Source of the DNA: Paenibacillus sp. FSL H7-0331
Lineage (GTDB): Bacteria > Bacillota > Bacilli > Paenibacillales > NBRC-103111
DNA: 64,000 bases
Reading direction: 5' to 3'
Assembly (NCBI RefSeq): GCF_001956045.1
Contig: NZ_MRTH01000031.1
Coordinates: 1 to 64,000 of the forward strand
Positions 1 to 64,000 of this stretch are shown here, piece by piece. A program made the position numbers and the translations under genes. The notes beneath the pieces are model-generated. The model searched no databases. It was not told the DNA's origin and saw only the letters and a program-made list of their open reading frames with translations. Each line of letters begins with the position of its first letter. The first letter of the stretch is position 1.

Positions 1-548
1 ATTCAAGCCGTTCAAATCCGATGCCAACAATGCTAAAGTTAGCAATCAACTACAACGTCAGTTCAAGCAAGAGGAGCTCTATGCGGTTGTTGTTAGTGAT
101 TTAACGTATGTACGGGTGGCAGGGAAATGGCAGTATGTCTGCTTGTTTGTTGACCTATTTAACCGTGAAATCATTGGGTTTAGTAGCGTTCCGAGAAAGA
201 CAGCAACGCTGGTTTACAAGGCGATTGCGAGCATCTCTGTCCGGTTGGATCGTATCCAAATGTTTCACGCGGATCGGGGTAAAGAATTCGATAATACACT
301 GATTTCTCAGGCCTTACAAACCTTTGGAATTGAACGCTCACTAAGCAAAAAAGGTTGTCCATACGACAATGTTGTTGCCGAAGCCACATTTAAGATCTTC
401 AAGACGGAATTTGCTAACCATGCTCATTTCTTGAACTCGGAGCGCTAACTCTTGAGCTCAGCGATTACGTCCATGGTTCAACCACCACCGAATTCATGGT
501 ACCTTGGGGTATCCTACTCCCATTGAATTTAGAAAAATCCCTTCATAA
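1..548 (+). pseudogene. IS3-family (IS150-like) transposase, DDE domain, 5'-truncated and frameshifted
   Basis: The reading frame is open from the left edge of the window, so the N-terminus lies outside. The three catalytic acidic positions of an IS3 integrase core can be followed: D in VVSDLTYV, D in FHADRGKEFDN and E in VAEATFKIFKTEF. The frame stops at 446-448. The usual C-terminal sequence continues in two other frames: LELSDYVH from 451, then WFNHHRIHGTLGYPTPIEF from 474 to a stop at 546-548. At least two frame changes are therefore needed, so the element is inactive. No terminal inverted repeats were identified. It marks the left side of a mobile-element-rich region. Confidence 0.85.
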
Positions 549-605
549 ATATTGTCCAGTTTTCTGTTGACAATCCAAGTGTATAGGCAACGAAAGGGTA
601 GCTGT

Positions 606-636
606 AACCACCTCCCAAATTGAGCGAGAGGTGGTT
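606..636 (-). terminator. Hairpin after YjcZ-like gene A
   Basis: AACCACCTC at 606-614 pairs perfectly with GAGGTGGTT at 628-636, just beyond the stop codon of the minus-strand gene. There is no good T-run after it on the minus strand, so termination is likely but not certain. The same hairpin is kept in repeat copy B. Confidence 0.45.
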
Positions 637-645
637 AACAAATAT

Positions 646-780
646 TTAAATAACAAAAGCACTGCTTATAATAACCAACAAAATGAATAGTACAAGAATG
701 GCGGCTGTACTAGTTCCTACTCCATAACCTGCACAACTTCCACCAATTCCACCAACTCCACCAACTCCGAGTGCACCCAT
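646..780 (-). CDS. YjcZ-like small sporulation protein, copy A (44 aa)
   Basis: A 44-residue protein with a Gly/Val-rich N-terminus (MGALGVGGVGGIGG...) and a hydrophobic C-terminal helix (ILVLFILLVIIS). This layout is typical of the YjcZ family of sporulation-associated small membrane proteins. The start is supported by AAGGAGG seven bases upstream. It is too short for most gene callers. It has a near-identical copy at 2312-2443 and a shorter relative at 2828-2926, all on the minus strand. A CATA-type promoter-like sequence lies upstream. Family membership rests on composition and the membrane helix; the molecular role in these spores is unknown. Confidence 0.8.
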   Translation of the reverse strand: MGALGVGGVGGIGGSCAGYGVGTSTAAILVLFILLVIISSAFVI

Positions 781-809
781 ATATAAACCTCCTTCCGTCT
801 TTCCTTCAG

Positions 810-836
810 CATATTATGAACACCAGGCACTGTGTG
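810..836 (-). promoter_or_regulatory. Sigma-E/K-like promoter of YjcZ-like gene A
   Basis: On the minus strand CATAATATG (818-810) lies 14 bases downstream of CACAC (836-832). This fits the mother-cell pattern of AC, about 16 bases, CATAnnnTA, with the last TA imperfect. Copy B has the same spacing and a perfect CATAACATA. Confidence 0.45.
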
Positions 837-1124
837 ATTGGACAGATGACAAAATGGGTGCTTGAAAAAGTAGTAGCGACAAGTTCCCAACTTGGAAGGT
901 TTTCATATGCTGTGGTGTGACTGAATCCTCCTTCTGCTCACGTTGGCCTCCTTTCCTGAAAGTAGACGGCAGCAATCCGTGCTCCGTCTATTTCTCGTTA
1001 ATAACAACATGCCTATGGGGATGCAAAAGATCGTAGACAAGACGCTCACAGCTTGCGGAGCTGGCGTTTTTAAATACAGTGCTGTATGGTAGGGTGGATC
1101 GAGGGATCGAGGTTTAAATAGCAA

Positions 1125-1160
1125 GGCCCTCGATCCGGGAGGAAAGAGGGCCTATTTGTT
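1125..1160 (+). terminator. Rho-independent-like terminator
   Basis: GGCCCTC (1125-1131) pairs with GAGGGCC (1146-1152), followed by TATTTGTTTGTGT. A longer alternative stem GATCGAGG/CCTCGATC overlaps it. It sits downstream of the minus-strand membrane ORF pair and could serve either strand. Confidence 0.5.
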
Positions 1161-1188
1161 TGTGTAGGTCAAGAAAATTTTCCATACA

Positions 1189-1509
1189 TTATTCTTTCTT
1201 TTCTATTCTAATACCCCAAGACATCCATTTTTTTATACCTACAAACAAAAATGGAGTGGCTAAAAGACTAATCCAGAAGAAACCGTTAACTACATATTTC
1301 ATGTCAGATCCACCCCATACGGATTTATAAACACTAGGAGACACCTTCTTTATTTCTCCTGGAGACATTGACGTACGTAAAGTTTCTTTTGTTTGACTAT
1401 GATATGAAGAATCATATTTTGGATTAAAGTCAAAAGCAATAATATCCAGGGCTTCCCAAGCAAGGAACAGAGTTAAAACAATGACGTATACAAAGATTAG
1501 AAGTTTAGC
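1189..1509 (-). pseudogene. Membrane ORF in frame with, and just after, the stop of the upstream gene; no normal start
   Basis: The frame is open for 106 codons directly after the TAA of the 95-residue protein at 1510-1797, in the same frame. The first part, KLLIFVYVIVLTLFLAWEAL, is a membrane helix. A polar loop with FNPKYD and WGG follows, then a second helix (FFWISLLATPFLFVGI) and a basic tail ending EKKE. There is no ATG, GTG or TTG before the middle of the ORF, so either it uses a rare start, or TAA is read through, or this is the second half of a broken two-unit gene. It shares the layout of its upstream neighbour (helix, NPxYD loop, helix), suggesting an old tandem duplication. Function is not recognised. 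Confidence 0.5.
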
Positions 1510-1797
1510 TTATTGCCTTTGATCCAAATATAGTTCAATAGGTTTATCTTTAAAAAGGCGTAGAAATGTAACGAAGAGTAATGGCATAATGAGAATTCCA
1601 CCCCAAAAAAATGGTGTATGTATAGTTGGTTGAGACACCTTTATAACCCAATTCCTTAATTCGCCATGAAGAAGAGGATTGTTTAAACCTTCTGCAAGAG
1701 TTGGATCATAATCTGGATTCGCCACTGTTCCATAATAATAAGTAACCAATCCTCCAAGGAATACAGCAACGATTACAGCTAAAATGCGACGAATCAT
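1510..1797 (-). CDS. Small two-helix membrane protein, unknown function (95 aa)
   Basis: The start ATG at 1797 is chosen over an upstream one because GGAGG lies six bases before it and the protein then begins with a membrane helix (MIRRILAVIVAVFLGGLVTY). A polar loop with NPDYDPTLAEGLNNPLL follows, then a second helix (FFWGGILIMPLLFVTFL) and a charged tail. I do not recognise the family. The ORF that follows in the same frame has the same topology and a similar NPxYD motif. It sits between the two copies of the YjcZ-containing repeat, next to phage debris, so its origin may be mobile. Confidence 0.6.
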   Translation of the reverse strand: MIRRILAVIVAVFLGGLVTYYYGTVANPDYDPTLAEGLNNPLLHGELRNWVIKVSQPTIHTPFFWGGILIMPLLFVTFLRLFKDKPIELYLDQRQ

Positions 1798-1886
1798 ATG
1801 TAACCTCCAAATTGTAATAAACACTAAGAAAGTATCAAGGGTGTCTATCTTTTGTAAAATCAACTTTTTTCCTTGCAGTACTTTAT

Positions 1887-2050
1887 ATGCCACAAGGTAC
1901 AGTAACGCCACCTACAGGTAACAACAGGGCCTTACTCGTTATTACCCTAAGGTAGCCGGCATTACTGGAAACGTGGACATGAATGAAATGGACCTTGCAT
2001 TTTGGCAGGAAATAATAGAGGTAAAACAAATTGAGGAGGCAGAGAACGAT
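1887..2050 (+). pseudogene. C-terminal scrap of a phage structural (tail/fibre) gene, frameshifted
   Basis: A short frame reads MPQGTVTPPTGNNRALLVIT and ends at 1953-1955. A second frame continues YYPKVAGITGNVDMNEM and DLAFWQEIIEVKQIEEAEND straight into the next gene. Read together they look like the end of one phage structural protein with a frameshift near 1940. The identification is from general resemblance only. Confidence 0.4.
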
Positions 2051-2245
2051 ATGACGAGAAAATTGGAGTTTGAACACGATTGGCAATGGGACCAACTTTC
2101 AACTGCATTGGATGGCTTGTACCACAAAGGATTATTCGGGGATTATAATTGGGCTGAGAAAGCTTCCAAACGAGAGATTACCGCAGCAGACGCTTTATTT
2201 CTGAGTACTGTCATACTGGCGCGGCAGAACGGCGTTGATGTTTAA
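2051..2245 (+). CDS. Small phage-module protein, unknown function (64 aa)
   Basis: The start at 2051 is preceded by GAGGAGG at 2033-2039. The protein is acidic and aromatic-rich: MTRKLEFEHDWQWDQLSTAL, then a GLYHKGLFGDYNWAEKAS motif and a helical end. It resembles small proteins coded between tail-fibre and lysis genes in Paenibacillus-type prophages, but I cannot name a domain. It is in frame with the upstream tail remnant, so it could be read as one fused ORF from a GTG at 1973. Repeat copy B begins directly at its stop codon. Confidence 0.5.
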   Translation: MTRKLEFEHDWQWDQLSTALDGLYHKGLFGDYNWAEKASKREITAADALFLSTVILARQNGVDV

Positions 2246-2271
2246 TGTATAGGCAACGAAAGGGTAGCTGT

Positions 2272-2301
2272 AACCACCTCCCAATTGAGCGAGAGGTGGT
2301 T
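2272..2301 (-). terminator. Hairpin after YjcZ-like gene B
   Basis: AACCACCTC (2272-2280) pairs with GAGGTGGTT (2293-2301). It is identical in stem to the hairpin in repeat copy A and lies just past the minus-strand stop codon. Confidence 0.45.
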
Positions 2302-2311
2302 AACAAACATT

Positions 2312-2443
2312 TTAAATGATAAAAGCTGTACTTATGATAACCAACAAAATGAATAGTACAAGAATGGCGCCTGTACTAGTTCCTAAACCATAGCCTCCAC
2401 AGCTTCCACCAACTCCACCAACTCCACCATATCCAAGACCCAT
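2312..2443 (-). CDS. YjcZ-like small sporulation protein, copy B (43 aa)
   Basis: A 43-residue paralogue of the protein at 646-780, with a glycine-rich head (MGLGYGGVGGVGGSCGGYG) and a hydrophobic tail (AILVLFILLVIIST). AAGGAGG precedes the ATG at 2443. A full CATAACATA box with an AC element at the expected distance lies upstream. The head region differs more between the copies than the tail does, which is usual in this family. The role is inferred from family resemblance only. Confidence 0.8.
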   Translation of the reverse strand: MGLGYGGVGGVGGSCGGYGLGTSTGAILVLFILLVIISTAFII

Positions 2444-2472
2444 TGTTACCCCTCCTTTCGCTTTGCATAGAG

Positions 2473-2499
2473 TATGTTATGAATGTCAGCGGATGCGTG
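2473..2499 (-). promoter_or_regulatory. Sigma-K-like promoter of YjcZ-like gene B
   Basis: On the minus strand CATAACATA (2481-2473) matches the CATAnnnTA -10 of sigma-K promoters. CACGC (2499-2495) gives the AC of the -35 at the right distance. Confidence 0.5.
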
Positions 2500-2774
2500 A
2501 TTGGACAGATGCCAAAATGGGTGTTTGGTTGAGGAATTAGTAGTTCCCTATTTGATAGATTTTCATAAGATATGATGTGGGACACCCTGCCAACGGGTCC
2601 CATCCTGTGCCCATTGATTACTCCGAATAGACGGTTGCATTCATTGCGCCGTCTATTCCTCGTTCATAGTATGTCTATGGGACTAGATGCTGAAGATCGT
2701 AGACAAGCTACTTGTGGCCTCGGAGTTGGCGTTTTATATCGGATTTATTCTCGTTGTTGGAACTAAATAAATTA

Positions 2775-2812
2775 AAAGAAAGAACAAGATATTAGGCTCT
2801 TGTTCTTTCTTT
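2775..2812 (-). terminator. Terminator of the third YjcZ-like gene
   Basis: A perfect 15 bp stem: AAAGAAAGAACAAGA at 2775-2789 with its complement at 2798-2812 and an eight-base loop. It is T-rich on both strands and lies just downstream of the minus-strand mini-gene. Confidence 0.75.
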
Positions 2813-2827
2813 ATAATCTCCTTGCTA

Positions 2828-2926
2828 TTAGATACAGAAACCAAACGACAACACGATCACCAACAAAATGAAAAGAACCAAAATTTCTCCAGTGGAAGTA
2901 ACTCTGCGTCCAACAACATCACTCAT
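2828..2926 (-). CDS. YjcZ-like mini-protein lacking the glycine head (32 aa)
   Basis: A 32-residue ORF (MSDVVGRRVTSTGEILVLFI, then LLVIVLSFGFCI) with a strong AAAGGAGGG site before the ATG at 2926. The TSTGEILVLFILLVI stretch is nearly the same as in the two YjcZ-like neighbours (TSTGAILVLFILLVI), but the Gly-rich head is missing. A CATATCATG box lies upstream on the minus strand and a strong terminator follows. It is likely a single-helix membrane peptide expressed in sporulation, by analogy with its neighbours. Confidence 0.65.
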   Translation of the reverse strand: MSDVVGRRVTSTGEILVLFILLVIVLSFGFCI

Positions 2927-3071
2927 CGATTATCCCTCCTTTTTGCTTTCTGCGTCATGATATGCACCGTCCGTACTGAATGTATGGATTGTAACCTAAA
3001 TAACATTGAGAAATACATGTCCGATTTTAACCCACAGAAATTATCCGTGAAACTCATTTCCGCCTGCCACT

Positions 3072-3233
3072 TCATTTCAACCATTTGAAGGAAGGAAATA
3101 TACGCTCACCCATTCCGATATTATGCAGCTTATCCCGCTGGCGGTTACAAAACACGAAAAGGCTGCTGGACGCCAGCATCGCCAGCATCGCCAACGGGGT
3201 CAATCGGTGAAGGGCTAGAAGCCATTCGCTCAT
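3072..3233 (-). pseudogene. IS66-type tnpB remnant
   Basis: The 53-codon ORF contains LFVFCNRQRDKL at residues 25-36, which is the hallmark segment of IS66 TnpB proteins. The sequence on either side does not match the rest of that family, so only a scrap of the element is left. It lies immediately downstream of the Sda-like gene. Confidence 0.5.
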
Positions 3234-3249
3234 ATTTTATTTGCTTTTA

Positions 3250-3408
3250 CTACTGACTTTCCCCTTGCTGCCGCTGAAAGGTAATTCCCCTTCGAGCTAA
3301 TTCCATTTCCAGTAATTTAATAAATTCCTTATCGACTCTATGTTCAATCGTCAGGTTGTAGTATTCAAGTAGATCCTTGTTATTCACTGTATTCAGTATT
3401 GAAGTCAA
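3250..3408 (-). CDS. Sda-like sporulation histidine kinase inhibitor
   Basis: The segment NNKDLLEYYNLTIEHRVDKE followed by FIKLLEMELARRGI lines up with Sda, the small helical hairpin that blocks sporulation kinases such as KinA in Bacillus subtilis. The LL..Y, FI.L.E.E and RR positions all agree. The length (up to 52 aa) fits. The start is unclear: TTG at 3408 is very close to AAGGAG, and GTG at 3387 is the other option. It may be functional or a remnant, as the surroundings are full of mobile-element scraps. Confidence 0.6.
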   Translation of the reverse strand: MTSILNTVNNKDLLEYYNLTIEHRVDKEFIKLLEMELARRGITFQRQQGESQ

Positions 3409-3494
3409 TCTCCTTATAGCGAAGGCTCCTATCCCTTCACCTATAAGAATTATGCAAATATCGACTTATATTTACAATATATGGCTTTATATGT

Positions 3495-4238
3495 TTGGAC
3501 AACAAATTTGAAGTATATGATCCATCAACTAATATTTGGACTGCTCTTGCTAGTTCCCCGATCCCGACAGGTATCGATTATCCGGCTATTACCAAAATGA
3601 ATGGAAAAATTTATGTCGGTGGAGGTTTTGCCGCGAATGGGAACGGAACAAGCTCGATAGATAGCTACGACCCCTTAACCAATACTTGGACAAGTAAGGC
3701 TGCTGATGCTAAATATTATTTTCATGATATAGAAGCAGTAGGTAATGAAATTTACCGTGTTGGTGCAAATATTAATCCAACCCAAACCAAAGCTTATGAC
3801 CCAATTGCAAATTTCTGGACTATCAAAGCTAACCTGAATGTTTCGAGAGTTCTTCCTAATCTCGTAGCTATCGGAGGTAAGTTATATGCTTTGGGTGGAC
3901 AAAGTGGAAGTATAACAAGCATGAATGCAGTACAAGAACTAATAGTATTCGACGATCTTATAAGTCCATCTAACTTAACAGCCAATGCTGGCAACACTCA
4001 AGTCACACTTAGCTGGACTGCGGTCACTGGAGCTACAGGCTACAATATCAAACGCTCCACGACTACTGGCGGCCCTTACACCACAGTTGCCAGCAACGTC
4101 TACGGTTCGCCCTATACAGATACTACAGTCACAAACGGCATAACCTACTATTACGTGGTCACAGCCCTTAATGCAAGCGGCGAGAGTGGTAATTCAAACG
4201 AAGCAACAGCTACTCCTATGGGCTCAAGCGTTTGCTGA
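3495..4238 (+). pseudogene. Kelch-repeat plus fibronectin type III protein, 5' truncated and 3' fused
   Basis: The product begins inside a Kelch repeat (FEVYDPSTNIW), with further repeats containing NGKIYVGGGF, SYDPLTNTWTSK and GGKLYALGGQ. One fibronectin type III domain then follows (PSNLTANAGNTQVTLSW to NSNEATATP). There is no signal peptide and no good start; the first in-frame start is a TTG without a ribosome site. Secreted Kelch-Fn3 proteins are normally much longer. Just after the Fn3 domain the sequence switches to a terminase gene in another frame, so both ends of this gene are lost. Confidence 0.7.
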
Positions 4239-4719
4239 CGTCAGCGACTATCTGGACTTTGGGCAGCGTGAAGTGCCAGTGATGACGATGCTGGGGCCGA
4301 TGAAGGATGAAGAGGGTAACGTCGTAACCAAGCTCATCAACTACGTGGACCTCAAGCCTGCTACCGAGCTGGACGTATCCCTGATCGCTGAGGTCAAGCA
4401 AGGCAAGGACGGCGTTGGCATTAAGCTTCACAGCAAGATGGAGGCGCTGGAAGCCCTGACGAAATTCTTTGACGTGCTGCCCGATAAGCATAAGCGCATG
4501 ATCGAGGAGAAGAAGCTGGAGCTGCAGCGTGAACATATCGATATCGTCAAGCATAAGGCTACAGGCGATGGCGGATCAGAGATACAGGATGACGGTTTTA
4601 TCGAAGACATGCGCGCCTCTGCAAAGGAGGTGTGGGCCGATGAAACTGAAACCGGCAACGTTCCGCTGGTCTCCGATGTCACCAAAGCAGATCAAGGTGA
4701 TGACCTGGTGGATGCTTGA
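4219..4719 (+). pseudogene. Phage terminase small subunit, N-terminus lost
   Basis: From codon W at 4219 the frame reads WAQAFADVSDYLDFGQREVP and continues with a C-terminal half typical of Paenibacillus phage small terminases (DNA-packaging recognition subunit). The N-terminal DNA-binding part is replaced by the tail of the Fn3 gene in another frame, with the junction near 4215-4221. The end overlaps the large-subunit start by 80 bp. The upstream part of the ORF (from 4171) is Fn3 DNA in the wrong frame. Confidence 0.65.
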
Positions 4720-5917
4720 GAGCCCACATCACGATAAAGACGCGGTAATCGCTGATGGGTCGGTACGTGCTGGCAAAACAATCTCAATGTCGTTCAGCTT
4801 CGTTGTATGGGCCACAGAGACGTTCAAGAATGAGCAGTTAGGCATGGCAGGTAAAACCATCGGATCGCTGCGCAGGAACGTCGTGGGGCCACTCAAACGG
4901 ATGCTACAGAGCCAAGGCTACCGTGTCCATGATGATCGCACACAGAACGTGCTGACGATCAGCAGAGGACTTGTCACAAATAACTTCTTCTTGTTTGGCG
5001 GTAAGGATGAGCGATCACAGGATCTGATTGCCGGGATTACACTGGCTGGCATGTTCTTCGATGAGGTGGCTCTGATGCCGCGCAGCTTCGTTGATCAGGC
5101 GGTTGCTCGTTGCTCCGTGGAAGGTTCCAAGTTCTGGTTCAATTGCAACCCGGCTGGACCCTATCACTGGTTTAAGGTTGAATGGATCGATAAGGCGATT
5201 CAGAAGCTGGCGCTGCATCTGCATTTCACGATGGATGATAACTGGTCATTATCCGAAGCAGTACGAGAGCGTTACCGCCGCATGTTCAGTGGCATATTCT
5301 ATAAGCGCTATATATTAGGCTTATGGGTGCTGGCTGAAGGCATCATTTACGATATGTGGGACGAGGACCTGAACACGCTTGACGACGAGGATCTGATTCC
5401 AGGCTTTAAGATGCTGGCACGTCGCTATGTCGCGGTTGATTACGGAACCAGTAACCCGATGGTGTTCTTGGACATCTGGGATGACGGGGACGTGATCTGG
5501 ATCCTGAATGAGTATTATTACTCGGGCAAGGAAAAAGGCGTTCAGAAAGAGGACAGCCAGTATGCGGAGGACTTCATGGCCTTCATTGAGGCAGACGGGC
5601 CACCGTTGTACACGATCATTGACCCGTCAGCTGCCAGTTTTAAAGTGACCCTGCGTAACCGCGGTGTCCGGATCAAGGATGCAGATAACGATGTGGAGGA
5701 TGGCATTCGTAATGTGTCTACGATGATCGCGAAGCGCAAGCTACGGGTGCACCGTCGTAACTGTCCAAATTACCTGAAAGAGCGCGCATCCTACGTTTGG
5801 GATGAGAAGGCAGCAGCACGAGGCGTTGAGCAGCCAATGAAGCAGTTTGACCATGCGATGGATTGTAGTAGATATTTCGTGAAGACGATCATCAAGCCGC
5901 GCAGGATTGCAGCTTAA
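4640..5917 (+). CDS. Phage terminase large subunit (425 aa)
   Basis: This is the ATP-driven DNA packaging motor and headful nuclease of a tailed phage. Walker A is GSVRAGKT at residues 40-47 and Walker B is GMFFDE, with D141 and E142. The C-terminal nuclease part has YVAVDYGTSNPM, IIDPSAAS and a late DHAMD, matching the RNase H-like acidic set. The start ATG at 4640 is preceded by AAGGAGG. Length is normal for the family, so this gene looks intact, although the small subunit and portal on either side are broken and the usual partner cannot be made. Confidence 0.85.
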   Translation: MKLKPATFRWSPMSPKQIKVMTWWMLESPHHDKDAVIADGSVRAGKTISMSFSFVVWATETFKNEQLGMAGKTIGSLRRNVVGPLKRMLQSQGYRVHDDRTQNVLTISRGLVTNNFFLFGGKDERSQDLIAGITLAGMFFDEVALMPRSFVDQAVARCSVEGSKFWFNCNPAGPYHWFKVEWIDKAIQKLALHLHFTMDDNWSLSEAVRERYRRMFSGIFYKRYILGLWVLAEGIIYDMWDEDLNTLDDEDLIPGFKMLARRYVAVDYGTSNPMVFLDIWDDGDVIWILNEYYYSGKEKGVQKEDSQYAEDFMAFIEADGPPLYTIIDPSAASFKVTLRNRGVRIKDADNDVEDGIRNVSTMIAKRKLRVHRRNCPNYLKERASYVWDEKAAARGVEQPMKQFDHAMDCSRYFVKTIIKPRRIAA

Positions 5918-5981
5918 ATAATTGGATAAAAACAGGAAAAATGACATATCCCGTCGAAATTAAATGGTGAGTAAGGTGAGA

Positions 5982-6001
5982 GGAGGTAGTATCTTCAGAA
6001 A
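5982..6001 (+). repeat. 20-bp near-repeat, copy 1
   Basis: GGAGGTAGTATCTTCAGAAA here closely matches the sequence at 9212-9230 (one base shorter, A to G at one place). GAGGTAGTA also occurs at 7975. The two outer copies bracket the stretch holding the cargo gene, portal piece and HTH genes. Confidence 0.4.
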
Positions 6002-6069
6002 CCATTCGAAAGTTCATAATTGCATTAAAAGGAGAACTTAAAAATACAAATAAAAGGAGAATGTTAGTT

Positions 6070-6783
6070 TTGCAACCTGTTATTGAGCCGAGTACCTTAA
6101 GTGTTACAAAGGATGTATTTAATATTATCCTATTTATTTTTAATATCGCGTTTTTTTCTGTGATAGGTGTTGTTGCAATATTAACTTACAGAAGCGCTAA
6201 GAGGGGACTACTTAATACCGTAAATACTGAATACCATAAGAAGGCAATTGAACAAATACAATCTATTTCAAAAAAATTGCACGATGAATTTGATGAGACC
6301 TCCGATTTTCATTGGCTAAAAGTTAATTGGAAACAGGAAGCAATAAATAGAGTGGTCGAACAATATTTAGAAAGTAAAAATGGGGGTTATGAATTTGAAA
6401 TTGGAGGGATTCCCGAAACTGCTCTTAATAAAAGACTAGATGCATTAATCTCTGAAACAAAATCTGATCCTTTCCTACCGACAGTAATTGCAGATAGTAT
6501 TTCTAATTATTTGGAAGAGAGGCAAAGCATATCGTTTGATATCTACTGGGAAGAAATAGAAAAATATAAAAAAGAGCTAGGTGATGGGAAATACAGTACT
6601 AATGAATCGTTGGAGTATTCAAAAGCTATTGTCTCAAATAGGATAAATAAAAAACTATACGCAGTTGGTTTTGGAGTATCTGATGTCGAAAAAAAGATAC
6701 ATGAACTACGTGTTGAGATACGAGAATATTTCGAAAGCTTCAATCCCTTAAATCCAATTAAAAATAAGTCAGTTCAAAAATGA
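6070..6783 (+). CDS. Membrane-anchored protein of unknown function inserted between terminase and portal
   Basis: About 237 residues with one N-terminal membrane helix (residues near 15-40, VFNIILFIFNIAFFSVIGVV). A long charged, mostly helical cytoplasmic part follows, with no motif that I recognise. The TTG at 6070 is preferred because AAAAGGAG is ten bases upstream; the ATG at 6061 is too close to it. The gene is clearly more AT-rich than the phage genes on both sides and has its own terminator. This is the layout of a 'moron' or cargo gene. A role in phage exclusion or host fitness is possible but nothing in the sequence proves it. Confidence 0.65.
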   Translation: MQPVIEPSTLSVTKDVFNIILFIFNIAFFSVIGVVAILTYRSAKRGLLNTVNTEYHKKAIEQIQSISKKLHDEFDETSDFHWLKVNWKQEAINRVVEQYLESKNGGYEFEIGGIPETALNKRLDALISETKSDPFLPTVIADSISNYLEERQSISFDIYWEEIEKYKKELGDGKYSTNESLEYSKAIVSNRINKKLYAVGFGVSDVEKKIHELRVEIREYFESFNPLNPIKNKSVQK

Positions 6784-6840
6784 ATGGGTGTTATAAATCG
6801 TATAAATAGCATCTATATACAACTGGTTGATTATTGGTCG

Positions 6841-6866
6841 AAAACACCTTTTAAGGTGTTTTTTAT
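6841..6866 (+). terminator. Terminator of the cargo membrane gene
   Basis: AAAACACCTT and AAGGTGTTTT form a stem with a two-base loop at 6841-6862, followed by TTATTTTT. It closes the cargo gene before the portal remnant. Confidence 0.8.
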
Positions 6867-6993
6867 TTTTCAGTAGAAGCGGGTGAACAAGATATGAAAG
6901 TCACCATGTTTTTTCGACTCCTTTCTGTGATGGACCAAACTAATCCATTTTAACAGAAATTAGGTAAATCGGATATAAGAAAGGAGGGATAAC

Positions 6994-7584
6994 TTGTCGA
7001 AACGAAGACGCAGCACAACGGACGCCAGGCAGCCACCTAAGGACAATCAGATGCCACAACCTAAATTGCCTCGCGGATTAACAATGGACGCGTTCTCGAA
7101 CGTTCTGGCAAGGTTGGGAGCTGGTACGCCGAACCTGTTAGAGGGCACCGAATACCCGATGACTCGATTGACGCAGAATTACCAGCTAATGAACAGCTTG
7201 TATCGATCACATTGGATTATCCGGCGCGTGATCGATACCATACCGGAAGACATGACGCGCAACTGGATCACCATAACGACGCAGCTGCCACCCGAGGACA
7301 TACGTAGGCTCGATAAGTTGTGGCGTGTCCGTAAGGTCAAGTCGAAGATCCTGCAAGGCCTCAAATGGGGCAGGCTGTACGGTGGCGCGGTTGGGTTGAT
7401 CATGATCGAGGGTCATCAGGATATATTGGACCAGCCACTCGACTTTGACATGATCATGCCAAGCAGCTTCAAAGGTTTGATGATTATGGATCGCTGGTCA
7501 GGCGTATCTCCGAATCTGGGCAGGGTTGACGACATCGACGATCCGGACTTTTGGATGTCCTCGGAGAACTGCATTATTCGCTAA
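6994..7584 (+). pseudogene. Phage portal protein, N-terminal piece only (196 aa)
   Basis: A TTG start at 6994 with AAGGAGGGAT upstream opens a protein with a basic head, then SLYRSHWIIRRVIDTIPEDM, TRNWITI and LKWGRLYGGAVGLIMIEG. This pattern is typical of the phage portal family of the DUF1073 type, the ring through which DNA enters the head. Family members are usually over 400 residues. Here the frame ends at 196 with DDPDFWMSSENCIIR, where the downstream half has been replaced. The portal is therefore non-functional. Confidence 0.75.
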
Positions 7585-7724
7585 AACTCCATATTTTTCG
7601 CTAAAGGAATCGACAAGCATGAATGAAGAACTATATAAATGACAAATAATGAACATTTTCAGAATCTGATGAAGCTTGACCAAATGGTTTAATTTAATGC
7701 CAATGCGAAAGGAGGTGGCTTATT

Positions 7725-7925
7725 TTGAATGAATTACCACAAATGTTAACAGCAGACGATATTGCAAAGTATTTGCGTATTAACGTAATACGAGTGTACG
7801 AAAATCTAAACTTAAAGCCCATTGCTGGGGGCATCCCGAGTTTTAAAATGGGGAAACAAAAGCGAGTTCTGAAGCAAGATTTCATCAAATGGGTGAACGA
7901 TCAGAGAACTGGAAGTTTAGGTTAA
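7725..7925 (+). CDS. Excisionase-type helix-turn-helix protein (66 aa)
   Basis: A short MerR/excisionase-like DNA-binding protein: LTADDIAKYLRINVIRVYEN is the helix-turn-helix and GGIPSFKMGKQKRVLKQDF is the wing. A strong AAAGGAGGTGG site precedes the TTG start at 7725. Such proteins bend DNA for phage integrase or act as small regulators. A related domain occurs in the next gene. It follows directly on the truncated portal, so early and late phage genes have been shuffled together. Confidence 0.7.
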   Translation: MNELPQMLTADDIAKYLRINVIRVYENLNLKPIAGGIPSFKMGKQKRVLKQDFIKWVNDQRTGSLG

Positions 7926-8049
7926 AAACAAGATCGACAATCTATTTCCATAAAGTTGTGAGAGCTTCCAATGGGAGGTAGTAGCAAAGTGCATCAAGGT
8001 TGTTCATTGCTCTAAATTAGCTCTGGTAAGGTGAAGGGATTGATTCATA

Positions 8050-8436
8050 GTGAGCAATTGGCCCGATGAGCAGAACAATATTTATTCGTTCTTACGACAT
8101 TCTTTAGAAAAATCCAAAACCTATGACGTTGTATTAGAGACTATCATCAATCGCATGGAAAATATCGAAACTATCGTTAATCGGATGGAAGCTAAAAAGG
8201 AGTACGCCGTGGGTATCCTATTACAGGTTGTTATGCAGGATAAAACGGAGACAACCATTGACGAGCTTCCTTCAACATTAACTGTTCGTGATGTAGCTAC
8301 CTATCTCGGAATAAGCAAGGCGACGATTGATCGCAGGATCAGTACAGGTAAACTAAAGAGTTATAAAGATGGAAAATTACGGCGGATCAAGCGTGAGGAT
8401 CTTCTAGAGTACATTGAGGCGTTGGAAAACAAATGA
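8050..8436 (+). CDS. Excisionase-family DNA-binding protein with coiled N-terminus (128 aa)
   Basis: The C-terminal half (residues about 75-128) is an excisionase-type HTH: LTVRDVATYLGISKATIDRR, then KLKSYKDGKLRRIKREDLLE. The N-terminal half has two near-identical stretches, IINRMENIETIV and NRMEAKKE, which suggest a short coiled coil for dimer formation. The start is a GTG at 8050 with only a weak ribosome site. It overlaps the next gene by four bases (ATGA), so the two are probably translated together. Confidence 0.7.
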   Translation: MSNWPDEQNNIYSFLRHSLEKSKTYDVVLETIINRMENIETIVNRMEAKKEYAVGILLQVVMQDKTETTIDELPSTLTVRDVATYLGISKATIDRRISTGKLKSYKDGKLRRIKREDLLEYIEALENK

Positions 8437-8726
8437 ACACCCTTGCGAGAAATAGCAGCAGCTTGGAAACTGAATATCCATATGAAAATATCAAAATAAG
8501 GATAGACAAACGGTGGGATATGCGTTTTTTTAGAGAGAGGTGCGGAATGAGAAAGAAACGTCCTGAGTTGAAAATCGTTGCTGAATTTATGGTTATTGAT
8601 GGCGTTTTAACGAAAATCGACCCATTTAAGACTAACTTACCTGATCGTTGTAAATTAGCTTGGGCGGAAATGATAACAGGTAAAAAGCACGAGTTAATCA
8701 GACATAGCGAAGTAATTGACGAGTGA
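8433..8726 (+). CDS. Hypothetical prophage protein (97 aa)
   Basis: It begins with an ATG that overlaps the stop of the excisionase-type gene. It is a basic protein with KIRIDKRWDMRFFRERCGMR and KKRPELKIVAEFMVIDGVLT; no known motif was recognised. Coupling to the upstream gene and position in the phage remnant suggest a regulatory or accessory phage role. Confidence 0.5.
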   Translation: MNTLARNSSSLETEYPYENIKIRIDKRWDMRFFRERCGMRKKRPELKIVAEFMVIDGVLTKIDPFKTNLPDRCKLAWAEMITGKKHELIRHSEVIDE

Positions 8727-8759
8727 TTCAACGGAGCGTGAAGGGAGATAAACCCACCT

Positions 8760-9041
8760 ATGGTAATCGCATCCGTAAACGTGCAAGTCGATCAAACCGA
8801 GGTGCGTAAGCTTTGTCTTCAGAAAATAGAAGAAGACCTTAAAGAAGTTGATGCGGAATTAGTTTTTTGGGACTCGGTAGAGCTGAAGCTGCGAACGTGT
8901 ATGAGTTGGGGTACTATACAAGACACGTTCTTCTACGATCCCCGCTTCATCAAACGTAAGGTGGGTGGCAAATGGTATTACCCTGCTCGTGAGACCAGGG
9001 CATCTCTGGTTCAGTGGCTATATGAGCAGTCGAGGAACTGA
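8760..9041 (+). CDS. DUF771-like phage protein (93 aa)
   Basis: The pattern MSWGTIQDTFFYDPRFIKRK, VGGKWYYPARETRASLVQWL is like the DUF771 group of small phage early proteins, which have a degenerate winged-helix look. It lies 33 bases after the previous gene in the same direction. The start has a modest GGGAG site ten bases upstream. The function of this family is not established. Confidence 0.55.
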   Translation: MVIASVNVQVDQTEVRKLCLQKIEEDLKEVDAELVFWDSVELKLRTCMSWGTIQDTFFYDPRFIKRKVGGKWYYPARETRASLVQWLYEQSRN

Positions 9042-9211
9042 ATCTTAAACAACTTTGGGAAGACTTAAGATAGTGAGCAATAGACTAAATCAGGTAGGTT
9101 TTAAGCTGTTTTATTTTGGCTAATATCTTCCATCTATCAATTGAAATTTGGTATAGTGGAACAAATGTCACATTTTGGGGGTGATACAGTAGTAATGTAG
9201 CACATGTTAGT

Positions 9212-9230
9212 GGAGGTAGTACTTCGGAAA
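9212..9230 (+). repeat. 20-bp near-repeat, copy 2
   Basis: GGAGGTAGTACTTCGGAAA matches the copy at 5982-6001. It sits exactly where an open frame of the broken phage gene begins without a start codon. Confidence 0.4.
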
Positions 9231-9237
9231 AATTTTA

Positions 9238-9929
9238 AAGACCAACACTACCAATCCCGAACTACGGGGACAGATCCTACGTGCCTCTTGCAAAGCTTGG
9301 AGGTATGACACAGGCCAATTACATCTTAGAGCGAAGCGCATGGAGATCGTGTCGGGTGGACAGGCAGCTGCGGCAACAAATACTGGCGATGTTACAACAA
9401 AGATATATGACAAGACCACTGGCAAGCTGCGCGATGTGGAAGCTATACTGGCAGAAGAGGAAGCAATCAGGAAGTTAGCGGAAAATACGAACATTACGGT
9501 TAAATCGGAGTTTATCGAAGACCAGGGGAACAAGGTATTCCACGCTTATGATATGAATGGTATGTTCATGGGACAGTTTACTGATGAGGACGATATGATA
9601 CATTCGAGGTATCGTATTCAGAAGATGATGTCAGAGGAGATCGTAGGAGCAAGCAGCCCTACAAACAGTGAAGCTCCCCCAATATTCAGCAATGGATGGA
9701 TGTCAGATGTTCTGTTAAAGAAAATATTCAAATATACCGTGACTGTAGACAGTTCCACAGCGACCATCAAAAGCGTCGATGGTAAGGAGCTGGCTCGGAT
9801 CACGCTGCCACTGACTGGAGCACCAAGACAAGCGGGGACGCAACGGTTAATAACGTGAAAATTAAGAAATACGACACATATACTTATTTCAATATTGTCG
9901 ATCTACAGAAATCGGGAATCATTAAGTAA
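9238..9929 (+). pseudogene. Phage protein of unknown function, no start and one frameshift
   Basis: An open frame beginning near 9220 reads TNTTNPELRGQILRASCKAW and continues through an ATG at 9340 to a stop at 9856-9858. There is no start codon before 9340. Near 9825 the natural continuation moves to another frame (SGDATVNNVKIKKYDTYTYF, NIVDLQKSGIIK) that stops at 9927-9929. The gene has thus lost its beginning and has a frameshift near its end. Lys/Asp-rich beta-like C-terminal sequence suggests a phage structural protein, but no family was recognised. Confidence 0.5.
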
Positions 9930-9975
9930 TGTTGAAATGATATCCAATTGCAACGATAAAAATGGGGGAAGATGA

Positions 9976-11223
9976 ATGAAGAGTGTCTTTGCTGAATATT
10001 ATCCATATACTAAACACCAGAAGGACCTTATATGGAATAATTGCAAAATTGTTTTAGATACTAACGTTTTGTTAAATATTTATGGACTTAATAATGATAA
10101 TCGTCATAAATTTTTTGAGCTATTAACAAAAGCACAGGATAAACTTATTATGCCATATCAAATAGGTCAAGAGTTTTACAGAAACAGATTAAATAGAATA
10201 GATGAATATCTAAAAGGACATAACAATGTTAAAACGAGTATACTTGCAGAATTAAAAAGCTTGATTAATAAAATAGAAAACTCTAATCCCTTACCCTTTT
10301 CCTTTATCAGACACCACGATTCTCTTAATCAGAACCTTGTTTCTATTTTCAAAGAAACTATTGTTAAAGTAGAAGATTCCTTTGATTCAGTTAAAGATCA
10401 ACAATTGTCAGAATCTATTCGAAAGGTAAGTACAGATCACATTTTGGAGCAGGTTGATCTATTATTCAAAGAGAAGATAACAGAATCTTATACCGATTCA
10501 TATTTGGAAGATTTGTATTCCCTTGGAAAAAAAAGATATGAACATGAAATACCACCGGGATACGAGGACTTAAAAAGTAAGCCAGAGCCTAGATGTTATG
10601 GGGATTTGGTTATATGGTTTGATATGATTAACTATTCAAAGGCTAACAAGATTAATATGCTTTTCATTACAAACGATGTGAAAAAGGATTGGTGGGAAGA
10701 AGACAAGGGTGTAAAAAATCCTAGAGTTGAACTACGTAAAGAGTTTTATAAAGAGACGGGCATGATGTTCAATATGATGACGCAAAATGAATTCGTAAAA
10801 TATTCTGCAGAAAAATATGACATATCAAATACTGAACAACTACAAACTGAGACACAGGATCTTCAATTAAAAGTTACTGATTTTAATCTTGATGAAAGCG
10901 ATATGGAATTCTTTACCCAGTTAATTAACAAAGCAGAAAATGCGCCCAATTCGAGTATATCTAATGAACTTTATTTCAAAGCAAGGAAGTGGGCTAAGGA
11001 AAAATCGGAAACAAGAGTGATTAATGATCGATTTTACGAAATGCACTCGGAGATTAGTGAAAAAATTCAAATCGCAAAAGTGTTTGACGAGGAACTTTTT
11101 CATAAGACCATTAGTAAACTTATTTTAATATCTTCAGAAAACGATGATGAGTTAAGGTTGAGTAGTTTCGAAAAAGTGAAGATGGCACTATATGATAGCC
11201 TAAAAAGGTATGGGGAGTTTTAA
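9976..11223 (+). CDS. PIN-like domain protein (PIN_8 / DUF4935 type), putative nuclease cargo
   Basis: A 415-residue protein whose N-terminal 280 residues look like a PIN-fold ribonuclease. The first metal-binding Asp is in KIVLDTNVLLNIYG, an acidic site follows in YQIGQEFYRNR, and the last set is in CYGDLVIWFDMINYSKANKI, then FITNDVKKDWW. The C-terminal 130 residues are helical and charged. GGGGG lies seven bases before the ATG. It is strongly AT-rich compared with the chromosome to its right and lies at the tRNA end of the prophage remnant, which is a common place for defence or toxin genes. No antitoxin-like partner is visible. Confidence 0.7.
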   Translation: MKSVFAEYYPYTKHQKDLIWNNCKIVLDTNVLLNIYGLNNDNRHKFFELLTKAQDKLIMPYQIGQEFYRNRLNRIDEYLKGHNNVKTSILAELKSLINKIENSNPLPFSFIRHHDSLNQNLVSIFKETIVKVEDSFDSVKDQQLSESIRKVSTDHILEQVDLLFKEKITESYTDSYLEDLYSLGKKRYEHEIPPGYEDLKSKPEPRCYGDLVIWFDMINYSKANKINMLFITNDVKKDWWEEDKGVKNPRVELRKEFYKETGMMFNMMTQNEFVKYSAEKYDISNTEQLQTETQDLQLKVTDFNLDESDMEFFTQLINKAENAPNSSISNELYFKARKWAKEKSETRVINDRFYEMHSEISEKIQIAKVFDEELFHKTISKLILISSENDDELRLSSFEKVKMALYDSLKRYGEF

Positions 11224-11783
11224 AACATCCAATACTGAGGTCCGGTCCGTGAGATTCGATATTTTGGACATGTTCTTTGCAGGGCTCGTAGAACCTCCAA
11301 TCTTCAATGTGTCAGGAATAAAACGACATCAAACAAAGTGGGGATTTCAAATAAATCCTGTCGAGACGGCTGCCGAGTTATCAATCTGCCGCATACACCG
11401 GTGTGCACTACATGGAATAGGAATATGAGCATAGTTGACAGACAATTGCTCTTGTCCGGTGATGAAGAGGATAAGAGCAGGTTGATTCTTATCGTTTAAA
11501 ATATTTTAAAACTCTGAGAGATGATCATAATTTTATGTAACCCGTGTCTTAAGGCTTTTCAAAATTATAACAGAGCCTTGATGTGAAACATTAACAACAA
11601 CGCTAGCAAATCGCTATAAAAGATGATAATCGAATAGGATAAACGTTGTTTTCACACTATTTTGGCACTATAACAGAAGGCTTGATAACGAGGTTTGTTC
11701 CCGCATACGGGGTATGCTGCTGAAATTTTGCATCTTGCAAATTCAGACTGTGGCAGGTAAATATATAAAACAGTTAAGCAAAA
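11224..11783. other. Prophage end with no supported gene
   Basis: No ORF here has a ribosome site together with recognisable content. The frames at 11210-11428 and around 11428-11500 look like scraps. An integrase gene, expected next to a tRNA site, is missing. Confidence 0.5.
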
Positions 11784-11820
11784 AGACGCTATGCGGTAGG
11801 AGCCGTTTAGCGTCTATTCC
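11784..11820 (+). terminator. Terminator-like hairpin
   Basis: AGACGCTA (11784-11791) pairs with TAGCGTCT (11808-11815), with an inner CGG/CCG pair, then ATTCC and a T-rich stretch. It has the same AGACG...CGTCTATTcC shape as the hairpins in the repeat blocks near 970 and 2630. Confidence 0.55.
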
Positions 11821-11916
11821 TATTGTGTAGTTTTATTTGATTAGCTTTATCAGAATTTTTTGCGGCAGATTTGCGGCAAGTCATATTTTCGAATTAACTA
11901 TGTAACCCCATAAAAG

Positions 11917-11946
11917 AAGAAAAACCCTTGATAATCAAGGGTTTTC
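11917..11946 (-). terminator. Terminator of tRNA-Val
   Basis: On the minus strand AAAACCCTTGAT and ATCAAGGGTTTT form a 12 bp stem, followed by TTCTTCTTTT. It lies directly beyond the 3' end of the tRNA. Confidence 0.85.
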
Positions 11947-11951
11947 GTGTA

Positions 11952-12024
11952 TGACCTGTAGTGGGCTCGAACCACTGACCCCTACCCTGTCAAGATAGTG
12001 CTCTCCCAGCTGAGCTAACAAGTC
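11952..12024 (-). tRNA. tRNA-Val (anticodon GAC)
   Basis: A full 73-nt cloverleaf: acceptor GACTTGT with ACAGGTC (one G-T pair), D arm GCTC/GAGC, anticodon stem CTATC/GGTAG with loop TTGACAG, and T arm with TTCGAGC. The D arm (TAGCTCAGCTGGGAGAGCA) is typical of valine tRNAs. CCA is not encoded. A strong terminator follows. The prophage remnant lies on the 3' side of the tRNA, as expected if the phage had integrated into its 3' end, but no second copy of the 3' end was seen in the window. Confidence 0.88.
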
Positions 12025-12222
12025 ATGTTTTAGCGACAAGTAGTAATATACCAACGATATAAAGAATTGTCAACTCCTTTTTTAAAAATTGTCCCTATGC
12101 AGTGATTTATGTCCTTATTTACCTGCCTTGATTCCTATGGTGAACAAGATAACCTACAACTGCAAGTTGCAATTATGCTATAATATTTCCATACGACAAC
12201 GAGCAGATTGAGGGGATAATTT

Positions 12223-13158
12223 ATGAAGGATTTTCATCGGCCATTTCAGCCAATCCAAGGTGTATTGACGAATAATGGAGATAGCGCCGTTGATTGGGGT
12301 GGACGTGAATGGGGTACACATCGGCATCATGTCCGCGAATTGCTGGAGCATGCCGTGAATTCTATTTCCAATAAAGATAGAGCTGCTGTTCTGGGTGCTG
12401 GTAATCATGGTGATCTCGATTTGCCGGAATTGGCGAATCGATTTGCACAGGTGACGGTGCTGGACACAGAGGCTAACTCAATAGAAGAAGTGCTGGAGCT
12501 AAGCGTGGGTACTTACTCTGGTAAAATAAAATCGCTAACTAATGTGGATTATACATGTCTGGATCAAATTCATTTCTACGAGACTTGGGAGGATATGCTG
12601 ATTAATCATGCTCCTGCCGCAGAAATTGCTGCTTATGTGAAGAATTGTTCTTTTGAAGCAAGAAGATACGAGGCCCTTCCGCATTTGAAAAAAAGCTTTT
12701 CATTGGTTGTTTCCTCATCCGTTCATACCCAATTATTTTATATACATGCTTTGACGCAGCTATCCGGATATGCCGATCAATATAGCAGCCAAGAGGTCGG
12801 GCAGATCATGGAGGCCTTGATGTATTTACGCAATAGCCTTGTGGCCGATTATAACCGGCTGCTTGTATCTCTATTGAAGCCAGATGGCAGACTGGTCGTA
12901 TGGTCCGATATGATTCGTTTGGATGAATCCAATGCAGGACTTCTCGATAGCCTGTATGCTTTACAAAGCGACGAGGAGCGTACACAGTTTTTATTTCGTT
13001 CGTTCGGTCAAACCGGTATAGAAGCGGCTGTTGTGGGACTTAAGGGGTTGTATGAGCAGGTGAAGCCAGAGGGTCAGCTGTTCAAATCGTGGGTATGGTT
13101 AACCGGTGTGGAGAAGCAGTATGTGGCAGCTGGATTATCTGGAGTGCCAAGGAAATAA
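12223..13158 (+). CDS. SAM-dependent methyltransferase-like protein
   Basis: A 311-residue protein with a Rossmann motif I-like segment, AAVLGAGNHGDLDLPELANR, followed by an acidic strand end (VTVLDTE) about 20 residues on. This is the pattern of a class I methyltransferase. A later LKPDGRLVVWSDM resembles the strand-4/5 region. No substrate can be inferred. GAGGGGAT lies upstream of the ATG and a TATAAT sequence is present at 12179-12184. It is the first chromosomal gene next to the tRNA boundary. It could be a catalytically dead relative. Confidence 0.6.
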   Translation: MKDFHRPFQPIQGVLTNNGDSAVDWGGREWGTHRHHVRELLEHAVNSISNKDRAAVLGAGNHGDLDLPELANRFAQVTVLDTEANSIEEVLELSVGTYSGKIKSLTNVDYTCLDQIHFYETWEDMLINHAPAAEIAAYVKNCSFEARRYEALPHLKKSFSLVVSSSVHTQLFYIHALTQLSGYADQYSSQEVGQIMEALMYLRNSLVADYNRLLVSLLKPDGRLVVWSDMIRLDESNAGLLDSLYALQSDEERTQFLFRSFGQTGIEAAVVGLKGLYEQVKPEGQLFKSWVWLTGVEKQYVAAGLSGVPRK

Positions 13159-13159
13159 C

Positions 13160-13188
13160 AAAAGAAAAACCGCTCATTAGCTGAGCGG
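13160..13188 (-). terminator. Terminator of the 75-aa gene
   Basis: CCGCTCA (13170-13176) pairs with TGAGCGG (13182-13188). On the minus strand it is followed by TTTTTCTTTTG. The stop codon of the minus-strand gene lies within the hairpin. Confidence 0.75.
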
Positions 13189-13404
13189 CAGTAGAATACT
13201 TTCCTCTTCGATAGAGGTGTATAAGATAGCATTGTTTCCTACGACTTCAATCAAATCAATACGATTTAACAATGCTAGTGAGGGTTCTTCTGGTTGTGTG
13301 CAGCGGTGTTCAAGTGCTTGGATTAATGAGGGTATCGCCTTCTGATCACTGGATATAAAACGAACGGGAATCTTGTGGTCATGAAACAAAATTTCAGTTT
13401 TCAT
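13177..13404 (-). CDS. Conserved hypothetical protein (75 aa)
   Basis: A small cytoplasmic protein (MKTEILFHDHKIPVRFISSD start, ESILLPLS end) with a GGGAG ribosome site before the ATG at 13404. It has a mixed alpha-beta look and no motif that I recognise. It is transcribed away from the phosphotransferase gene on its right and ends in a good terminator shared with the methyltransferase-like gene. Confidence 0.6.
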   Translation of the reverse strand: MKTEILFHDHKIPVRFISSDQKAIPSLIQALEHRCTQPEEPSLALLNRIDLIEVVGNNAILYTSIEEESILLPLS

Positions 13405-13504
13405 AAACGGTTCTCCCTTCCCTTACAATCTGTCCTAATTATACCTCATTTTCATTAAAATAGGCTGAATAATTTTAAATTTTTGGTCAATATTAGGAGC
13501 CTTT

Positions 13505-14521
13505 ATGATAAATTCACAAGTTAGCAACATGGATGCGATCGTTCAGCAATATTTTAACAATGGGGTTTGGACGGTCGAAACAGGGGAGAGCGGAGTGAAC
13601 AATACAACCCGCTTTATCCTGTATAGGAATCGAAAATATGTGCTGCGTATTTATGAGAACCACGCGGATCTGGATAAGGTTCGTTATGAGCACGCTGTAC
13701 TGCAAGCGCTTCAACAGAGCAAGCTTTCTTATCGGATACCCTCGCCAATCTTGGCTTTATCTGGGGATACCTACGTGCGAACACAAGCTAATCAGCTTGC
13801 GGTGCTGTTCGAGTATATTGAGGGTTCAAGGGCTGATTTATCCGAGGTCGTGCATGTTCAGTCGATTGGCTGCGCAATGGGAGAGCTGGTTGGTGAAATG
13901 GCGCAATTGGTTATACCTCTTGAAGCTGCATATGAACGGTATTATGAGCTGTATGAAATCCATCCTTTGGTCAATCGGGAAAGGCTGAATGCTTGGCTGG
14001 GGGATATGGAATCGGGTGAAGCATCGGTGGAAGCTGGGCAGCTGAGCAAAGAAATACAGCGGATTGAACAGGCGATTCCGGAGTGGAGTCGTTTGCCAGT
14101 TCAATTGGTGCACTCGGATCTTGTGGCTGGCAATGTACTTGCCGATGACGATGGGGTAACGGGCATATTGGATTTTGAGTTTGTAACGATGGACTTGCGG
14201 GTAATGGATGCGGCTGTTTTTCTCAATGAGATCATTCGATATCAGGGAGATTGCTGGGAGCTTATTGAAGCCTTTATTCAAGGGTATGGACAATCTGGAA
14301 GCTTGAATGCGGATGAGATTGCTGCATTGCCGCAGCTTATTTTGCTCAGAAGCGTCGTCTTGTGTATCCATTTCCTTGGAAGGCATTGGGCCGGGATTGA
14401 TCCCCGTGATGAACCTCAGACTTACTTGATCGGTTTTGCCAAGGTTCAGGAATGGCTTGAATTGCATAGGCATCGCCTCATGGAATGCTGGATCTTATAC
14501 GGGAGTGGGGGAGTATGCTGA
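13505..14521 (+). CDS. APH-type phosphotransferase (kinase fold, ThrB/choline-kinase-like)
   Basis: A 338-residue protein of the aminoglycoside phosphotransferase superfamily. The catalytic loop is LVHSDLVAGNVLAD, with the Asp and Asn of the HxDxxxxN motif, and the metal-binding Asp is in GILDFEF. The N-lobe has KYVLRIYE with the ATP-site lysine region. Members phosphorylate small molecules such as homoserine, choline, methylthioribose or drugs; nothing here tells which. AGGAG is five bases before the ATG. The stop overlaps the start of the DUF1811-type gene, so the two are probably co-translated. Confidence 0.75.
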   Translation: MINSQVSNMDAIVQQYFNNGVWTVETGESGVNNTTRFILYRNRKYVLRIYENHADLDKVRYEHAVLQALQQSKLSYRIPSPILALSGDTYVRTQANQLAVLFEYIEGSRADLSEVVHVQSIGCAMGELVGEMAQLVIPLEAAYERYYELYEIHPLVNRERLNAWLGDMESGEASVEAGQLSKEIQRIEQAIPEWSRLPVQLVHSDLVAGNVLADDDGVTGILDFEFVTMDLRVMDAAVFLNEIIRYQGDCWELIEAFIQGYGQSGSLNADEIAALPQLILLRSVVLCIHFLGRHWAGIDPRDEPQTYLIGFAKVQEWLELHRHRLMECWILYGSGGVC

Positions 14522-14841
14522 TGAAGAAACTATTTAGTCAAATGAATGCATTAGAACTTGAAGAGGAGCTTCATGAAATTGTAGATGCCATGTCCCGCGC
14601 TGAGTTTCCCAGCCAGAAGGAACTGTTAGAGCGTAAATATTACACAGCCAAAGCTTATACACTGGAGCCTGCTGATTATTCTCCCGGGTTGTATGAAATT
14701 GAAGGTGAACCGGATGATCGTTTCCGGCTGCAGTATGTCAATGGGATCATGGGCTGGGGGACGCTTGTGGGCAATGCTGAAGAGGCGAGTTTTCCCATAT
14801 CGATGCTGAAAATTGTGATGAATGAGCAGGTTGGAGATTAA
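14521..14841 (+). CDS. DUF1811 (YfhH) family protein (106 aa)
   Basis: The pattern SQMNALELEEELHEIVDAM, KYYTAKAYTLEPADYSPGLYE and FRLQYVNGIMGWGTL matches the YfhH/DUF1811 family of Bacilli, whose function is unknown. The ATG at 14521 overlaps the previous stop by one base (TGATG) and has GGGGGAG seven bases before it; an ATG six bases earlier is too close to that site. It is cytoplasmic with no membrane segment. Confidence 0.75.
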   Translation: MKKLFSQMNALELEEELHEIVDAMSRAEFPSQKELLERKYYTAKAYTLEPADYSPGLYEIEGEPDDRFRLQYVNGIMGWGTLVGNAEEASFPISMLKIVMNEQVGD

Positions 14842-14863
14842 AATACACGAAAGAGGTGTAAAT

Positions 14864-15775
14864 ATGAGTAAAGCTACACGATTCGCCAGTGATCAGAGTA
14901 TGAACCCGCCGCGCTTGGATATTCAACAGTCCTGGTGGGCTATGATCGGATTAGGTAATGGTGAACGAGAATGGACAATAGAAGAGAAATTCGAAAAGAT
15001 TGCAGAAGCCGGCTTTACTGGTATTATGGGGCGTCTGCCTGAAGGTCCGGATGCGGATTTATGGCGCCGATTGCTTGATGATTATCGTTTCAGCTTCGGC
15101 ATTCATTCGTTTCCTGGCAGACCTGAAGATATTACACAATTATTGAAGGCCGCCAAGCAATTCGGAGTGCAGTATGTGAATTCCCAGGTGATGGATTCCT
15201 TCGTAATCGGTCAGCCTGCGATCGAATTGCTGGAAGGATTGGTGCGAGAAGGTTGCTCTGCGCATATGCCTTATTTTGTTGAAACACATCGCGGTCGTTT
15301 AACTCAGGATTTACATCGAACAGTGGAGTACGTAAAGGCGATTCCTGATTTGCGTTTGACCATTGATTTGTCCCATTACATAGTGGCAGGTGAAGTTACC
15401 GGTAACGACGAGAACGTCTTAAACAGGGTGTCAGAGCTGTTTGAGAGTCTGTTGGAACGTACCTCCAGTATTCACGCGCGCGTGTCCAATGGAGAGCAGG
15501 TCCAGGTCGATATAGGACCGAATGGAGAACATCCGATGGTGAGGCATTATATGGACTGGTGGCAGCGAGGGATCGGATATTGGTTAAAGGATGCACAGCC
15601 TGGCGACCTGTTGCCATTCGTCCCGGAGCTTGGTCCTCCGGATTATGCGATTACGAATCCAACCTACGCATCGAGTGGACGTACAGAGATCTCGGATCGA
15701 TGGGAGCAGGCGCTTGTATTGAAGAGATTAGGTGAACAGGCTTGGAAGCTCGCCGTGCAATCTAGCGGTAAGTAA
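14864..15775 (+). CDS. Sugar phosphate isomerase/epimerase-like TIM-barrel protein
   Basis: A 303-residue xylose-isomerase-like (AP endonuclease 2 superfamily) barrel. Visible features are EKIAEAGFTGIMGRLPEGPD near the start, YFVETHRGRLTQDLHRTVEY with a metal-ligand type Glu, LRLTIDLSHYIVAGE, and a late LPFVPELGPPDYAI. These give the usual Glu, Asp, His and Glu ligands. Start ATG 14864 has AAAGAGGTG in front; the upstream in-frame start has no site. The substrate is unknown. It lies downstream of the kinase-like gene. Confidence 0.7.
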   Translation: MSKATRFASDQSMNPPRLDIQQSWWAMIGLGNGEREWTIEEKFEKIAEAGFTGIMGRLPEGPDADLWRRLLDDYRFSFGIHSFPGRPEDITQLLKAAKQFGVQYVNSQVMDSFVIGQPAIELLEGLVREGCSAHMPYFVETHRGRLTQDLHRTVEYVKAIPDLRLTIDLSHYIVAGEVTGNDENVLNRVSELFESLLERTSSIHARVSNGEQVQVDIGPNGEHPMVRHYMDWWQRGIGYWLKDAQPGDLLPFVPELGPPDYAITNPTYASSGRTEISDRWEQALVLKRLGEQAWKLAVQSSGK

Positions 15776-15870
15776 CAGCTATCCGAGCATATCGTTAATT
15801 AAACAGCTAATAGTTACGAGAGAATCAATAATTGGTAATAGTGTTATCAATCATGAGGTGGGGACAACCG

Positions 15871-17349
15871 ATGAGACTAAGCCTAACCGTTTGTGGTATT
15901 TTACTTGCGATCTTTGTCATCTTTACGGATCAGGCTGTTGCACAAAGGCTGGAATCTGCAGCTTATAAGAGTCCTGAAGGAATCCAATTTGTAAGCTACA
16001 GCACCGTATGGAATGAGCAGAAATTAAAGGAGCTGTATGAGAGTTTACTCAAATGCGAGCATGGTGAAGAATTGTCGGCTCTGAAGCAAGTCATTTTGGA
16101 CCCGGGTCCAAGTGAGGGGAAGAGCGGCTCAAGAGTTGGCAGCTACAATGCGGATACCCAAGTGATTAGGTTGTTTGAAGTCGAGGCTACTCCGGTGGTA
16201 CGTACCTTGACCCATGAATATGGTCATCATTTTACCTATTATTGGCTGCAAAAAAAGGAAAGTGCTTCTCCAGGACAGCTTACAGAGTCTTCAGTCTGGG
16301 CTAAGGTTAGGCAGCTTGGTGGTTTTCCTATTCGATGGTCAGGCAGTACCCTTCCTTATGTACATAAGTGGGATCCTGGCGAGATTATGGCTGAGGATTA
16401 TGTATTGCTGTTCGGCGTGGGGGGGAATCCGTTGTCCTCGAAGTCGGCGAATATTGTGAATATGCTGCGTCACGAAAATGAGTATATTCCTTCTGCGCAG
16501 TCACTGCCTGCTCTGAGACAATACTGGGAGCAATTGGCTGGTTTGTCCAGGAAGGAGCCGATCCGACTCCCCGAGATCAAGCAATGGCAAGCAGTGGAAG
16601 ACAAGGAGGACGCTACCAACCGTTTGGTGTTTACCTCTGCCGCCACTCAAAACTACCAGCTCATCCAATATGGTATTCACGTAGTTAGCTTTAAAGACGG
16701 ACAGCCGATCAACTGGACAACGACTATCAATACGATTGGCAAAGAGCTTGTAGAGGTTAATCTGGATATGAATGCACTAAGGGATACCGATTCCACGGCT
16801 TCCTTTAACGGATTTATTCAGATTTGGGCGCTGGATCCACAAAGCAATCAGCTCGTCTACACACCATTTTATATGAATTGGTTTACCTATGAGCCCGTTT
16901 CAAAAAAACTACTTGCGATACCTCCTTCTTTTTCCAGCAGAGGACTAACTGCGATGTTGAAAAGAGATGGAATGGACAAATGGCCCCTTATGAATATGGT
17001 TATGAATGGGATGCCCTTGGCGCCAGTCAAGCGTTATGAGGATAAAGAAGGTAATCTGTATGTGCCACTGCGCTTATTCAGTGATGAGACCGTTCAAGGT
17101 CTAAAAGAGCAGCGAACTACGGATAACGATGGAGGCAGACGAATTAAAGCGCATTACAAGCAGAGGGATGTTCAATTGAGGTTGGATGAACAGCAAGCGG
17201 CTGTCAATGGAATCACAATCAAGCTGAACCAGCGAGTCAGGCGTATGGGTGCTGAGTTCGTGGTAGCGATCGATGATCTGAAAGCCTTGTTCGATGTGAC
17301 CGCACGCTGGGATGAATCAGGCAGCAGCCTGCTTATGGAGTCGACTTAG
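15871..17349 (+). CDS. Secreted HExxH metalloprotease-like protein with a copper-amine-oxidase-N stalk domain
   Basis: A 492-residue exported protein. The ATG at 15871 is chosen because GAGGTGGGG lies seven bases upstream and a clean signal peptide follows (MRLSLTVCGILLAIFVIFTD, cut near AVAQ). A zinc motif HEYGHH at residues 115-120 and a later GEIMAEDYVLLF supply the ligands expected of a gluzincin-like protease. The C-terminus (about 390-492) has a stalk domain: PLAPVKRYEDKEGNLYVPLR through LDDLKALFDV-type repeats, common in cell-surface proteins of Paenibacillus. The target is unknown. It ends in a strong terminator. Confidence 0.7.
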   Translation: MRLSLTVCGILLAIFVIFTDQAVAQRLESAAYKSPEGIQFVSYSTVWNEQKLKELYESLLKCEHGEELSALKQVILDPGPSEGKSGSRVGSYNADTQVIRLFEVEATPVVRTLTHEYGHHFTYYWLQKKESASPGQLTESSVWAKVRQLGGFPIRWSGSTLPYVHKWDPGEIMAEDYVLLFGVGGNPLSSKSANIVNMLRHENEYIPSAQSLPALRQYWEQLAGLSRKEPIRLPEIKQWQAVEDKEDATNRLVFTSAATQNYQLIQYGIHVVSFKDGQPINWTTTINTIGKELVEVNLDMNALRDTDSTASFNGFIQIWALDPQSNQLVYTPFYMNWFTYEPVSKKLLAIPPSFSSRGLTAMLKRDGMDKWPLMNMVMNGMPLAPVKRYEDKEGNLYVPLRLFSDETVQGLKEQRTTDNDGGRRIKAHYKQRDVQLRLDEQQAAVNGITIKLNQRVRRMGAEFVVAIDDLKALFDVTARWDESGSSLLMEST

Positions 17350-17357
17350 CATATAAT

Positions 17358-17405
17358 AAAAAAAGATCTTAGAGGGCTAACTTAGCCTTGTAGGATCTTT
17401 TTTTA
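17358..17405. terminator. Bidirectional terminator
   Basis: AAAAAAAGATC... pairs with GATCTTTTTTT, with an inner GGCTAA/TTAGCC stem. It separates the convergent protease and GGDEF-kinase genes and is T-rich on both strands. Confidence 0.8.
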
Positions 17406-19019
17406 ATGGGAAGGTGAAGTTTCCGTACTGTATGCATCATGAGAAGCAAGAGGGATGGTAATGGTCAGCTTGGTGCCTTTACCGCTTTCACTTTCAACCT
17501 CCATTGTGCCTTGATGATCCTGTACAATCTTATGGCAAATAGATAACCCGAGACCCGTACCCGAATCTTTGGTCGTATAGAAAGGTAAAAAGATTTTTTC
17601 CAGCTCGGACTGAGGTATACCGCTGCCTGTATCTGATATTTCAATGACTGCTGACTGATTATGATTGGACAGATGAACACGTACAAGACCCTGCTCTTCC
17701 ATCGCTTCAAAGGCATTTTTGATCAAATTCAACAGAAGCTGCAGCATCTTGTCCTGATCCATCATGAGGTACAAGGGTTGCCCGGCATGCTCGAACTGAA
17801 TTTCATGCCCCAGTCGTGCTGCTTCCGAATCCAATAGGGAGAGGACTCTTTGTATACAATCATCTATGGCATGTACTTTAAATTGGGTCGCATGTGGTTT
17901 GGAGAACTGGAGAAATTCCGCAGTCAGCATGCTCATGCGTGTAATTTCATCCATAATGAGATCGTACCATGGACGAACATTGAAATTATCCGCTCTGGAA
18001 AGCTGAAGAAAGCCTTTAATGGTTGTCAGTGGATTACGAATCTCATGAGCCATGCCGGAGGCCAATTCCCCGACCACTCTGAGCTTCTCTGAGCGAAGCA
18101 TATGCTCCTCACGTTTCAGCCAGGATTCCCTCTTCATCATATACAGATTGCGTTCCGCAATAAAGATCAAATCATCCTTATACTCGCCATCGTTAGGATA
18201 AAAAGCCATTCCAAAGTTCATTTCGATGCCAGTTAGCTTAGGAAAGTCAACGGTAAGCTGTTGCTCGATATTATGGGTCAGCTGCCCTATATGATTCGAT
18301 TCCAACACGATAGCAAATTCGTCGCCACCATAGCGGGAAATAAGCAATGCTTCCGGAAACATAATGCGCAGTAATTGAGCAGCCTGCTTCAAAATTCGGT
18401 TTACACCATGAAAGCCATTGGCCGTATTCAGTGATTTCAAATCCTTGCAGTCGATCAATACTAGCGCAATAGGTGCCCCTTGCTGAACCAGCTTGCCTAA
18501 CTGACGATGACATTCCTCATAGTTATATAGGCCAGTGAGCGCATCGTGGGTAGTCAGATGCTTCTTTTCACTATCCAGTTGCTGGGTCTGGTTTCGAAGA
18601 ACATATATGTATTGATAAAACAGAAAAGCAAAGGTAAGGCAGCTAATCGAACTGAATAAAAATGCAGAGACATTATAAAGGGTAAGCTTCATATAAGAGT
18701 AAGATACCAGAGCAAAGGTTAAGGTGTACAAAAGGCTGACAAGTACCGCTGAGCCAGGTGTTCGAATTTTATGAAAATGTTTGCCAATTTGCGCAAAGTA
18801 AAGAGGCAAGCACCAGGCCATTTGACTGACGGAGTGAAAAGCAATCAGCAGCACGATTTGAAGAAAAACTGAAATCACAAGCCGTTTCTCTGTGAAATGA
18901 GCGATGATGTATAAAATTGCTATCAGGACAAGTAGAGCCGGATGTAAGGATCTTTCGAAATAAATGGAAGAACCACAGATCACGACGGTATAGCCGAATA
19001 GTATCCAATTATAGCCCAT
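17403..19019 (-). CDS. Hybrid GGDEF domain / sensor histidine kinase
   Basis: 538 residues. Residues 1-140 form five or six membrane helices. A GGDEF domain (about 150-300) keeps YGGDEF at 230-235, but its first metal region reads LVLIDCKDLKSLN instead of DxDxFKxxND, and the GHxxGD part is GFHGVN. A HisKA domain with H325 in SGMAHEIRNPLTTIKGF and an HATPase_c domain (NLIKNAFEA, DTGSGIP, GTGLGLS) follow. It could sense a membrane signal, with the GGDEF part perhaps used for GTP or dimer sensing more than for c-di-GMP synthesis. No response regulator is adjacent. The start has AAGGAG nine bases upstream. Confidence 0.85.
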   Translation of the reverse strand: MGYNWILFGYTVVICGSSIYFERSLHPALLVLIAILYIIAHFTEKRLVISVFLQIVLLIAFHSVSQMAWCLPLYFAQIGKHFHKIRTPGSAVLVSLLYTLTFALVSYSYMKLTLYNVSAFLFSSISCLTFAFLFYQYIYVLRNQTQQLDSEKKHLTTHDALTGLYNYEECHRQLGKLVQQGAPIALVLIDCKDLKSLNTANGFHGVNRILKQAAQLLRIMFPEALLISRYGGDEFAIVLESNHIGQLTHNIEQQLTVDFPKLTGIEMNFGMAFYPNDGEYKDDLIFIAERNLYMMKRESWLKREEHMLRSEKLRVVGELASGMAHEIRNPLTTIKGFLQLSRADNFNVRPWYDLIMDEITRMSMLTAEFLQFSKPHATQFKVHAIDDCIQRVLSLLDSEAARLGHEIQFEHAGQPLYLMMDQDKMLQLLLNLIKNAFEAMEEQGLVRVHLSNHNQSAVIEISDTGSGIPQSELEKIFLPFYTTKDSGTGLGLSICHKIVQDHQGTMEVESESGKGTKLTITIPLASHDAYSTETSPSH

Positions 19020-19184
19020 GCCTTTTTACTCCTTCTTAATGTGGATATGATTGAATGGATAAGAACCCGACAAGCCATAAACTGAAAGGATTCTTTGATA
19101 CAAACGCTTTCATGCACATATAACAAAAAGTCAGGTCGAATTGTGGTGAATGCTGTCTACTGAGCTAATACCATATTTTAAGGG

Positions 19185-19213
19185 AAAAACCTGACCTCAG
19201 AGGCCAGGTTTTT
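19185..19213 (-). terminator. Terminator of the MBL-fold gene
   Basis: AAAAACCTG (19185-19193) pairs with CAGGTTTTT (19205-19213), giving a T-run on the minus strand. The stop codon of the gene overlaps the stem. Confidence 0.75.
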
Positions 19214-19955
19214 AGGGGAAAGAGTAGGTTGAATGCTGCTTCATAATTGTCATTTTTCCTGTTTTCCCTATAAATTCTTCAATATAATCATCATAATGCA
19301 TAAGCATAACCGAGCCTTGAATCGTATCTGGTAAAGTCAGCAGCTCATTGAGGCTGGCATGCACAATACCTGGACTGGACAACTGACAATCATGCAAAAT
19401 GTACTGACAGCGCTGTTCCTCGTGGAGTCCAACCAGAAGCGGATAATTGAATTTCGTATCAGAGCTGTAAAAGACCTTTTCATTAATCAATAAGGAATAG
19501 CTGGGCTTGTCGCGAATATGTTCGGATCGGATCAGCTCCAGGGTAAAGCCCGGATGAATAACAGTAGAAACAGCTTCCTCCATAATGATAAGCTCAAAAT
19601 AGTCCTCGAGTCCAAAAAAACCTTCGGACTTGTTCTCCAAACCGCCGCGTAATGACTGATTCCACAAAGAATCGACCAAATCAGCTGGAACGAATAGCTT
19701 CATTCTGTACTTGTATGTATATTTTAAACGAAAAGCAAACTCTTCCATACCACCTACGTGGTCAGCATGGATATGGGTGATTAGTAAACCATTAATATGA
19801 TTAATCTCGATACCAAGCTCATGTAAGGCTCTCGGTGCTGTATAGCCGCAATCCACTAGTAAGGTGAAGCCGTTGCACGTCACTAACGCATTATTGTTAT
19901 AAAACTTTTTTGAAAAGGCACTTCCCGTGCCAATCATCTGGATTTGCAGGCTCAC
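19212..19955 (-). CDS. MBL-fold metallo-hydrolase (RNase Z / PhnP-like)
   Basis: The zinc-binding motif THIHADHVGG and an N-terminal IGTGSAFSKKFYNNNAL segment place it in the metallo-beta-lactamase superfamily, near the RNase Z and PhnP-like branch. Further ligands are in LIRSEHIRDKPSY, VFYSSDTKF and the end VMLMHYDDY. The GTG at 19955 is preferred (GTGGAGG seven bases before it); an ATG at 19973 lies within that ribosome site. The substrate is not evident. It is transcribed alone. Confidence 0.8.
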   Translation of the reverse strand: MSLQIQMIGTGSAFSKKFYNNNALVTCNGFTLLVDCGYTAPRALHELGIEINHINGLLITHIHADHVGGMEEFAFRLKYTYKYRMKLFVPADLVDSLWNQSLRGGLENKSEGFFGLEDYFELIIMEEAVSTVIHPGFTLELIRSEHIRDKPSYSLLINEKVFYSSDTKFNYPLLVGLHEEQRCQYILHDCQLSSPGIVHASLNELLTLPDTIQGSVMLMHYDDYIEEFIGKTGKMTIMKQHSTYSFP

Positions 19956-20295
19956 GAACGATCCTCCACTCATGGGTGCATAACGCTTACATATCTTTCT
20001 TAATCTATCACGGTTTGGAGTTAGATTTCAAGAGAATTTTTACACACTTTAACAATATTTTACCCTTAATTTTCTTATTTTTTATAAATTAGGATGAACA
20101 TGATTTGGTATTGCATAGTGTTTTCATAGTATGGTTACACTGAAAGCAAACTTATAGCAGGTTAGGAGTTTCGATTTAATTTCCAAAATCATGGCATATT
20201 TTGTATTTAATTCGTTGCTTGCGTCGAGTTTTGTACCATATATAGATCGTATTCCAAAATCTTTTTTTGATTTTTTTAACAAAGCAGCGCAACTC

Positions 20296-20324
20296 TTGAT
20301 AGCTTTCCGAGTATAACTTTATAT
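20296..20324 (+). promoter_or_regulatory. Sigma-A-type promoter of the stalk-domain gene
   Basis: TTGATA (20296-20301), a 17-base spacer and TTATAT (20319-20324) lie 34 bases before the start codon. The rest of the stretch 19956-20295 is AT-rich and holds nothing else that I can support. Confidence 0.5.
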
Positions 20325-20357
20325 AAAACAAGTACAAGTCACGATGGAGGTTACACA

Positions 20358-20975
20358 ATGAAAGTGCCACGAATGCTAACGCTGGTACTATCGCTCTCCT
20401 TGCTTGGAAATGCAGGTGTTTTTGCAAATTCGATCTGGGGCGATTACGAGGGATTTAGTAAAGTGAAGATGGTCGTTAATAATGTGGAAAAACAATTTAA
20501 AGACGGTGAGGCGCCTGCCTTTTTGATTAAAGGTAATGCGGTGTTTCCGGTGCGTGAGCTTTCGGAATCTCTTCAGTCGCTCGTACGGTGGGATAATGCC
20601 AAAAATACCGTATCGATCTACAAGCCGAATGTTCATATGTTTGTTGCTGAAAAGGTAAATGAAGATTATTCGATCAAATCTCCTTTTGGTAAAGTACCCA
20701 AAGGCAAAAAAATTGATTTTGCAGTATTCGCGCAGGTTGACAGCTTGAAAACACCATTTTATTCCTTCAAGATATCGATAGATTCTCCAAGCGGGGATCA
20801 AGCGGCACCGGCTCATGAAAAGGTCGTTAACGGGTCGAAGGAAAACTTTTGGTATCCATGGTCGTTTAGTGTTCCTTTTAACGAAGCGGGTGAATATGTC
20901 ATTAAATTCTCCATTAAACTGGATGAAAGTAGCGACTATACCGTGATTTCCCAGAAAGTGATTGTATCTGAATAA
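20358..20975 (+). CDS. Secreted stalk-domain (copper amine oxidase N-like) protein
   Basis: 205 residues with a signal peptide (MKVPRMLTLVLSLSLLGNAG, cut near VFA). A short stalk domain follows: MVVNNVEKQFKDGEAPAFLI, then VFPVRELSESLQSLVRWDNA and KNTVSIYKPN. The C-terminal half looks like an immunoglobulin-like beta domain (YSFKISIDSPSGDQ, EYVIKFSIKLDES). It is probably secreted or bound to the wall; no catalytic motif is seen. GGAGG lies seven bases before the ATG. Relatives of the stalk domain occur in the window at 15871 and 47148. Confidence 0.7.
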   Translation: MKVPRMLTLVLSLSLLGNAGVFANSIWGDYEGFSKVKMVVNNVEKQFKDGEAPAFLIKGNAVFPVRELSESLQSLVRWDNAKNTVSIYKPNVHMFVAEKVNEDYSIKSPFGKVPKGKKIDFAVFAQVDSLKTPFYSFKISIDSPSGDQAAPAHEKVVNGSKENFWYPWSFSVPFNEAGEYVIKFSIKLDESSDYTVISQKVIVSE

Positions 20976-21071
20976 ATGATTGTGTAGGATGCTATGATGG
21001 CAATTGACCTGTATGCATGAACATGTTACTATACGTGGGATAACTAATTTCTAATGAAATGAGGTTTACCC

Positions 21072-21368
21072 ATGAGCGAACATATACATGATGAGAATTG
21101 CAATCACGATCATGACGAAGAAGATATTTTTGTAGTTACGGATAAAGATGGCGTAGAGCACGAAATGGTGATGGTGTACACATTTGAGGCAGAAAATCAG
21201 CCTTATGCTGTGTTACTGGACCGTAATGATCCGGAAGCGGACGGTGTTATTTTCAGAATTGAAGAAGAGGAAGAAGATGCTTACCTAGAAAGCATTGAGG
21301 ATGAAGAAGAATGGGAACGTGTAGTTAAAATCTACAATCAGATCATTGAGGAACAAGCAGCTGAATAG
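21072..21368 (+). CDS. DUF1292 family (YrzB-like) protein (98 aa)
   Basis: A very acidic small cytoplasmic protein with a His-rich head (HIHDENCNHDHDEEDIFVVT), then DKDGVEHEMVMVYTFEAENQ, PYAVLLDRNDP and an acidic helix. This is the DUF1292/YrzB pattern seen in Bacilli, often encoded near alaS/yrrK. Here it stands alone. The His/Asp-rich head might bind metal, which is inference. GAGG lies eight bases before the ATG, and a terminator follows. Confidence 0.75.
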   Translation: MSEHIHDENCNHDHDEEDIFVVTDKDGVEHEMVMVYTFEAENQPYAVLLDRNDPEADGVIFRIEEEEEDAYLESIEDEEEWERVVKIYNQIIEEQAAE

Positions 21369-21380
21369 TTGATAACGAGA

Positions 21381-21412
21381 GCCCTTCTTGCGACGACAAG
21401 AGGGGTTTTTCG
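21381..21412 (+). terminator. Terminator after the DUF1292 gene
   Basis: CCCTTCTTG pairs with CAAGAGGGG (one wobble), followed by TTTTTCG. Confidence 0.8.
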
Positions 21413-21489
21413 TGCGGCCAGGGGGTATTGTGGCTGAAAAAGCAAATAGACCTTTCCGCTTTAAAAGGGAAGGGTCTGCAGCACCACTG

Positions 21490-21909
21490 TTATTTACGAG
21501 GATTGAAATACATAATACGTCCATTGAACAAGTGAAGCTCGGCTTTCCACAGTCTGCCCAAATACTTGCAGAATTCGTTGCCCTTGGCCTTGTCGCCGTG
21601 GGTTGATCCATCAGGTAATACGATCTGTACAAAATGCCTGCTAGTGTCACCATCCTGAGTGGAACCAGTCCCCATCACTATGTAATGATATAAAGGATCT
21701 TTACCTTTCAGGTAAAACCACTGATCTGCAGCCTCTGGCTTTGTTTCTATGGTGTAAGGGAAACCGGCATCGCCATATTCCCAGCCTAATTGCTGGCCTG
21801 TGAGGTTAAGTTGTTCCTTGTAATGCATAAGTTGTTCTTTTAATTGTTCTAAGGAAAGGGAAGGAATGGTAGAGCCTTCTACGAATTTAATATACGCGCT
21901 TTGAGCCAT
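21490..21909 (-). CDS. DUF1885 family protein (139 aa)
   Basis: The start MAQSAYIKFVEGSTIPSLSL and the middle WEYGDAGFPYTIET, YLKGKDPLYHYIVMGTG resemble the DUF1885 family of Bacillales, small alpha-beta proteins of unknown function. Length fits. The ATG at 21909 has AGGTGT upstream. It is transcribed against the DUF1292 gene and away from the HAD gene. Confidence 0.6.
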   Translation of the reverse strand: MAQSAYIKFVEGSTIPSLSLEQLKEQLMHYKEQLNLTGQQLGWEYGDAGFPYTIETKPEAADQWFYLKGKDPLYHYIVMGTGSTQDGDTSRHFVQIVLPDGSTHGDKAKGNEFCKYLGRLWKAELHLFNGRIMYFNPRK

Positions 21910-22026
21910 GATCGATACACCTGCCTATAATTGGACTGAGAAGGGTTACATCTGATCGGATACCATGAACATCATAGCATTTTAGAAAGCGTTTTGACAA
22001 TATGGATAGACAGAGGAGCGTACACA

Positions 22027-22851
22027 ATGAATAAGCAACGATTTGATGGTTATTTGCTAGTCACGGATATGGACGGCACATTATTAAACAGAGGTAAAAT
22101 CATCAGTCCTGAAAATCAACAAGCCATAGAAATGTTTGTGGAGCATGGCGGCTTGTTCACTTTGGCGACTGGACGCATAACGTCATCGGTACAACGGTTT
22201 GCCGATCAACTGCCGCTTAATGCGCCAGCGGTCTTATATAACGGTGCTGTAATCCATGATTTTGCTAAAGGGGTCGATATTTGGCAGCGTACGTTGGTAC
22301 CTTCAGCTGGGGCGGTTCTGAGTCGGGTCATGGAACGGTTTCCCGAGGTGGGTGTGGAAATATATTGCGGCAGCGAGCCTTATTTCATTCGTGAAAATGA
22401 GACAACCGATTACCATCGTCGTATGGAAAAATTCACGAGACCCGTACTTGAAAGCTTCGAGTCATTGAAGGATCCATGGTTTAAGGTACTGTTGGCCTGG
22501 ACACCTGAGCGATTGGACGAGATTGAACGTTTCACCGCAGAAACCGATGATGAAGATGTCATTTGGGTACGTTCTGATGAAAAATATTTGGAACTGCTGC
22601 CGTCGGGTGCAACGAAAGGACATGCTTTGGAGCACTTGGTACAGCTAATGGGCATTGAGATGTCCAAATGTATTGCAATGGGCGATAATTTGAATGACCT
22701 TGAAATGATCCGAAGGGCTGGTGTCGGGGTTGCTGTAGCTAATGCTCATGAAATACTGCTGAGCGCTTCTGATCGATCCTGCTGCCATCATGAAGAACAT
22801 GCAGTGGCTGATGTAATAGCTTGGCTAGATCGGGAAGTTGTTAGCAAATAA
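22027..22851 (+). CDS. Cof-type HAD phosphatase
   Basis: 274 residues with the four HAD motifs: LLVTDMDGTLLNRG (nucleophile Asp), TLATGR, a lysine in GATKGHALEHL, and MGDNLNDLEMI. The large alpha-beta cap between motifs 2 and 3 is of the Cof/YidA type that removes phosphate from sugar phosphates or cofactors. The inner ATG at 22027 is used since GAGGAG lies eight bases before it. The end has an odd Cys/His cluster, SCCHHEEHA, which is not part of the catalytic set. Confidence 0.88.
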   Translation: MNKQRFDGYLLVTDMDGTLLNRGKIISPENQQAIEMFVEHGGLFTLATGRITSSVQRFADQLPLNAPAVLYNGAVIHDFAKGVDIWQRTLVPSAGAVLSRVMERFPEVGVEIYCGSEPYFIRENETTDYHRRMEKFTRPVLESFESLKDPWFKVLLAWTPERLDEIERFTAETDDEDVIWVRSDEKYLELLPSGATKGHALEHLVQLMGIEMSKCIAMGDNLNDLEMIRRAGVGVAVANAHEILLSASDRSCCHHEEHAVADVIAWLDREVVSK

Positions 22852-22887
22852 GAGGATACTTGATACTGACTACGGGGAAAAGCACAA

Positions 22888-22913
22888 AGAACAAGTCGGT
22901 TTCGACTTGTTCT
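22888..22913. terminator. Bidirectional terminator between the HAD and decarboxylase genes
   Basis: AGAACAAGTCG and CGACTTGTTCT form an 11 bp stem with a four-base loop. On the minus strand TTTGTGCTTTT follows. Confidence 0.7.
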
Positions 22914-22962
22914 TACTGCAAGGAAATAGCGAGCTTCAATGGACTTCTACTAGTGAAAAAAA

Positions 22963-24438
22963 TTAGAAGATAGCGTTCGTTTCGACGATAACTTTTACAT
23001 TCTGAATACTGCGATCCTCAGGTCCTTTAACAGGGAGCCCGACTTCAACATGCTCGACAATATAATCGATCAAATCCTGTGAAATGACCTCACCGGGCAG
23101 TAGAATCGGAATTCCTGGAGGATACACATAAATAAATTCGGCAATGATTCGGTCAGCCGATTCCTTGAAAGGGACCACTTCGGTATCGCCATAAAAGGCA
23201 TCGCGAGGAGTCAGTGTCAGCTGTGGAATGCTCGGAACCTTAATAATTAAATCCGTGGCTGGACGGATGTTATAATTTTGGCTGGAAAGCTCACGTAGGG
23301 CATTGAGTAGCGTATCGATGTTCTCGTGAGTGTCCCCTGGAGTAATCAGGCACAGGATGTTGTACATATCGCTGAGCTCAACCTCAATATTGTAATGATC
23401 ACGCAGCCAGTTTTCTGCATCGTATCCGGTGATGCCCAAGTGGCGGACATGAATATTGATCTTGGTTGGATCATAATTGAAGGTAGCTTCAGTACCAAGA
23501 ATATCTTCACCAAAGCAGCTTAGACCGGGAATTTCATTGATGCCATGACGAGCAAATTGGGCCAGTGCAATCGCTTTGTCAGCCAATTCCTCTCCGTTTA
23601 ATGCCAAATGGCGGCGCGCGGTATCCAGAGAAGCAAGCAGGATGTAGGAAGTGGACGTTGTTGTCAGCATACTAAGGATGGTTTTGACGCGGCTCGGATT
23701 GATGCGCCCTTCCTTAATATTTAATACGGAGCTTTGTGTCATGGAGCCGCCAAGCTTATGAACGCTGGTTGCCGCCATATCAGCGCCAGCTTCCATAGCA
23801 GATATGGGCAGCTTGCTGCTAAAATGGATCAGCACGCCATGAGCTTCATCAACCAGCACAGGTATATTATAGCTATGCACGAGGTCAACGATTTCCTTAA
23901 GATCGGCACAAACCCCATAATAAGTAGGATTGATAACCAGAACAGCTTTGGCATCCGGATGTCTTTCCAGAGCGCGTTTGACAGAGCGTGTCGTAATGCC
24001 ATGATCAATCCCGAGGTTCTTATCACGGACCGGTGAAACAAAGACTGGCTTGGCTCCTGCAAAAATAATGGCCGACATGACAGATTTATGCACATTTCGG
24101 GGAACGATAATTTTATCACCCTGTGAGCAAACGGTCAAAATCATCGTCATGATCGCGCCGCTGGTTCCTTGAACAGAGAAGAATGTGTGATCCGCACCAA
24201 AAGCATCCGCGGCCAAATGCTGAGCTTCTTCGATCACACCTGTCGGTTGGTGCAGGTCATCCAGAGGAGCTATATTTATAAGGTCGATAGATAGGGCGTT
24301 ATCACCGATAAATGCGCGATATTCCGGATCCATTCCAACTCCTTTTTTATGGCCTGGAATATGAAATTGAATTGGATTGCGTTCTGCGTGTTCTTTCAAC
24401 GCAGAGAATAGAGGAGTACGCTTGTGGTCCACAGTCAT
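22963..24438 (-). CDS. speA: Arginine/lysine/ornithine decarboxylase (SpeA-like)
   Basis: A 491-residue, PLP-dependent, fold-type I decarboxylase with the same size and layout as B. subtilis SpeA, which makes agmatine for polyamine synthesis. The cofactor lysine is K228 in TSVHKLGGS and the PLP-binding Asp is in VDEAHG (D197). The head has QFHIPGHKKG, typical of this group. The C-terminal domain contains YPPGIPILLPGE. Substrate choice between Arg and Lys cannot be settled from the sequence alone. It is transcribed alone on the minus strand; no speE/speB neighbour is present. Confidence 0.82.
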   Translation of the reverse strand: MTVDHKRTPLFSALKEHAERNPIQFHIPGHKKGVGMDPEYRAFIGDNALSIDLINIAPLDDLHQPTGVIEEAQHLAADAFGADHTFFSVQGTSGAIMTMILTVCSQGDKIIVPRNVHKSVMSAIIFAGAKPVFVSPVRDKNLGIDHGITTRSVKRALERHPDAKAVLVINPTYYGVCADLKEIVDLVHSYNIPVLVDEAHGVLIHFSSKLPISAMEAGADMAATSVHKLGGSMTQSSVLNIKEGRINPSRVKTILSMLTTTSTSYILLASLDTARRHLALNGEELADKAIALAQFARHGINEIPGLSCFGEDILGTEATFNYDPTKINIHVRHLGITGYDAENWLRDHYNIEVELSDMYNILCLITPGDTHENIDTLLNALRELSSQNYNIRPATDLIIKVPSIPQLTLTPRDAFYGDTEVVPFKESADRIIAEFIYVYPPGIPILLPGEVISQDLIDYIVEHVEVGLPVKGPEDRSIQNVKVIVETNAIF

Positions 24439-24709
24439 CCCTACCTTTCACGGTGTTAGCATTAATACAAACTCTTTTAGATACTAAACTATAATCAGCC
24501 AAGGATGCAAGCCATTTGTGTTAATAGTTTGTTAACTTTTGCAAGAAAAATTCGTAATTTCTTTGAATGTTTTGTCCAATTTGTTAATCTTCAGGGGCGA
24601 AGGTTTCCCTGTATAAATAAGTTGTGATACGATAGGTCTACAATCTAATAAGCAAATGCTTTCGATGTCATTATTTGTCGAGAGTTTGTAGGAGGCATAT
24701 AACACGATC

Positions 24710-25888
24710 ATGAACAAACAGCTGGCCATTATCATGGTACTGCTGATGACGATATTTATCGGCTTCGGCATCATTATCCCTGTGTTACCTGATGCGATAG
24801 AGGGGTCGGGAGCAAGCAGCTTTCACTTGGGAATGCTGTTGTCCATTTACTCATTGGCTTCGTTTTTGATGGCGCCTATTTGGGGAAGCTTGTCTGACAG
24901 AATAGGTCGACGGCCATTAATAATTCTTGGAACCATCGGTTTTAGCGTCAGCTTTTTTATATTTGGTATTGCTGGTGATAATTTGACCCTGATGTATGTT
25001 TCCAGAATATTGGGTGGGTTATTCTCCGGGGCAGCTACGACTTGCGCTGTGGCCTATGTTGCGGATATTACAACAGAGGACAACAGGACAAAGGGTATGG
25101 GACTTGTCGGGATGTCAATCGGTCTCGGGTTTATATTCGGTCCTGCAGTTGGAGGCATTCTTAGCCAGTGGGGCTATCAAATTCCCTTCTATACAGCATC
25201 CGGACTTGCCTTCGTTACATTCTTGTTCGCCCTGGTGATGCTGCCAGAATCTTTAACTAAAGAGAAGCGTCACAAGCCACAGGGGGCCAAGGTTTCCCGG
25301 TGGACTGCTTTCATGGGCACGGTTAAATATTTGTATGTGCTGTCGTTTTTTGTCTCCTTTACATTAGCAGGCTTGGAAGCTACACTGCTGCTGTTTGAAA
25401 AGGATCAGATTGGTGCGACCTCCTTACAGCTGGGTATTATGTTTGCGGTGAGTGGTGTCGTAGGCGCCTTGATTCAGGGGGGAGTCGTACGCAGGTTCAT
25501 TAAGCGTGGTGATGAAGCCAAGGTCATTGGAATTGGTTTGGTGCTATCGGCCATAGGCTTCGTACTGATTTTGTTTTCATCAAGTTTGGTCACAGCATCG
25601 ATTTACTTATCGGTTTTTGCTGCAGGCAATGCCCTGATACGTCCTTGTGTGACTTCCTTGATCACTCAAAAAACAAAAGCCGGACAAGGTGTAGCCTCTG
25701 GACTTAGCTCATCGATGGATAGCCTTGGACGTATTACAGGACCACTGCTTGGGGCAGGGATTTACCAATACAGCCATCAGCTTCCCTTTTATATGGGTGC
25801 GGTTCTTTCGTTGGCGGCACTTTATCTGCTTTATCGTTTTATGGTGCTCGATCGCAGCCAAGCAGCAGGTGAACTGCGTCAGCTATAA
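24710..25888 (+). CDS. MFS drug exporter (TetA/NorA-like, 12 helices)
   Basis: 392 residues, 12 predicted membrane helices. The A motif GSLSDRIGRRPLIILG lies between helices 2 and 3, and a motif C-like GLGFIFGPAVGGIL is in helix 5, which marks proton-driven antiporters of the DHA1 group. AGGAGG lies before the ATG. No regulator gene is adjacent, and the true substrate is unknown. The 24439-24709 spacer is AT-rich and I see no riboswitch in it. Confidence 0.85.
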   Translation: MNKQLAIIMVLLMTIFIGFGIIIPVLPDAIEGSGASSFHLGMLLSIYSLASFLMAPIWGSLSDRIGRRPLIILGTIGFSVSFFIFGIAGDNLTLMYVSRILGGLFSGAATTCAVAYVADITTEDNRTKGMGLVGMSIGLGFIFGPAVGGILSQWGYQIPFYTASGLAFVTFLFALVMLPESLTKEKRHKPQGAKVSRWTAFMGTVKYLYVLSFFVSFTLAGLEATLLLFEKDQIGATSLQLGIMFAVSGVVGALIQGGVVRRFIKRGDEAKVIGIGLVLSAIGFVLILFSSSLVTASIYLSVFAAGNALIRPCVTSLITQKTKAGQGVASGLSSSMDSLGRITGPLLGAGIYQYSHQLPFYMGAVLSLAALYLLYRFMVLDRSQAAGELRQL

Positions 25889-25923
25889 TAACGTCTGAAC
25901 AATTACATATAACCGTAATTAAC

Positions 25924-25968
25924 AAGAACCGCCGGGCTTGAGAACAAATATAAGCCCCGGCGGTTCTT
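25924..25968. terminator. Bidirectional terminator after the MFS gene
   Basis: AAGAACCGCCGGG and CCCGGCGGTTCTT make a long GC-rich stem, and the loop carries a further CTT/AAG pair. Confidence 0.85.
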
Positions 25969-25990
25969 TGCCATACATAGCGATTAAGAC

Positions 25991-26914
25991 TCAGGAGGGA
26001 TTGAGCAGCCTGTATATGACGGCAACGGCCTCGCCGCGCTTCATTTCTTTAAGAGGGCGGAAGGTACCATCCTCATAACCATCAAACAGATTTGCCTGCT
26101 GAACCGCAAGAATATTGTCCTTGGCCCAATAGCTGTCGGCTACATCTTTGAAGCCCTTGCCCGGTTCGCCTTTAAGCATTTCACTCCGTGACAGGATGGC
26201 TGCGATTTCAGCACGTGAAATTTGGTTGTCAGGACGAAAGGTATGGTCTGCATAGCCGTCAATTAATCCATATTCAACTGCTGTAATAATATAGGGTCTG
26301 TTTTCCTTGTCGGTGTTGATGTCTGTGAATTCGGTTGTCGTACTGTTTGATAAAAACATTTGCTTCGCTTTTACCAAATAACGCACAAATTCGGCTCGGG
26401 TAATATTTTGCTCCGGTTTAAAAGAAAGAGTTCCGTTTTCCTTATTTACATAGCCATCGATGAACTGCTTGTCCAGCAGCTCTTTGATTTCTTTGTTGGC
26501 CCAGTGGCTGCTAATATCATTGAATTCGGTTGGGATTCCATTAAGAGAGAGGACGTATCGGGTTACATTCTTGTAATCCTCCTCGCTGAGCGATCCCGGC
26601 GAGTTTTGCGGCATGCTGTGGCTAATGAATTCGTAAGCCTGATCGTATGTGCCGTATTTCTTCTTTACCCGATCACTGACAAGCGGTGGGTAACGGTCAA
26701 GTCCTTTGCCTTCAACGGCATGACAGGCTATACAATTCTGCTCATAAACGAGCAGGCCATTATTAGCTGGGACACTGGCTGCCGGAGGGAGTGAGGCCGC
26801 TTGCAGGGTGCTGGTTGAACGGAGTTCATCCTGTACCCACAGAACACCGGCAATGAGAGAGGTGCCGAGTATAAGCAGGGGGATACGAAAACGGTTGGGG
26901 TTGAATAATTTCAA
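25991..26914 (-). CDS. S-layer-anchored c-type cytochrome (cytochrome c domain plus three SLH domains)
   Basis: 307 residues. An N-terminal membrane/signal segment (PLLILGTSLIAGVLWV) is followed by a mono-heme cytochrome c domain (about 50-125) with CIACH at 61-65 and a likely Met ligand at M101 in SHSMPQNSPG. Three S-layer homology domains fill the rest: FNDISSHWANKEIKELLDKQ, FTDINTDKENRPYIITAVEY and FKDVADSYWAKDNILAVQQA, with GYADHTFRPD and GYEDGTFRPL turns. This would fix an electron carrier to the cell wall outside the membrane. It is transcribed alone; no oxidase or cytochrome-maturation gene is nearby. Confidence 0.85.
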   Translation of the reverse strand: MKLFNPNRFRIPLLILGTSLIAGVLWVQDELRSTSTLQAASLPPAASVPANNGLLVYEQNCIACHAVEGKGLDRYPPLVSDRVKKKYGTYDQAYEFISHSMPQNSPGSLSEEDYKNVTRYVLSLNGIPTEFNDISSHWANKEIKELLDKQFIDGYVNKENGTLSFKPEQNITRAEFVRYLVKAKQMFLSNSTTTEFTDINTDKENRPYIITAVEYGLIDGYADHTFRPDNQISRAEIAAILSRSEMLKGEPGKGFKDVADSYWAKDNILAVQQANLFDGYEDGTFRPLKEMKRGEAVAVIYRLLNPS

Positions 26915-27024
26915 AACGAGACACCTCCATAATCAGACCTTATTGTTCATTATAAACGAATCGTGTGACGTAAGTGTGAAAAACAACAATTATTTAGGAC
27001 AAATTCAGGACAGGATATAACAAA

Positions 27025-27075
27025 ACAAGCCTCAACTCCCACTATATTAACGCGGGTATCGGGGCCTGTTTGTAA
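27025..27075 (-). terminator. Probable terminator of the repeat protein gene
   Basis: On the minus strand AAACAGGCC... pairs imperfectly with GGCTTGTTT, followed by TGTTAT, with an inner CCCG/GGG part. The stem is imperfect. Confidence 0.45.
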
Positions 27076-27119
27076 TGCTTGATAAAGCTTAGGTATGCAG
27101 TTATCAGAGTTACTAGCTA

Positions 27120-27881
27120 TTAACTGGCTGGTTGCTTATTGAGGGAAGGTTGGCCCCGCTTATGGTCAACCTTTTTCTCAACCCAGGGTGTAATCTGTTC
27201 AGTTATCTGATGGATCAGCTGTTCCTTGGATATTCCTTTGGATTCCGCGATTTCGGTTAAGGATTTGCCGGCTTTCGTTTCCGATTTAAGCTCATCGGCA
27301 GTTATACCCAATATAGCAGCTAATTTATCAGGAGCAGGCAGCGCACTGTTATGTTGTTTTTTATCAGCCTTGCCAGCACTGTGCTTATTGAATTCGCCGT
27401 TATGATTGACCATAAATTTCAAATGATCAGCCATATTCGCTTTGAGCTTATCCGCATTCTCGGCTTTAATTTTGCCTGCTAGAACCGCTTCGTCGATCTT
27501 TTGGGCACGTTCTGTCTGCAGCTTAGCAATTAAATCCGCTTCAGAAATACCTTTATCCTTGGCAATCTCGACAAGGTTTTTGTCCTTCAGTGAAGCGCTA
27601 AGCGCTGCTTTATCTACACCCAGAATGGCAGAAGCCTCGTCAAGAATCGGCATTTTGCCTTTTGCAAAATCACGCTGCGCGGTATGTTCCTTTGTTGCTT
27701 TTCCAGAATTGGCTTTTTTATGTTCATTTTTATGCTCAGAGGAAGTGTATGGTTTAACAGCTTGGTCAGGTGTTTCGGCATAAGCTCGCTGTTTCGTTGT
27801 ATAGAGAGCAGTTCCACCAAGCAGCAGAGCTAATGTTAAGCTCGTGACAATGACTTGTTTGGGTTGAAAACGGTTCATCAT
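27120..27881 (-). CDS. Secreted helical protein with two copies of an 'LGI..EIAxxKGIS' module
   Basis: About 253 residues. A signal peptide (VTSLTLALLLGGTALYTTKQ) precedes a Lys/His/Glu-rich linker. Two related modules follow at about 80-122 and 185-226: ILGVDKAALSASLKDKNLVE with IAKDKGISEADLI, and ILGITADELKSETKAGKSLT with EIAESKGISKEQLI. These look like short helical repeats common in secreted Bacillales proteins of unknown role. The end is basic (KKVDHKRGQP). The ATG at 27881 is preferred to a GTG at 27893, which lies in the ribosome-site region. No enzyme motif is seen. Confidence 0.6.
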   Translation of the reverse strand: MMNRFQPKQVIVTSLTLALLLGGTALYTTKQRAYAETPDQAVKPYTSSEHKNEHKKANSGKATKEHTAQRDFAKGKMPILDEASAILGVDKAALSASLKDKNLVEIAKDKGISEADLIAKLQTERAQKIDEAVLAGKIKAENADKLKANMADHLKFMVNHNGEFNKHSAGKADKKQHNSALPAPDKLAAILGITADELKSETKAGKSLTEIAESKGISKEQLIHQITEQITPWVEKKVDHKRGQPSLNKQPAS

Positions 27882-27992
27882 GTACGAAGCCACCTTTCCA
27901 GTGGAAAATCAAATGGGTTTGGTTCTATCTATCTCAAACTTACACAAGCAGTCTTAAGCTAACTTGAAGCTAAGCTTAATTTAAGATTAATT

Positions 27993-28628
27993 TCAGGATG
28001 ATGCTTGACGGGCCATCTGGTATAGGGGCATTAAGGTCTCGAAGGTTTGTTTGATGAATTCGGCCAGTGCTTGACCATCGGCAAGGATAGGATTGTCATA
28101 AGCGATGTTGTGTCCGATGAGCAGCTCTTCCTTCTTAATATCGCGAAATCTCTCGAACGCGGTTTGCAATTCCTGCTCCTTGAGACTCTTGAACGAAATG
28201 TTGTCTTTCTTCATATGATCAGCGGATAACACGTATTCCTTGGGAATGATGCGACGTATTTTTTTAAAATGGCTCAGATAGCTTTCGGCTATCGCCTTTT
28301 TGTTAGGGAGCTCGTAGATTAGTGCAAGCCAAATAAATACCCGGTCGTCAAACAGTCCAACCTGAAAATGCGGGTGCTGCTTGTAGCCGCGTTTATCATG
28401 ACCGATTGCCATCCACGTATCAACAGGTGCGTTAACCTTGCGGCGGGCATGCTTCGCTATATGCAAATACATAGGATTTCCAGTAAGTAGGGATAGTTCG
28501 TCACGAAGAGGCTCTCCGAGTGCTTTAAATTTAGGCTGAATCCGGGTTTGAATCCCTTCCATCCGACCTTCGAGGCCAGGTATAGAGAATACATCAAAAT
28601 CATTTTGCGTAAATCCGGTAAATGTCAT
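27993..28628 (-). CDS. DUF1054 (YktB) family protein (211 aa)
   Basis: FTQNDFDVFSIPGLEGRMEG at the start, and MYLHIAKHARRKVNAPVDTW, HFQVGLFDDRVFIWLALIYE, match the UPF0637/DUF1054 YktB family, known from structures but not from function. The length is normal. GGAGG precedes the ATG. It lies upstream of, and divergent from, the sugar ABC operon. Confidence 0.82.
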   Translation of the reverse strand: MTFTGFTQNDFDVFSIPGLEGRMEGIQTRIQPKFKALGEPLRDELSLLTGNPMYLHIAKHARRKVNAPVDTWMAIGHDKRGYKQHPHFQVGLFDDRVFIWLALIYELPNKKAIAESYLSHFKKIRRIIPKEYVLSADHMKKDNISFKSLKEQELQTAFERFRDIKKEELLIGHNIAYDNPILADGQALAEFIKQTFETLMPLYQMARQASS

Positions 28629-28881
28629 AGGGGAACCTCCTTTAATTTTTGGAGAAAACTGAATACATAAGTTTCCGTAAGTCAGCTTCGGTTTGATAGA
28701 TAGCCTTACTATATCATAGGATCATAGGCCGAACCATATAAGCAGCGCAAGTCTTTGTGACAAACCTAAAAAAAACACAAGTGGGATAAAAGGGATTCCA
28801 TTGTTCAATGTCTGCAATGCAAGTAGGATAAGGGTATATCAATCAAGCATGTACAGATTCATGACAAAAGGGGGCGGCCAT

Positions 28882-29838
28882 ATGGCTAGCAAGGTTCAAT
28901 CAGCAGAGCAGGTCAGCTATCGCGCAACAACCCAAAGAAGCCTATTCAGCTTTATGTGGAAATATAAAGCGCTTTATCTGATTTCACTGCCAGGCATTAT
29001 TTATTTCTTTATTTTCAAGTACATTCCGTTGTTCGGCTCGATCATCGCGTTTCAAGAGTACAATTTGTTCGGAGGGATCATGGGAAGTGAGTGGGTAGGT
29101 CTGGAGCATTTTAAAAGAATGTTTGCCCATTATGATTTCCTGATTATTTTAAACAACACACTGTTGATTGGTCTTTATGATTTGGTACTTGGTTTTCCCG
29201 CTCCTATTATTCTGGCATTGCTCTTAAATGAATTACGTGTTGTCGTATACAAAAGATTTTTGCAAACACTCGTTTATATGCCACACTTCTTGTCATGGGT
29301 AATCGTCAGTGGAATCGCAATCGGGATTCTCTCACCATCTACAGGGATTCTTAATCAATTGATCAGCTATCTGGGATTCCAGCCTATCTATTTTCTAGGT
29401 GAAGATTCTTATATCCGCTCCGTATTGATCGGTTCAGGGATTTGGCGGGATTCGGGCTATGGCACGATTATCTATTTGGCGGCACTGGCAGGTATTAATC
29501 CTGATTTGTATGAAGCTGCTGAGGTGGATGGAGCGAGCCGCTGGCGTCAAACGATTTCGATTACACTTCCTTCGCTGCTGCCGACGATTATGATTTTATT
29601 CCTGCTGCATATCGGTAAATTTCTTGATTTTGGATTCGAGCGTGTGTATGTATTCCTCAATCCGCTTAATAGTCATAATGGTGAAATTCTCGATACGTAT
29701 ATTTATAAATCAGGCTTGCAGTCACAGCAGTACAGCTACACCACAGCTATTGGTTTGTTCAAATCGATTGTTGGTCTCGTCTTAATCGTGATCGGAAATG
29801 TATTCAGTAAAAAAACAACGGGCGAAAGCTTGTACTAA
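28882..29838 (+). CDS. Lpl-type sugar ABC transporter permease (LplB-like)
   Basis: 318 residues with six membrane helices and the EAA motif of sugar permeases (YEAAEVDGASRWRQTISITL). The family (LplB/YteP type) imports oligosaccharides, often from pectin, xylan or other plant and seaweed polymers. The inner ATG at 28882 has GGGGGCGG upstream; the longer frame to 28801 lacks a site. It is the first gene of an eight-gene co-directional run to 40788. No ATPase gene is in the cluster, which is usual: these systems share a common MsmX-type ATPase encoded elsewhere. Confidence 0.85.
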   Translation: MASKVQSAEQVSYRATTQRSLFSFMWKYKALYLISLPGIIYFFIFKYIPLFGSIIAFQEYNLFGGIMGSEWVGLEHFKRMFAHYDFLIILNNTLLIGLYDLVLGFPAPIILALLLNELRVVVYKRFLQTLVYMPHFLSWVIVSGIAIGILSPSTGILNQLISYLGFQPIYFLGEDSYIRSVLIGSGIWRDSGYGTIIYLAALAGINPDLYEAAEVDGASRWRQTISITLPSLLPTIMILFLLHIGKFLDFGFERVYVFLNPLNSHNGEILDTYIYKSGLQSQQYSYTTAIGLFKSIVGLVLIVIGNVFSKKTTGESLY

Positions 29839-29860
29839 ACCAGGGAGAGGAGGAAGCGGT

Positions 29861-30739
29861 ATGAGAAAAGTAAGTACAGGTCAGCAAGTATTTAATGGAT
29901 TCAACATTGTCTTTTTGACTATTCTCGGGTTGCTGATGTTTCTACCTTTTTTGAACGTTCTGGCAGAATCGCTCAGTTCATCAGAGGCTATAATAAACGG
30001 TAAAGTCGTGTTTTGGCCCGTCGAATTTACTATGATTAATTATCAATATGTATTCAGTGATGCTTCATTATGGAGATCGTTCGGGATTACCGTGTACATT
30101 ACAGTTGTGGGTACGATTATCAACCTGTTGGCGACAGCCTCGCTCGCTTATCCGGTATCCAGACAAGAGTATATGGGTCGTAAATATATTGTATTTTTCG
30201 TCTTGATTACGATGGTATTCAGCGCTCCATTGATCCCTAACTTTATATTAATGAAGGGTTTGAATCTGACTAATTCTTTGTGGGCCTTGATTTTACCAGG
30301 AGCCATAAGCGCCTTTAACTTCTTCGTTATGCGGGCCTTCTTTATGCAAATTCCTCCGGAAATTATTGACTCCGGCCGTATTGATGGCTGCAGCGAAACA
30401 CGGATGATCTGGAGTATCGTACTGCCGTTGTCCAAGCCGGTTATGGCATCACTGGGGATATTTTACGCGGTAGGTCATTGGAATACGTACATGAATGCCC
30501 TATACTATTTGAACAATCCGAACTTATGGCCGCTTCAGGTGAAATTGCGTCAGCTGATTATGTCGGATGATATCAATATCGATCCTTCGGCTACCCAGTT
30601 CAGCTCACTTGCACATATGAATCCGGAAGGCATCAAGATGGCGACGATTATTATTGCTACCATTCCAATTGTGCTGATTTATCCGTTCCTGCAAAAGCAT
30701 TTTGTTAAGGGTATGATGATCGGTTCGGTGAAATCCTAA
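29861..30739 (+). CDS. Lpl-type sugar ABC transporter permease (LplC/YtcP-like)
   Basis: 292 residues, second permease of the pair. Six helices, with the loop IPPEIIDSGRIDGCSETRMI being the EAA region that docks the ATPase, and a typical C-terminus (FLQKHFVKGMMIGSVKS). It starts 22 bases after the first permease with GAGAGGAGG before the ATG. It works with the LplB-like protein and the lipoprotein that follows. Confidence 0.85.
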   Translation: MRKVSTGQQVFNGFNIVFLTILGLLMFLPFLNVLAESLSSSEAIINGKVVFWPVEFTMINYQYVFSDASLWRSFGITVYITVVGTIINLLATASLAYPVSRQEYMGRKYIVFFVLITMVFSAPLIPNFILMKGLNLTNSLWALILPGAISAFNFFVMRAFFMQIPPEIIDSGRIDGCSETRMIWSIVLPLSKPVMASLGIFYAVGHWNTYMNALYYLNNPNLWPLQVKLRQLIMSDDINIDPSATQFSSLAHMNPEGIKMATIIIATIPIVLIYPFLQKHFVKGMMIGSVKS

Positions 30740-30843
30740 TAATCGTATCACCCCATTCATTTCATATATTCTAAAAAAAAGCCTACTGAACCTAATGAAA
30801 GTCCATTGTGACAATGGTTAGGTAAATCTACAATGAAGCTATC

Positions 30844-30858
30844 ATGAAAGCGCTACAC
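30844..30858 (+). promoter_or_regulatory. Possible CcpA (cre) site
   Basis: ATGAAAGCGCT at 30844-30854 matches the left part of the cre consensus (WTGAAARCGYT); the right part, ACAC, is poor. It lies 48 bases before the binding-protein gene, a fitting place for carbon control of a sugar operon. Confidence 0.35.
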
Positions 30859-30905
30859 AACATCATCATTAAATATTATAAGTTCTCAGAAAAGAGGGGT
30901 AATAC

Positions 30906-32474
30906 ATGAAAAAATGGATGAAGGTTAGTTTGGCCTCCGTAATGGCAGTCACGACTTTGACGGCATGTTCTTCCAAAGCACCTGAAGCAAATAATGCCGC
31001 TGGAGGCAGCAAGCCTGCAGAAAAAGCCAAGTTCTCTATCTCGATGCGAACACTTGCATTTAACCACGTAGAAAAATCACCGAACATTAACGAAGACAAA
31101 TGGGTAAAAAGACTGGAAGATTTGACCAATACCGATCTGAATATCGTTTTGGTGCCTCATAAGGAATATGAGCAAAAAATGGTTCAAATGTTTGCCACCA
31201 ATGATATTCCTGACGTTGTGGGCGGCTCCGGTGGGGTATCCGGTAAAGAAATGGCGGGCTCCGTGCAAGCTGGTGTGTTCATGCCACTTGACGATTTGCT
31301 GCAAAAATACGGACAAAATCTGTTGAAGAAAATTCCTAAGGATGCATGGCAAAAAGAAACCTACAAAGGTAAAATTTATGCAATTCCTGAATTTCTATCG
31401 AATCCTTCCCGGCGAGCTGTAGCGATACGTAAGGATCTGCTGGATAAAGCGGGGCTGCCAATTCCAAAGACGGTAGATGAATATTTGACAGTCATGCGCA
31501 AATTTAAAGAAATGGGCGTAGAGAACCCTTATCAAGGCCGCGAAAATTTCAAATATGCGGATTCATTCTTCGGTGCTTTTGATGCATACCCTTACATGTC
31601 GATGTTTATGAAGCAGGGAGATCAGATTGTACCTAAATTTTTCAATGTGGAGAATATGACGAAAGCGCTGCAAACGTATAAAACGATGTTCGATGAGGGC
31701 TTGATCAACAAAGAATTCGCAACAATCAACCCTACAGTGTACAAAAACTCGATTCTTGCAGGTAAATCCGGCATTTGGTCGATGAATGCGAATGAAGTAC
31801 TGCAATGGGAACAACAGCTCAAAGCGAACGTGCCAACTGCCAAGGTGGAGCTGATTGCGGCACCTACAGGACCTGACGGCAAAGGTGGAGCGTACCTGTA
31901 TAACTCCGTTACCCGGGCTTGGTTTATTAACAAAAATGTAAAAAATCCGGAAGCAATCATCAAGTTCTTCGATTGGATGCTATCTGACGAAGCAGAGAAA
32001 TTCTTCACCTTCGGAGTAGAGGGTGAGACGTTCAAGACAGTTGATGGCAAAATTGAATACAAAGCTCCTACTGAGCCTCAGGCTGTAGACGAAGAGCGTT
32101 ACCGTCAGGCATTCCTTTGGATGGTTCAAGACACTACCTACAACAAAGGTACACTCAGCTTGACAGAAGATGGTAAGAAACTGATGAGTACGTACGATAA
32201 CATGCTTGCCAAAGAAGGCCGTGATGGTGTTCAATTCGAACCGCGCCTTGACGCATTGATCAAAAATCCAGACATTTCACCGGAATCCGACTATGCCGCA
32301 CCGCTCATTTTGCAGCACATGGTCAAAATGGTTTATGGTAAAGAGCCGATTTCCGACTGGCCTAAGGTTATTGAAGAGTATAAGTCCAAAGGCGGAAATG
32401 ACGTCATCAAAGAAGCAACTGAGAAATTTAATAAACAAGATCCAAGTGTGACGATCAGCATGCCGCGTCGATAA
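30906..32474 (+). CDS. Extracellular sugar-binding lipoprotein (LplA-like)
   Basis: 522 residues. The signal peptide ends in a lipobox LTAC (SVMAVTTLTACSSK), so the protein is lipid-anchored outside the membrane. The long type I binding-protein fold contains NTDLNIVLVPHKEYEQKMVQ, a MFATNDIPDVVGGSGG loop and WFINKNVKNPEAIIKFFDWM. It feeds oligosaccharide to the two permeases before it. GAGGGG precedes the ATG. A terminator follows, so it may be more abundant than the downstream genes. Confidence 0.88.
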   Translation: MKKWMKVSLASVMAVTTLTACSSKAPEANNAAGGSKPAEKAKFSISMRTLAFNHVEKSPNINEDKWVKRLEDLTNTDLNIVLVPHKEYEQKMVQMFATNDIPDVVGGSGGVSGKEMAGSVQAGVFMPLDDLLQKYGQNLLKKIPKDAWQKETYKGKIYAIPEFLSNPSRRAVAIRKDLLDKAGLPIPKTVDEYLTVMRKFKEMGVENPYQGRENFKYADSFFGAFDAYPYMSMFMKQGDQIVPKFFNVENMTKALQTYKTMFDEGLINKEFATINPTVYKNSILAGKSGIWSMNANEVLQWEQQLKANVPTAKVELIAAPTGPDGKGGAYLYNSVTRAWFINKNVKNPEAIIKFFDWMLSDEAEKFFTFGVEGETFKTVDGKIEYKAPTEPQAVDEERYRQAFLWMVQDTTYNKGTLSLTEDGKKLMSTYDNMLAKEGRDGVQFEPRLDALIKNPDISPESDYAAPLILQHMVKMVYGKEPISDWPKVIEEYKSKGGNDVIKEATEKFNKQDPSVTISMPRR

Positions 32475-32489
32475 TTGTTTTACATTGAG

Positions 32490-32525
32490 CTCCTCATGTC
32501 TGATGACATGGGGAGTGCGTTTTAT
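32490..32525 (+). terminator. Terminator after the binding-protein gene
   Basis: CTCCTCATGTC pairs with GACATGGGGAG (one wobble), with a four-base loop, then TGCGTTTTATTC. It divides the transport genes from the two-component genes. Confidence 0.7.
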
Positions 32526-32625
32526 TCAGGTCATGGCTTAGAAGGCTTGTGTGTGAAAGGATTTCACATCTGGCATCGTGTATACTACAAGCATAGATGT
32601 TTAATTCAGCAAAGGAGGCGACCTC

Positions 32626-33663
32626 ATGTACAGCATAATGATTGCGGATGACGAGCCGATGATCCGTAAAGGATTGCAAAAGCTGATTCAACAATCAGGT
32701 CAGCCTGTATCAAGCTTACGATTAGCGGAAAATGGAGAGGATGCGCTGCAGCAGATTCGTGAGGAGCGTCCTGATTTCCTGTTTACGGATATTCGGATGC
32801 CAAAGCTGGACGGGCTTGAGCTATGCAGACACGTGTCAGAATTGGACCCCAGCATTCACATTGTGGTTGTGTCCGGGTACAGTGATTTTGAATATGCGCA
32901 AAAGTGCTTGTCCTATGGTGTGAAGGAATATGTATTAAAGCCGATTAGCAAGAAAACAGTCGAAGCCGCTTTGATCAAGCTGACACATCTGCATACGCTG
33001 CAGCAATCGCAAACCTTCGTCTCCGTGCAAAGGCTTGAGGAATGGGTTGGTGCTATGGAGGATGCGATATGGTCTCTGGATCATAAAGGATTATGCAGTA
33101 CGCTGAATAAGGTTCAATTGGAGCTTCAAGTTCAGCGGCTGCGCCTGAATCAATGGATTGATGTGCTGGGCGAATTTTCGGCACTGTTGTATAAGCGGTT
33201 GCTTGGCAGAGATGTATTTTCCTTCATAGAAAAGCTGGATTTGACTGGCGTCAAGAATGAAGATGAGGTATGGTCTCGGTTTGCAGCAAGTCTTGAGCAG
33301 TTATTTGCAGAATTGAAAGTAAAGCGTAGAGGCAAGCTGAAGGACCCTGTTGAGGAAGCCAAGCAATATATTGAGACGCATTTAGCTGAAGAGGTATCGC
33401 TGGAGGAGGTTGCGGGTCGTATCGGGCTTAATGCGTCCTACTTTAGTCAGCTCTTTAAGCAATCGACTCAGGAAACCTTTGTGCAATACCGTACGCGCAG
33501 GCGGATGGAGAAGGCTAAGAAGCTGTTAGCCCAGCCGCATTACCGGATCACGGACATTTCCGGAGAAGTGGGCTATGCAGACCATCCGCATTTCACCAAA
33601 ACCTTTAAGAAGCATACGGGCTTATTGCCATCTGAATTCAGGAACAAGCTGGGAATCGAATGA
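32626..33663 (+). CDS. Response regulator with AraC-type output (YesN family)
   Basis: 345 residues. The N-terminal receiver has IADDEPMIRKGL, the phosphate-accepting Asp in FTDIRMPKLDG and Lys in YVLKPISKK. A linker follows and then two AraC-type HTHs at the C-terminus (EEVAGRIGLNASYFSQLFKQ, TDISGEVGYADHPHFTKTFK). AGGAGG lies before the ATG. It overlaps the kinase gene by four bases (ATGA). It would switch on the transport and lyase genes when the kinase senses the sugar. Confidence 0.9.
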   Translation: MYSIMIADDEPMIRKGLQKLIQQSGQPVSSLRLAENGEDALQQIREERPDFLFTDIRMPKLDGLELCRHVSELDPSIHIVVVSGYSDFEYAQKCLSYGVKEYVLKPISKKTVEAALIKLTHLHTLQQSQTFVSVQRLEEWVGAMEDAIWSLDHKGLCSTLNKVQLELQVQRLRLNQWIDVLGEFSALLYKRLLGRDVFSFIEKLDLTGVKNEDEVWSRFAASLEQLFAELKVKRRGKLKDPVEEAKQYIETHLAEEVSLEEVAGRIGLNASYFSQLFKQSTQETFVQYRTRRRMEKAKKLLAQPHYRITDISGEVGYADHPHFTKTFKKHTGLLPSEFRNKLGIE

Positions 33664-35513
33664 TGAAAATGCGCACGCTTTCCGGACAAGTTTATTTTTA
33701 TTTTGCGATTGTCATTGTCATATCGCTGGCTTCTGTCGGGTTTGTGTCGTATTTTCAGGCTTCCCGAGCTTTGGATACGCAGGTTGAGCAGTATATGGAG
33801 CAAATGATTGAGAATGTTGCTTATCAAACGGATATTTATTTGCAAACGTACGAGCTCTTGAGCAACACCTTTTCATCCAATACGGATGTAAGAAATTTTT
33901 TCGAGATCGGGCCGAATGATTCCTACGAATATTATTATTATTCGAACGAAATTAAAAATTTCGCCTCCCGGTCCGTGCAGTCGATTCAAACGATTTACAA
34001 ACAACTGAATGTCATTTATATCGTTGGACGGCAGGGCAGATCCGTTGTGTACGATAATCAGAATTTTCTTTTCAGTGAAGCTGGACTTAGTCCAGAAAGA
34101 TATGATTGGCTGATGAAAGCTATACCTGAAGATGGCTCAATCGTTCTTTTGAACACGAGCTTTCGCCCGAGCGACCAAGGAACGGTAGTTACTATGGCAC
34201 GTCAGGTACGTGGGGCTGCTTACACGGATTTTAAAGGAATTGTGGCGATTGAGTTCAAGCTGCAAGAGCTGGCCAAGATATGGGATCGGGTCAATATCGG
34301 GAAAGAAGGGTATTTTTTTATTGTGGATGAGACGGGAAAGTCAATTTATCATCCGCCCTTCGCACAGCCTGATGAGCAGGTATTCAAGGATATTGCCGCT
34401 CATTTGACAGATAGCAATAACAAGGTGTTCCAAGCGGAATACTTGGGCAAAAACCGGATGTTTGTGGCGCGTAAATCCGATTATTCGAACTGGCGGCTTC
34501 TTGCCTCTGTACCGGTTAGTGAACTGCGCAAACCGATTTCGACAATACGAACAACAACAATCGTAGTTGGCTTGCTGACCCTGATTGTGGCATTGTGGCT
34601 AGCTTGGCGGTTTGGGCGATCGCTGCTGGCACCGATTCGAGAGCTTAAGGACAGCATGCGTGAAACGGAAAAAGGAAATTTTCAGCACATTGACGAGATC
34701 GAGCGGACAGATGAAATTGGAGGCCTCGTTCATAGCTACAATCTGATGGTTACTCGCTTATCCGAAATGATCAACAAAGTGTATGCAGCTGAGCTGCAGC
34801 AGCAGAAGGATGCTCTGCAGATACAGGAGACGGAAATTGAGCGGCATCGAGCCGAATTTCAAACTCTGCAGCTGCAGATCAACCCGCATTTTTTATACAA
34901 CACATTAGAAACGATTAATTGCTATGCCATTGTTCAGGATTCGCATGAGATTACCGAAATGGTCGAAGCTATGGCGTTTATGCTGAGGTATTCGATCCAG
35001 ACGAATCTGGAAGAGATTACGGTAGCTAACGAATTGAATCATGTGCGCAATTACTTGATCATTCTGCAGCACCGGATTGATCGTGAGTTTGAAATTGATG
35101 TGATCATCCCACCTTCGCTGCTGTTGGAAAAAATGGTTCGTTTAACCCTTCAGCCGGTTATCGAAAACTGCTTCCAGCATGCTTTTCCAAATGGGATTGA
35201 GGCTCATCACCGAATATCGATTGATGCCCGAAAGCAGCAGGGGCTGTTTCAAGTTATTGTTGAGGATAATGGGATTGGCATCCCGCCTGAAAGACTTCGG
35301 GAGCTGCAAGAGCAATTAAAGCTGAACCGGTTAGCGGAGCAGCAGACGGAATCAGGTTATTATCGCCGCGGCGGCATCGGGCTAATGAATGTGCATCGAC
35401 GGATTCAAATGGTATTTGGTGAGCAGTATGGAATGCAGATTGAAAGTGAATGGGAACAAGGAAGCCGAATTATTTTATCCATGCCTGATATACCTAAACC
35501 TATCAAAATATAA
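33660..35513 (+). CDS. Sensor histidine kinase (YesM family)
   Basis: 617 residues: a membrane helix at 12-32, an extracellular Cache-like sensor (about 35-300), a second helix near 302-320 (TTTIVVGLLTLIVALWLAWR), a HAMP domain, then a His_kinase domain with LQINPHFLYNTLETIN as the phospho-acceptor box. The ATPase part has N in PVIENCFQHAF and DNGIGIP plus GGIGLMNVHRR. This is the partner of the YesN-like regulator just before it. The likely signal is the oligosaccharide or its binding protein. Confidence 0.9.
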   Translation: MMKMRTLSGQVYFYFAIVIVISLASVGFVSYFQASRALDTQVEQYMEQMIENVAYQTDIYLQTYELLSNTFSSNTDVRNFFEIGPNDSYEYYYYSNEIKNFASRSVQSIQTIYKQLNVIYIVGRQGRSVVYDNQNFLFSEAGLSPERYDWLMKAIPEDGSIVLLNTSFRPSDQGTVVTMARQVRGAAYTDFKGIVAIEFKLQELAKIWDRVNIGKEGYFFIVDETGKSIYHPPFAQPDEQVFKDIAAHLTDSNNKVFQAEYLGKNRMFVARKSDYSNWRLLASVPVSELRKPISTIRTTTIVVGLLTLIVALWLAWRFGRSLLAPIRELKDSMRETEKGNFQHIDEIERTDEIGGLVHSYNLMVTRLSEMINKVYAAELQQQKDALQIQETEIERHRAEFQTLQLQINPHFLYNTLETINCYAIVQDSHEITEMVEAMAFMLRYSIQTNLEEITVANELNHVRNYLIILQHRIDREFEIDVIIPPSLLLEKMVRLTLQPVIENCFQHAFPNGIEAHHRISIDARKQQGLFQVIVEDNGIGIPPERLRELQEQLKLNRLAEQQTESGYYRRGGIGLMNVHRRIQMVFGEQYGMQIESEWEQGSRIILSMPDIPKPIKI

Positions 35514-35553
35514 TACGGGATGAACCGTTACTAATCTTAGGAGGAAACACATA

Positions 35554-36321
35554 ATGAACACACAATTAAATGGGAAAATCGCTTTGGTTACTGGATCTAA
35601 TGCAGGGATTGGACGCGCAACCGCTGTTTTATTGGCAGCAAACGGAGCCAAGGTTGGTGTTAGCTATATGAACAATAAAGAGCAGGGTGAAGAAACGGTA
35701 GCGATTATTCGCCAAGCGGGCGGACAGGCTGAGCTATTTCAAGCAGACGTGACTGACGCTGCACAGATCGAAAGCCTGGTAAGCGGTGTGGAAAGTGCAT
35801 TCGGCGGAACGATTGATATTCTGGTTAACAATGCAGGTCACATGGTGCAGCGTGTACCGAATGTTGATATGACGGAAGAGATGTATGACAAGATCATGAA
35901 TGTCAATCTGAAAAGCACTGTATTTATGTGCAAACGCGTCATTCCGGGCATGAAAGCCAAGGGTGCAGGGCGAATCGTGAACATGGCTTCAGTTGCAGGA
36001 CATAACGGAGGCGGACCCGGAGCAAGTATATATGCAGCGAGTAAAGCGGCTATATCGGCCTACTCCAAGGGCTTGGCCAAAGAGGTCGCAGGTGATGGAG
36101 TTACTGTAAATATCGTATCCCCAGGCTTCATTGGGCAAACCGCGTTTCATTCGACATTTACGACCGATGCAGCACGTCAGGCTACAATTGGCGGCATCCC
36201 GTTAAAGCGTGAGGGAACTCCAGAGGATGTAGCAGGTGCTGTCTTGTATTTGACCTCGGAGTTGGGTGCCTATTTGACGGGTGAGACGATTGAAGTCAAC
36301 GGCGGGATGTTCATGCGATGA
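35554..36321 (+). CDS. SDR-family oxidoreductase, probable uronate-derived ketose reductase
   Basis: 255 residues. The NAD(P) motif is VTGSNAGIG and the catalytic set is S in NMASVAGH and YAASK. It is a classical short-chain dehydrogenase. In gene clusters with heparinase-like lyases such enzymes often reduce the open-chain 4-deoxy-5-keto-uronate (DEH) from lyase action to 2-keto-3-deoxygluconate. That role is inferred from the neighbours. AGGAGG lies before the ATG, and the stop overlaps the next start (ATGA). Confidence 0.8.
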   Translation: MNTQLNGKIALVTGSNAGIGRATAVLLAANGAKVGVSYMNNKEQGEETVAIIRQAGGQAELFQADVTDAAQIESLVSGVESAFGGTIDILVNNAGHMVQRVPNVDMTEEMYDKIMNVNLKSTVFMCKRVIPGMKAKGAGRIVNMASVAGHNGGGPGASIYAASKAAISAYSKGLAKEVAGDGVTVNIVSPGFIGQTAFHSTFTTDAARQATIGGIPLKREGTPEDVAGAVLYLTSELGAYLTGETIEVNGGMFMR

Positions 36322-38498
36322 GAATAGAACAGAAGCTGCAATCCACTTTATGGGCGAATGAAGCCCTGCAGAAGCTGAAGGAAGAGCTCGATGCTCTTCT
36401 TTCCAGCGACAGTCTCCATATTCCGAAAGAGCCTGGCGGCTGGTGGCATCAATATGTATGCCCTGAGCATCATATTGAGCTGCTGTTCGATCCGGCCGAG
36501 CGTGATGCTCATAGCTTCCAATGTCCGCATGGCTGCCGTATTGAAGGTGAGGCGTATCGCGGGGCATGGCTCGTATTTAAGCATCAGTCCTTGGCAAGGT
36601 ACGCGCTGCAAGCCGCGGCCATATATGCGGGCATCAATGAACCAGGCTACGCGGAGCTGGCCAAGCAAATTATTATCAATTATGCCGCACAATTTCCGCA
36701 ATATCCGGTGCACCCGGATGCTCAGCCCTGGATGTTGAAGGGGCGCGCCTTTCATCAGGCATTAACGGAGGCGATCTGGTCTACGACAATTTTGCGCGCC
36801 TATTTACTGCTTCATGATGAAGGTGTTGGTTTTAACGAAACGGAAAAAGCGACATTGGATGTGTTCCTTTCCATGCTGGAAGAGAGCATGGTGCAATACC
36901 GCCAGATCTTGATTCATGATCGTCAGAATGCGGAAAATAATTATACTGCCTGGCTAAATGCTTCACTTTCCTGCGTTTATGCAATTCGTGGACAGCAGGA
37001 ACTTTTACAGGGCTTGATTGATGGAGAAGGCGGTTGGAAGCACCATCTTTCCATTGGCGTAAAACCGGATCAATTCGAATTTGAAGGCAGCACTTATTAT
37101 CATATTTTTGTATTGCGTGCGTATTTGATTTCAGCGGAGATGGCAGAACGGTTCGGTGTGGATTTATATCATATACAGGCGGAGCAGGGTCAGTCCATGC
37201 GCGGGATGTTTGATGTGCTAGTAGGGCTGGCCGATGATCAAGGTATGCTTCCGGCACTGCATGATGGCCCGTTAGCAAGGGTTCCTTTTGCCAGAGAAAT
37301 CGCGGAGATTATGGAAATTGGTCTTGCTCATTACGGCAATGAGCTTTATGCTCCGTTGTTAGGTGAAGCCTATCGGCAAATGGACGGAGAGGCTCGTCGA
37401 ATTTCATTGGAAGCACTTGTCTATGGAGAAGGCGATGCCAATCTTACAAATGCAGGTCTATTAGCAGGAAGAAACACACTGCTGCTGAAGGATTCGGGAT
37501 TTGTTGTTGGACGGAAAGCGGGTAATCCATTATCCTACCTTGCAGATTTTGGTCCACACGGTGGTTCACATGGGCATTATGATAAGCTGCATGTATCCAT
37601 TCAGTACGAAGGAGGGACATTTACACCGGATCTGGGTGTGGTTCCTTATGGATCTTCCCTGCGTAAGCAATGGTTTGCCGAGACGGTCAGTCATAATACG
37701 GTTTCGATCGATGGGCAATCCCAGGCTGAGCATTCAGGTTTATGCAAGCTGTTCACGGAGTCGGAGCAAGCTGTATATACTTGGCTGCAATCAGATGGAG
37801 CCTATGAAGGCTGTATATTAAACAGGCATTTGCTCTTAAGTGGAGAGTGGCTGCTCGATTGGTTTGAGGTTCAGCTGTCTGAAGAGCGTACGATCGATTG
37901 GTGGATGCATCCGCTCGTTAAGCCTCATGCTGCAGACGGAGCCTGGGTGAGAGACAGTGGGAACAACGATGGGTTAGGTGCATTGGGCTACGCTGGTCAC
38001 GGATACGATCTGGTGAAGCTTACAGACTATTATGAAACAGAGGAAGGCGATAGTCTGGGGCTTGAGGAACAACTCGATTTGCTTCCGGCTCCCAAGATGC
38101 TGACGCTCCAATATACGCCTGATAGCGACACAACGAAATCGCTGCATCAATCAATTGTTGCTTTTCCGGGAATGTCACTGCTGCGTGTAGAAACACCAGG
38201 AACCTCTATAGATCCGAGCCAAGCATTAAGTGGCTTGCTGCAGCGGCAGGTGGGCAAGCAAGCTAACTTTATACAGATTTATAAGCTGGGTCCAGCCGTT
38301 CACGCCAGTTGGGAAGCAAGTGATGCCACGGGTACCGTTGAAACGAATAATGAAGCTTCGACAATCGAACATGCGCATGTAATCGGTATGAATTCTAGTC
38401 ATGGACAACTGGTGATAAGCACCCGGTCGCAGGAAGCGGTTTGCGTGCTTGATCGTGAGCAAGGGCTGGTTGTGACCTGGAGGGACAAACATGAGTAA
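36318..38498 (+). CDS. Heparinase II/III-like polysaccharide lyase (726 aa)
   Basis: No signal peptide, so it should act in the cytoplasm on imported oligosaccharides. The N-terminal alpha-barrel has a catalytic-type NNYTAWLNASLSC with Asn and Tyr. The C-terminal beta-sandwich has the histidine region DFGPHGGSHGHYDKLHVSIQ. Both fit the PL15/PL17/PL21 group that cuts uronic-acid chains by beta-elimination. The substrate (alginate, heparin-like or another uronan) cannot be decided. The ATG overlaps the SDR stop, and the last eight bases overlap the next lyase, so the three are tightly coupled. Confidence 0.8.
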   Translation: MRIEQKLQSTLWANEALQKLKEELDALLSSDSLHIPKEPGGWWHQYVCPEHHIELLFDPAERDAHSFQCPHGCRIEGEAYRGAWLVFKHQSLARYALQAAAIYAGINEPGYAELAKQIIINYAAQFPQYPVHPDAQPWMLKGRAFHQALTEAIWSTTILRAYLLLHDEGVGFNETEKATLDVFLSMLEESMVQYRQILIHDRQNAENNYTAWLNASLSCVYAIRGQQELLQGLIDGEGGWKHHLSIGVKPDQFEFEGSTYYHIFVLRAYLISAEMAERFGVDLYHIQAEQGQSMRGMFDVLVGLADDQGMLPALHDGPLARVPFAREIAEIMEIGLAHYGNELYAPLLGEAYRQMDGEARRISLEALVYGEGDANLTNAGLLAGRNTLLLKDSGFVVGRKAGNPLSYLADFGPHGGSHGHYDKLHVSIQYEGGTFTPDLGVVPYGSSLRKQWFAETVSHNTVSIDGQSQAEHSGLCKLFTESEQAVYTWLQSDGAYEGCILNRHLLLSGEWLLDWFEVQLSEERTIDWWMHPLVKPHAADGAWVRDSGNNDGLGALGYAGHGYDLVKLTDYYETEEGDSLGLEEQLDLLPAPKMLTLQYTPDSDTTKSLHQSIVAFPGMSLLRVETPGTSIDPSQALSGLLQRQVGKQANFIQIYKLGPAVHASWEASDATGTVETNNEASTIEHAHVIGMNSSHGQLVISTRSQEAVCVLDREQGLVVTWRDKHE

Positions 38499-40788
38499 AG
38501 CATTATACCAACCGCAAAGCGGACTATTGACTGTGCAATATGCACCAGATGAACAGACCGTTTTAATCGAGAATCCGCCGCGGTTTACATGGATTCCGGC
38601 TCAGCTTGAGCATGACCAGTATATACTGCAGTATTCTACATCCTCACAATTCACACCAGAGGATACCATAACAGTTCAACCGATTCCTTACAATTTGTAT
38701 ACGCCTGATCATGTTTTCACTGCGGGAACTTACTATTGGCGGTATGCGCTATTGCAGCGAGGAGAAGGGCAGCCTACGGAATGGAGCCACATTCGCAGCT
38801 TTACGGTACAGGAGGGTTTGCCGGAAACACCACTGCCATCGCGCGGGCACCGATATACGGATATTTCCATGAAGCATCCCAGATTGTGGCTGCAAGCCGA
38901 AGAGCTGCCGGAATTTCGCCGTACGGTTCGTGAACAGCCATCCAAATACGGCTGGGATGTATTCTTGGAGCGTTCGGTAAAACCATGGGTCGACCGTGAA
39001 CTGATCCCGGAGCCCTTGCCTTATCCAAACAATAAGCGTGTAGCCAACCTATGGCGTCAAATGTATATCGATTGTCAGGAAGCATTATACGCAGTGCGTC
39101 ATCTTAGTGTTGCTGGTGTGATTCTTGAGGATGCGGATTTGATTGCACGGGCCAAATCATGGCTGCTTCACATTACCTCATGGAACCCGGAAGGCACAAC
39201 AAGTCGGGACTATAATGATGAAGCTTCCTTTCGTATTGCCGGAGCGGTTGCATGGGGTTATGATTGGCTCTATCAGGAGCTGACGGAGGAAGAACGCGAA
39301 GAGGTACGTAACAATTTGTTGACACGCACCCGTCAGGTTGCGTTCCACGTGATCGAACGCTCCAAAATCCACCATGTTCCTTTTGACAGTCATGCAGTTC
39401 GCTCTTTATCGTCGGTTATCGTTCCAAGCTGCATGGCTCTGCTTGGCGAGGCCGTAGTGGCAGAGGAATGGCTTGATTATACGCTGGAGTATTATGCATG
39501 CTTGTATTCTCCATGGGGCGGGGCAGATGGAGGCTGGGCGGAAGGTCCGATGTATTGGACGACCGGGATGGCTTTTGTAACAGAAGCTATGAATCTATTG
39601 AATAAATATACCGGTATTAACTTTTACCGCCGTCCTTTTTTTCAGCATACGGGTGATTTTCCGCTGTATTGCTTTAGCCCGGATACACTTCGTGCCAGCT
39701 TTGGCGATCAATCCACACTTGGCGATCCGGTAAGCTTGAAAACGGGCTTTAATATTCGTCAATTTGCCGGCATTACCAATAATGGACACCATCAATGGTA
39801 CTATGAGCAGACTAGAGCGATCGATACGGACTCCGAGATGAAGTTTTACAATTATGGCTGGTGGGATTTCCGTTTTGACGAGATGATGTATATGCACGAT
39901 TATCCGGCAGTACAAGCCAAAGCGCCTACAGATATCGAACCTGTAAAATGGTTCCGCGATATAGGCTGGGTAGCTTTTCATGCCCATATGGATCGTCCGA
40001 AAGACCATATCATGCTGTTGACCAAAAGTAGTCCTTACGGTTCAATCAGTCACAGCCATGGAGACCAGAACGGCTTTCTGCTGCATGCCTATGGGGAACC
40101 ACTCGCAATTGAGAGCGGCTATTATGTTGCCTTCGGTAGCACGATGCACATGAATTGGCGCAAGCAGACAAGGTCTACTAATAATGTACTAATCGATCGT
40201 CAGGGGCAATATGCAGGCACGAACAAAGTACTGAATATGTCGGCATCCGGCACGGTGGAAGCTGTCGAAACCCATAAGGGCTATACGTATTCCCGCTGTA
40301 ATGCGACCGCTGCTTATCAGGAGCAGGTTCCTTACCTGGAGCGATATGTCAGAGAGCTGTATTTTTATGAGGGTGCCTATATCGTAGTTGTAGATCAAAT
40401 AGATCTGTCACAGCCGGGACGTGTGGATTGGCTGTTTCATACGCTGTATGAGATGGAGTTGGATGGACAGTCCTTTAAGGTTCATGGGCAAAAGGCTGAC
40501 ATGGATGGGCGTTTTGTGTACAGCTCATCCGGCGATCTCTCATTATCACAGCATGACGAGTTTACAGAAGTAGATACTGCAGAGATAGAAGGTCTGAACC
40601 GCCATTGGCATTTGACGGCTACAACACAATCAGCCCGTAGTCATCGCATTGCCACACTGCTGGTGCCACTCCGTAAGGATGAGCCCAAGTATGTATCCTA
40701 CTTCATGGATGATCAAGGTCATGGTGTGCATATTTACTTTACGGAAGACGGCGTTACACATAAGGTAGAGATTCCTAAGCCTTATTAA
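38491..40788 (+). CDS. Second heparinase II/III-like lyase with DUF4962-type N-terminus (765 aa)
   Basis: The N-terminus is a beta domain (PRFTWIPAQLEHDQYILQYS, YYWRYALL) like the DUF4962 region found before heparinase II/III folds. An alpha-toroid follows with WGGADGGWAEGPMYWTTGM, and a beta-sandwich with the catalytic-type SISHSHGDQNGFLLHAYG. It also lacks a signal peptide. GGAGGG is six bases before the ATG at 38491. Having two different heparinase-fold enzymes suggests a chain with two kinds of uronic linkage, or an endo- and an exo-acting pair. The exact substrate is unknown. Confidence 0.8.
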   Translation: MSKALYQPQSGLLTVQYAPDEQTVLIENPPRFTWIPAQLEHDQYILQYSTSSQFTPEDTITVQPIPYNLYTPDHVFTAGTYYWRYALLQRGEGQPTEWSHIRSFTVQEGLPETPLPSRGHRYTDISMKHPRLWLQAEELPEFRRTVREQPSKYGWDVFLERSVKPWVDRELIPEPLPYPNNKRVANLWRQMYIDCQEALYAVRHLSVAGVILEDADLIARAKSWLLHITSWNPEGTTSRDYNDEASFRIAGAVAWGYDWLYQELTEEEREEVRNNLLTRTRQVAFHVIERSKIHHVPFDSHAVRSLSSVIVPSCMALLGEAVVAEEWLDYTLEYYACLYSPWGGADGGWAEGPMYWTTGMAFVTEAMNLLNKYTGINFYRRPFFQHTGDFPLYCFSPDTLRASFGDQSTLGDPVSLKTGFNIRQFAGITNNGHHQWYYEQTRAIDTDSEMKFYNYGWWDFRFDEMMYMHDYPAVQAKAPTDIEPVKWFRDIGWVAFHAHMDRPKDHIMLLTKSSPYGSISHSHGDQNGFLLHAYGEPLAIESGYYVAFGSTMHMNWRKQTRSTNNVLIDRQGQYAGTNKVLNMSASGTVEAVETHKGYTYSRCNATAAYQEQVPYLERYVRELYFYEGAYIVVVDQIDLSQPGRVDWLFHTLYEMELDGQSFKVHGQKADMDGRFVYSSSGDLSLSQHDEFTEVDTAEIEGLNRHWHLTATTQSARSHRIATLLVPLRKDEPKYVSYFMDDQGHGVHIYFTEDGVTHKVEIPKPY

Positions 40789-40800
40789 GCTGTGGAGAGA

Positions 40801-40842
40801 GAACGGCAGTTCATCCTTAGGGTTAGCTGCCGTTCGACTTTT
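40801..40842 (+). terminator. Terminator of the lyase operon
   Basis: GAACGGCAG (40801-40809) pairs with CTGCCGTTC (40827-40835), followed by GACTTTTCC. Confidence 0.6.
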
Positions 40843-40880
40843 CCGTGATGCTAGAGGAGAAGTATCGGTAAGAAGAATGA

Positions 40881-40909
40881 TTGACGGGTATGCATTTTTT
40901 TTGTAACAT
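40881..40909 (+). promoter_or_regulatory. Sigma-A promoter of the TetR / phosphotransferase operon
   Basis: TTGACG at 40881-40886, exactly 17 bases, then TAACAT at 40904-40909. It is the clearest vegetative promoter in the window and lies 58 bases before the TetR start. Confidence 0.75.
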
Positions 40910-40949
40910 GGAAACCATAAAAACTATATTGGTTTCCTTGGTTTCAAGG
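40910..40949 (+). promoter_or_regulatory. Probable TetR operator
   Basis: GGAAACC (40910-40916) and GGTTTCC (40931-40937) form an inverted repeat directly after the -10 box. CCTTG/CAAGG (40936-40949) forms a second, overlapping palindrome. The position over the transcription start suits autorepression by the TetR-type protein encoded next. Confidence 0.55.
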
Positions 40950-40966
40950 CGGGGGAGAGTATCATT

Positions 40967-41542
40967 GTGGATGAAGCTATGCGCATACGTATCGTACAGA
41001 CAGCAACCGATTTATTTCATAAAAAAGGATATCGATCTATGACTTTGAGTGAACTGTCGGCACAGCTTGGGATGAGCAAGAAAACCTTATACGTGTATTT
41101 CAGTGGGAAGGAGCAGATCGCAGCAGCTGTGCTGGAGAACACGATGGCAGCGATCAGTGCCAGGATTGACGAATCGACGCGGCAGGCAGGAGATCCGCTT
41201 CATTTATTAAGAGACACACTTTATGGAGTCAAGCAAGAGATTGTGAAGCTGAATCCGATGTTTCTGGAGGATATCCAGAAGTATATTCCAGAGCTGTGGG
41301 ATCGTATTGAAGCTTTTCGCGCCGGACAGCTTACTTTTATTGAGAAACTGCTGGTTCAGGCTCAGCAGGTAGGATTGATTCGAAATGTCGATCCGCGAGT
41401 TGCTGCTGTTCTTATGTCAGAAATTGTGCAGACGTTTTTGCGTCCGGATTTTGCCTCGAAGCATGGTTTTACGACGATTGATGCAGTTGAAACCTTGCTT
41501 GTCATGTTTACAGAAGGTCTTCGAATCCATAACGATCATTGA
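40967..41542 (+). CDS. TetR/AcrR-family repressor
   Basis: 191 residues. The N-terminal HTH is typical (TATDLFHKKGYRSMTLSELS, AQLGMSKKTLYVYFSGKEQI), followed by a helical ligand domain. The start is GTG at 40967 with GGGGGAGAG upstream. It is separated by only 11 bases from the phosphotransferase gene, with a palindromic region at its own promoter. It probably represses both genes until an inducer, perhaps the drug itself or membrane stress, binds. Confidence 0.88.
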   Translation: MDEAMRIRIVQTATDLFHKKGYRSMTLSELSAQLGMSKKTLYVYFSGKEQIAAAVLENTMAAISARIDESTRQAGDPLHLLRDTLYGVKQEIVKLNPMFLEDIQKYIPELWDRIEAFRAGQLTFIEKLLVQAQQVGLIRNVDPRVAAVLMSEIVQTFLRPDFASKHGFTTIDAVETLLVMFTEGLRIHNDH

Positions 41543-41553
41543 GGAGCGTGTGC

Positions 41554-44235
41554 ATGATGAAAGGATACGTTCTTGACTTTGCACAGATCGATGAAGACAG
41601 CATACCCATTGTAGGTGGAAAAGGTGCGAATCTTGGTGTAATGACGAGAGCAGGTTTTCCGGTGCCTCCCGGGTTTTGTGTAACGACTAGCGCTTACCGC
41701 GATTTTATCGGGCAAAGCAGTCTGATGGAAGCCTATTTTGACCAGCTGGATGGGATTAAGGCCAACCAACTGAATGCGATATCCGAGCTTGGCCAAAGTA
41801 TCCGCAAGCATCTGGTGACGTTAGCTATTCCGGAAGCCATTGCTGCTGAAATTATAGGCAGCTGGGAGCAATCAGCTAAAGAAAATGCCTATGCGGTTCG
41901 TTCCAGCGCGACAGCTGAGGATCTTCCTTATGCCTCATTTGCCGGGCAGCAGGATACGTATTTGAATGTAAAAGGAAGGGAGCAGCTGCTGCTGGCCATC
42001 CGTCAATGCTGGGCATCACTGTTCACGGATCGGGCCATCTCCTACAGAGCCAAGAATGGATTCGATCACCGCTCGGTACAGTTATCGGTAGTTGTCCAGC
42101 AGATGGTGGTTCCCGAAGTATCGGGTATTATGTTCACTGCTGATCCGATTAGCGGTCATCGGGGAATCCTTTCTATTGATGCCAGCTATGGACTAGGAGA
42201 GGCTCTTGTATCGGGACTGGTCTCAGCGGATTTATATCAGGTGCATGCGGGAATGATCATTTCCAAGAAAATAGCCAAAAAGAAGCTCGCCATTTTCTCA
42301 TTACCGGAGGGAGGTACGCTTACAAGGGATTTGCCTGAAGATATGCAAAGCAGGCAGGCACTTGAAGATTCGCAAATTGAACAACTGGCCTCTCTCGGTG
42401 TAAAAATCAAGGATCATTATGGAACGGATCAGGATATCGAATGGTGTTACGCAGGAGGTTTGATCTATATTGTCCAGAGCCGACCGATTACGTCGTTATA
42501 CCCGCTTCCCCAATTGTTGACGGCAGCTGGAGAATCCCCCCATATTCTACTCTCGTTCGGGCACCAGCAGATGATGACAGATGCAATGAAGCCGATGGCG
42601 CTGTCGATCTGGCAGACGATGTTTCCCTTCGGGAAACCTGCCGTTCAAGTCGAAAGCAGGTTGACGTATCGTGCTGGCGGAAGAATGTTTATTGATATCA
42701 CCCCCATACTAACTCTTAAACCAGCACGGAGCCTTGTACCCAAGGTTCTAAAAGGTGTTGACGAAATGATGGGCAGCGCTGTGGGCGAATACGTTCAACG
42801 GGATGCATTTATTCAAGACATCAAGCAGCCTAAAGGACTTGCTATGCAGATGGCTCGATTTGTCGTTCCCTTGCTCAGGAGAGTCGTTAACAATTTGCTG
42901 TTTGCTGATACCTCACGGGCAGTTCATACCGTTAATACATGGTTAAGATCCTCGTTCCAATCGGGCAAGGATCAATTGACAGACGTGAGCGGAGCGAATA
43001 GGGTGCTTGAAGTGCAGGAGCATGCCGGGAAGCTGCTGCGTACCCTGTTTCAAGAACTGATGGCCTATCCGTTGTCGGGTGTTATTGCATCAAGACTGAT
43101 TCAAGGACTTGCTGTAAGATGGTTACATGATAATGAAGTCATTCACATTTTGAATAAATCGCTGATTGGCAACGTCACCAGTGAGATGGGACTGATGATC
43201 GGAGATTTGGCGGATATTGCCAGGCAGTACCCCGAGGTCACCGCGTTGATTCATGAGGGCAGGGCATCAAGCTTTCGTGAGGCTCTTTCGACGGTTGAAG
43301 GCGGTTCCGTTTTTTTACAAGCATGGGACCATTTTATTCAGCTGTATGGCATGCGCTGTGCAGGTGAAATCGATATTACACGCCCAAGATGGAGAGAAGA
43401 CGCCAGCTCGCTGTTGCCCTCGATTGAAAGCCATATCAGAACGATGAGGCATAAGGAACACAGGGAGCGGTTTGCACAAGGCGCAGTAGAGGCTCAAACG
43501 GCTGCTGACGACTTATTGGATCGTCTTGGGAAGTTGCCCTTCGGATGGTTTAAAAAGAGATTAATGGGTCGCTTACTGCGAGTATTTCGCGATTTAATGA
43601 GCATCCGGGAGCATCCCAAATATTTGATGATGCAGCACTTCGGTTTGTTTCGAGAGGCTATTCTGAAGGAAGCGCAAAATTTGGTGCAGGAAGGAATTCT
43701 GATTGAAGAAGAGGATGTCTTTTACTTGACCTTGGATGAACTGCTGCACTTGACGAAAGGCAGACCGATCGAGCATCTCTCCCAAATAATAGTTGGCCGC
43801 AAAAAGGAACATGAGCATTACAAGTCCCTCATTCCGCCGCGGCTGATGACAAGTGAAGGTGAGATCATTACGGGTCGTCGAAGTCACCAGGATGCACCAG
43901 AGCATGCACTGCTCGGAACTCCGGTGTCCGCAGGAATCGTAGAAGGGATTGCTCGCGTGGTATTACGGCCCGAGGATGCAAAGCTGAATAAAGGTGAAAT
44001 CTTGATCGCCCCATTTACAGATCCAGGGTGGACGCCGCTGTTTCACTCGTGTGTAGGTTTGGTGATGGAAGTAGGCGGATTGATGACGCATGGTGCCGTC
44101 GTAGCGCGCGAATATGGTCTTCCAGCTGTAGTAGGCATAGATGACGTAACCAGGCTGATTCATGATGGTGACCTGATTCGTCTGGACGGTACGCGTGGAT
44201 TTGTAGTAGTCTTGACTTCAAGTACGAGCTCATAG
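41554..44235 (+). CDS. rph: Rifampicin phosphotransferase-like / PEP synthase-family enzyme (893 aa)
   Basis: The three-part layout of rifamycin phosphotransferases is seen. An ATP-grasp domain (about 1-315) has VGGKGANLGVMTRAGFPVPP and VRSSATAEDLPYASFAGQQD. A central helical domain begins SFGHQQMMTDAMKPMALSIW. A C-terminal swivel domain has the phospho-histidine H846 in GGLMTHGAVVAREYG. From memory, the whole chain reads very like Listeria RPH, which moves the beta-phosphate of ATP to the antibiotic. True PEP synthases share the end domains but not the middle. GAGGAG lies seven bases before ATG 41554. Rph against plain PpsA is the remaining doubt. Confidence 0.75.
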   Translation: MMKGYVLDFAQIDEDSIPIVGGKGANLGVMTRAGFPVPPGFCVTTSAYRDFIGQSSLMEAYFDQLDGIKANQLNAISELGQSIRKHLVTLAIPEAIAAEIIGSWEQSAKENAYAVRSSATAEDLPYASFAGQQDTYLNVKGREQLLLAIRQCWASLFTDRAISYRAKNGFDHRSVQLSVVVQQMVVPEVSGIMFTADPISGHRGILSIDASYGLGEALVSGLVSADLYQVHAGMIISKKIAKKKLAIFSLPEGGTLTRDLPEDMQSRQALEDSQIEQLASLGVKIKDHYGTDQDIEWCYAGGLIYIVQSRPITSLYPLPQLLTAAGESPHILLSFGHQQMMTDAMKPMALSIWQTMFPFGKPAVQVESRLTYRAGGRMFIDITPILTLKPARSLVPKVLKGVDEMMGSAVGEYVQRDAFIQDIKQPKGLAMQMARFVVPLLRRVVNNLLFADTSRAVHTVNTWLRSSFQSGKDQLTDVSGANRVLEVQEHAGKLLRTLFQELMAYPLSGVIASRLIQGLAVRWLHDNEVIHILNKSLIGNVTSEMGLMIGDLADIARQYPEVTALIHEGRASSFREALSTVEGGSVFLQAWDHFIQLYGMRCAGEIDITRPRWREDASSLLPSIESHIRTMRHKEHRERFAQGAVEAQTAADDLLDRLGKLPFGWFKKRLMGRLLRVFRDLMSIREHPKYLMMQHFGLFREAILKEAQNLVQEGILIEEEDVFYLTLDELLHLTKGRPIEHLSQIIVGRKKEHEHYKSLIPPRLMTSEGEIITGRRSHQDAPEHALLGTPVSAGIVEGIARVVLRPEDAKLNKGEILIAPFTDPGWTPLFHSCVGLVMEVGGLMTHGAVVAREYGLPAVVGIDDVTRLIHDGDLIRLDGTRGFVVVLTSSTSS

Positions 44236-44237
44236 TC

Positions 44238-44282
44238 AAAAGCCCTTCGAAGCATCACTTGGATGCTCAAAGGGCTTTTTTA
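44238..44282 (+). terminator. Terminator of the TetR-rph operon
   Basis: AAAAGCCCTT...AAGGGCTTTTTT with an inner AGCATC/GATGCT stem. It is also T-rich on the minus strand and may serve the convergent ssu operon too. Confidence 0.88.
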
Positions 44283-44294
44283 CTTCATACAAGC

Positions 44295-45359
44295 TTATTT
44301 GCCTGCCTTTACTTCATTTAACAGGGTTAAATCCACAAATTTGCTTAGATCAAGCTCTTCCTTTTTAACGTCTTTAATATAGCCAGCATCAATGGAAACC
44401 TTGGCCATTTCTTCAATGGCTTCCTTGCTAACATCTGTGGTGAGGCTAAAACGACCCAGGGATGCTTTAATCAGGCTGATTTCCATTCCTTTGCCACTCA
44501 AAGCTTTCAAACGATTGTTAATTAGCTCATAAGATTTATCCGGGTTTTTCTTAATAAAGTCAACAGCTTCTGCATTGGCTTTAATCGCTTGCTTCGTCAT
44601 TTCACGGTGATCCTTCAGGAACTTGTCGCTAACAGCCAGCAACGTTAAAGGATAGTTACCATTATTAGGAGGGATTTTGTCCCAATCTACGATGATTTTG
44701 CCTACGCCTTCCTGCTCCATTTGTGTACCCCAAGGCTCTGGAACAAGAGTCGCATCAATTTCTTTTTGTCTCATCGCTACCATTGTGTCAGCAGGTGCAC
44801 GTGCAATGATATTCACACCGGTTTTATCTGTAGTGATTTTCAAATTATTTTGTTGAAGCAGCAGGCGCAAAGAAATTTCATTCGTGCTGCCTTTTGTCGG
44901 GATCGCAACAGTTTTACCAAGTAAATCTTTAGGGCTTGTAATTCCCGAATCTTTGGCTGCTACCAGTACAGCTCCACCATTGGTAGACCCGCTGACGATA
45001 CGGAAGTTTTTACTTTTAACGAATTGGTTGGTAGCAGGCCCAGGTCCTGTGTACCCCAGATCAATCTGATCTGTAGCTAAAGCGGTGGAGAAATCGGAGC
45101 CGTTGTCAAAGCCGACAACCTCGATCTTAACTTTATCTCCCCAAGCTTTTTGGAACAGCCCTTGTTCCAAAGCAACATAACCGGCTGCGTGTGTGACATT
45201 TTTGAAAATTCCGATGCGAACGGTAGATGCTGTTGGTGCTTGTGGAGCAGCAGCTCCTCCAGCGGCAGGTGCGGTAGGCTCTTCTTTTTTGCCGCATGCT
45301 GACAGAACCAATACGGTAACCAGCAGCAGGGCCAATAATAGTGATCCTTGTTTTTTCAT
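44295..45359 (-). CDS. ssuA: Aliphatic sulfonate-type ABC binding lipoprotein (SsuA-like)
   Basis: 354 residues with a lipoprotein signal (LVTVLVLSACGKK) and an Ala/Pro linker. A type II binding protein fold follows: VRIGIFKNVTHAAGYVALEQ, LATDQIDLGYTGPGPATNQF, TVAIPTKGSTNEI, and VPEPWGTQM. The motifs fit the SsuA/TauA/NrtA group that binds sulfonates, taurine or related small anions. It is last in a minus-strand operon behind the ATPase and permease. The exact ligand is not known. Confidence 0.82.
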   Translation of the reverse strand: MKKQGSLLLALLLVTVLVLSACGKKEEPTAPAAGGAAAPQAPTASTVRIGIFKNVTHAAGYVALEQGLFQKAWGDKVKIEVVGFDNGSDFSTALATDQIDLGYTGPGPATNQFVKSKNFRIVSGSTNGGAVLVAAKDSGITSPKDLLGKTVAIPTKGSTNEISLRLLLQQNNLKITTDKTGVNIIARAPADTMVAMRQKEIDATLVPEPWGTQMEQEGVGKIIVDWDKIPPNNGNYPLTLLAVSDKFLKDHREMTKQAIKANAEAVDFIKKNPDKSYELINNRLKALSGKGMEISLIKASLGRFSLTTDVSKEAIEEMAKVSIDAGYIKDVKKEELDLSKFVDLTLLNEVKAGK

Positions 45360-45388
45360 CGTTTAACTCTCCCTTTTATAAAATGTCG

Positions 45389-46159
45389 CTATTTTTTATT
45401 TTTATTCTCGGCTAGGCCGTAGCGAATCAAAATCGTATCCTCCAACCGTTTAAAGCAAAAATGGTCGGAGAGGGTACCCAGAACGGCAATAATGATAACT
45501 ACACACAGCATCAATGCGGTATCCGATAAGCTTCTTCCATCCTGAAGAAGTTGACCCAGGCCAACGCCTTTGGCAATCAGCTCCCCTGATACTAATGCAC
45601 GCCAGGCAAATGCCCATGCGACACGAACTCCCGTGATCATATGAGGAAAGGCGGCGGGCACCATAACCTGATAAAACATTCGAAAGCCATTGCCTGTGCC
45701 CATCGTTCGTGCAGCCTTCAGGTACAAAGGAGGAATATTCATAATACCGGTTCGGCTTGACATTGCCATAGTCCAGGTTGCCCCAAGTGTAGTGATAAAT
45801 ACGACAGAAAAGTCATTCATTCCGAACCAGATGATAGCAAAAGGCAACCAGGCGATACTTGGGACGGTTTGCAAGGCAACGACCAGGAAGCCGATAGTAT
45901 CGTCCAGAAAGCGGTATCTCGCGAATAAAAAGCCAAGTGTAACTCCAATCGATATGGCCAGCACAAAAGCTGTCAGTAGCCTGCGTATGCTCTGTAGCGT
46001 CGCTTCCAGCAGCTGTCCGTGCACAAAGCCGTCATAAAATGCTTGAGCGGTCTGGACAACAGAGGGGAACTTCCAGCCCCAATCGAATATTCTAAATCCC
46101 GCTTCCCATGCTATTAGAACTACGATCAGAAAGAGTGTTCTTCTTAAGGCTGTACTCAT
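45389..46159 (-). CDS. ssuC: ABC permease (SsuC-like)
   Basis: 256 residues, six helices, with the EAA loop PPLYLKAARTMGTGNGFRMF of the sulfonate/nitrate/taurine family. The ATG at 46159 has AGGAGATG upstream. It overlaps the end of the ATPase gene by 68 bp in another frame. It forms the channel with SsuA and SsuB. Confidence 0.85.
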   Translation of the reverse strand: MSTALRRTLFLIVVLIAWEAGFRIFDWGWKFPSVVQTAQAFYDGFVHGQLLEATLQSIRRLLTAFVLAISIGVTLGFLFARYRFLDDTIGFLVVALQTVPSIAWLPFAIIWFGMNDFSVVFITTLGATWTMAMSSRTGIMNIPPLYLKAARTMGTGNGFRMFYQVMVPAAFPHMITGVRVAWAFAWRALVSGELIAKGVGLGQLLQDGRSLSDTALMLCVVIIIAVLGTLSDHFCFKRLEDTILIRYGLAENKNKK

Positions 46160-46931
46160 CGCCCATCTCCTCCTTTACGACTTTTTCCAACTCATCGGCA
46201 AGAACTTCCATGATGTTGGTTTCCGTATGGTGAAGAAGGGGGTCAGATGCATCCCGCGGACGCTCTGCCTGAACGGCGAATTCTTTTTTTATGGTTCCAG
46301 GTCTCGTCGACATGACGAGAACACGGTCAGATAAAATAACGGCTTCACGTATATTGTGGGTGATGAAGAGAATCGTTTTCTTGGTCCGCATCCAGATTTC
46401 TTCCAGCTCTTTATGTAAAATAAGCCTGGTTTGTTCATCCAATGCAGCAAACGGCTCATCCATCAACAGAATTTCAGGGTCCATAGCCAAAGCGCGGGCA
46501 ATAGCCGCTCGTTGCTTCATCCCGCCTGATAGCTCATGTGGATAACGATCTGCAAATCTGCTCAAGTGAACGGATTTGATTTGCTCCATCGCCAGCTCCT
46601 CGCGTTCCTTCTTGCCCAATCCTTTTTGCTTAAGCCCAAATGCTACATTGTCGAGCACGGTTAGCCAAGGAAACAAGGCGTGCTCCTGAAATACGACGAC
46701 ACGGTCGGGTCCGGGTGTGCTGCAGTCTTTACCGTTGACGGTTATAGTTCCCTGCTGCGCATGCTCAAGTCCTGCTACCAAATTTAAGAGTGTAGATTTG
46801 CCGCAGCCCGATGGTCCCAGCAAGGAGACGAATTCCCCTTTTTGAATGGTCAGTGACACGTTGTCAATTGCAGTGAATGTGCCGCCTGTACGCTGCTGGA
46901 ACGTCTTGCTGATGTTCTTGATTTCAATCAT
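46092..46931 (-). CDS. ssuB: ABC ATPase (SsuB/TauB-like)
   Basis: 279 residues. Walker A LLGPSGCGKSTLLN, signature LSGGMKQR, Walker B ILLMDEPFAALD and the H-loop FITHNIREA are all present. The last 20 or so residues (KKNTLSDRSSNSMGSGI) run into the permease gene and are probably not needed. First gene of the operon, with a good promoter upstream at 47036-47009. Confidence 0.87.
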   Translation of the reverse strand: MIEIKNISKTFQQRTGGTFTAIDNVSLTIQKGEFVSLLGPSGCGKSTLLNLVAGLEHAQQGTITVNGKDCSTPGPDRVVVFQEHALFPWLTVLDNVAFGLKQKGLGKKEREELAMEQIKSVHLSRFADRYPHELSGGMKQRAAIARALAMDPEILLMDEPFAALDEQTRLILHKELEEIWMRTKKTILFITHNIREAVILSDRVLVMSTRPGTIKKEFAVQAERPRDASDPLLHHTETNIMEVLADELEKVVKEEMGDEYSLKKNTLSDRSSNSMGSGI

Positions 46932-47008
46932 GTGTTGCTCACTCCTTCATGAACTCCGTACAAGTTAGTTTTCTTCTGAAAGATCACACTAAAAGTATAT
47001 ACCAACCT

Positions 47009-47036
47009 ATTCTATCGGAATTAACATATTTGTCAA
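47009..47036 (-). promoter_or_regulatory. Sigma-A promoter of the ssu operon, overlapping a possible CymR-like box
   Basis: On the minus strand TTGACA (47036-47031), 16 bases, then TAGAAT (47014-47009). The spacer holds TTAATTCCGATAG, which from memory resembles the CymR box that turns off sulfur-uptake genes when cysteine is plentiful. The promoter is well supported; the CymR part is a guess. Confidence 0.6.
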
Positions 47037-47147
47037 TATAAACTTTATGAAGGAAAAAAGGGTCATCGTGCCGAAGTAGTCTCATTCAAGTATTTACAGT
47101 CTTACACGATACCAACAATTCATGAACAAGAAAGGTTTGGATAGCGA

Positions 47148-48113
47148 ATGAAACGATGGAAACGCGTGCTGATTACAGGAACTCTATTGACAACTGCCTT
47201 CACGGCCGGCGTGTATGCTGAGGATGTGCTTCAACGGGTCGACGCCTATTTGCGACCTGATTTCAACGTAGTGCTCGACGGTAAACAGATCCAACTAGAA
47301 AGTCCAACATTAGTGTATGCGGATAAAACCTACTTATCTTTGAAGGAGCTTGGTAATCTGTTGGGGGCTAGTGTTATTTGGAAAGATGTGAATAAGACCA
47401 TCTATATCAACAGCCGGATTAATTCCGAGCAGCAGGTTGTCGAGAAGGATCAGTCCATAGAAGAATTCAAATTCCGTACCCCTTACTCCATCAAAGTAAA
47501 CTACCTGGGAGCCGAGTATCCCTTGATGCTGGCCTACGCTGATGAGGGTACAGGTGTGAGAAATAATTTGATTTATTACCGTCTTTCCGATGTGAGGAAG
47601 ATGGGTATTGATACGAATGGCTTGAAGCAATCCAAAGAAAAACTGACCGGAGCCCTATACATAAGTGAGCCTGAAATGAAAAAACGCCTGAAGCAAATGC
47701 CAACACCGATTTATAATGGTAGTGAGCGGTATGTGATAGCTGGTGAAATTAACACGAATAGAATTAAGGCATTGCAAACGTATGTAAAAGAAAATGGCAG
47801 CACACGTACTGACGATATTACATTCACGAACATTCCTGTCATGATCGAGAAGATGGATACAGAGAACATGTATGAATACTTATATTTCCAAACCCGTACC
47901 TCATCTAAATTTACGATTAGCCATTATATTTCAACCAAGCTGATTTTAACCAAAATGGAAGAAAAATTGGTGGATGGCTCGGATGGCTATACGATTAATA
48001 ATTATGGTTGGACGGATTTGGATGATAAATTGGAACGTGAAGTTACACGTAAAGAAGATGAAGCGAGAAAAGCCAAGGATGAGGAAGCAATAAGACAGGC
48101 TGCCCAAAAATAA
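47148..48113 (+). CDS. Secreted stalk-domain (copper amine oxidase N-like) protein
   Basis: 321 residues with a signal peptide (VLITGTLLTTAFTAGVYA). The stalk domain lies at about 35-90: FNVVLDGKQIQLESPTLVYA, DKTYLSLKELGNLLGASVIW, KDVNKTIYINS. A beta-rich middle with SIKVNYLGAEYPLMLAYADE follows, then a charged helical end (KLEREVTRKEDEARKAKDEE). It is likely a wall- or membrane-associated protein. No enzyme motif was seen. It is divergent from the ssu operon. Confidence 0.68.
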   Translation: MKRWKRVLITGTLLTTAFTAGVYAEDVLQRVDAYLRPDFNVVLDGKQIQLESPTLVYADKTYLSLKELGNLLGASVIWKDVNKTIYINSRINSEQQVVEKDQSIEEFKFRTPYSIKVNYLGAEYPLMLAYADEGTGVRNNLIYYRLSDVRKMGIDTNGLKQSKEKLTGALYISEPEMKKRLKQMPTPIYNGSERYVIAGEINTNRIKALQTYVKENGSTRTDDITFTNIPVMIEKMDTENMYEYLYFQTRTSSKFTISHYISTKLILTKMEEKLVDGSDGYTINNYGWTDLDDKLEREVTRKEDEARKAKDEEAIRQAAQK

Positions 48114-48138
48114 GTATAAGAATTATTATTTAGCGAAT

Positions 48139-48175
48139 CGTCTGGGCACTGTCCGGACGGTTTATTTTGTTTTTC
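48139..48175 (+). terminator. Terminator after the stalk-domain gene
   Basis: CGTCTGG pairs with CCGGACG (one wobble), followed by GTTTATTTTGTTTTT. Confidence 0.65.
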
Positions 48176-48365
48176 CAAAAAATAAATAACAATTAATTAA
48201 TAAAGCAAGTTGCCAAAACATAGAATTCATAATAAAATAACAATAAGTAACTGAATCTTCTGACTATTTTATGGGAATGTAGTCATGGTGTTGTCATTGT
48301 TCGTGCATCATTCGTGCAGCAGCAAATTCACAGTGAGTGCCAAGCACATATTGGAGGGGATTGCC

Positions 48366-48962
48366 GTGAGTAAGAGTCATGAAGTTGAATACTGCAACCT
48401 TGAGTTACGATTTGACCGTCGGCTAATCCGTAATTTCATTAAGTCGCTTATCCAGGAAGGCTACTCATTGTATTGGAATGAAAGCGAGCAGCAATTTATC
48501 GTATCGATTCGTACCGGCAGAAAGCTGGTAAAGCTGAAATTCCAAAGGCTGGGAGATCGCTATAAAATTGTTGGCAACTATTCCTTTAAGGATGAGAAGC
48601 TTGCTGAACTGATGGAAAAAATGATTGGGGATACCCGCGGTCATGCAATCGTCAAACGCTTCAAGGACAGACAAATTTTGATCGAAAATATTATGTTTGG
48701 TGAAATTATCCGGATGGTCGAAATCTCGGGGGTGGAGCATAAGGTGCTATTCCAAAAGGAATCTGGAGTTACATTGGATGAAATGATGCAAGCGTTCCGA
48801 TCGAAGCGTCTGGAAGAACGTATCCCGGTTCTGCGAATGGAGCTCGATTACGAGCTGATGAGTCTACAAGATGCGCTTCAAGCCAAGGATTCGGAAGCCA
48901 TTCATACTAGCAAAGAAAGGTTGTTGGAGCTCAGGCATGAAATGTTGCAACTCGAAATGTAA
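48366..48962 (+). CDS. Conserved hypothetical protein (198 aa)
   Basis: The GTG at 48366 is used since GGAGGGG lies six bases before it; an earlier in-frame ATG at 48285 has no site. It is a charged cytoplasmic protein. The first half is alpha-beta (FDRRLIRNFIKSLIQEGYSL, FIVSIRTGRKLVKLKFQRLG). The second half is helical, with MRMELDYELMSLQDALQAKD-type coil-forming residues. No family recognised. It stands alone between the stalk-domain gene and the aldonate operon. Confidence 0.6.
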   Translation: MSKSHEVEYCNLELRFDRRLIRNFIKSLIQEGYSLYWNESEQQFIVSIRTGRKLVKLKFQRLGDRYKIVGNYSFKDEKLAELMEKMIGDTRGHAIVKRFKDRQILIENIMFGEIIRMVEISGVEHKVLFQKESGVTLDEMMQAFRSKRLEERIPVLRMELDYELMSLQDALQAKDSEAIHTSKERLLELRHEMLQLEM

Positions 48963-49047
48963 ACAGTTTGATTAAATGGTCTGTGGAACTCTGCACAGGC
49001 CATTTTTCATGTACAGAAACAGCAAAAAGCGTGTATGGAGCGCAAAA

Positions 49048-49075
49048 ATTGCTCGTTGTTAACGTGTGCAGCAAT
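49048..49075 (+). promoter_or_regulatory. Possible LacI-type operator
   Basis: ATTGCT at 49048-49053 and AGCAAT at 49070-49075 flank a GTTAAC core. This is the usual shape of sites bound by LacI-family proteins, and it lies 30 bases before the regulator's start codon. Confidence 0.35.
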
Positions 49076-49104
49076 ATGATATGATAAATTTCGAGGTGGT
49101 AGGA

Positions 49105-50121
49105 TTGAGCGTTACAATCAAGGATATCGCCAAGCTGGCAGGCGTCTCTCATACAACGGTTTCCCGTGCTTTGAACGACAGCCCTTTAATCAACCAGGAA
49201 ACAAAGGAAAAAATCAGACTGCTAGCGGCACAATTGCATTATACACCGAATTATAACGCCAAAAGTCTTGTACTTGATCGATCTTACAATCTTGGCTTGT
49301 TTTTTTCAACTCTACACACGGGTACATCGGCGGGTTTTCTATACGAAGCCATTAAAGGTGTTAACGATGTGATTCAAGATCGATACAACCTGATTGTACG
49401 TGGAATCGACGACTATACCAGCTTTCACAAGGTTAATCGCAAAAGCTATGATGGGATTATCGTCATGAGTCAGAGCGCAACCGACCAACCTTTTATTGAA
49501 TATGCGGCTGGGCTCGAGATTCCGCTTATTGTGCTGAACCGCCAGATTGAGCATGTTCAGGTTATGAATATGGTTCCAGACGACAAGCGCGGCGCATATT
49601 TGATCGTGGAATATTTGATTTCCCAGGGACATCGGCAAATCGCCATTATTGAGGGAAAGCAAAATTTCAAATCGACACAAGCCCGCCGCGAGGGTTATCA
49701 GGAAGCAATGGAAGCCTATCAGGTTCCGTTAAGTTTGGATTATCAGCAGCACGGGAACTATGATTTAGAAAGCGGTCATACCGCGATGAACCGACTGTTG
49801 GAGCTCGAGAATCAACCGACCGCCGTTTTTTGCTGCAATGATGATATGGCATTGGGTGCGATCAAAGCCATAACAGAAAAACAGCTGAGTGTTCCGGGTG
49901 ACATCTCTGTGGTTGGCTTCGATGATCATATTTTCTCAGGCTTTATGACACCAGCGCTGACGACGGTTCGACGGCCGATCGAGCAAATCAGCAGGGAAGG
50001 CGCAGCCAAGCTGCTGTCTTTTATTGAATCGAAGCAGGTAGAAAAAGAAACTATTTTTTTTCATACGGAGCTCGTGATTCGGGAATCCGTAACCAACATA
50101 ACAGGAGGTTTACAACGATGA
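49105..50121 (+). CDS. LacI-family repressor of the aldonate operon
   Basis: 338 residues. The HTH is at the very start: TIKDIAKLAGVSHTTVSRAL, with the hinge helix ALNDSPLINQETKEKI and YTPNYNAKSLV. The TTG at 49105 is chosen since GAGGTGG lies five bases upstream; the ATG at 49066 has no site. The effector domain is of the ribose-binding type (VPGDISVVGFDDHIFSGFMT). It overlaps the LarA-like gene by four bases (ATGA) and so belongs to the same operon. The effector is likely gluconate or a related aldonate. Confidence 0.88.
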   Translation: MSVTIKDIAKLAGVSHTTVSRALNDSPLINQETKEKIRLLAAQLHYTPNYNAKSLVLDRSYNLGLFFSTLHTGTSAGFLYEAIKGVNDVIQDRYNLIVRGIDDYTSFHKVNRKSYDGIIVMSQSATDQPFIEYAAGLEIPLIVLNRQIEHVQVMNMVPDDKRGAYLIVEYLISQGHRQIAIIEGKQNFKSTQARREGYQEAMEAYQVPLSLDYQQHGNYDLESGHTAMNRLLELENQPTAVFCCNDDMALGAIKAITEKQLSVPGDISVVGFDDHIFSGFMTPALTTVRRPIEQISREGAAKLLSFIESKQVEKETIFFHTELVIRESVTNITGGLQR

Positions 50122-51389
50122 GTATCTTAAGAGAAGTTCTCAAAGACATTCCGATTCCACAAATGGTGCGTATCCGTCAAAAATTCGATGGCACCAAGCT
50201 CGACAATCTGGAACAATCTCTGAAGCTAGAGCTGCAAAAGCCGGGTACGATCGACCGGATCAAGCCCGGACAGCAGGTTGCTGTAGCCGTAGGGAGCCGG
50301 GGCGTTGCGAACATTGATCTGTTTACGAAAATTACGATTGATGCCATAAAACAAGCAGGTGGTCATCCTTACATTGTTCCTTGTATGGGAAGTCATGGTG
50401 GGGCAACGGCTGAAGGTCAGAAGGATGTGCTGCATCATTTGGGTGTTACAGAGGAATTGATGGGAGCTCCAATCCGTTCTTCCATGGAGGTTATCAAGCT
50501 TGACGAGCTTCCTAACGGATTACCTGTTTATGTGGATCAAATTGCTTCGACAGCGGACGCGATTGTTGTGATTAATCGAGTGAAGCCCCATACGGCTTTT
50601 CGCGGGAGAATTGAGAGCGGGATTATGAAAATGATCGCGATCGGTCTGGGTAAACAAAAGGGGGCGGAAGCCTGCCATCAGCTAGGATTTAAATATATGG
50701 CTGAAAATGTGCCAGCTATGGCTACCATTATGATCGACAAGCTGCCGATTGTGTTCGGCGTTGCTCTTGTTGAGAATGCCTATGATCAAACCTGCCGCAT
50801 TGAAGTATTACCTGCTGAACAAATCGAAGCACGTGAAGAAGAACTGCTTAAGGAAGCGAAGGAAAGACTTCCGAAGATTTTGTTCGACCAGGTCGATGTG
50901 CTGGTGATCGATTACATTGGCAAAAACATTAGTGGAGACGGTATGGACCCGAATGTAACAGGCAGGTATCCAACGCCTTATGCACACGGTGGACCTGATG
51001 TATCCAAAATGGTTGTGCTGGATTTGACACCTGAAACCAAAGGGAATGCCAATGGGGTAGGAACTGCAGACTTTACGACACAGCGTTTAGTAGATAAAAT
51101 GGATTTGGCTGCAACTTTTGTTAATGGGCTGACTTCAACGGTATGTGCACCAACCAAAATTTCGACTACGCTCGATAACGACTTCTATGCAATCAAAGCC
51201 GCTGTCAAAACTTGTAATATTCTGGATTACACCAAATGTCGTCTTATCCGCATTCAGGATACGCTGCACTTGGGTGAAATCGAAATTTCGGTGAACCTGC
51301 TGGAGGACGCTAAAAAGCATGCGGATATTGAGATTTTAAGCGAGCCTTACGATCTCCAATTTGATAGTGAAGGGAATTTGGTACAATGA
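50118..51389 (+). CDS. LarA-like nickel-pincer-nucleotide isomerase (aldonate racemase/epimerase candidate)
   Basis: 423 residues of the LarA/DUF2088 superfamily, whose lactate racemase uses a nickel pincer cofactor. Visible are MGSHGGATAEGQ with H93, NRVKPHTAFRG with H158, and SGIMKMIAIGLGKQKGAEAC followed by H187. K171 and H187 are 16 apart, the same as K184 and H200 in Lactobacillus LarA; H93 and H158 are spaced much like H108 and H174. Standing before gluconokinase, it may convert another aldonate to D-gluconate. That is inference; the larBCE cofactor genes are not in the window. Co-translated with its neighbours (ATGA on both sides). Confidence 0.78.
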   Translation: MSILREVLKDIPIPQMVRIRQKFDGTKLDNLEQSLKLELQKPGTIDRIKPGQQVAVAVGSRGVANIDLFTKITIDAIKQAGGHPYIVPCMGSHGGATAEGQKDVLHHLGVTEELMGAPIRSSMEVIKLDELPNGLPVYVDQIASTADAIVVINRVKPHTAFRGRIESGIMKMIAIGLGKQKGAEACHQLGFKYMAENVPAMATIMIDKLPIVFGVALVENAYDQTCRIEVLPAEQIEAREEELLKEAKERLPKILFDQVDVLVIDYIGKNISGDGMDPNVTGRYPTPYAHGGPDVSKMVVLDLTPETKGNANGVGTADFTTQRLVDKMDLAATFVNGLTSTVCAPTKISTTLDNDFYAIKAAVKTCNILDYTKCRLIRIQDTLHLGEIEISVNLLEDAKKHADIEILSEPYDLQFDSEGNLVQ

Positions 51390-52939
51390 GCTTGTCGTCA
51401 CAAAAGCCTTACATCATAGCGGCCGATCTCGGTACAACAAGCGCCAAGACGCTGGTTATTGACCGGGATGGCCAGGTGTTGGCTTCACATTCCGTAGAAT
51501 ATCCGATGTACACTCCGCGCCCGGATATGGCGGAGCAGGACCCGGATGAAATTTTTGCTGCGCTTTTAACTTCGGTTCAGGCCGTCATTGCTAAGGCAAG
51601 AATTTTGCCAAGCCAGATTTTGTGCGTATCGTTCAGTTCGGCCATGCATAGCTTGATTGCGGTCGATCGTGAATTGAATCTCCTGACTCCTAATATTATT
51701 TGGGCTGATAATCGTAGTGTTGGTTATGTGAAGGTATTGAACGAACAGCTTGACGGTCATCAGATCTACATGAATACCGGCACGCCAATACATCCGATGT
51801 CCCCACTACTTAAGCTGATGTGGCTTCGGGACAACCAACCGGATGTTTTTGAGCATGCACATAAGTTTATCGGTATCAAGGAATATATATTTGCCAAACT
51901 GTTTGGGCAGTATGTGATCGATTATTCGATAGCGAGTACGACTGGACTTTTCAATCTGCGTAAGCTGGATTGGGACGAGCAAGCTATGAAAGCCTGCGGT
52001 GTTCGCAGGGAGCAGCTGCCAGACCCGGTTTCAACGACGCATCATCTCGCAGGCATGAAGCAGCAGTACGCTCAAGCTATGGGACTTCACGCGGATACGC
52101 CGTTTGTACTCGGTGCAGCTGATGGAGTTTTGGCAAACCTGGGTGTAGGTGCTTTTGAAGAGGGCATATACGCGGTTACTATCGGTACGAGTGGTGCTGT
52201 TCGTGGTGTTGTGCGGGAGCCTATTACCGATCCGAAGGGGCGGCTGTTTTGCTATGCCCTCAAGGAAGACTTCTGGGTCGTTGGAGGAGCGATTAATAAC
52301 GGCGGGATCATGTTCCGCTGGGTGCGCGATCAATTGGCTACAGCAGAAGCTGAGGAAGGTCGGCGTCGCGGCCTCGATCCATACGACTATTTGACCTCTA
52401 TTGCAGAGGAAGTCGCAGCAGGCTCTGACGGTCTTATTTTCCTGCCGCTGCTTGCCGGAGAACGGGCTCCTTATTGGAATGCCAACGCTCGAGGTGTATT
52501 TTTTGGATTGTCCTTGTATCATCAGAAAAAGCATATGATCCGTGCCGTTATGGAAGGTGTTATGTACCGGATACAATCCGTTCTTTCCGCGTTAGAGGAG
52601 CTTTCAGGTCCTACCAAGGAAATACGCGCATCCGGCGGCTTTGCTCGGTCCAGCTTTTGGCTGCAAATGATGTCTGATGTAACAGGGAGCTCTGTTGTGG
52701 TGCCGAATACGATTGAAAGCTCGGGACTTGGCGCTGCTCAGCTCGGCTTACTTGCTATGGGCGAGATCAAAGACTTTTCGGTCGTTCACGACTGGATGCA
52801 GGTTCAACACAAGTACACAGCCAATCAAGAACACGTTGAGCTGTATAAGCAATTGACCGGTATTTATGGTCGTGTCTACCATCAGCTGAAGGATGAGTTC
52901 GAATCGATCGCTGCTTTTCAACATGCGCATACGAAGTAA
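51386..52939 (+). CDS. gntK: Gluconokinase (FGGY family)
   Basis: 517 residues. Starts with the phosphate-1 motif IIAADLGTTSAKTLVIDRDG. The catalytic Asp region is VLGAADGVLANLG, and the second FGGY signature is around EIRASGGFARSSFWLQMMSD. Length and the SFSSAMHSLIAVD segment fit gluconokinases of Bacilli. It makes 6-phosphogluconate, the substrate of the dehydrogenase two genes later. The ATG overlaps the LarA-like stop. Confidence 0.85.
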   Translation: MSLSSQKPYIIAADLGTTSAKTLVIDRDGQVLASHSVEYPMYTPRPDMAEQDPDEIFAALLTSVQAVIAKARILPSQILCVSFSSAMHSLIAVDRELNLLTPNIIWADNRSVGYVKVLNEQLDGHQIYMNTGTPIHPMSPLLKLMWLRDNQPDVFEHAHKFIGIKEYIFAKLFGQYVIDYSIASTTGLFNLRKLDWDEQAMKACGVRREQLPDPVSTTHHLAGMKQQYAQAMGLHADTPFVLGAADGVLANLGVGAFEEGIYAVTIGTSGAVRGVVREPITDPKGRLFCYALKEDFWVVGGAINNGGIMFRWVRDQLATAEAEEGRRRGLDPYDYLTSIAEEVAAGSDGLIFLPLLAGERAPYWNANARGVFFGLSLYHQKKHMIRAVMEGVMYRIQSVLSALEELSGPTKEIRASGGFARSSFWLQMMSDVTGSSVVVPNTIESSGLGAAQLGLLAMGEIKDFSVVHDWMQVQHKYTANQEHVELYKQLTGIYGRVYHQLKDEFESIAAFQHAHTK

Positions 52940-52979
52940 TGAAAACTAATAATTTTTGACAAATTTGAGGAGGTTCATC

Positions 52980-53747
52980 ATGAATTTATTTGATCTGACA
53001 GGAAAAACAGCAATCGTTATCGGTGGTAACAGTACTTTGGGCGGTGCTATGGCAGTAGCTCTAGGAGGACATGGAGCCAATGTTGCAATTGTCGGCCGTA
53101 ATCAGGAAAAATCCGAAATCGTGAAACAAAGTATTTTGGAAGTTGGCGGCAAAGCAGAAATTTTTTCCGCAGACGCTACACTTGCCGAAGACTTGCAAAA
53201 AGTGCTGGCTGATGTGTTGGCATGGACAGGCCGCGTAGATATTTTAATGAATTGTCCCGGAAAGAACAGCCCAACGCCGTTTTTTGACTTGAAAATGGAA
53301 GAATGGGATTCTATCATGGACGTTAACCTGAAAAGTGTCGTATTAGCCAGTCAAGTATTTGGAAAACATATGGTTGATAAAGGCGAGGGCGGCAGCATCA
53401 TCAACATTTCGTCGGCTTCTTCCCAGGTTCCATTATCACGCGTGTTCACTTACTCGGCTTCCAAAGCAGCCGTTAATAGTGTAACCAAATTTCTTGCCCG
53501 TGAATTTGCACCTGCGAACGTTCGCGTGAATGCGATTATTCCTGGTTTCTTTCCGGCAGAACAAAACCGCAAGCTCTTGACTCCTGAGCGTACGGCGTCT
53601 ATTATGGGCCATACACCGATGAATCGATTTGGGGAAGCAGAAGAGCTGCAGGGAGCGGCTGTATTTTTGGCTTCCGATAAGGCTTCGAGCTTCGTAACAG
53701 GCTCACTTTTGACAGTTGATGGCGGCTTCACAGCAATGACAATCTAA
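52980..53747 (+). CDS. SDR-family oxidoreductase (gluconate 5-dehydrogenase / aldonate dehydrogenase-like)
   Basis: 255 residues. NAD(P) motif VIGGNSTLGGAMAVALG; catalytic Ser in INISSASSQ and YSASKAAVN. GAGGAGG lies before the ATG at 52980. It looks like gluconate 5-dehydrogenase or mannonate/fructuronate-type SDRs and may supply a keto-intermediate from other sugar acids. It lies between the kinase and Gnd, so its substrate is probably an aldonate or ketoaldonate. Confidence 0.8.
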   Translation: MNLFDLTGKTAIVIGGNSTLGGAMAVALGGHGANVAIVGRNQEKSEIVKQSILEVGGKAEIFSADATLAEDLQKVLADVLAWTGRVDILMNCPGKNSPTPFFDLKMEEWDSIMDVNLKSVVLASQVFGKHMVDKGEGGSIINISSASSQVPLSRVFTYSASKAAVNSVTKFLAREFAPANVRVNAIIPGFFPAEQNRKLLTPERTASIMGHTPMNRFGEAEELQGAAVFLASDKASSFVTGSLLTVDGGFTAMTI

Positions 53748-53829
53748 TAATCTTTTGAAATTCATCGAGAAATGTTTATAATTACAAGTGAGTCGTAACG
53801 AAACTATATGCAGGAGAGGGAGAAAACAG

Positions 53830-55242
53830 ATGTCTAAACAGCAAGTTGGCGTAATCGGATTAGCAGTTATGGGTAAGAACCTGGCATTGAACATTGAAAG
53901 CAGAGGATTTACTGTCTCTGTGTACAACCGTTCTCGTGAAAAAACGGATGCCCTGATTGAGGAAGCAGCAGGCAAAAACCTGGTTGGTACATACAGCATC
54001 GAAGAATTCGTAGCTTCTCTGGAAACGCCTCGCAGGATACTGATCATGGTACAAGCAGGTGCTGGAACAGACGCAACTATCGATTCGCTTGTACCGCTTT
54101 TGGATAAAGGCGATATTATTATTGACGGCGGTAACGCTTATTTCCCTGATACGCAGCGCAGAAACAAAGACCTGCAAGCACATGGTCTTCGCTTTATCGG
54201 TACTGGGGTTTCCGGTGGTGAGGAAGGCGCTTTGAAAGGTCCTTCGATCATGCCAGGCGGCCAAAAAGACGCATATGAGCTGGTTGAACCTATCTTGACA
54301 GCAATCTCGGCCAAGGTTGGCGGCGATCCTTGCTGCACATACATCGGACCTGACGGTGCTGGTCACTACGTGAAAATGGTTCACAATGGCATCGAGTACG
54401 GCGACATGCAGCTAATCTGCGAAGCTTACCAGCTGTTGAAGGATGTATTAGATGTTAGCACGGACGAGTTGCACGAAATTTTCTCCGAGTGGAATAAAGG
54501 CGAGCTTGATAGCTACCTGATTGAAATCACTACAGACATTTTCACGAAAAAAGATCCAGAAACCGGCAAGCCTATGGTTGATGTGATTCTTGATTCCGCA
54601 GGTCAAAAAGGAACCGGTAAATGGACAAGCCAAAGCTCTTTGGACCTTGGAGTACCATTGTCCATCATTACGGAATCCGTATTCTCACGTTTCCTCTCCG
54701 CTATGAAGCAAGAGCGCGTAGCTGCGAGCAAAGTATTAAACGGACCTAACGTTTCCAAATATACAGGCGATCGCAAAGAGTTCATCGAAGCTGTTCGCAA
54801 AGCGCTGTATGCAAGCAAAATTTGCTCATACGCTCAAGGCTTCGCTCAAATGAGAGCAGCTTCTGTTGAATATAACTGGAGTCTGGATTACGGCAGTATC
54901 GCCATGATCTTCCGTGGTGGCTGCATCATTCGTGCCCGCTTCCTGCAAAATATCAAGGACGCTTATGACCGCGATCCTGAATTGAAAAACCTGCTGCTTG
55001 ACGGCTATTTCCAGGATGTTGTGAGTAACTACCAGGATGCATGGAGAAATGTAATTGCAACTGCCGTAACTCGCGGTATCCCTGCTCCAGCATTCGCTTC
55101 TGCCCTGGCTTACTACGATAGCTACCGCACAGAGCGTTTGCCTGCAAACCTGCTTCAGGCTCAAAGAGATTATTTCGGAGCGCATACTTTCCAACGTCTG
55201 GATAAAGAGGGTTCTTTCCACTTTAACTGGATGGAGAACTAG
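53830..55242 (+). CDS. gnd: 6-phosphogluconate dehydrogenase, decarboxylating
   Basis: 470 residues, the standard length. NADP motif [20 protein letters not shown]; substrate/catalytic stretch [20 protein letters not shown], then [20 protein letters not shown] with Lys; and the C-terminal signature [20 protein letters not shown]. It turns 6-phosphogluconate into ribulose 5-phosphate with CO2 and NADPH. The inner ATG has GGAGAGGGAG before it. It ends the aldonate operon. The SDR-gnd gap of 82 bp leaves room for its own promoter. Confidence 0.95.
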
Positions 55243-55555
55243 GAGAGACGGGAAGAGATTGATCCGTCAATGGATCGGATTGCAATCCGTATACGGCTTC
55301 TGCTATCCAGGTCTTAAGACGATCCGCCTCTTGATCGAAGCCGTTGCGCCGCTGAATCAGCATCAAAGATATTTCTGCAAAATAATGAAAGTTTTGCAGT
55401 AAGCGTGGCTGAGAGAGCTCAAGTAATTGAGGGTTCTTCTCAGCCACCTTTTTTTTGATAAATCCCAATATCCACACAATATCATCTTTACACAGCAAAT
55501 GAGCGGGATCGAGAATCTGCTCGATTTTTTGCTTCGATACATCAGATTTCATCAT
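55223..55555 (-). CDS. Conserved hypothetical protein (110 aa)
   Basis: A helical cytoplasmic protein ([60 protein letters not shown]) with a Ser/Pro tail. The last 20 bases overlap the end of gnd on the other strand. AGGAG precedes the ATG pair. No family recognised. Confidence 0.55.
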
Positions 55556-55636
55556 AACACTCCTTAGCTTGGGGTGTAGGTACCATTCATCTTATGACTT
55601 TGTCCAAGTTTCTATTCATGGTGAGGTGTCAGAATA

Positions 55637-56143
55637 ATGAGAGTAAAAAATGTTGTTTTGATCGGTTTTATGGGAACAGGGAAGTCGACAGTAGGCAAAG
55701 TGCTTGCGGGGAGACTTGGCTGGCAGTTCGTTGACACCGACCAAAAGGTTGAAGAGCGTCAAGGAATGACAATCAGTGAAATGTTTGCGACACTTGGGGA
55801 GTCGGCTTTTCGCCAGACAGAGAGTGAGACTCTAGATAGTGTTCTTGAACAATCCTCTCAGGTTATATCTACAGGAGGCGGTGCCGTATTGGCAGAACGT
55901 AACCGCTTGAGTATGAAAAAGGACGGCTATGTCATTGCCTTAAAGGCCGCTGCAGAAACGATCATCGAGCGGGTCAAGCATGACCAAAGCCGTCCCTTGG
56001 TGCAGGGTGACGTCGAAGAACGCGTTCATAAGTTGTTGGAATCACGTCGGAATGCATACGACTTCGCTGATCTTATTATTGATACGACAGGGGTTTCTGT
56101 CGAGGAGATCGTGGAGCAGATTTTAGCATCAACCCAGGATTGA
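55637..56143 (+). CDS. aroK: Shikimate kinase
   Basis: 168 residues. Walker A GFMGTGKSTVGK, DTDQKVEERQGMTISEMFAT with the shikimate-binding Asp, and ISTGGGAVL, then RPLVQGDVEERVHKLLESRR with the lid Arg. It puts phosphate on shikimate in the aromatic amino acid pathway. aroA, the next enzyme in the pathway, is 470 bp away on the same strand with a minus-strand rhodanese between them. Confidence 0.92.
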   Translation: MRVKNVVLIGFMGTGKSTVGKVLAGRLGWQFVDTDQKVEERQGMTISEMFATLGESAFRQTESETLDSVLEQSSQVISTGGGAVLAERNRLSMKKDGYVIALKAAAETIIERVKHDQSRPLVQGDVEERVHKLLESRRNAYDFADLIIDTTGVSVEEIVEQILASTQD

Positions 56144-56149
56144 GCAGGC

Positions 56150-56443
56150 TTAGGATTCGTCCCAGGCCAGCATCCCGCCGGTCAGGTTTTTCAAATTCGT
56201 ATAGCCTTGTGCTTGTAAGTAATCGTAAGCCTTTCCGCTGCGGCCACCGCTGCGACATACCAGAATCGTCTCTTGATCGAGAGGGATTTCATCCAATCGC
56301 TCTGGAATTTGCATGAGCGGTATGAGGACTGCGCCTGGTATGACACCCAGAGCCGTTTCTTCAGGCTCACGTACATCAATAATGTGTAATTTATCATTGT
56401 TGTTCAAGCGAGCCTTTAGCTGTTCTGTCGTAATTGTTTCCAT
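56150..56443 (-). CDS. Rhodanese-like sulfurtransferase (97 aa)
   Basis: A single rhodanese domain: HIIDVREPEETALGVIPGAV, then the active Cys C63 in LVCRSGGRSGKAYDYLQAQG and a GGMLAW end. It moves sulfane sulfur between partners in the cytoplasm; the partner is unknown. GGAGG precedes the ATG. It is convergent to aroK with only six bases between them. Confidence 0.88.
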   Translation of the reverse strand: METITTEQLKARLNNNDKLHIIDVREPEETALGVIPGAVLIPLMQIPERLDEIPLDQETILVCRSGGRSGKAYDYLQAQGYTNLKNLTGGMLAWDES

Positions 56444-56615
56444 CTGTGTAACCCTCCTAAGTGATTTTGATCTCTATAGGTCTATGATATCGATAATCGC
56501 AAGCGAGTGTCAACTTCACGGTTTGCAACCTCGAATCACTATGGTAAACTTAAACTAACTGAGTGTTGATCAAAATCAACAGGAATTATTTGCTGAACAG
56601 GAGAGATACATATTC

Positions 56616-57908
56616 ATGAAAGCCATTGTAAAACCGACAAATCTATTAGAAGGTACAATAAATGCACTTTCCTCTAAAAACTACACTACTCGCTACCTGT
56701 TAATCGGTGCTTTGGCAGAGGGGACAAGCACGATATATTACCCTGCACATAGCGAAGACAGTGATGCTATGCGTCGTTGTATCCGTGATTTGGGTGCTAT
56801 CGTTGAGGAAGATGAAGAAAAGATGACCATTCAGGGATTTGGCAGGAATCCTCGTGATGTGTCGGAACTGAATGTTGGCAATGCGGGAGCCGTGCTTCGT
56901 TTCTTAATGTCTGTCGCTGCATTTTGTCCTAAAGTGACCTTTATTAATGCATACCCGGATTCTTTAGGAAAAAGACCGCATAACGATTTAATCGATGCAC
57001 TTAAACAGATGGGTGTAGAGGTCGATGATAATCAAGGAAAGCTGCCGATTACGATTGGCAAGGGTAAGCTGCACGGAGGCAAAATCCAGGTTTCTGGAAA
57101 TGTAAGTTCGCAGTTTCTTAGCTCGCTGTTGTTTATGACACCTTTGCTTGATGAAGATAGCGAGATCGAGGTGCTTCACGATTTGAAGTCCAAAGTCATC
57201 GTGGGACAAACACTGGAAGTGATCGCACAGGCAGGTATTCAGATTCAGGCTTCCGAGGATCTGATGCATTACACCATCCGTGGTGGCCAAAAGTATCAAC
57301 CACAAAAGTATGTCGTACAAGGCGATTACCCCGGCTCTGCCGCAATATTGGCTGCCGCGGCAGTTACCCATTCCGATGTTAAGGTACTCAGATTGGAAGA
57401 GAACAGCAAGCAGGGTGAGAAGGCGGTTGTAGACGTTCTTCGTGCGATGGGTGTTAATTTGACGCATGAGAACGGTATTGTACATGTTAGAGGGAACCAA
57501 CAGTTGAAGGCCGGCGAATTTGACGGTGATCATTTTACCGATGGTGTATTGGCCATGGTGGCTGCTGCTGTGTTTGCTGAAGGAACATCCCGGTTCTATA
57601 ATGTAGAAAATTTGCGTTACAAGGAATGTGATCGTATCACAGATTTCGTAAACGAGTTGCGCAAAGCGGGGGCAGATGTGGAAGAAAGACAGAGTGAAAT
57701 CATTATACATGGTCGTCCTCAGGGAGTAACCGGAGGTGTTGAGATCAATGCCCATTATGATCATCGTGTCATTATGGCTTTGACCATTGTAGGTCTTCGT
57801 TCAGAGAAGGGACTTACGATCAACGATGCACATCATGTAGCGAAATCATATCCACATTATTTCGAGCATCTGATCTCCTTGGGCGCACAAATTGAGTTTG
57901 TTGAATAA
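56616..57908 (+). CDS. aroA: 3-phosphoshikimate 1-carboxyvinyltransferase (EPSP synthase), divergent class
   Basis: 430 residues. It joins PEP to shikimate 3-phosphate. K21 in LSSKNYTTRYLL is the substrate lysine, D/E residues in NLRYKECDRITDFVNEL are the late catalytic set, and HYDHRVIMAL is the C-terminal motif. The usual LxxGNAGTxxRPL loop reads LNVGNAGAVLRFL: the positions of E. coli T97 and P101 are A92 and F96, while G91 and R95 are kept. Such changes are of interest because this loop sets glyphosate sensitivity. Sensitivity itself is not proven. Confidence 0.88.
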   Translation: MKAIVKPTNLLEGTINALSSKNYTTRYLLIGALAEGTSTIYYPAHSEDSDAMRRCIRDLGAIVEEDEEKMTIQGFGRNPRDVSELNVGNAGAVLRFLMSVAAFCPKVTFINAYPDSLGKRPHNDLIDALKQMGVEVDDNQGKLPITIGKGKLHGGKIQVSGNVSSQFLSSLLFMTPLLDEDSEIEVLHDLKSKVIVGQTLEVIAQAGIQIQASEDLMHYTIRGGQKYQPQKYVVQGDYPGSAAILAAAAVTHSDVKVLRLEENSKQGEKAVVDVLRAMGVNLTHENGIVHVRGNQQLKAGEFDGDHFTDGVLAMVAAAVFAEGTSRFYNVENLRYKECDRITDFVNELRKAGADVEERQSEIIIHGRPQGVTGGVEINAHYDHRVIMALTIVGLRSEKGLTINDAHHVAKSYPHYFEHLISLGAQIEFVE

Positions 57909-57932
57909 TAAATATTCTAAACAAGTGGGTTG

Positions 57933-58757
57933 ATGGTCATGCCTGTACTTTGGAAAGGAATCCAAGTTACATTCGGCTTTTTTCTCATACTGGGTCTCCT
58001 GTTTGCCAGTGGTGTTTTTTCGATGCTGCTGTACGCCAAAATTACCGGACAAGGCTGGTTCAGCGAATCTTCGACGATTGCCTATGCGGATATTTTAGGG
58101 GCCAGACAGCCCATCATCACTACCGCTTCACCGCCACCTCTGACTCCGATTCCGTTGGCCTCTTCAGCTATGTTGAAGGCTCCAGCGATCCGTCAACATC
58201 CGGAGCTTCCGTCGGGCTGTGAAATCACAAGCCTGACGATGATGCTTCAATATTACGGAATTGCCAAGAACAAGCTGGAGCTGGTACCTGAGATGAAGCG
58301 TGATAACACGCCATTAAAGCGGAACAAGGATGGTTCAATCGCTTATTGGGGGAATCCGAATTTAGGGTTTGTAGGAGAGGTTACCGGTTCTGCCAAAGGC
58401 TTTGGTATTTATCATGGAGCATTATTTGAATTGCAAAAAAAATATATCCCGACCGCAATGGATCTAACGAATCAATCCTTCGACATGCTGGAACAGCAGC
58501 TTCGTGATGGCATTCCGTCGCTTGTCTGGACCACGATCAATTTTCAAGTGCCCGATAATTGGGTAGTTTGGGATACACCGATAGGACCGATTGAGACAAC
58601 TTTTATGGAGCATGCTGTATTGCTTGTCGGATTTGATGAGCAAAATGTATATGTCAACGATCCTTCTACTGGTAAAAGCAATGTAAAAATTGATAAAGCG
58701 CAGTTTCTCGCAACCTGGGAAGCGATGGGACGTCAAGCTTTAAGCTATAAACTATAA
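57933..58757 (+). CDS. C39-like peptidase with N-terminal membrane anchor
   Basis: 274 residues. One membrane helix near the start (FGFFLILGLLFASGVFSMLL), then a Pro-rich linker, then a papain-like C39_2 domain. The Cys is in LPSGCEITSLTMMLQYYG, the His in FMEHAVLLVGFDEQNVYVND and the Asp/Asn in the last part. It should lie outside the membrane. Its substrate is unknown. The start is one of three close codons (TTG 57930, ATG 57933, ATG 57939). It follows aroA by 24 bp and may be read from the same transcript. Confidence 0.75.
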   Translation: MVMPVLWKGIQVTFGFFLILGLLFASGVFSMLLYAKITGQGWFSESSTIAYADILGARQPIITTASPPPLTPIPLASSAMLKAPAIRQHPELPSGCEITSLTMMLQYYGIAKNKLELVPEMKRDNTPLKRNKDGSIAYWGNPNLGFVGEVTGSAKGFGIYHGALFELQKKYIPTAMDLTNQSFDMLEQQLRDGIPSLVWTTINFQVPDNWVVWDTPIGPIETTFMEHAVLLVGFDEQNVYVNDPSTGKSNVKIDKAQFLATWEAMGRQALSYKL

Positions 58758-58801
58758 GTATCCAAGTAATTTCAAATCTAAACTACAAGGAGCTGGTCGT
58801 T

Positions 58802-59227
58802 TTGGCGTTTGAAAATCCTTCAAGAGATCGTATCAAGGAGCTGCTTAAGAATGCCGGTAACATTGCAGTTGTAGGTTTATCGGATAAGCCTGATCGCACC
58901 TCATATATGGTAGCTGAAGCTATGCAAAGCAAGGGCTACCGGATCATCCCGGTTAATCCCAATGCGAAGCATATCCTTGGAGAGGTATGTTATCCTTCTC
59001 TTTCCGATATTCCAGAGCCAGTCGATATTGTCAACGTTTTTCGGCGCAGTGACCAGGTTGTACCTGTAGCTGAAGAAGCTGTGAAAATTAATGCGAAAGT
59101 ATTCTGGCTTCAGTTAGGCATCTTTAATGATGAAGCGGCAGAGATTGCCAAAAGTGGTGGACTTGAAGTCATTATGGATCGTTGTATTAAGGTTGAAGAT
59201 GCTATATTACTGCCTGGAGGGAAATAA
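58802..59227 (+). CDS. CoA-binding domain protein (YccU-like)
   Basis: 141 residues with a Rossmann CoA-binding fold: IAVVGLSDKPDRTSYMVAEA, YRIIPVNPNAKHILGEVCYP, SLSDIPEPVDIVNVFRRSDQ, and the late VIMDRCIKVE. It resembles E. coli YccU/HcgN. Function is not settled. TTG start at 58802 with AAGGAG upstream. Only two bases lie between its stop and the thiE start. Confidence 0.85.
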   Translation: MAFENPSRDRIKELLKNAGNIAVVGLSDKPDRTSYMVAEAMQSKGYRIIPVNPNAKHILGEVCYPSLSDIPEPVDIVNVFRRSDQVVPVAEEAVKINAKVFWLQLGIFNDEAAEIAKSGGLEVIMDRCIKVEDAILLPGGK

Positions 59228-59229
59228 CG

Positions 59230-59883
59230 GTGTTTCAGAATCGCCTGTCACAGGATTTACGAGTTTATCTGGTTATGGGTCTGGATGGCTTCGGAGAACG
59301 AACCGCCCTTGAGATTGCTCAGGAGGCTTTGGCTGACGGAGTAACGATGATTCAACTACGGGAGAAAAAAGCGCCGCTAAAGCAGGTTTTGGAGCAGGGG
59401 GCCGAGTTGAAGGCATTATGTCGACAATATAAGGTTCCATTCATTGTTAATGATCGGATCGATGTCGCCATGCTTCTAGATGCAGATGGTGTTCATGTCG
59501 GCCAGGACGATATCCCCGGTACAGAAGCACGTCGTTTGCTGGGTCCCGATAAAATTATCGGAATATCGGCAGGGACGATGGAGGAAGCCGATTGGGCAAT
59601 GTCCAATGGAGCCGATTATTTAGGTGTTGGCCCTATTTATTCAACTTCTACAAAGCTGGATGCCGGTCATGCTATTGGTGGAGATTTAATTCGTGATATT
59701 GCGGCCAGATGGTCAATTCCTGTCGTAGGGATTGGTGGCATTGATGAAACTAACGCTATAGAAGTGATCCGTGCTGGAGCTAACGGAATTGCAGTAGTTT
59801 CTGCTATATATAACCATCCGGAACCGGGCTATGCGGCCCGTTCCTTACTGCGCATAGTGCGGGAGAGCTCTGACAAAGTCTGA
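59230..59883 (+). CDS. thiE: Thiamine phosphate synthase
   Basis: 217 residues, a TIM barrel. Motifs: MIQLREKKAPLKQVLEQGAE, FIVNDRIDVAMLLDADGVHV, GQDDIPGTEARRLLG, and GADYLGVGPIYSTSTK with the phosphate loop VVGIGGIDETNA. It joins the pyrimidine and thiazole units of thiamine. GTG start, two bases after the CoA-binding gene. No TPP riboswitch or other thiamine gene is in the window, so it appears to be expressed with its upstream neighbours. Confidence 0.9.
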   Translation: MFQNRLSQDLRVYLVMGLDGFGERTALEIAQEALADGVTMIQLREKKAPLKQVLEQGAELKALCRQYKVPFIVNDRIDVAMLLDADGVHVGQDDIPGTEARRLLGPDKIIGISAGTMEEADWAMSNGADYLGVGPIYSTSTKLDAGHAIGGDLIRDIAARWSIPVVGIGGIDETNAIEVIRAGANGIAVVSAIYNHPEPGYAARSLLRIVRESSDKV

Positions 59884-59921
59884 TCAGCTAACGGATTCAT
59901 ATCCGACATAAAGGCAACTAT

Positions 59922-59953
59922 AAGACAAGATCTCTGTTCTTGTCTTTTTTCAT
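59922..59953 (+). terminator. Terminator after thiE
   Basis: AAGACAAGA pairs with TCTTGTCTT (59938-59946), then TTTTCATTTTTT. Confidence 0.88.
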
Positions 59954-60086
59954 TTTTTAAACGTATTCCAGCAGCTTCCATTCATAAAGGTCGTCATCCT
60001 AAGAGACAATATAAAAAGCTTCTGGAAAAGCAGGGCCTAGTCCTGATGGCTCCGGAAGACTTGTGGATCTCTAGGAGGAATTGTAC

Positions 60087-60851
60087 ATGTATCAAAACAA
60101 CCAGCAAAACGCTTATCAAAATCAGTTCGGTTCATCCAATTCAGGCTCTCAATACCGTGGTATGGAGACCAAGTACCAGCCGATAGGTAATGTGCAGTCT
60201 CAATATAATCAATCGCTTGGTATGGGTAATTCGAATAACTTTCAAAATAGTAATCCGTACAACAATCAATTTGCCAACAACCAAACACAAAGTCAGGATG
60301 CGTTCCATACGGCCAATTATCGTGGCAATCAGCAAGGACATGACGCTTACCTGAGATCGGATTCCACCCAAACAGCACAAAGCCAATTTGGTATGGGTAC
60401 AGGCTATAGTAATCAGGCATCATCGTATGGAAACATCAATAACAATGCATTGTATGGCTATCAAAACCAGTTTTCAAATCAAACACAAAACCCGAATTCT
60501 TTTCACACCGCAAGCTATATGGGAAATCAACCAGGGCATGACGCCTATCTGAGATCGGATTCCACACAAACAGCGCAAAGTCAGTATGGTATTGGAGCTT
60601 CAGGCATGAATTCATACAATGCAGGAAGCAGCAGCCAATACGGATCCAATCAACAAAACCAGCAAAATCAAAATCAACAAAATCAACAAAATCAATCGTA
60701 TAGTCAATTTCAAAGTCCACAGTCCTACTACACAGCTAACTATCGTGGTAACCAACAAGGCCACGATGCCTATCTGAGATCAGACTCTACACAACCATCA
60801 CAAAGCCAATACAGCCAGTCCAACAATTCGTTTAGCCGCTACCAATTTTAA
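60087..60851 (+). CDS. Gln/Asn-rich repeat protein with three 'YRGNQQGHDAYLRSDSTQ' repeats (254 aa)
   Basis: A low-complexity protein rich in Gln, Asn, Ser and Tyr with no signal peptide or membrane helix. A block of about 26 residues occurs three times, near 73-98, 139-164 and 215-240: F/YYTANYRGNQQGHDAYLR then SDSTQ. A worn fourth copy (QYRGMETKYQPIGNVQSQY) lies near 22-42. The third copy follows a QQNQNQQNQQNQ run. AGGAGG lies eight bases before the ATG. It may be a spore-coat or self-assembling protein, by composition. No known family recognised. Confidence 0.75.
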   Translation: MYQNNQQNAYQNQFGSSNSGSQYRGMETKYQPIGNVQSQYNQSLGMGNSNNFQNSNPYNNQFANNQTQSQDAFHTANYRGNQQGHDAYLRSDSTQTAQSQFGMGTGYSNQASSYGNINNNALYGYQNQFSNQTQNPNSFHTASYMGNQPGHDAYLRSDSTQTAQSQYGIGASGMNSYNAGSSSQYGSNQQNQQNQNQQNQQNQSYSQFQSPQSYYTANYRGNQQGHDAYLRSDSTQPSQSQYSQSNNSFSRYQF

Positions 60852-60863
60852 TTCAAGCTTAAC

Positions 60864-60890
60864 AAAAGCGGGCCATTGGCCCGCTTTTCC
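60864..60890 (+). terminator. Terminator after the repeat protein
   Basis: AAAAGCGGGCCA and TGGCCCGCTTTT form a near-perfect stem, followed by CC and TT. Confidence 0.85.
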
Positions 60891-60984
60891 TTACCCATTC
60901 AAAACGTGTATGAATGAGGTTCATTTGTTTGACAAAATCAGGCTTTACCTTTACCATCGAAATAGAAAGGAGGGGATGATTGGC

Positions 60985-62877
60985 TTGAACTTAATGGGTA
61001 GTTTGCAGCAGTTAGGCCGGTCGCTAATGCTTCCGACCATGATACTTCCCGTTGCTGCTATTTTGTTATGGCTTGGAGCTCTTCCGTGGCAAGAAATACA
61101 TATGTCTCAGTTCGGGGAAATTTTGTTGTTCTGCGGTAACACCATCTTTACGTTCCTTCCTATGATCTTTGCTGTTGGGGTTGCTCTCGGATTAACGGAA
61201 AGTGCTGGTATTGCAGGGATGTCTGCACTCATTGGACACTTGATGTTTATACAGGCAACCCGGCATTACTTAGGTGCAGAATTTCATCTTGGTGTTCCTG
61301 GAGGTATATTAATCGGTCTTATTGCCGCGATTTTGTTTCATCGCTGTAAAAATATTCAGCTTCCGGAATCGATACAATTTTTCGGTGGACCCAGAATGGT
61401 TCCATTATTGATGGGTCTTGCTATCTTTATACTTAGCTTGATAACCATTGAAGTGGGTCCATATATGGAAAAGTTTATGGAATGGCTATCCACCGCTATT
61501 ATCGGGCTGGGGGGCTTTGGCACGTTTGTAAACGGGGTGATCCACCGATTACTGGTGCCATCAGGCTTGCATCACGTGTTTAACAACTTCTTTTGGTTTC
61601 AACTTGGTGCCTTTGAGAAGCCAAGTGGTGAAATGGTGTTTGGGGATCTGCCGCGATATTTTGCAGGTGATCCTAATGCTGGCGCATACATGGCAGGTTT
61701 ATATCCTATCATGATGTTTGCGCTTCCGGCTATTGCGTTGGCTATTATTCAGGAGGCTCGCGAGGACCTCAAGCCCAAAATCCGTGCAACCTTTATGACG
61801 GCAGCTCTGGCATCGTTTTTGACTGGAGTCACAGAGCCGATTGAATTTGCTTTTTTGTTCGTAGCGCCCTATTTATTTGTGATTCACGCACTTCTTTCCG
61901 GGCTTTCCATGTGGATTGCGTACGCTTTAAATATCCATCATGGCTTTTCATATTCGGCAGGTGCGATTGATTATATTATCAATTTTCATTTGTCGCATAA
62001 TGGATGGATGCTGATACCGATTGGTATTGCTTATGGTTTGCTTTATTACTTTTTGTTTCGCTGGGCGATTCGCCGCTTTCGGATTCCGACTCCTGGTAGG
62101 GAAGAGGGCTCCAAGCTTGAAGAGTGGGCAGGTGATATCCCTTACCGGTCTCCACTAATCCTGCAATCCCTCGGGGGCAAGGACAATATCAAGAACATTG
62201 AAGCCTGTATTACAAGGCTGAGACTCACCTTAACCAATGATCGATTGATGGACATTGCTGCGCTGAAGCATTTAGGTGCGGCTGGCGTCATCCGATTAGG
62301 TGGAGGCAATGTACAGGTTGTGTTTGGTACGTACTCCGAGTTAATACGTGAGGAAATCAAAAAGCTGATGCGCAAAGATATTCAGCAAGTGCTGTTCAAT
62401 GCGCCAATGCAGGGGCAGATGATTCCGCTCGAGGAAGTTCCGGATCAGATTTTTTCCGGTAAGCTTGTCGGGAATGGGGTAGCTTTTATGCCGGAAAAAG
62501 GAGAGCTGGTTGCTCCTGTAGCCGGTAAAATCATTATTTTATACCCATCACTGCACGCAATAGGCATTGAGACAGATGAGGGTCTTGAGGTTCTGCTTCA
62601 CATTGGAATCGACACCGCACAGCTGCAGGGTAAGTGGTTTACAGCTTTTATCAAGGAAGGCGATAGGGTGGAGGTGGGCCAATTGCTGGTGAAATTTAAT
62701 CTGCAAAAGGTGAAAAAAAACTGCAAATCGCTCGCAACTCCTATGCTGATCACGAATGTGGACAAGGTCAAGTCATGGAGCTTCGCGCCTTATAAGGCAG
62801 TAAAAAAAGGACAGGCATCCGTAATGTCCGTAGTCATGAAAGAGCCAAGCATAAAGGGAGGAAACGCTCATGGTTGA
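60985..62877 (+). CDS. PTS glucose/N-acetylglucosamine transporter EIICBA
   Basis: About 630 residues holding three PTS parts. EIIC is the membrane channel (about 1-380; GLTESAGIAGMSALIGHLMF, LTGVTEPIEFAFLF). EIIB has its phospho-Cys C408 in NIEACITRLRLTL. EIIA has its phospho-His H539 in VLLHIGIDTAQL. HHVFNNFFWFQLGAF fits the NagE side of the family more than PtsG, but this is not sure. The TTG at 60985 is preferred, 11 bases after AAAGGAGG; the ATG at 60976 is too close. It overlaps the enzyme I gene by eight bases. An inverted CATTCA/TGAATG pair at 60896-60916 is a possible regulator site. Confidence 0.85.
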   Translation: MNLMGSLQQLGRSLMLPTMILPVAAILLWLGALPWQEIHMSQFGEILLFCGNTIFTFLPMIFAVGVALGLTESAGIAGMSALIGHLMFIQATRHYLGAEFHLGVPGGILIGLIAAILFHRCKNIQLPESIQFFGGPRMVPLLMGLAIFILSLITIEVGPYMEKFMEWLSTAIIGLGGFGTFVNGVIHRLLVPSGLHHVFNNFFWFQLGAFEKPSGEMVFGDLPRYFAGDPNAGAYMAGLYPIMMFALPAIALAIIQEAREDLKPKIRATFMTAALASFLTGVTEPIEFAFLFVAPYLFVIHALLSGLSMWIAYALNIHHGFSYSAGAIDYIINFHLSHNGWMLIPIGIAYGLLYYFLFRWAIRRFRIPTPGREEGSKLEEWAGDIPYRSPLILQSLGGKDNIKNIEACITRLRLTLTNDRLMDIAALKHLGAAGVIRLGGGNVQVVFGTYSELIREEIKKLMRKDIQQVLFNAPMQGQMIPLEEVPDQIFSGKLVGNGVAFMPEKGELVAPVAGKIIILYPSLHAIGIETDEGLEVLLHIGIDTAQLQGKWFTAFIKEGDRVEVGQLLVKFNLQKVKKNCKSLATPMLITNVDKVKSWSFAPYKAVKKGQASVMSVVMKEPSIKGGNAHG

Positions 62878-64000
62878 GGGGATCGGAGCTGCATCAGGTA
62901 TTGCGATGGGGAAAGCTTTTGTCATACCGACCTGGGAATGGGACTTCCCTGAAAAGCTGATTGATGTGAAGGATCTGGCATTCGAATTTGAACGGTTGTA
63001 TGATGGAATTCGGAACTCGAAGGATGAAATCGAGTGTATCAAACAGGAGTTTGTTACGGTGCTCGGTGACGATAAAACGTCAATTTTTGACGCGCACCTG
63101 GCCATTTTGGAAGATCCGATTTTCATGAATGAGGTACAAGGAATCATGCAGCGGCAATATAAAGCGGCTGAGGTTGCGGTTAAAGAGGCTATTGAGAAGT
63201 TTGTGAATATGTTTGACCTGCTGGATGATCAATATATGAAGGAAAGAGCTCTGGATATCAAGGATGTCGGAAACAGGCTGTTAAAGCATCTGCTTGGTGC
63301 GTTGGAAGAAACGATACCGCCTAAGGAGCAGCCTTACATTGTTGTTGCCAAAGAGCTCTCTCCGTCCGAAATGGTTCATTTGGATACGATTAACGCATTG
63401 GGTCTTGTCACGATGCTCGGTGGACAAACCTCTCATGTGTCCATCATGGCTCGTGCAATGGGTATTCCTTATGTACTGGGTCTGGAAGGCAAGCTGGCAA
63501 CGCCAATTCAGAATGGAGATTTTCTTATTATTGACGGCGATGAGGGGCAGGTATACATCAATCCTTCGGAAGAGCAGATTGAAATTTATCGAGTACGCAA
63601 ATCCAATTGGCTGAAAATGCGCGATAAGCTGCAGGTCCTTGCCCATATTCCAACTCAAACCGAGGACGGCGTGGCTGTTCAACTGGCGGCTAATATCAGT
63701 ACCGTTAAAGAGCTGGATCAGGTGTTGAGTAATGGAGCTTCCGGGGTAGGGCTGTTCCGAACGGAGTTTTTGTATATGGATCGGGATAATTTGCCGCTTG
63801 AAGAAGAGCAGTTCAGGGTATATAAGCAGGTAGCCGAGAAACTTGGCGGTAAGCGTGTAGTTATCCGGACACTTGATATCGGCGGTGATAAAAGCCTCGA
63901 TTATTTTGCACTTCCCGAGGAGGATAATCCTGCTCTTGGTTATCGCGCTATCCGAATTTCACTGGATCGTATCGATTTGTTTAAAACGCAGCTTCGTGCC
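62870..64000 (+). CDS. ptsI: PTS enzyme I (phosphoenolpyruvate-protein phosphotransferase), runs off the window
   Basis: The first 377 codons are in the window. The protein starts MVEGIGAASGIAMGKAFVIP. H189 in MLGGQTSHVSIMARAMGIPY is the phospho-histidine, at the same number as in E. coli enzyme I. The PEP-binding domain begins with GVGLFRTEFLYMDR and TLDIGGDKSLDYFALPEEDN. It takes phosphate from PEP and passes it through HPr to the EIICBA gene next door. GGGAGGAAACGCTC lies before the ATG. The HPr gene, normally ptsH ahead of ptsI, is not between them. Confidence 0.92.
   Translation, partial: MVEGIGAASGIAMGKAFVIPTWEWDFPEKLIDVKDLAFEFERLYDGIRNSKDEIECIKQEFVTVLGDDKTSIFDAHLAILEDPIFMNEVQGIMQRQYKAAEVAVKEAIEKFVNMFDLLDDQYMKERALDIKDVGNRLLKHLLGALEETIPPKEQPYIVVAKELSPSEMVHLDTINALGLVTMLGGQTSHVSIMARAMGIPYVLGLEGKLATPIQNGDFLIIDGDEGQVYINPSEEQIEIYRVRKSNWLKMRDKLQVLAHIPTQTEDGVAVQLAANISTVKELDQVLSNGASGVGLFRTEFLYMDRDNLPLEEEQFRVYKQVAEKLGGKRVVIRTLDIGGDKSLDYFALPEEDNPALGYRAIRISLDRIDLFKTQLRA

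Follow-up and report, generated by a model that had tools for sequence, protein, structure and literature searches.

A group 22 LarA-superfamily protein, predicted to be a nickel-dependent D-mannonate/D-gluconate epimerase, in a gluconate operon of Paenibacillus

The closest described parallel to the locus analysed here comes from Thermotoga maritima, for which the gene order aldH-pelB-gnd-uxaRED-gntEK was reported together with a proposed pathway leading from hexuronate through mannonate and gluconate to 6-phosphogluconate (PMC3750489, PMC6978723). The GntE of this organism was later shown to have D-mannonate/D-gluconate epimerase activity (PMC7583248). In known GntEs, the second catalytic histidine is followed by the signature E-V/S (PMC7583248, PMC11770544), and a further LarA group, which includes the proteins of Blautia wexlerae and Streptococcus plurextorum, displays an Asn in place of His174 (PMC12611868).

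The window, that is the whole stretch of 64,000 nucleotides that was analysed, originates from Paenibacillus: its LarA-type protein shares 421 of 423 residues with the P. periandrae copy (L001). The nearest comparison genome (G001) has 21% of the sampled 31-letter words in common with the window. An operator, a promoter-like site and the genes lacI, larAH, gntK, SDR and gnd are found between positions 49056 and 55242, all on the plus strand (Table 1). The preliminary description had recognized a LarA-superfamily gene in a gluconate operon with genes for a LacI regulator, a gluconokinase, an SDR and a 6-phosphogluconate dehydrogenase, and this is confirmed by the family models, the fold and the residues. 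The co-translation that it proposed agrees with the four-base overlaps present on either side of larAH, with lacI and with gntK. Purine-rich sequences resembling ribosome-binding sites lie 5' of the SDR gene and of gnd, and the strong promoter-like sequence preceding gnd suggests that this gene may also be transcribed separately. LacI start codons are mixed among relatives. Elsewhere in the window, a protein of 898 residues carrying PPDK_N and PEP-utilizers domains (41539-44232) adjoins what appears by eye to be a TetR-like gene, and a nitrate/sulfonate-type ABC importer, comprising a substrate-binding protein, a permease and an ATPase, was recognized by eye on the minus strand (44295-46931).

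Table 1. Features of the operon and of its upstream region in the window
Feature	Position	Strand	Basis
LacI operator TTGTTAACGTGTGCA (pseudo-palindrome TGNNNACGTNNNCA)	49056..49070	+	Conservation across upstream regions
Promoter-like TTGTTA-18-TATGAT, TG before second hexamer	49056..49085	+	Consensus scan, 9/12
lacI-family repressor	49105..50121	+	Pfam LacI and Peripla_BP_3; TTG start chosen by comparison with relatives
larAH, group 22 nickel-pincer nucleotide isomerase, predicted D-mannonate/D-gluconate 2-epimerase	50118..51389	+	NF052515, Lar_N, fold, residues
gntK, FGGY gluconokinase	51386..52939	+	TIGR01314, 650.5 bits vs cut-off 648.55 (narrow pass)
SDR oxidoreductase, predicted D-fructuronate reductase (D-mannonate dehydrogenase)	52980..53747	+	Best NCBIfam match PRK08277, below cut-off
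Promoter-like TTGAAA-16-TATAAT before gnd	53755..53782	+	Consensus scan, 11/12
gnd, decarboxylating 6-phosphogluconate dehydrogenase	53830..55242	+	TIGR00873, 767.5 bits vs 426.7

Gluconokinase and 6-phosphogluconate dehydrogenase also occur together in bacterial gnt operons of the B. subtilis type; the present operon differs from these in having no permease among its five genes, in the addition of LarAH and an SDR and in its LacI regulator. The T. maritima protein GntE2 or LarAH20 (PDB 4NAR), which we take to be the product of TM0442, is likewise a member of the LarA superfamily encoded beside gnd, gntK and the fructuronate-reductase gene uxaD, presumably an SDR gene, and the same pathway is predicted. 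However, GntE2 belongs to a different LarA group with different loop residues, and its regulator is the GntR-type UxaR instead of a LacI-type protein. This parallel was not named in the preliminary description, and the idea of an epimerase in a gluconate operon is consequently less new.

On the evidence presented below, the LarA-type protein is probably a nickel-pincer-nucleotide C2 epimerase interconverting D-mannonate and D-gluconate, within a hexuronate-to-pentose-phosphate operon under LacI control. The proposed route can be summarized as follows. D-fructuronate, originating from glucuronate or, via UxaC and UxaE, from galacturonate, would be reduced to D-mannonate by the SDR and epimerized at C2 to D-gluconate by the LarA-type protein. 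Gluconokinase would then produce 6-phosphogluconate, to be converted by Gnd to ribulose 5-phosphate, and transketolase would carry the pentose phosphates onward. The product of the epimerization, D-gluconate, is the substrate of the next enzyme of the operon.

The LarA-type protein scores 558 bits against the NCBIfam model NF052515 (group 22), whose curated cut-off is 400, and its Lar_N domain reaches 30.2 bits against a curated cut-off of 23.3. It is thereby placed in another sequence group than the GntE enzymes of T. maritima and C. glutamicum (groups 19 and 20), and NF052515, searched at E 0.001 in control genomes, gave no match in either of these organisms and matched in H. volcanii. A two-domain LarA fold is predicted by the structure model, 4NAR being absent among the fold matches listed. 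PDB sequence searches with the protein alone or with a 14-row profile returned no significant LarA match; the best profile matches (E 0.35 and 0.66, not significant) were both of LarA type. Homology to the solved LarA proteins, to which identity is 12-19%, is therefore drawn from the fold, profile-profile comparison and the family models.

Individual residues were compared in a hand-picked set of 57 sequences, in which L091-L094 were included for their nearby larC. The cofactor residues R75, K184 and H200 of LarA correspond in hhalign to R61, K171 and H187, invariant in 57/57, and the catalytic H108 and H174 to H93 and H158, kept in all 57 sequences, in contrast to the Blautia/Streptococcus group mentioned above. 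The protein thus has the fold and the equivalents of these five residues in common with the lactate racemases of L. plantarum and I. pallida, from which it differs by an identity of 12-17%, an H-K spacing of 13 instead of 10, its sugar-acid operon and the loss of Asp72. The position concerned, three before R61, is occupied by Val in 50 and Ala in 7 of the 57 sequences, which counts against the proposed function. As hhalign aligned the N-terminal domain only, two candidates are retained for Lys298, K269 and R/K283, each conserved in 57/57. A further point against the proposed function is that T-A follows the second catalytic histidine, where known GntEs carry E-V/S. In the model, pLDDT is very low in two loops that contain invariant residues (270-290 and 336-347); these may become ordered only once cofactor or substrate is bound. 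No published activity was found for group 22, so that its chemistry is predicted here. Neither 'LarAH22' nor the NF052515 model name occurred in a literature text search, and 'group 22' and 'LarAH22' are absent from the main texts of PMC7583248 and PMC11770544. Judged by title or abstract start, nothing was found on a gluconate-transketolase LacI regulon of Paenibacillus, on LarA with gluconate and Paenibacillus, or on LarA with mannonate and uronate isomerase.

The genes required for the cofactor were expected from the preliminary description to lie elsewhere, and larB, larC and larE are indeed all present, away from the operon, in 13/13 of the nearest genomes. Across the order (159 genomes), 77 genomes carry group 22 and 80 carry larC; larC is present in all 77 group 22 carriers and occurs without group 22 in G018, G026 and G036 only (Fisher p = 2e-42, a value that ignores relatedness and counts larC alone). 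In some relatives the cofactor genes lie in the same cluster, as HMM-checked in L094 (SDR-LarAH-GntK-larE-larB-larC with a divergent LacI-type gene) and in L092 (gnd-LarAH-SDR-larE-FGGY-larB-larC), and LarE is next in order at L101 and L091. At least one of larE, larB and larC lies nearby in 8/57 loci, which is not a rate, the set being hand-picked and L091-L094 chosen via larC. We infer from this association that the protein is loaded with the nickel-pincer cofactor. A true LarA (553 bits vs 460) is encoded in G001 as well, and the cofactor genes there could therefore serve both proteins. In L093 (8567-13449), a group 22 gene is clustered with larE, larB, larC and a gene for a NicO-like membrane protein; the latter scores 20.8 against a Pfam cut-off of 27.7, so that a nickel transporter at this locus is no more than suggested.

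Conservation of the operon was surveyed in the best 80 of 269 confirmed loci, with neighbours taken within 6 kb. LacI, GntK, SDR and Gnd were all found in 73 of these 80. Of the remaining seven, two (L024, L073) are truncated by the end of a contig, three (L072, L079, L080) retain GntK and SDR, the SDR lying directly upstream of LarAH in L079 and L080 and not downstream, and two (L075, L077) retain none. Although the LarAH homologues of L075 and L077 are close (74% and 71%, respectively), no relative of the SDR, GntK or Gnd scored above the thresholds there, which counts against the proposed function; these two loci are not adjacent to larC. Among more distant loci, L123, L124, L126 and L127 display LarAH and SDR alone, L126 being just 3.6 kb long. 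Broken pieces were also encountered in relatives, namely a truncated gntK (L021), a LarAH match split in two (L076) and an N-terminal-only UxaC ORF (L110).

The preliminary description had proposed that an aldonate is epimerized to D-gluconate before phosphorylation, and this in silico reading is still the best one; the aldonate can now be narrowed to D-mannonate because of the best family match of the SDR, below cut-off, and of the uronate isomerases encoded in the clusters of some relatives. The SDR obtains 264.6 bits with D-mannonate oxidoreductase (PRK08277, cut-off 281) and 221.5 bits with gluconate 5-dehydrogenase (PRK08213, cut-off 279); D-mannonate oxidoreductase ranks first, below cut-off in each case, for five related SDRs. 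The gene order uxaC-gnd-gfo-TIM barrel-larAH-sdr-FGGY kinase is found in L125 and L131. Gluconokinase is the best match of the L125 kinase (448.9 bits), which like the L092 kinase (467.9 bits) falls below the cut-off of 648.55. The orders sdr-larAH-isomerase in L107 and larAH-isomerase in L103 involve a BH0493-type uronate isomerase, typed by PDB search in L103 and by tblastn at 66% in L107, the protein at this position giving no match in Pfam and NCBIfam in either locus. A beta-glucuronidase (890 bits vs 544) and a GPH symporter are encoded beside a LacI-type gene and larAH-gntK-sdr-gnd in L105, and the UxaC piece of L110 lies 3' of the SDR gene. A uronate isomerase within 7 kb was found in just 6 of the 57 hand-picked loci. 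A 500-residue neighbour of UxaC, considered as a candidate UxaB, was identified by Pfam as UxaE.

The SDR is 39% identical to standard UxuB, and such a UxuB (451.2 bits) is encoded beside uxuA in G001; the idea of the SDR as the sole fructuronate reductase was therefore dropped. UxuA-family and UxaC proteins are each present in 13/13 genomes of the genus, and the operon would therefore be a second mannonate exit, not the sole one.

Of 76 upstream regions (the window and 75 loci), 72 contain the operator TTGTTAACGTGTGCA without mismatch and the other 4 with one mismatch; in 74/76 it ends 30-44 bases upstream of the aligned start of LacI, and its 14-base core has a single exact match within the window. 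It covers the first hexamer and part of the spacer of the promoter-like sequence upstream of lacI, so placed that the LacI-type protein, by binding there, would repress the operon. The promoter score is weak alone, 14 promoter-like sites having been obtained in the region vs 10.1 expected, and the motif T.TG.TAT downstream of the operator is conserved in relatives. Allowing at most one mismatch, the operator was found at 48 places in 13 genomes of the genus, against 6 for a backwards control. Its targets are the operon itself (13/13 genomes), transketolase (11/13), Gfo/Idh (8/13), a GDSL lipase (3/13) and uxaE-uxaC (1/13); 12 of the 48 places had no recognized shared target and 5 lay inside ORFs. 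The presence of transketolase among the targets points to a flow into pentose phosphates. General control of uxaE-uxaC was rejected, an exact site being found in G005 only, and the best operator match in the 300 bases before uxaE in L150 and L152 has 6 or 7 mismatches. A Gfo/Idh gene preceded by the operator is observed in L185 (4711-5877) and seven relatives; the best solved relative of its product is a glucuronide-3-dehydrogenase (8tdi, E 2e-104), and it is only 26-27% identical to the Gfo encoded beside LarAH in L125 and L131, with which it was therefore not equated. In L199, L205 and L211 (G007, G010 and G012), one and the same GDSL lipase gene, with 75-85% identity to the L205 copy, has the operator in front of it or close by.

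Other functions have to be weighed against the epimerization of D-mannonate. The pair could act on other hexonates with the SDR as a 5-keto-D-gluconate reductase, for instance from L-gulonate through L-idonate and 5-keto-D-gluconate to D-gluconate, which is then phosphorylated. The second rank of gluconate 5-dehydrogenase and the separate UxuB beside uxuA are in keeping with this scheme, and a non-mannonate aldonate would explain the retention of both systems; yet the family search revealed no L-idonate dehydrogenase among the five operon genes, D-mannonate oxidoreductase came first in the five related SDRs, and uronate isomerases lie beside the pair in several relatives, where idonate genes were not met, although no dedicated search was made for them. 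We regard this scheme as unlikely. Phosphorylation of D-mannonate before epimerization, by a LarA-type 6-phosphomannonate 2-epimerase, is equally compatible with the gene order, and a phosphorylation-first route is described in Lactobacillus suebicus (PMC6978723). It is nevertheless quite unlikely, since the LarA activities reported in PMC7583248 and PMC11770544 act on free acids, and in L123, L124 and L127, where LarAH and SDR are both encoded, the 14-20 kb covered revealed no homologue of GntK.

Epimerases being reversible and UxuA-family proteins ubiquitous in the 13 genomes, D-gluconate might instead be turned into D-mannonate and leave through UxuA and KDG, a direction made very improbable by GntK and Gnd in the operon itself and by the operator before transketolase. 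Finally, the loss of Asp72 and the low identity to solved LarA proteins would suit a LarA relative working without the nickel-pincer cofactor; against the invariant cofactor Lys, His and Arg and the strict association with larC, this appears extremely improbable. Conversion of D-mannonate to D-gluconate by a nickel enzyme is accordingly preferred.

Three further group 22 proteins (43-44% identity) are encoded in G001. One paralogue adjoins PdxA-type and DUF1537-type kinase genes (L096, 8799-12510) and another PdxA-type and altronate/galactarate dehydratase genes (L097, 8810-13152). Enzymes of these kinds are known from tetronate breakdown, and both paralogues are, judging from their neighbours, likely to epimerize tetronates or other aldonates. 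Residue 160, compared across the 57 sequences, is Ala in 35/35 members with an SDR context and Asp in 4/4 with a PdxA context, a sorting that is imperfect, since 6 members lacking the SDR also carry Ala and 8 lacking PdxA carry Asp. In a midpoint-rooted tree of the same set, a single clade (support 100/98) unites the 35 SDR-context members with three others; 3 changes are needed for the SDR label and several long branches are unsure. A broader proposal, which we advance tentatively and with some doubt, is that group 22 consists of aldonate 2-epimerases that divide according to the chain length of the substrate, the Ala-160 clade acting on hexonates in hexuronate breakdown and the Asp-160 clade on tetronates beside PdxA-type and DUF1537-type enzymes, and that the Paenibacillaceae LacI regulon links the nickel enzyme, transketolase and a glucuronide-oxidizing enzyme into a by-pass of KDG from glucuronides to pentose phosphates.

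The system is best understood as adding a new branch to the nickel-dependent aldonate epimerases already known, within a pathway whose type is itself familiar, and the surprise is limited by the precedent of Thermotoga. A large LarA group, with at least 7998 scored homologues, nevertheless gains a testable substrate, residue 160 offers an idea of specificity, and the LacI regulon is a proposal that can be tested. The results suggest a role for the nickel cofactor in the degradation of hexuronates by Paenibacillaceae and other members of the Bacillota.
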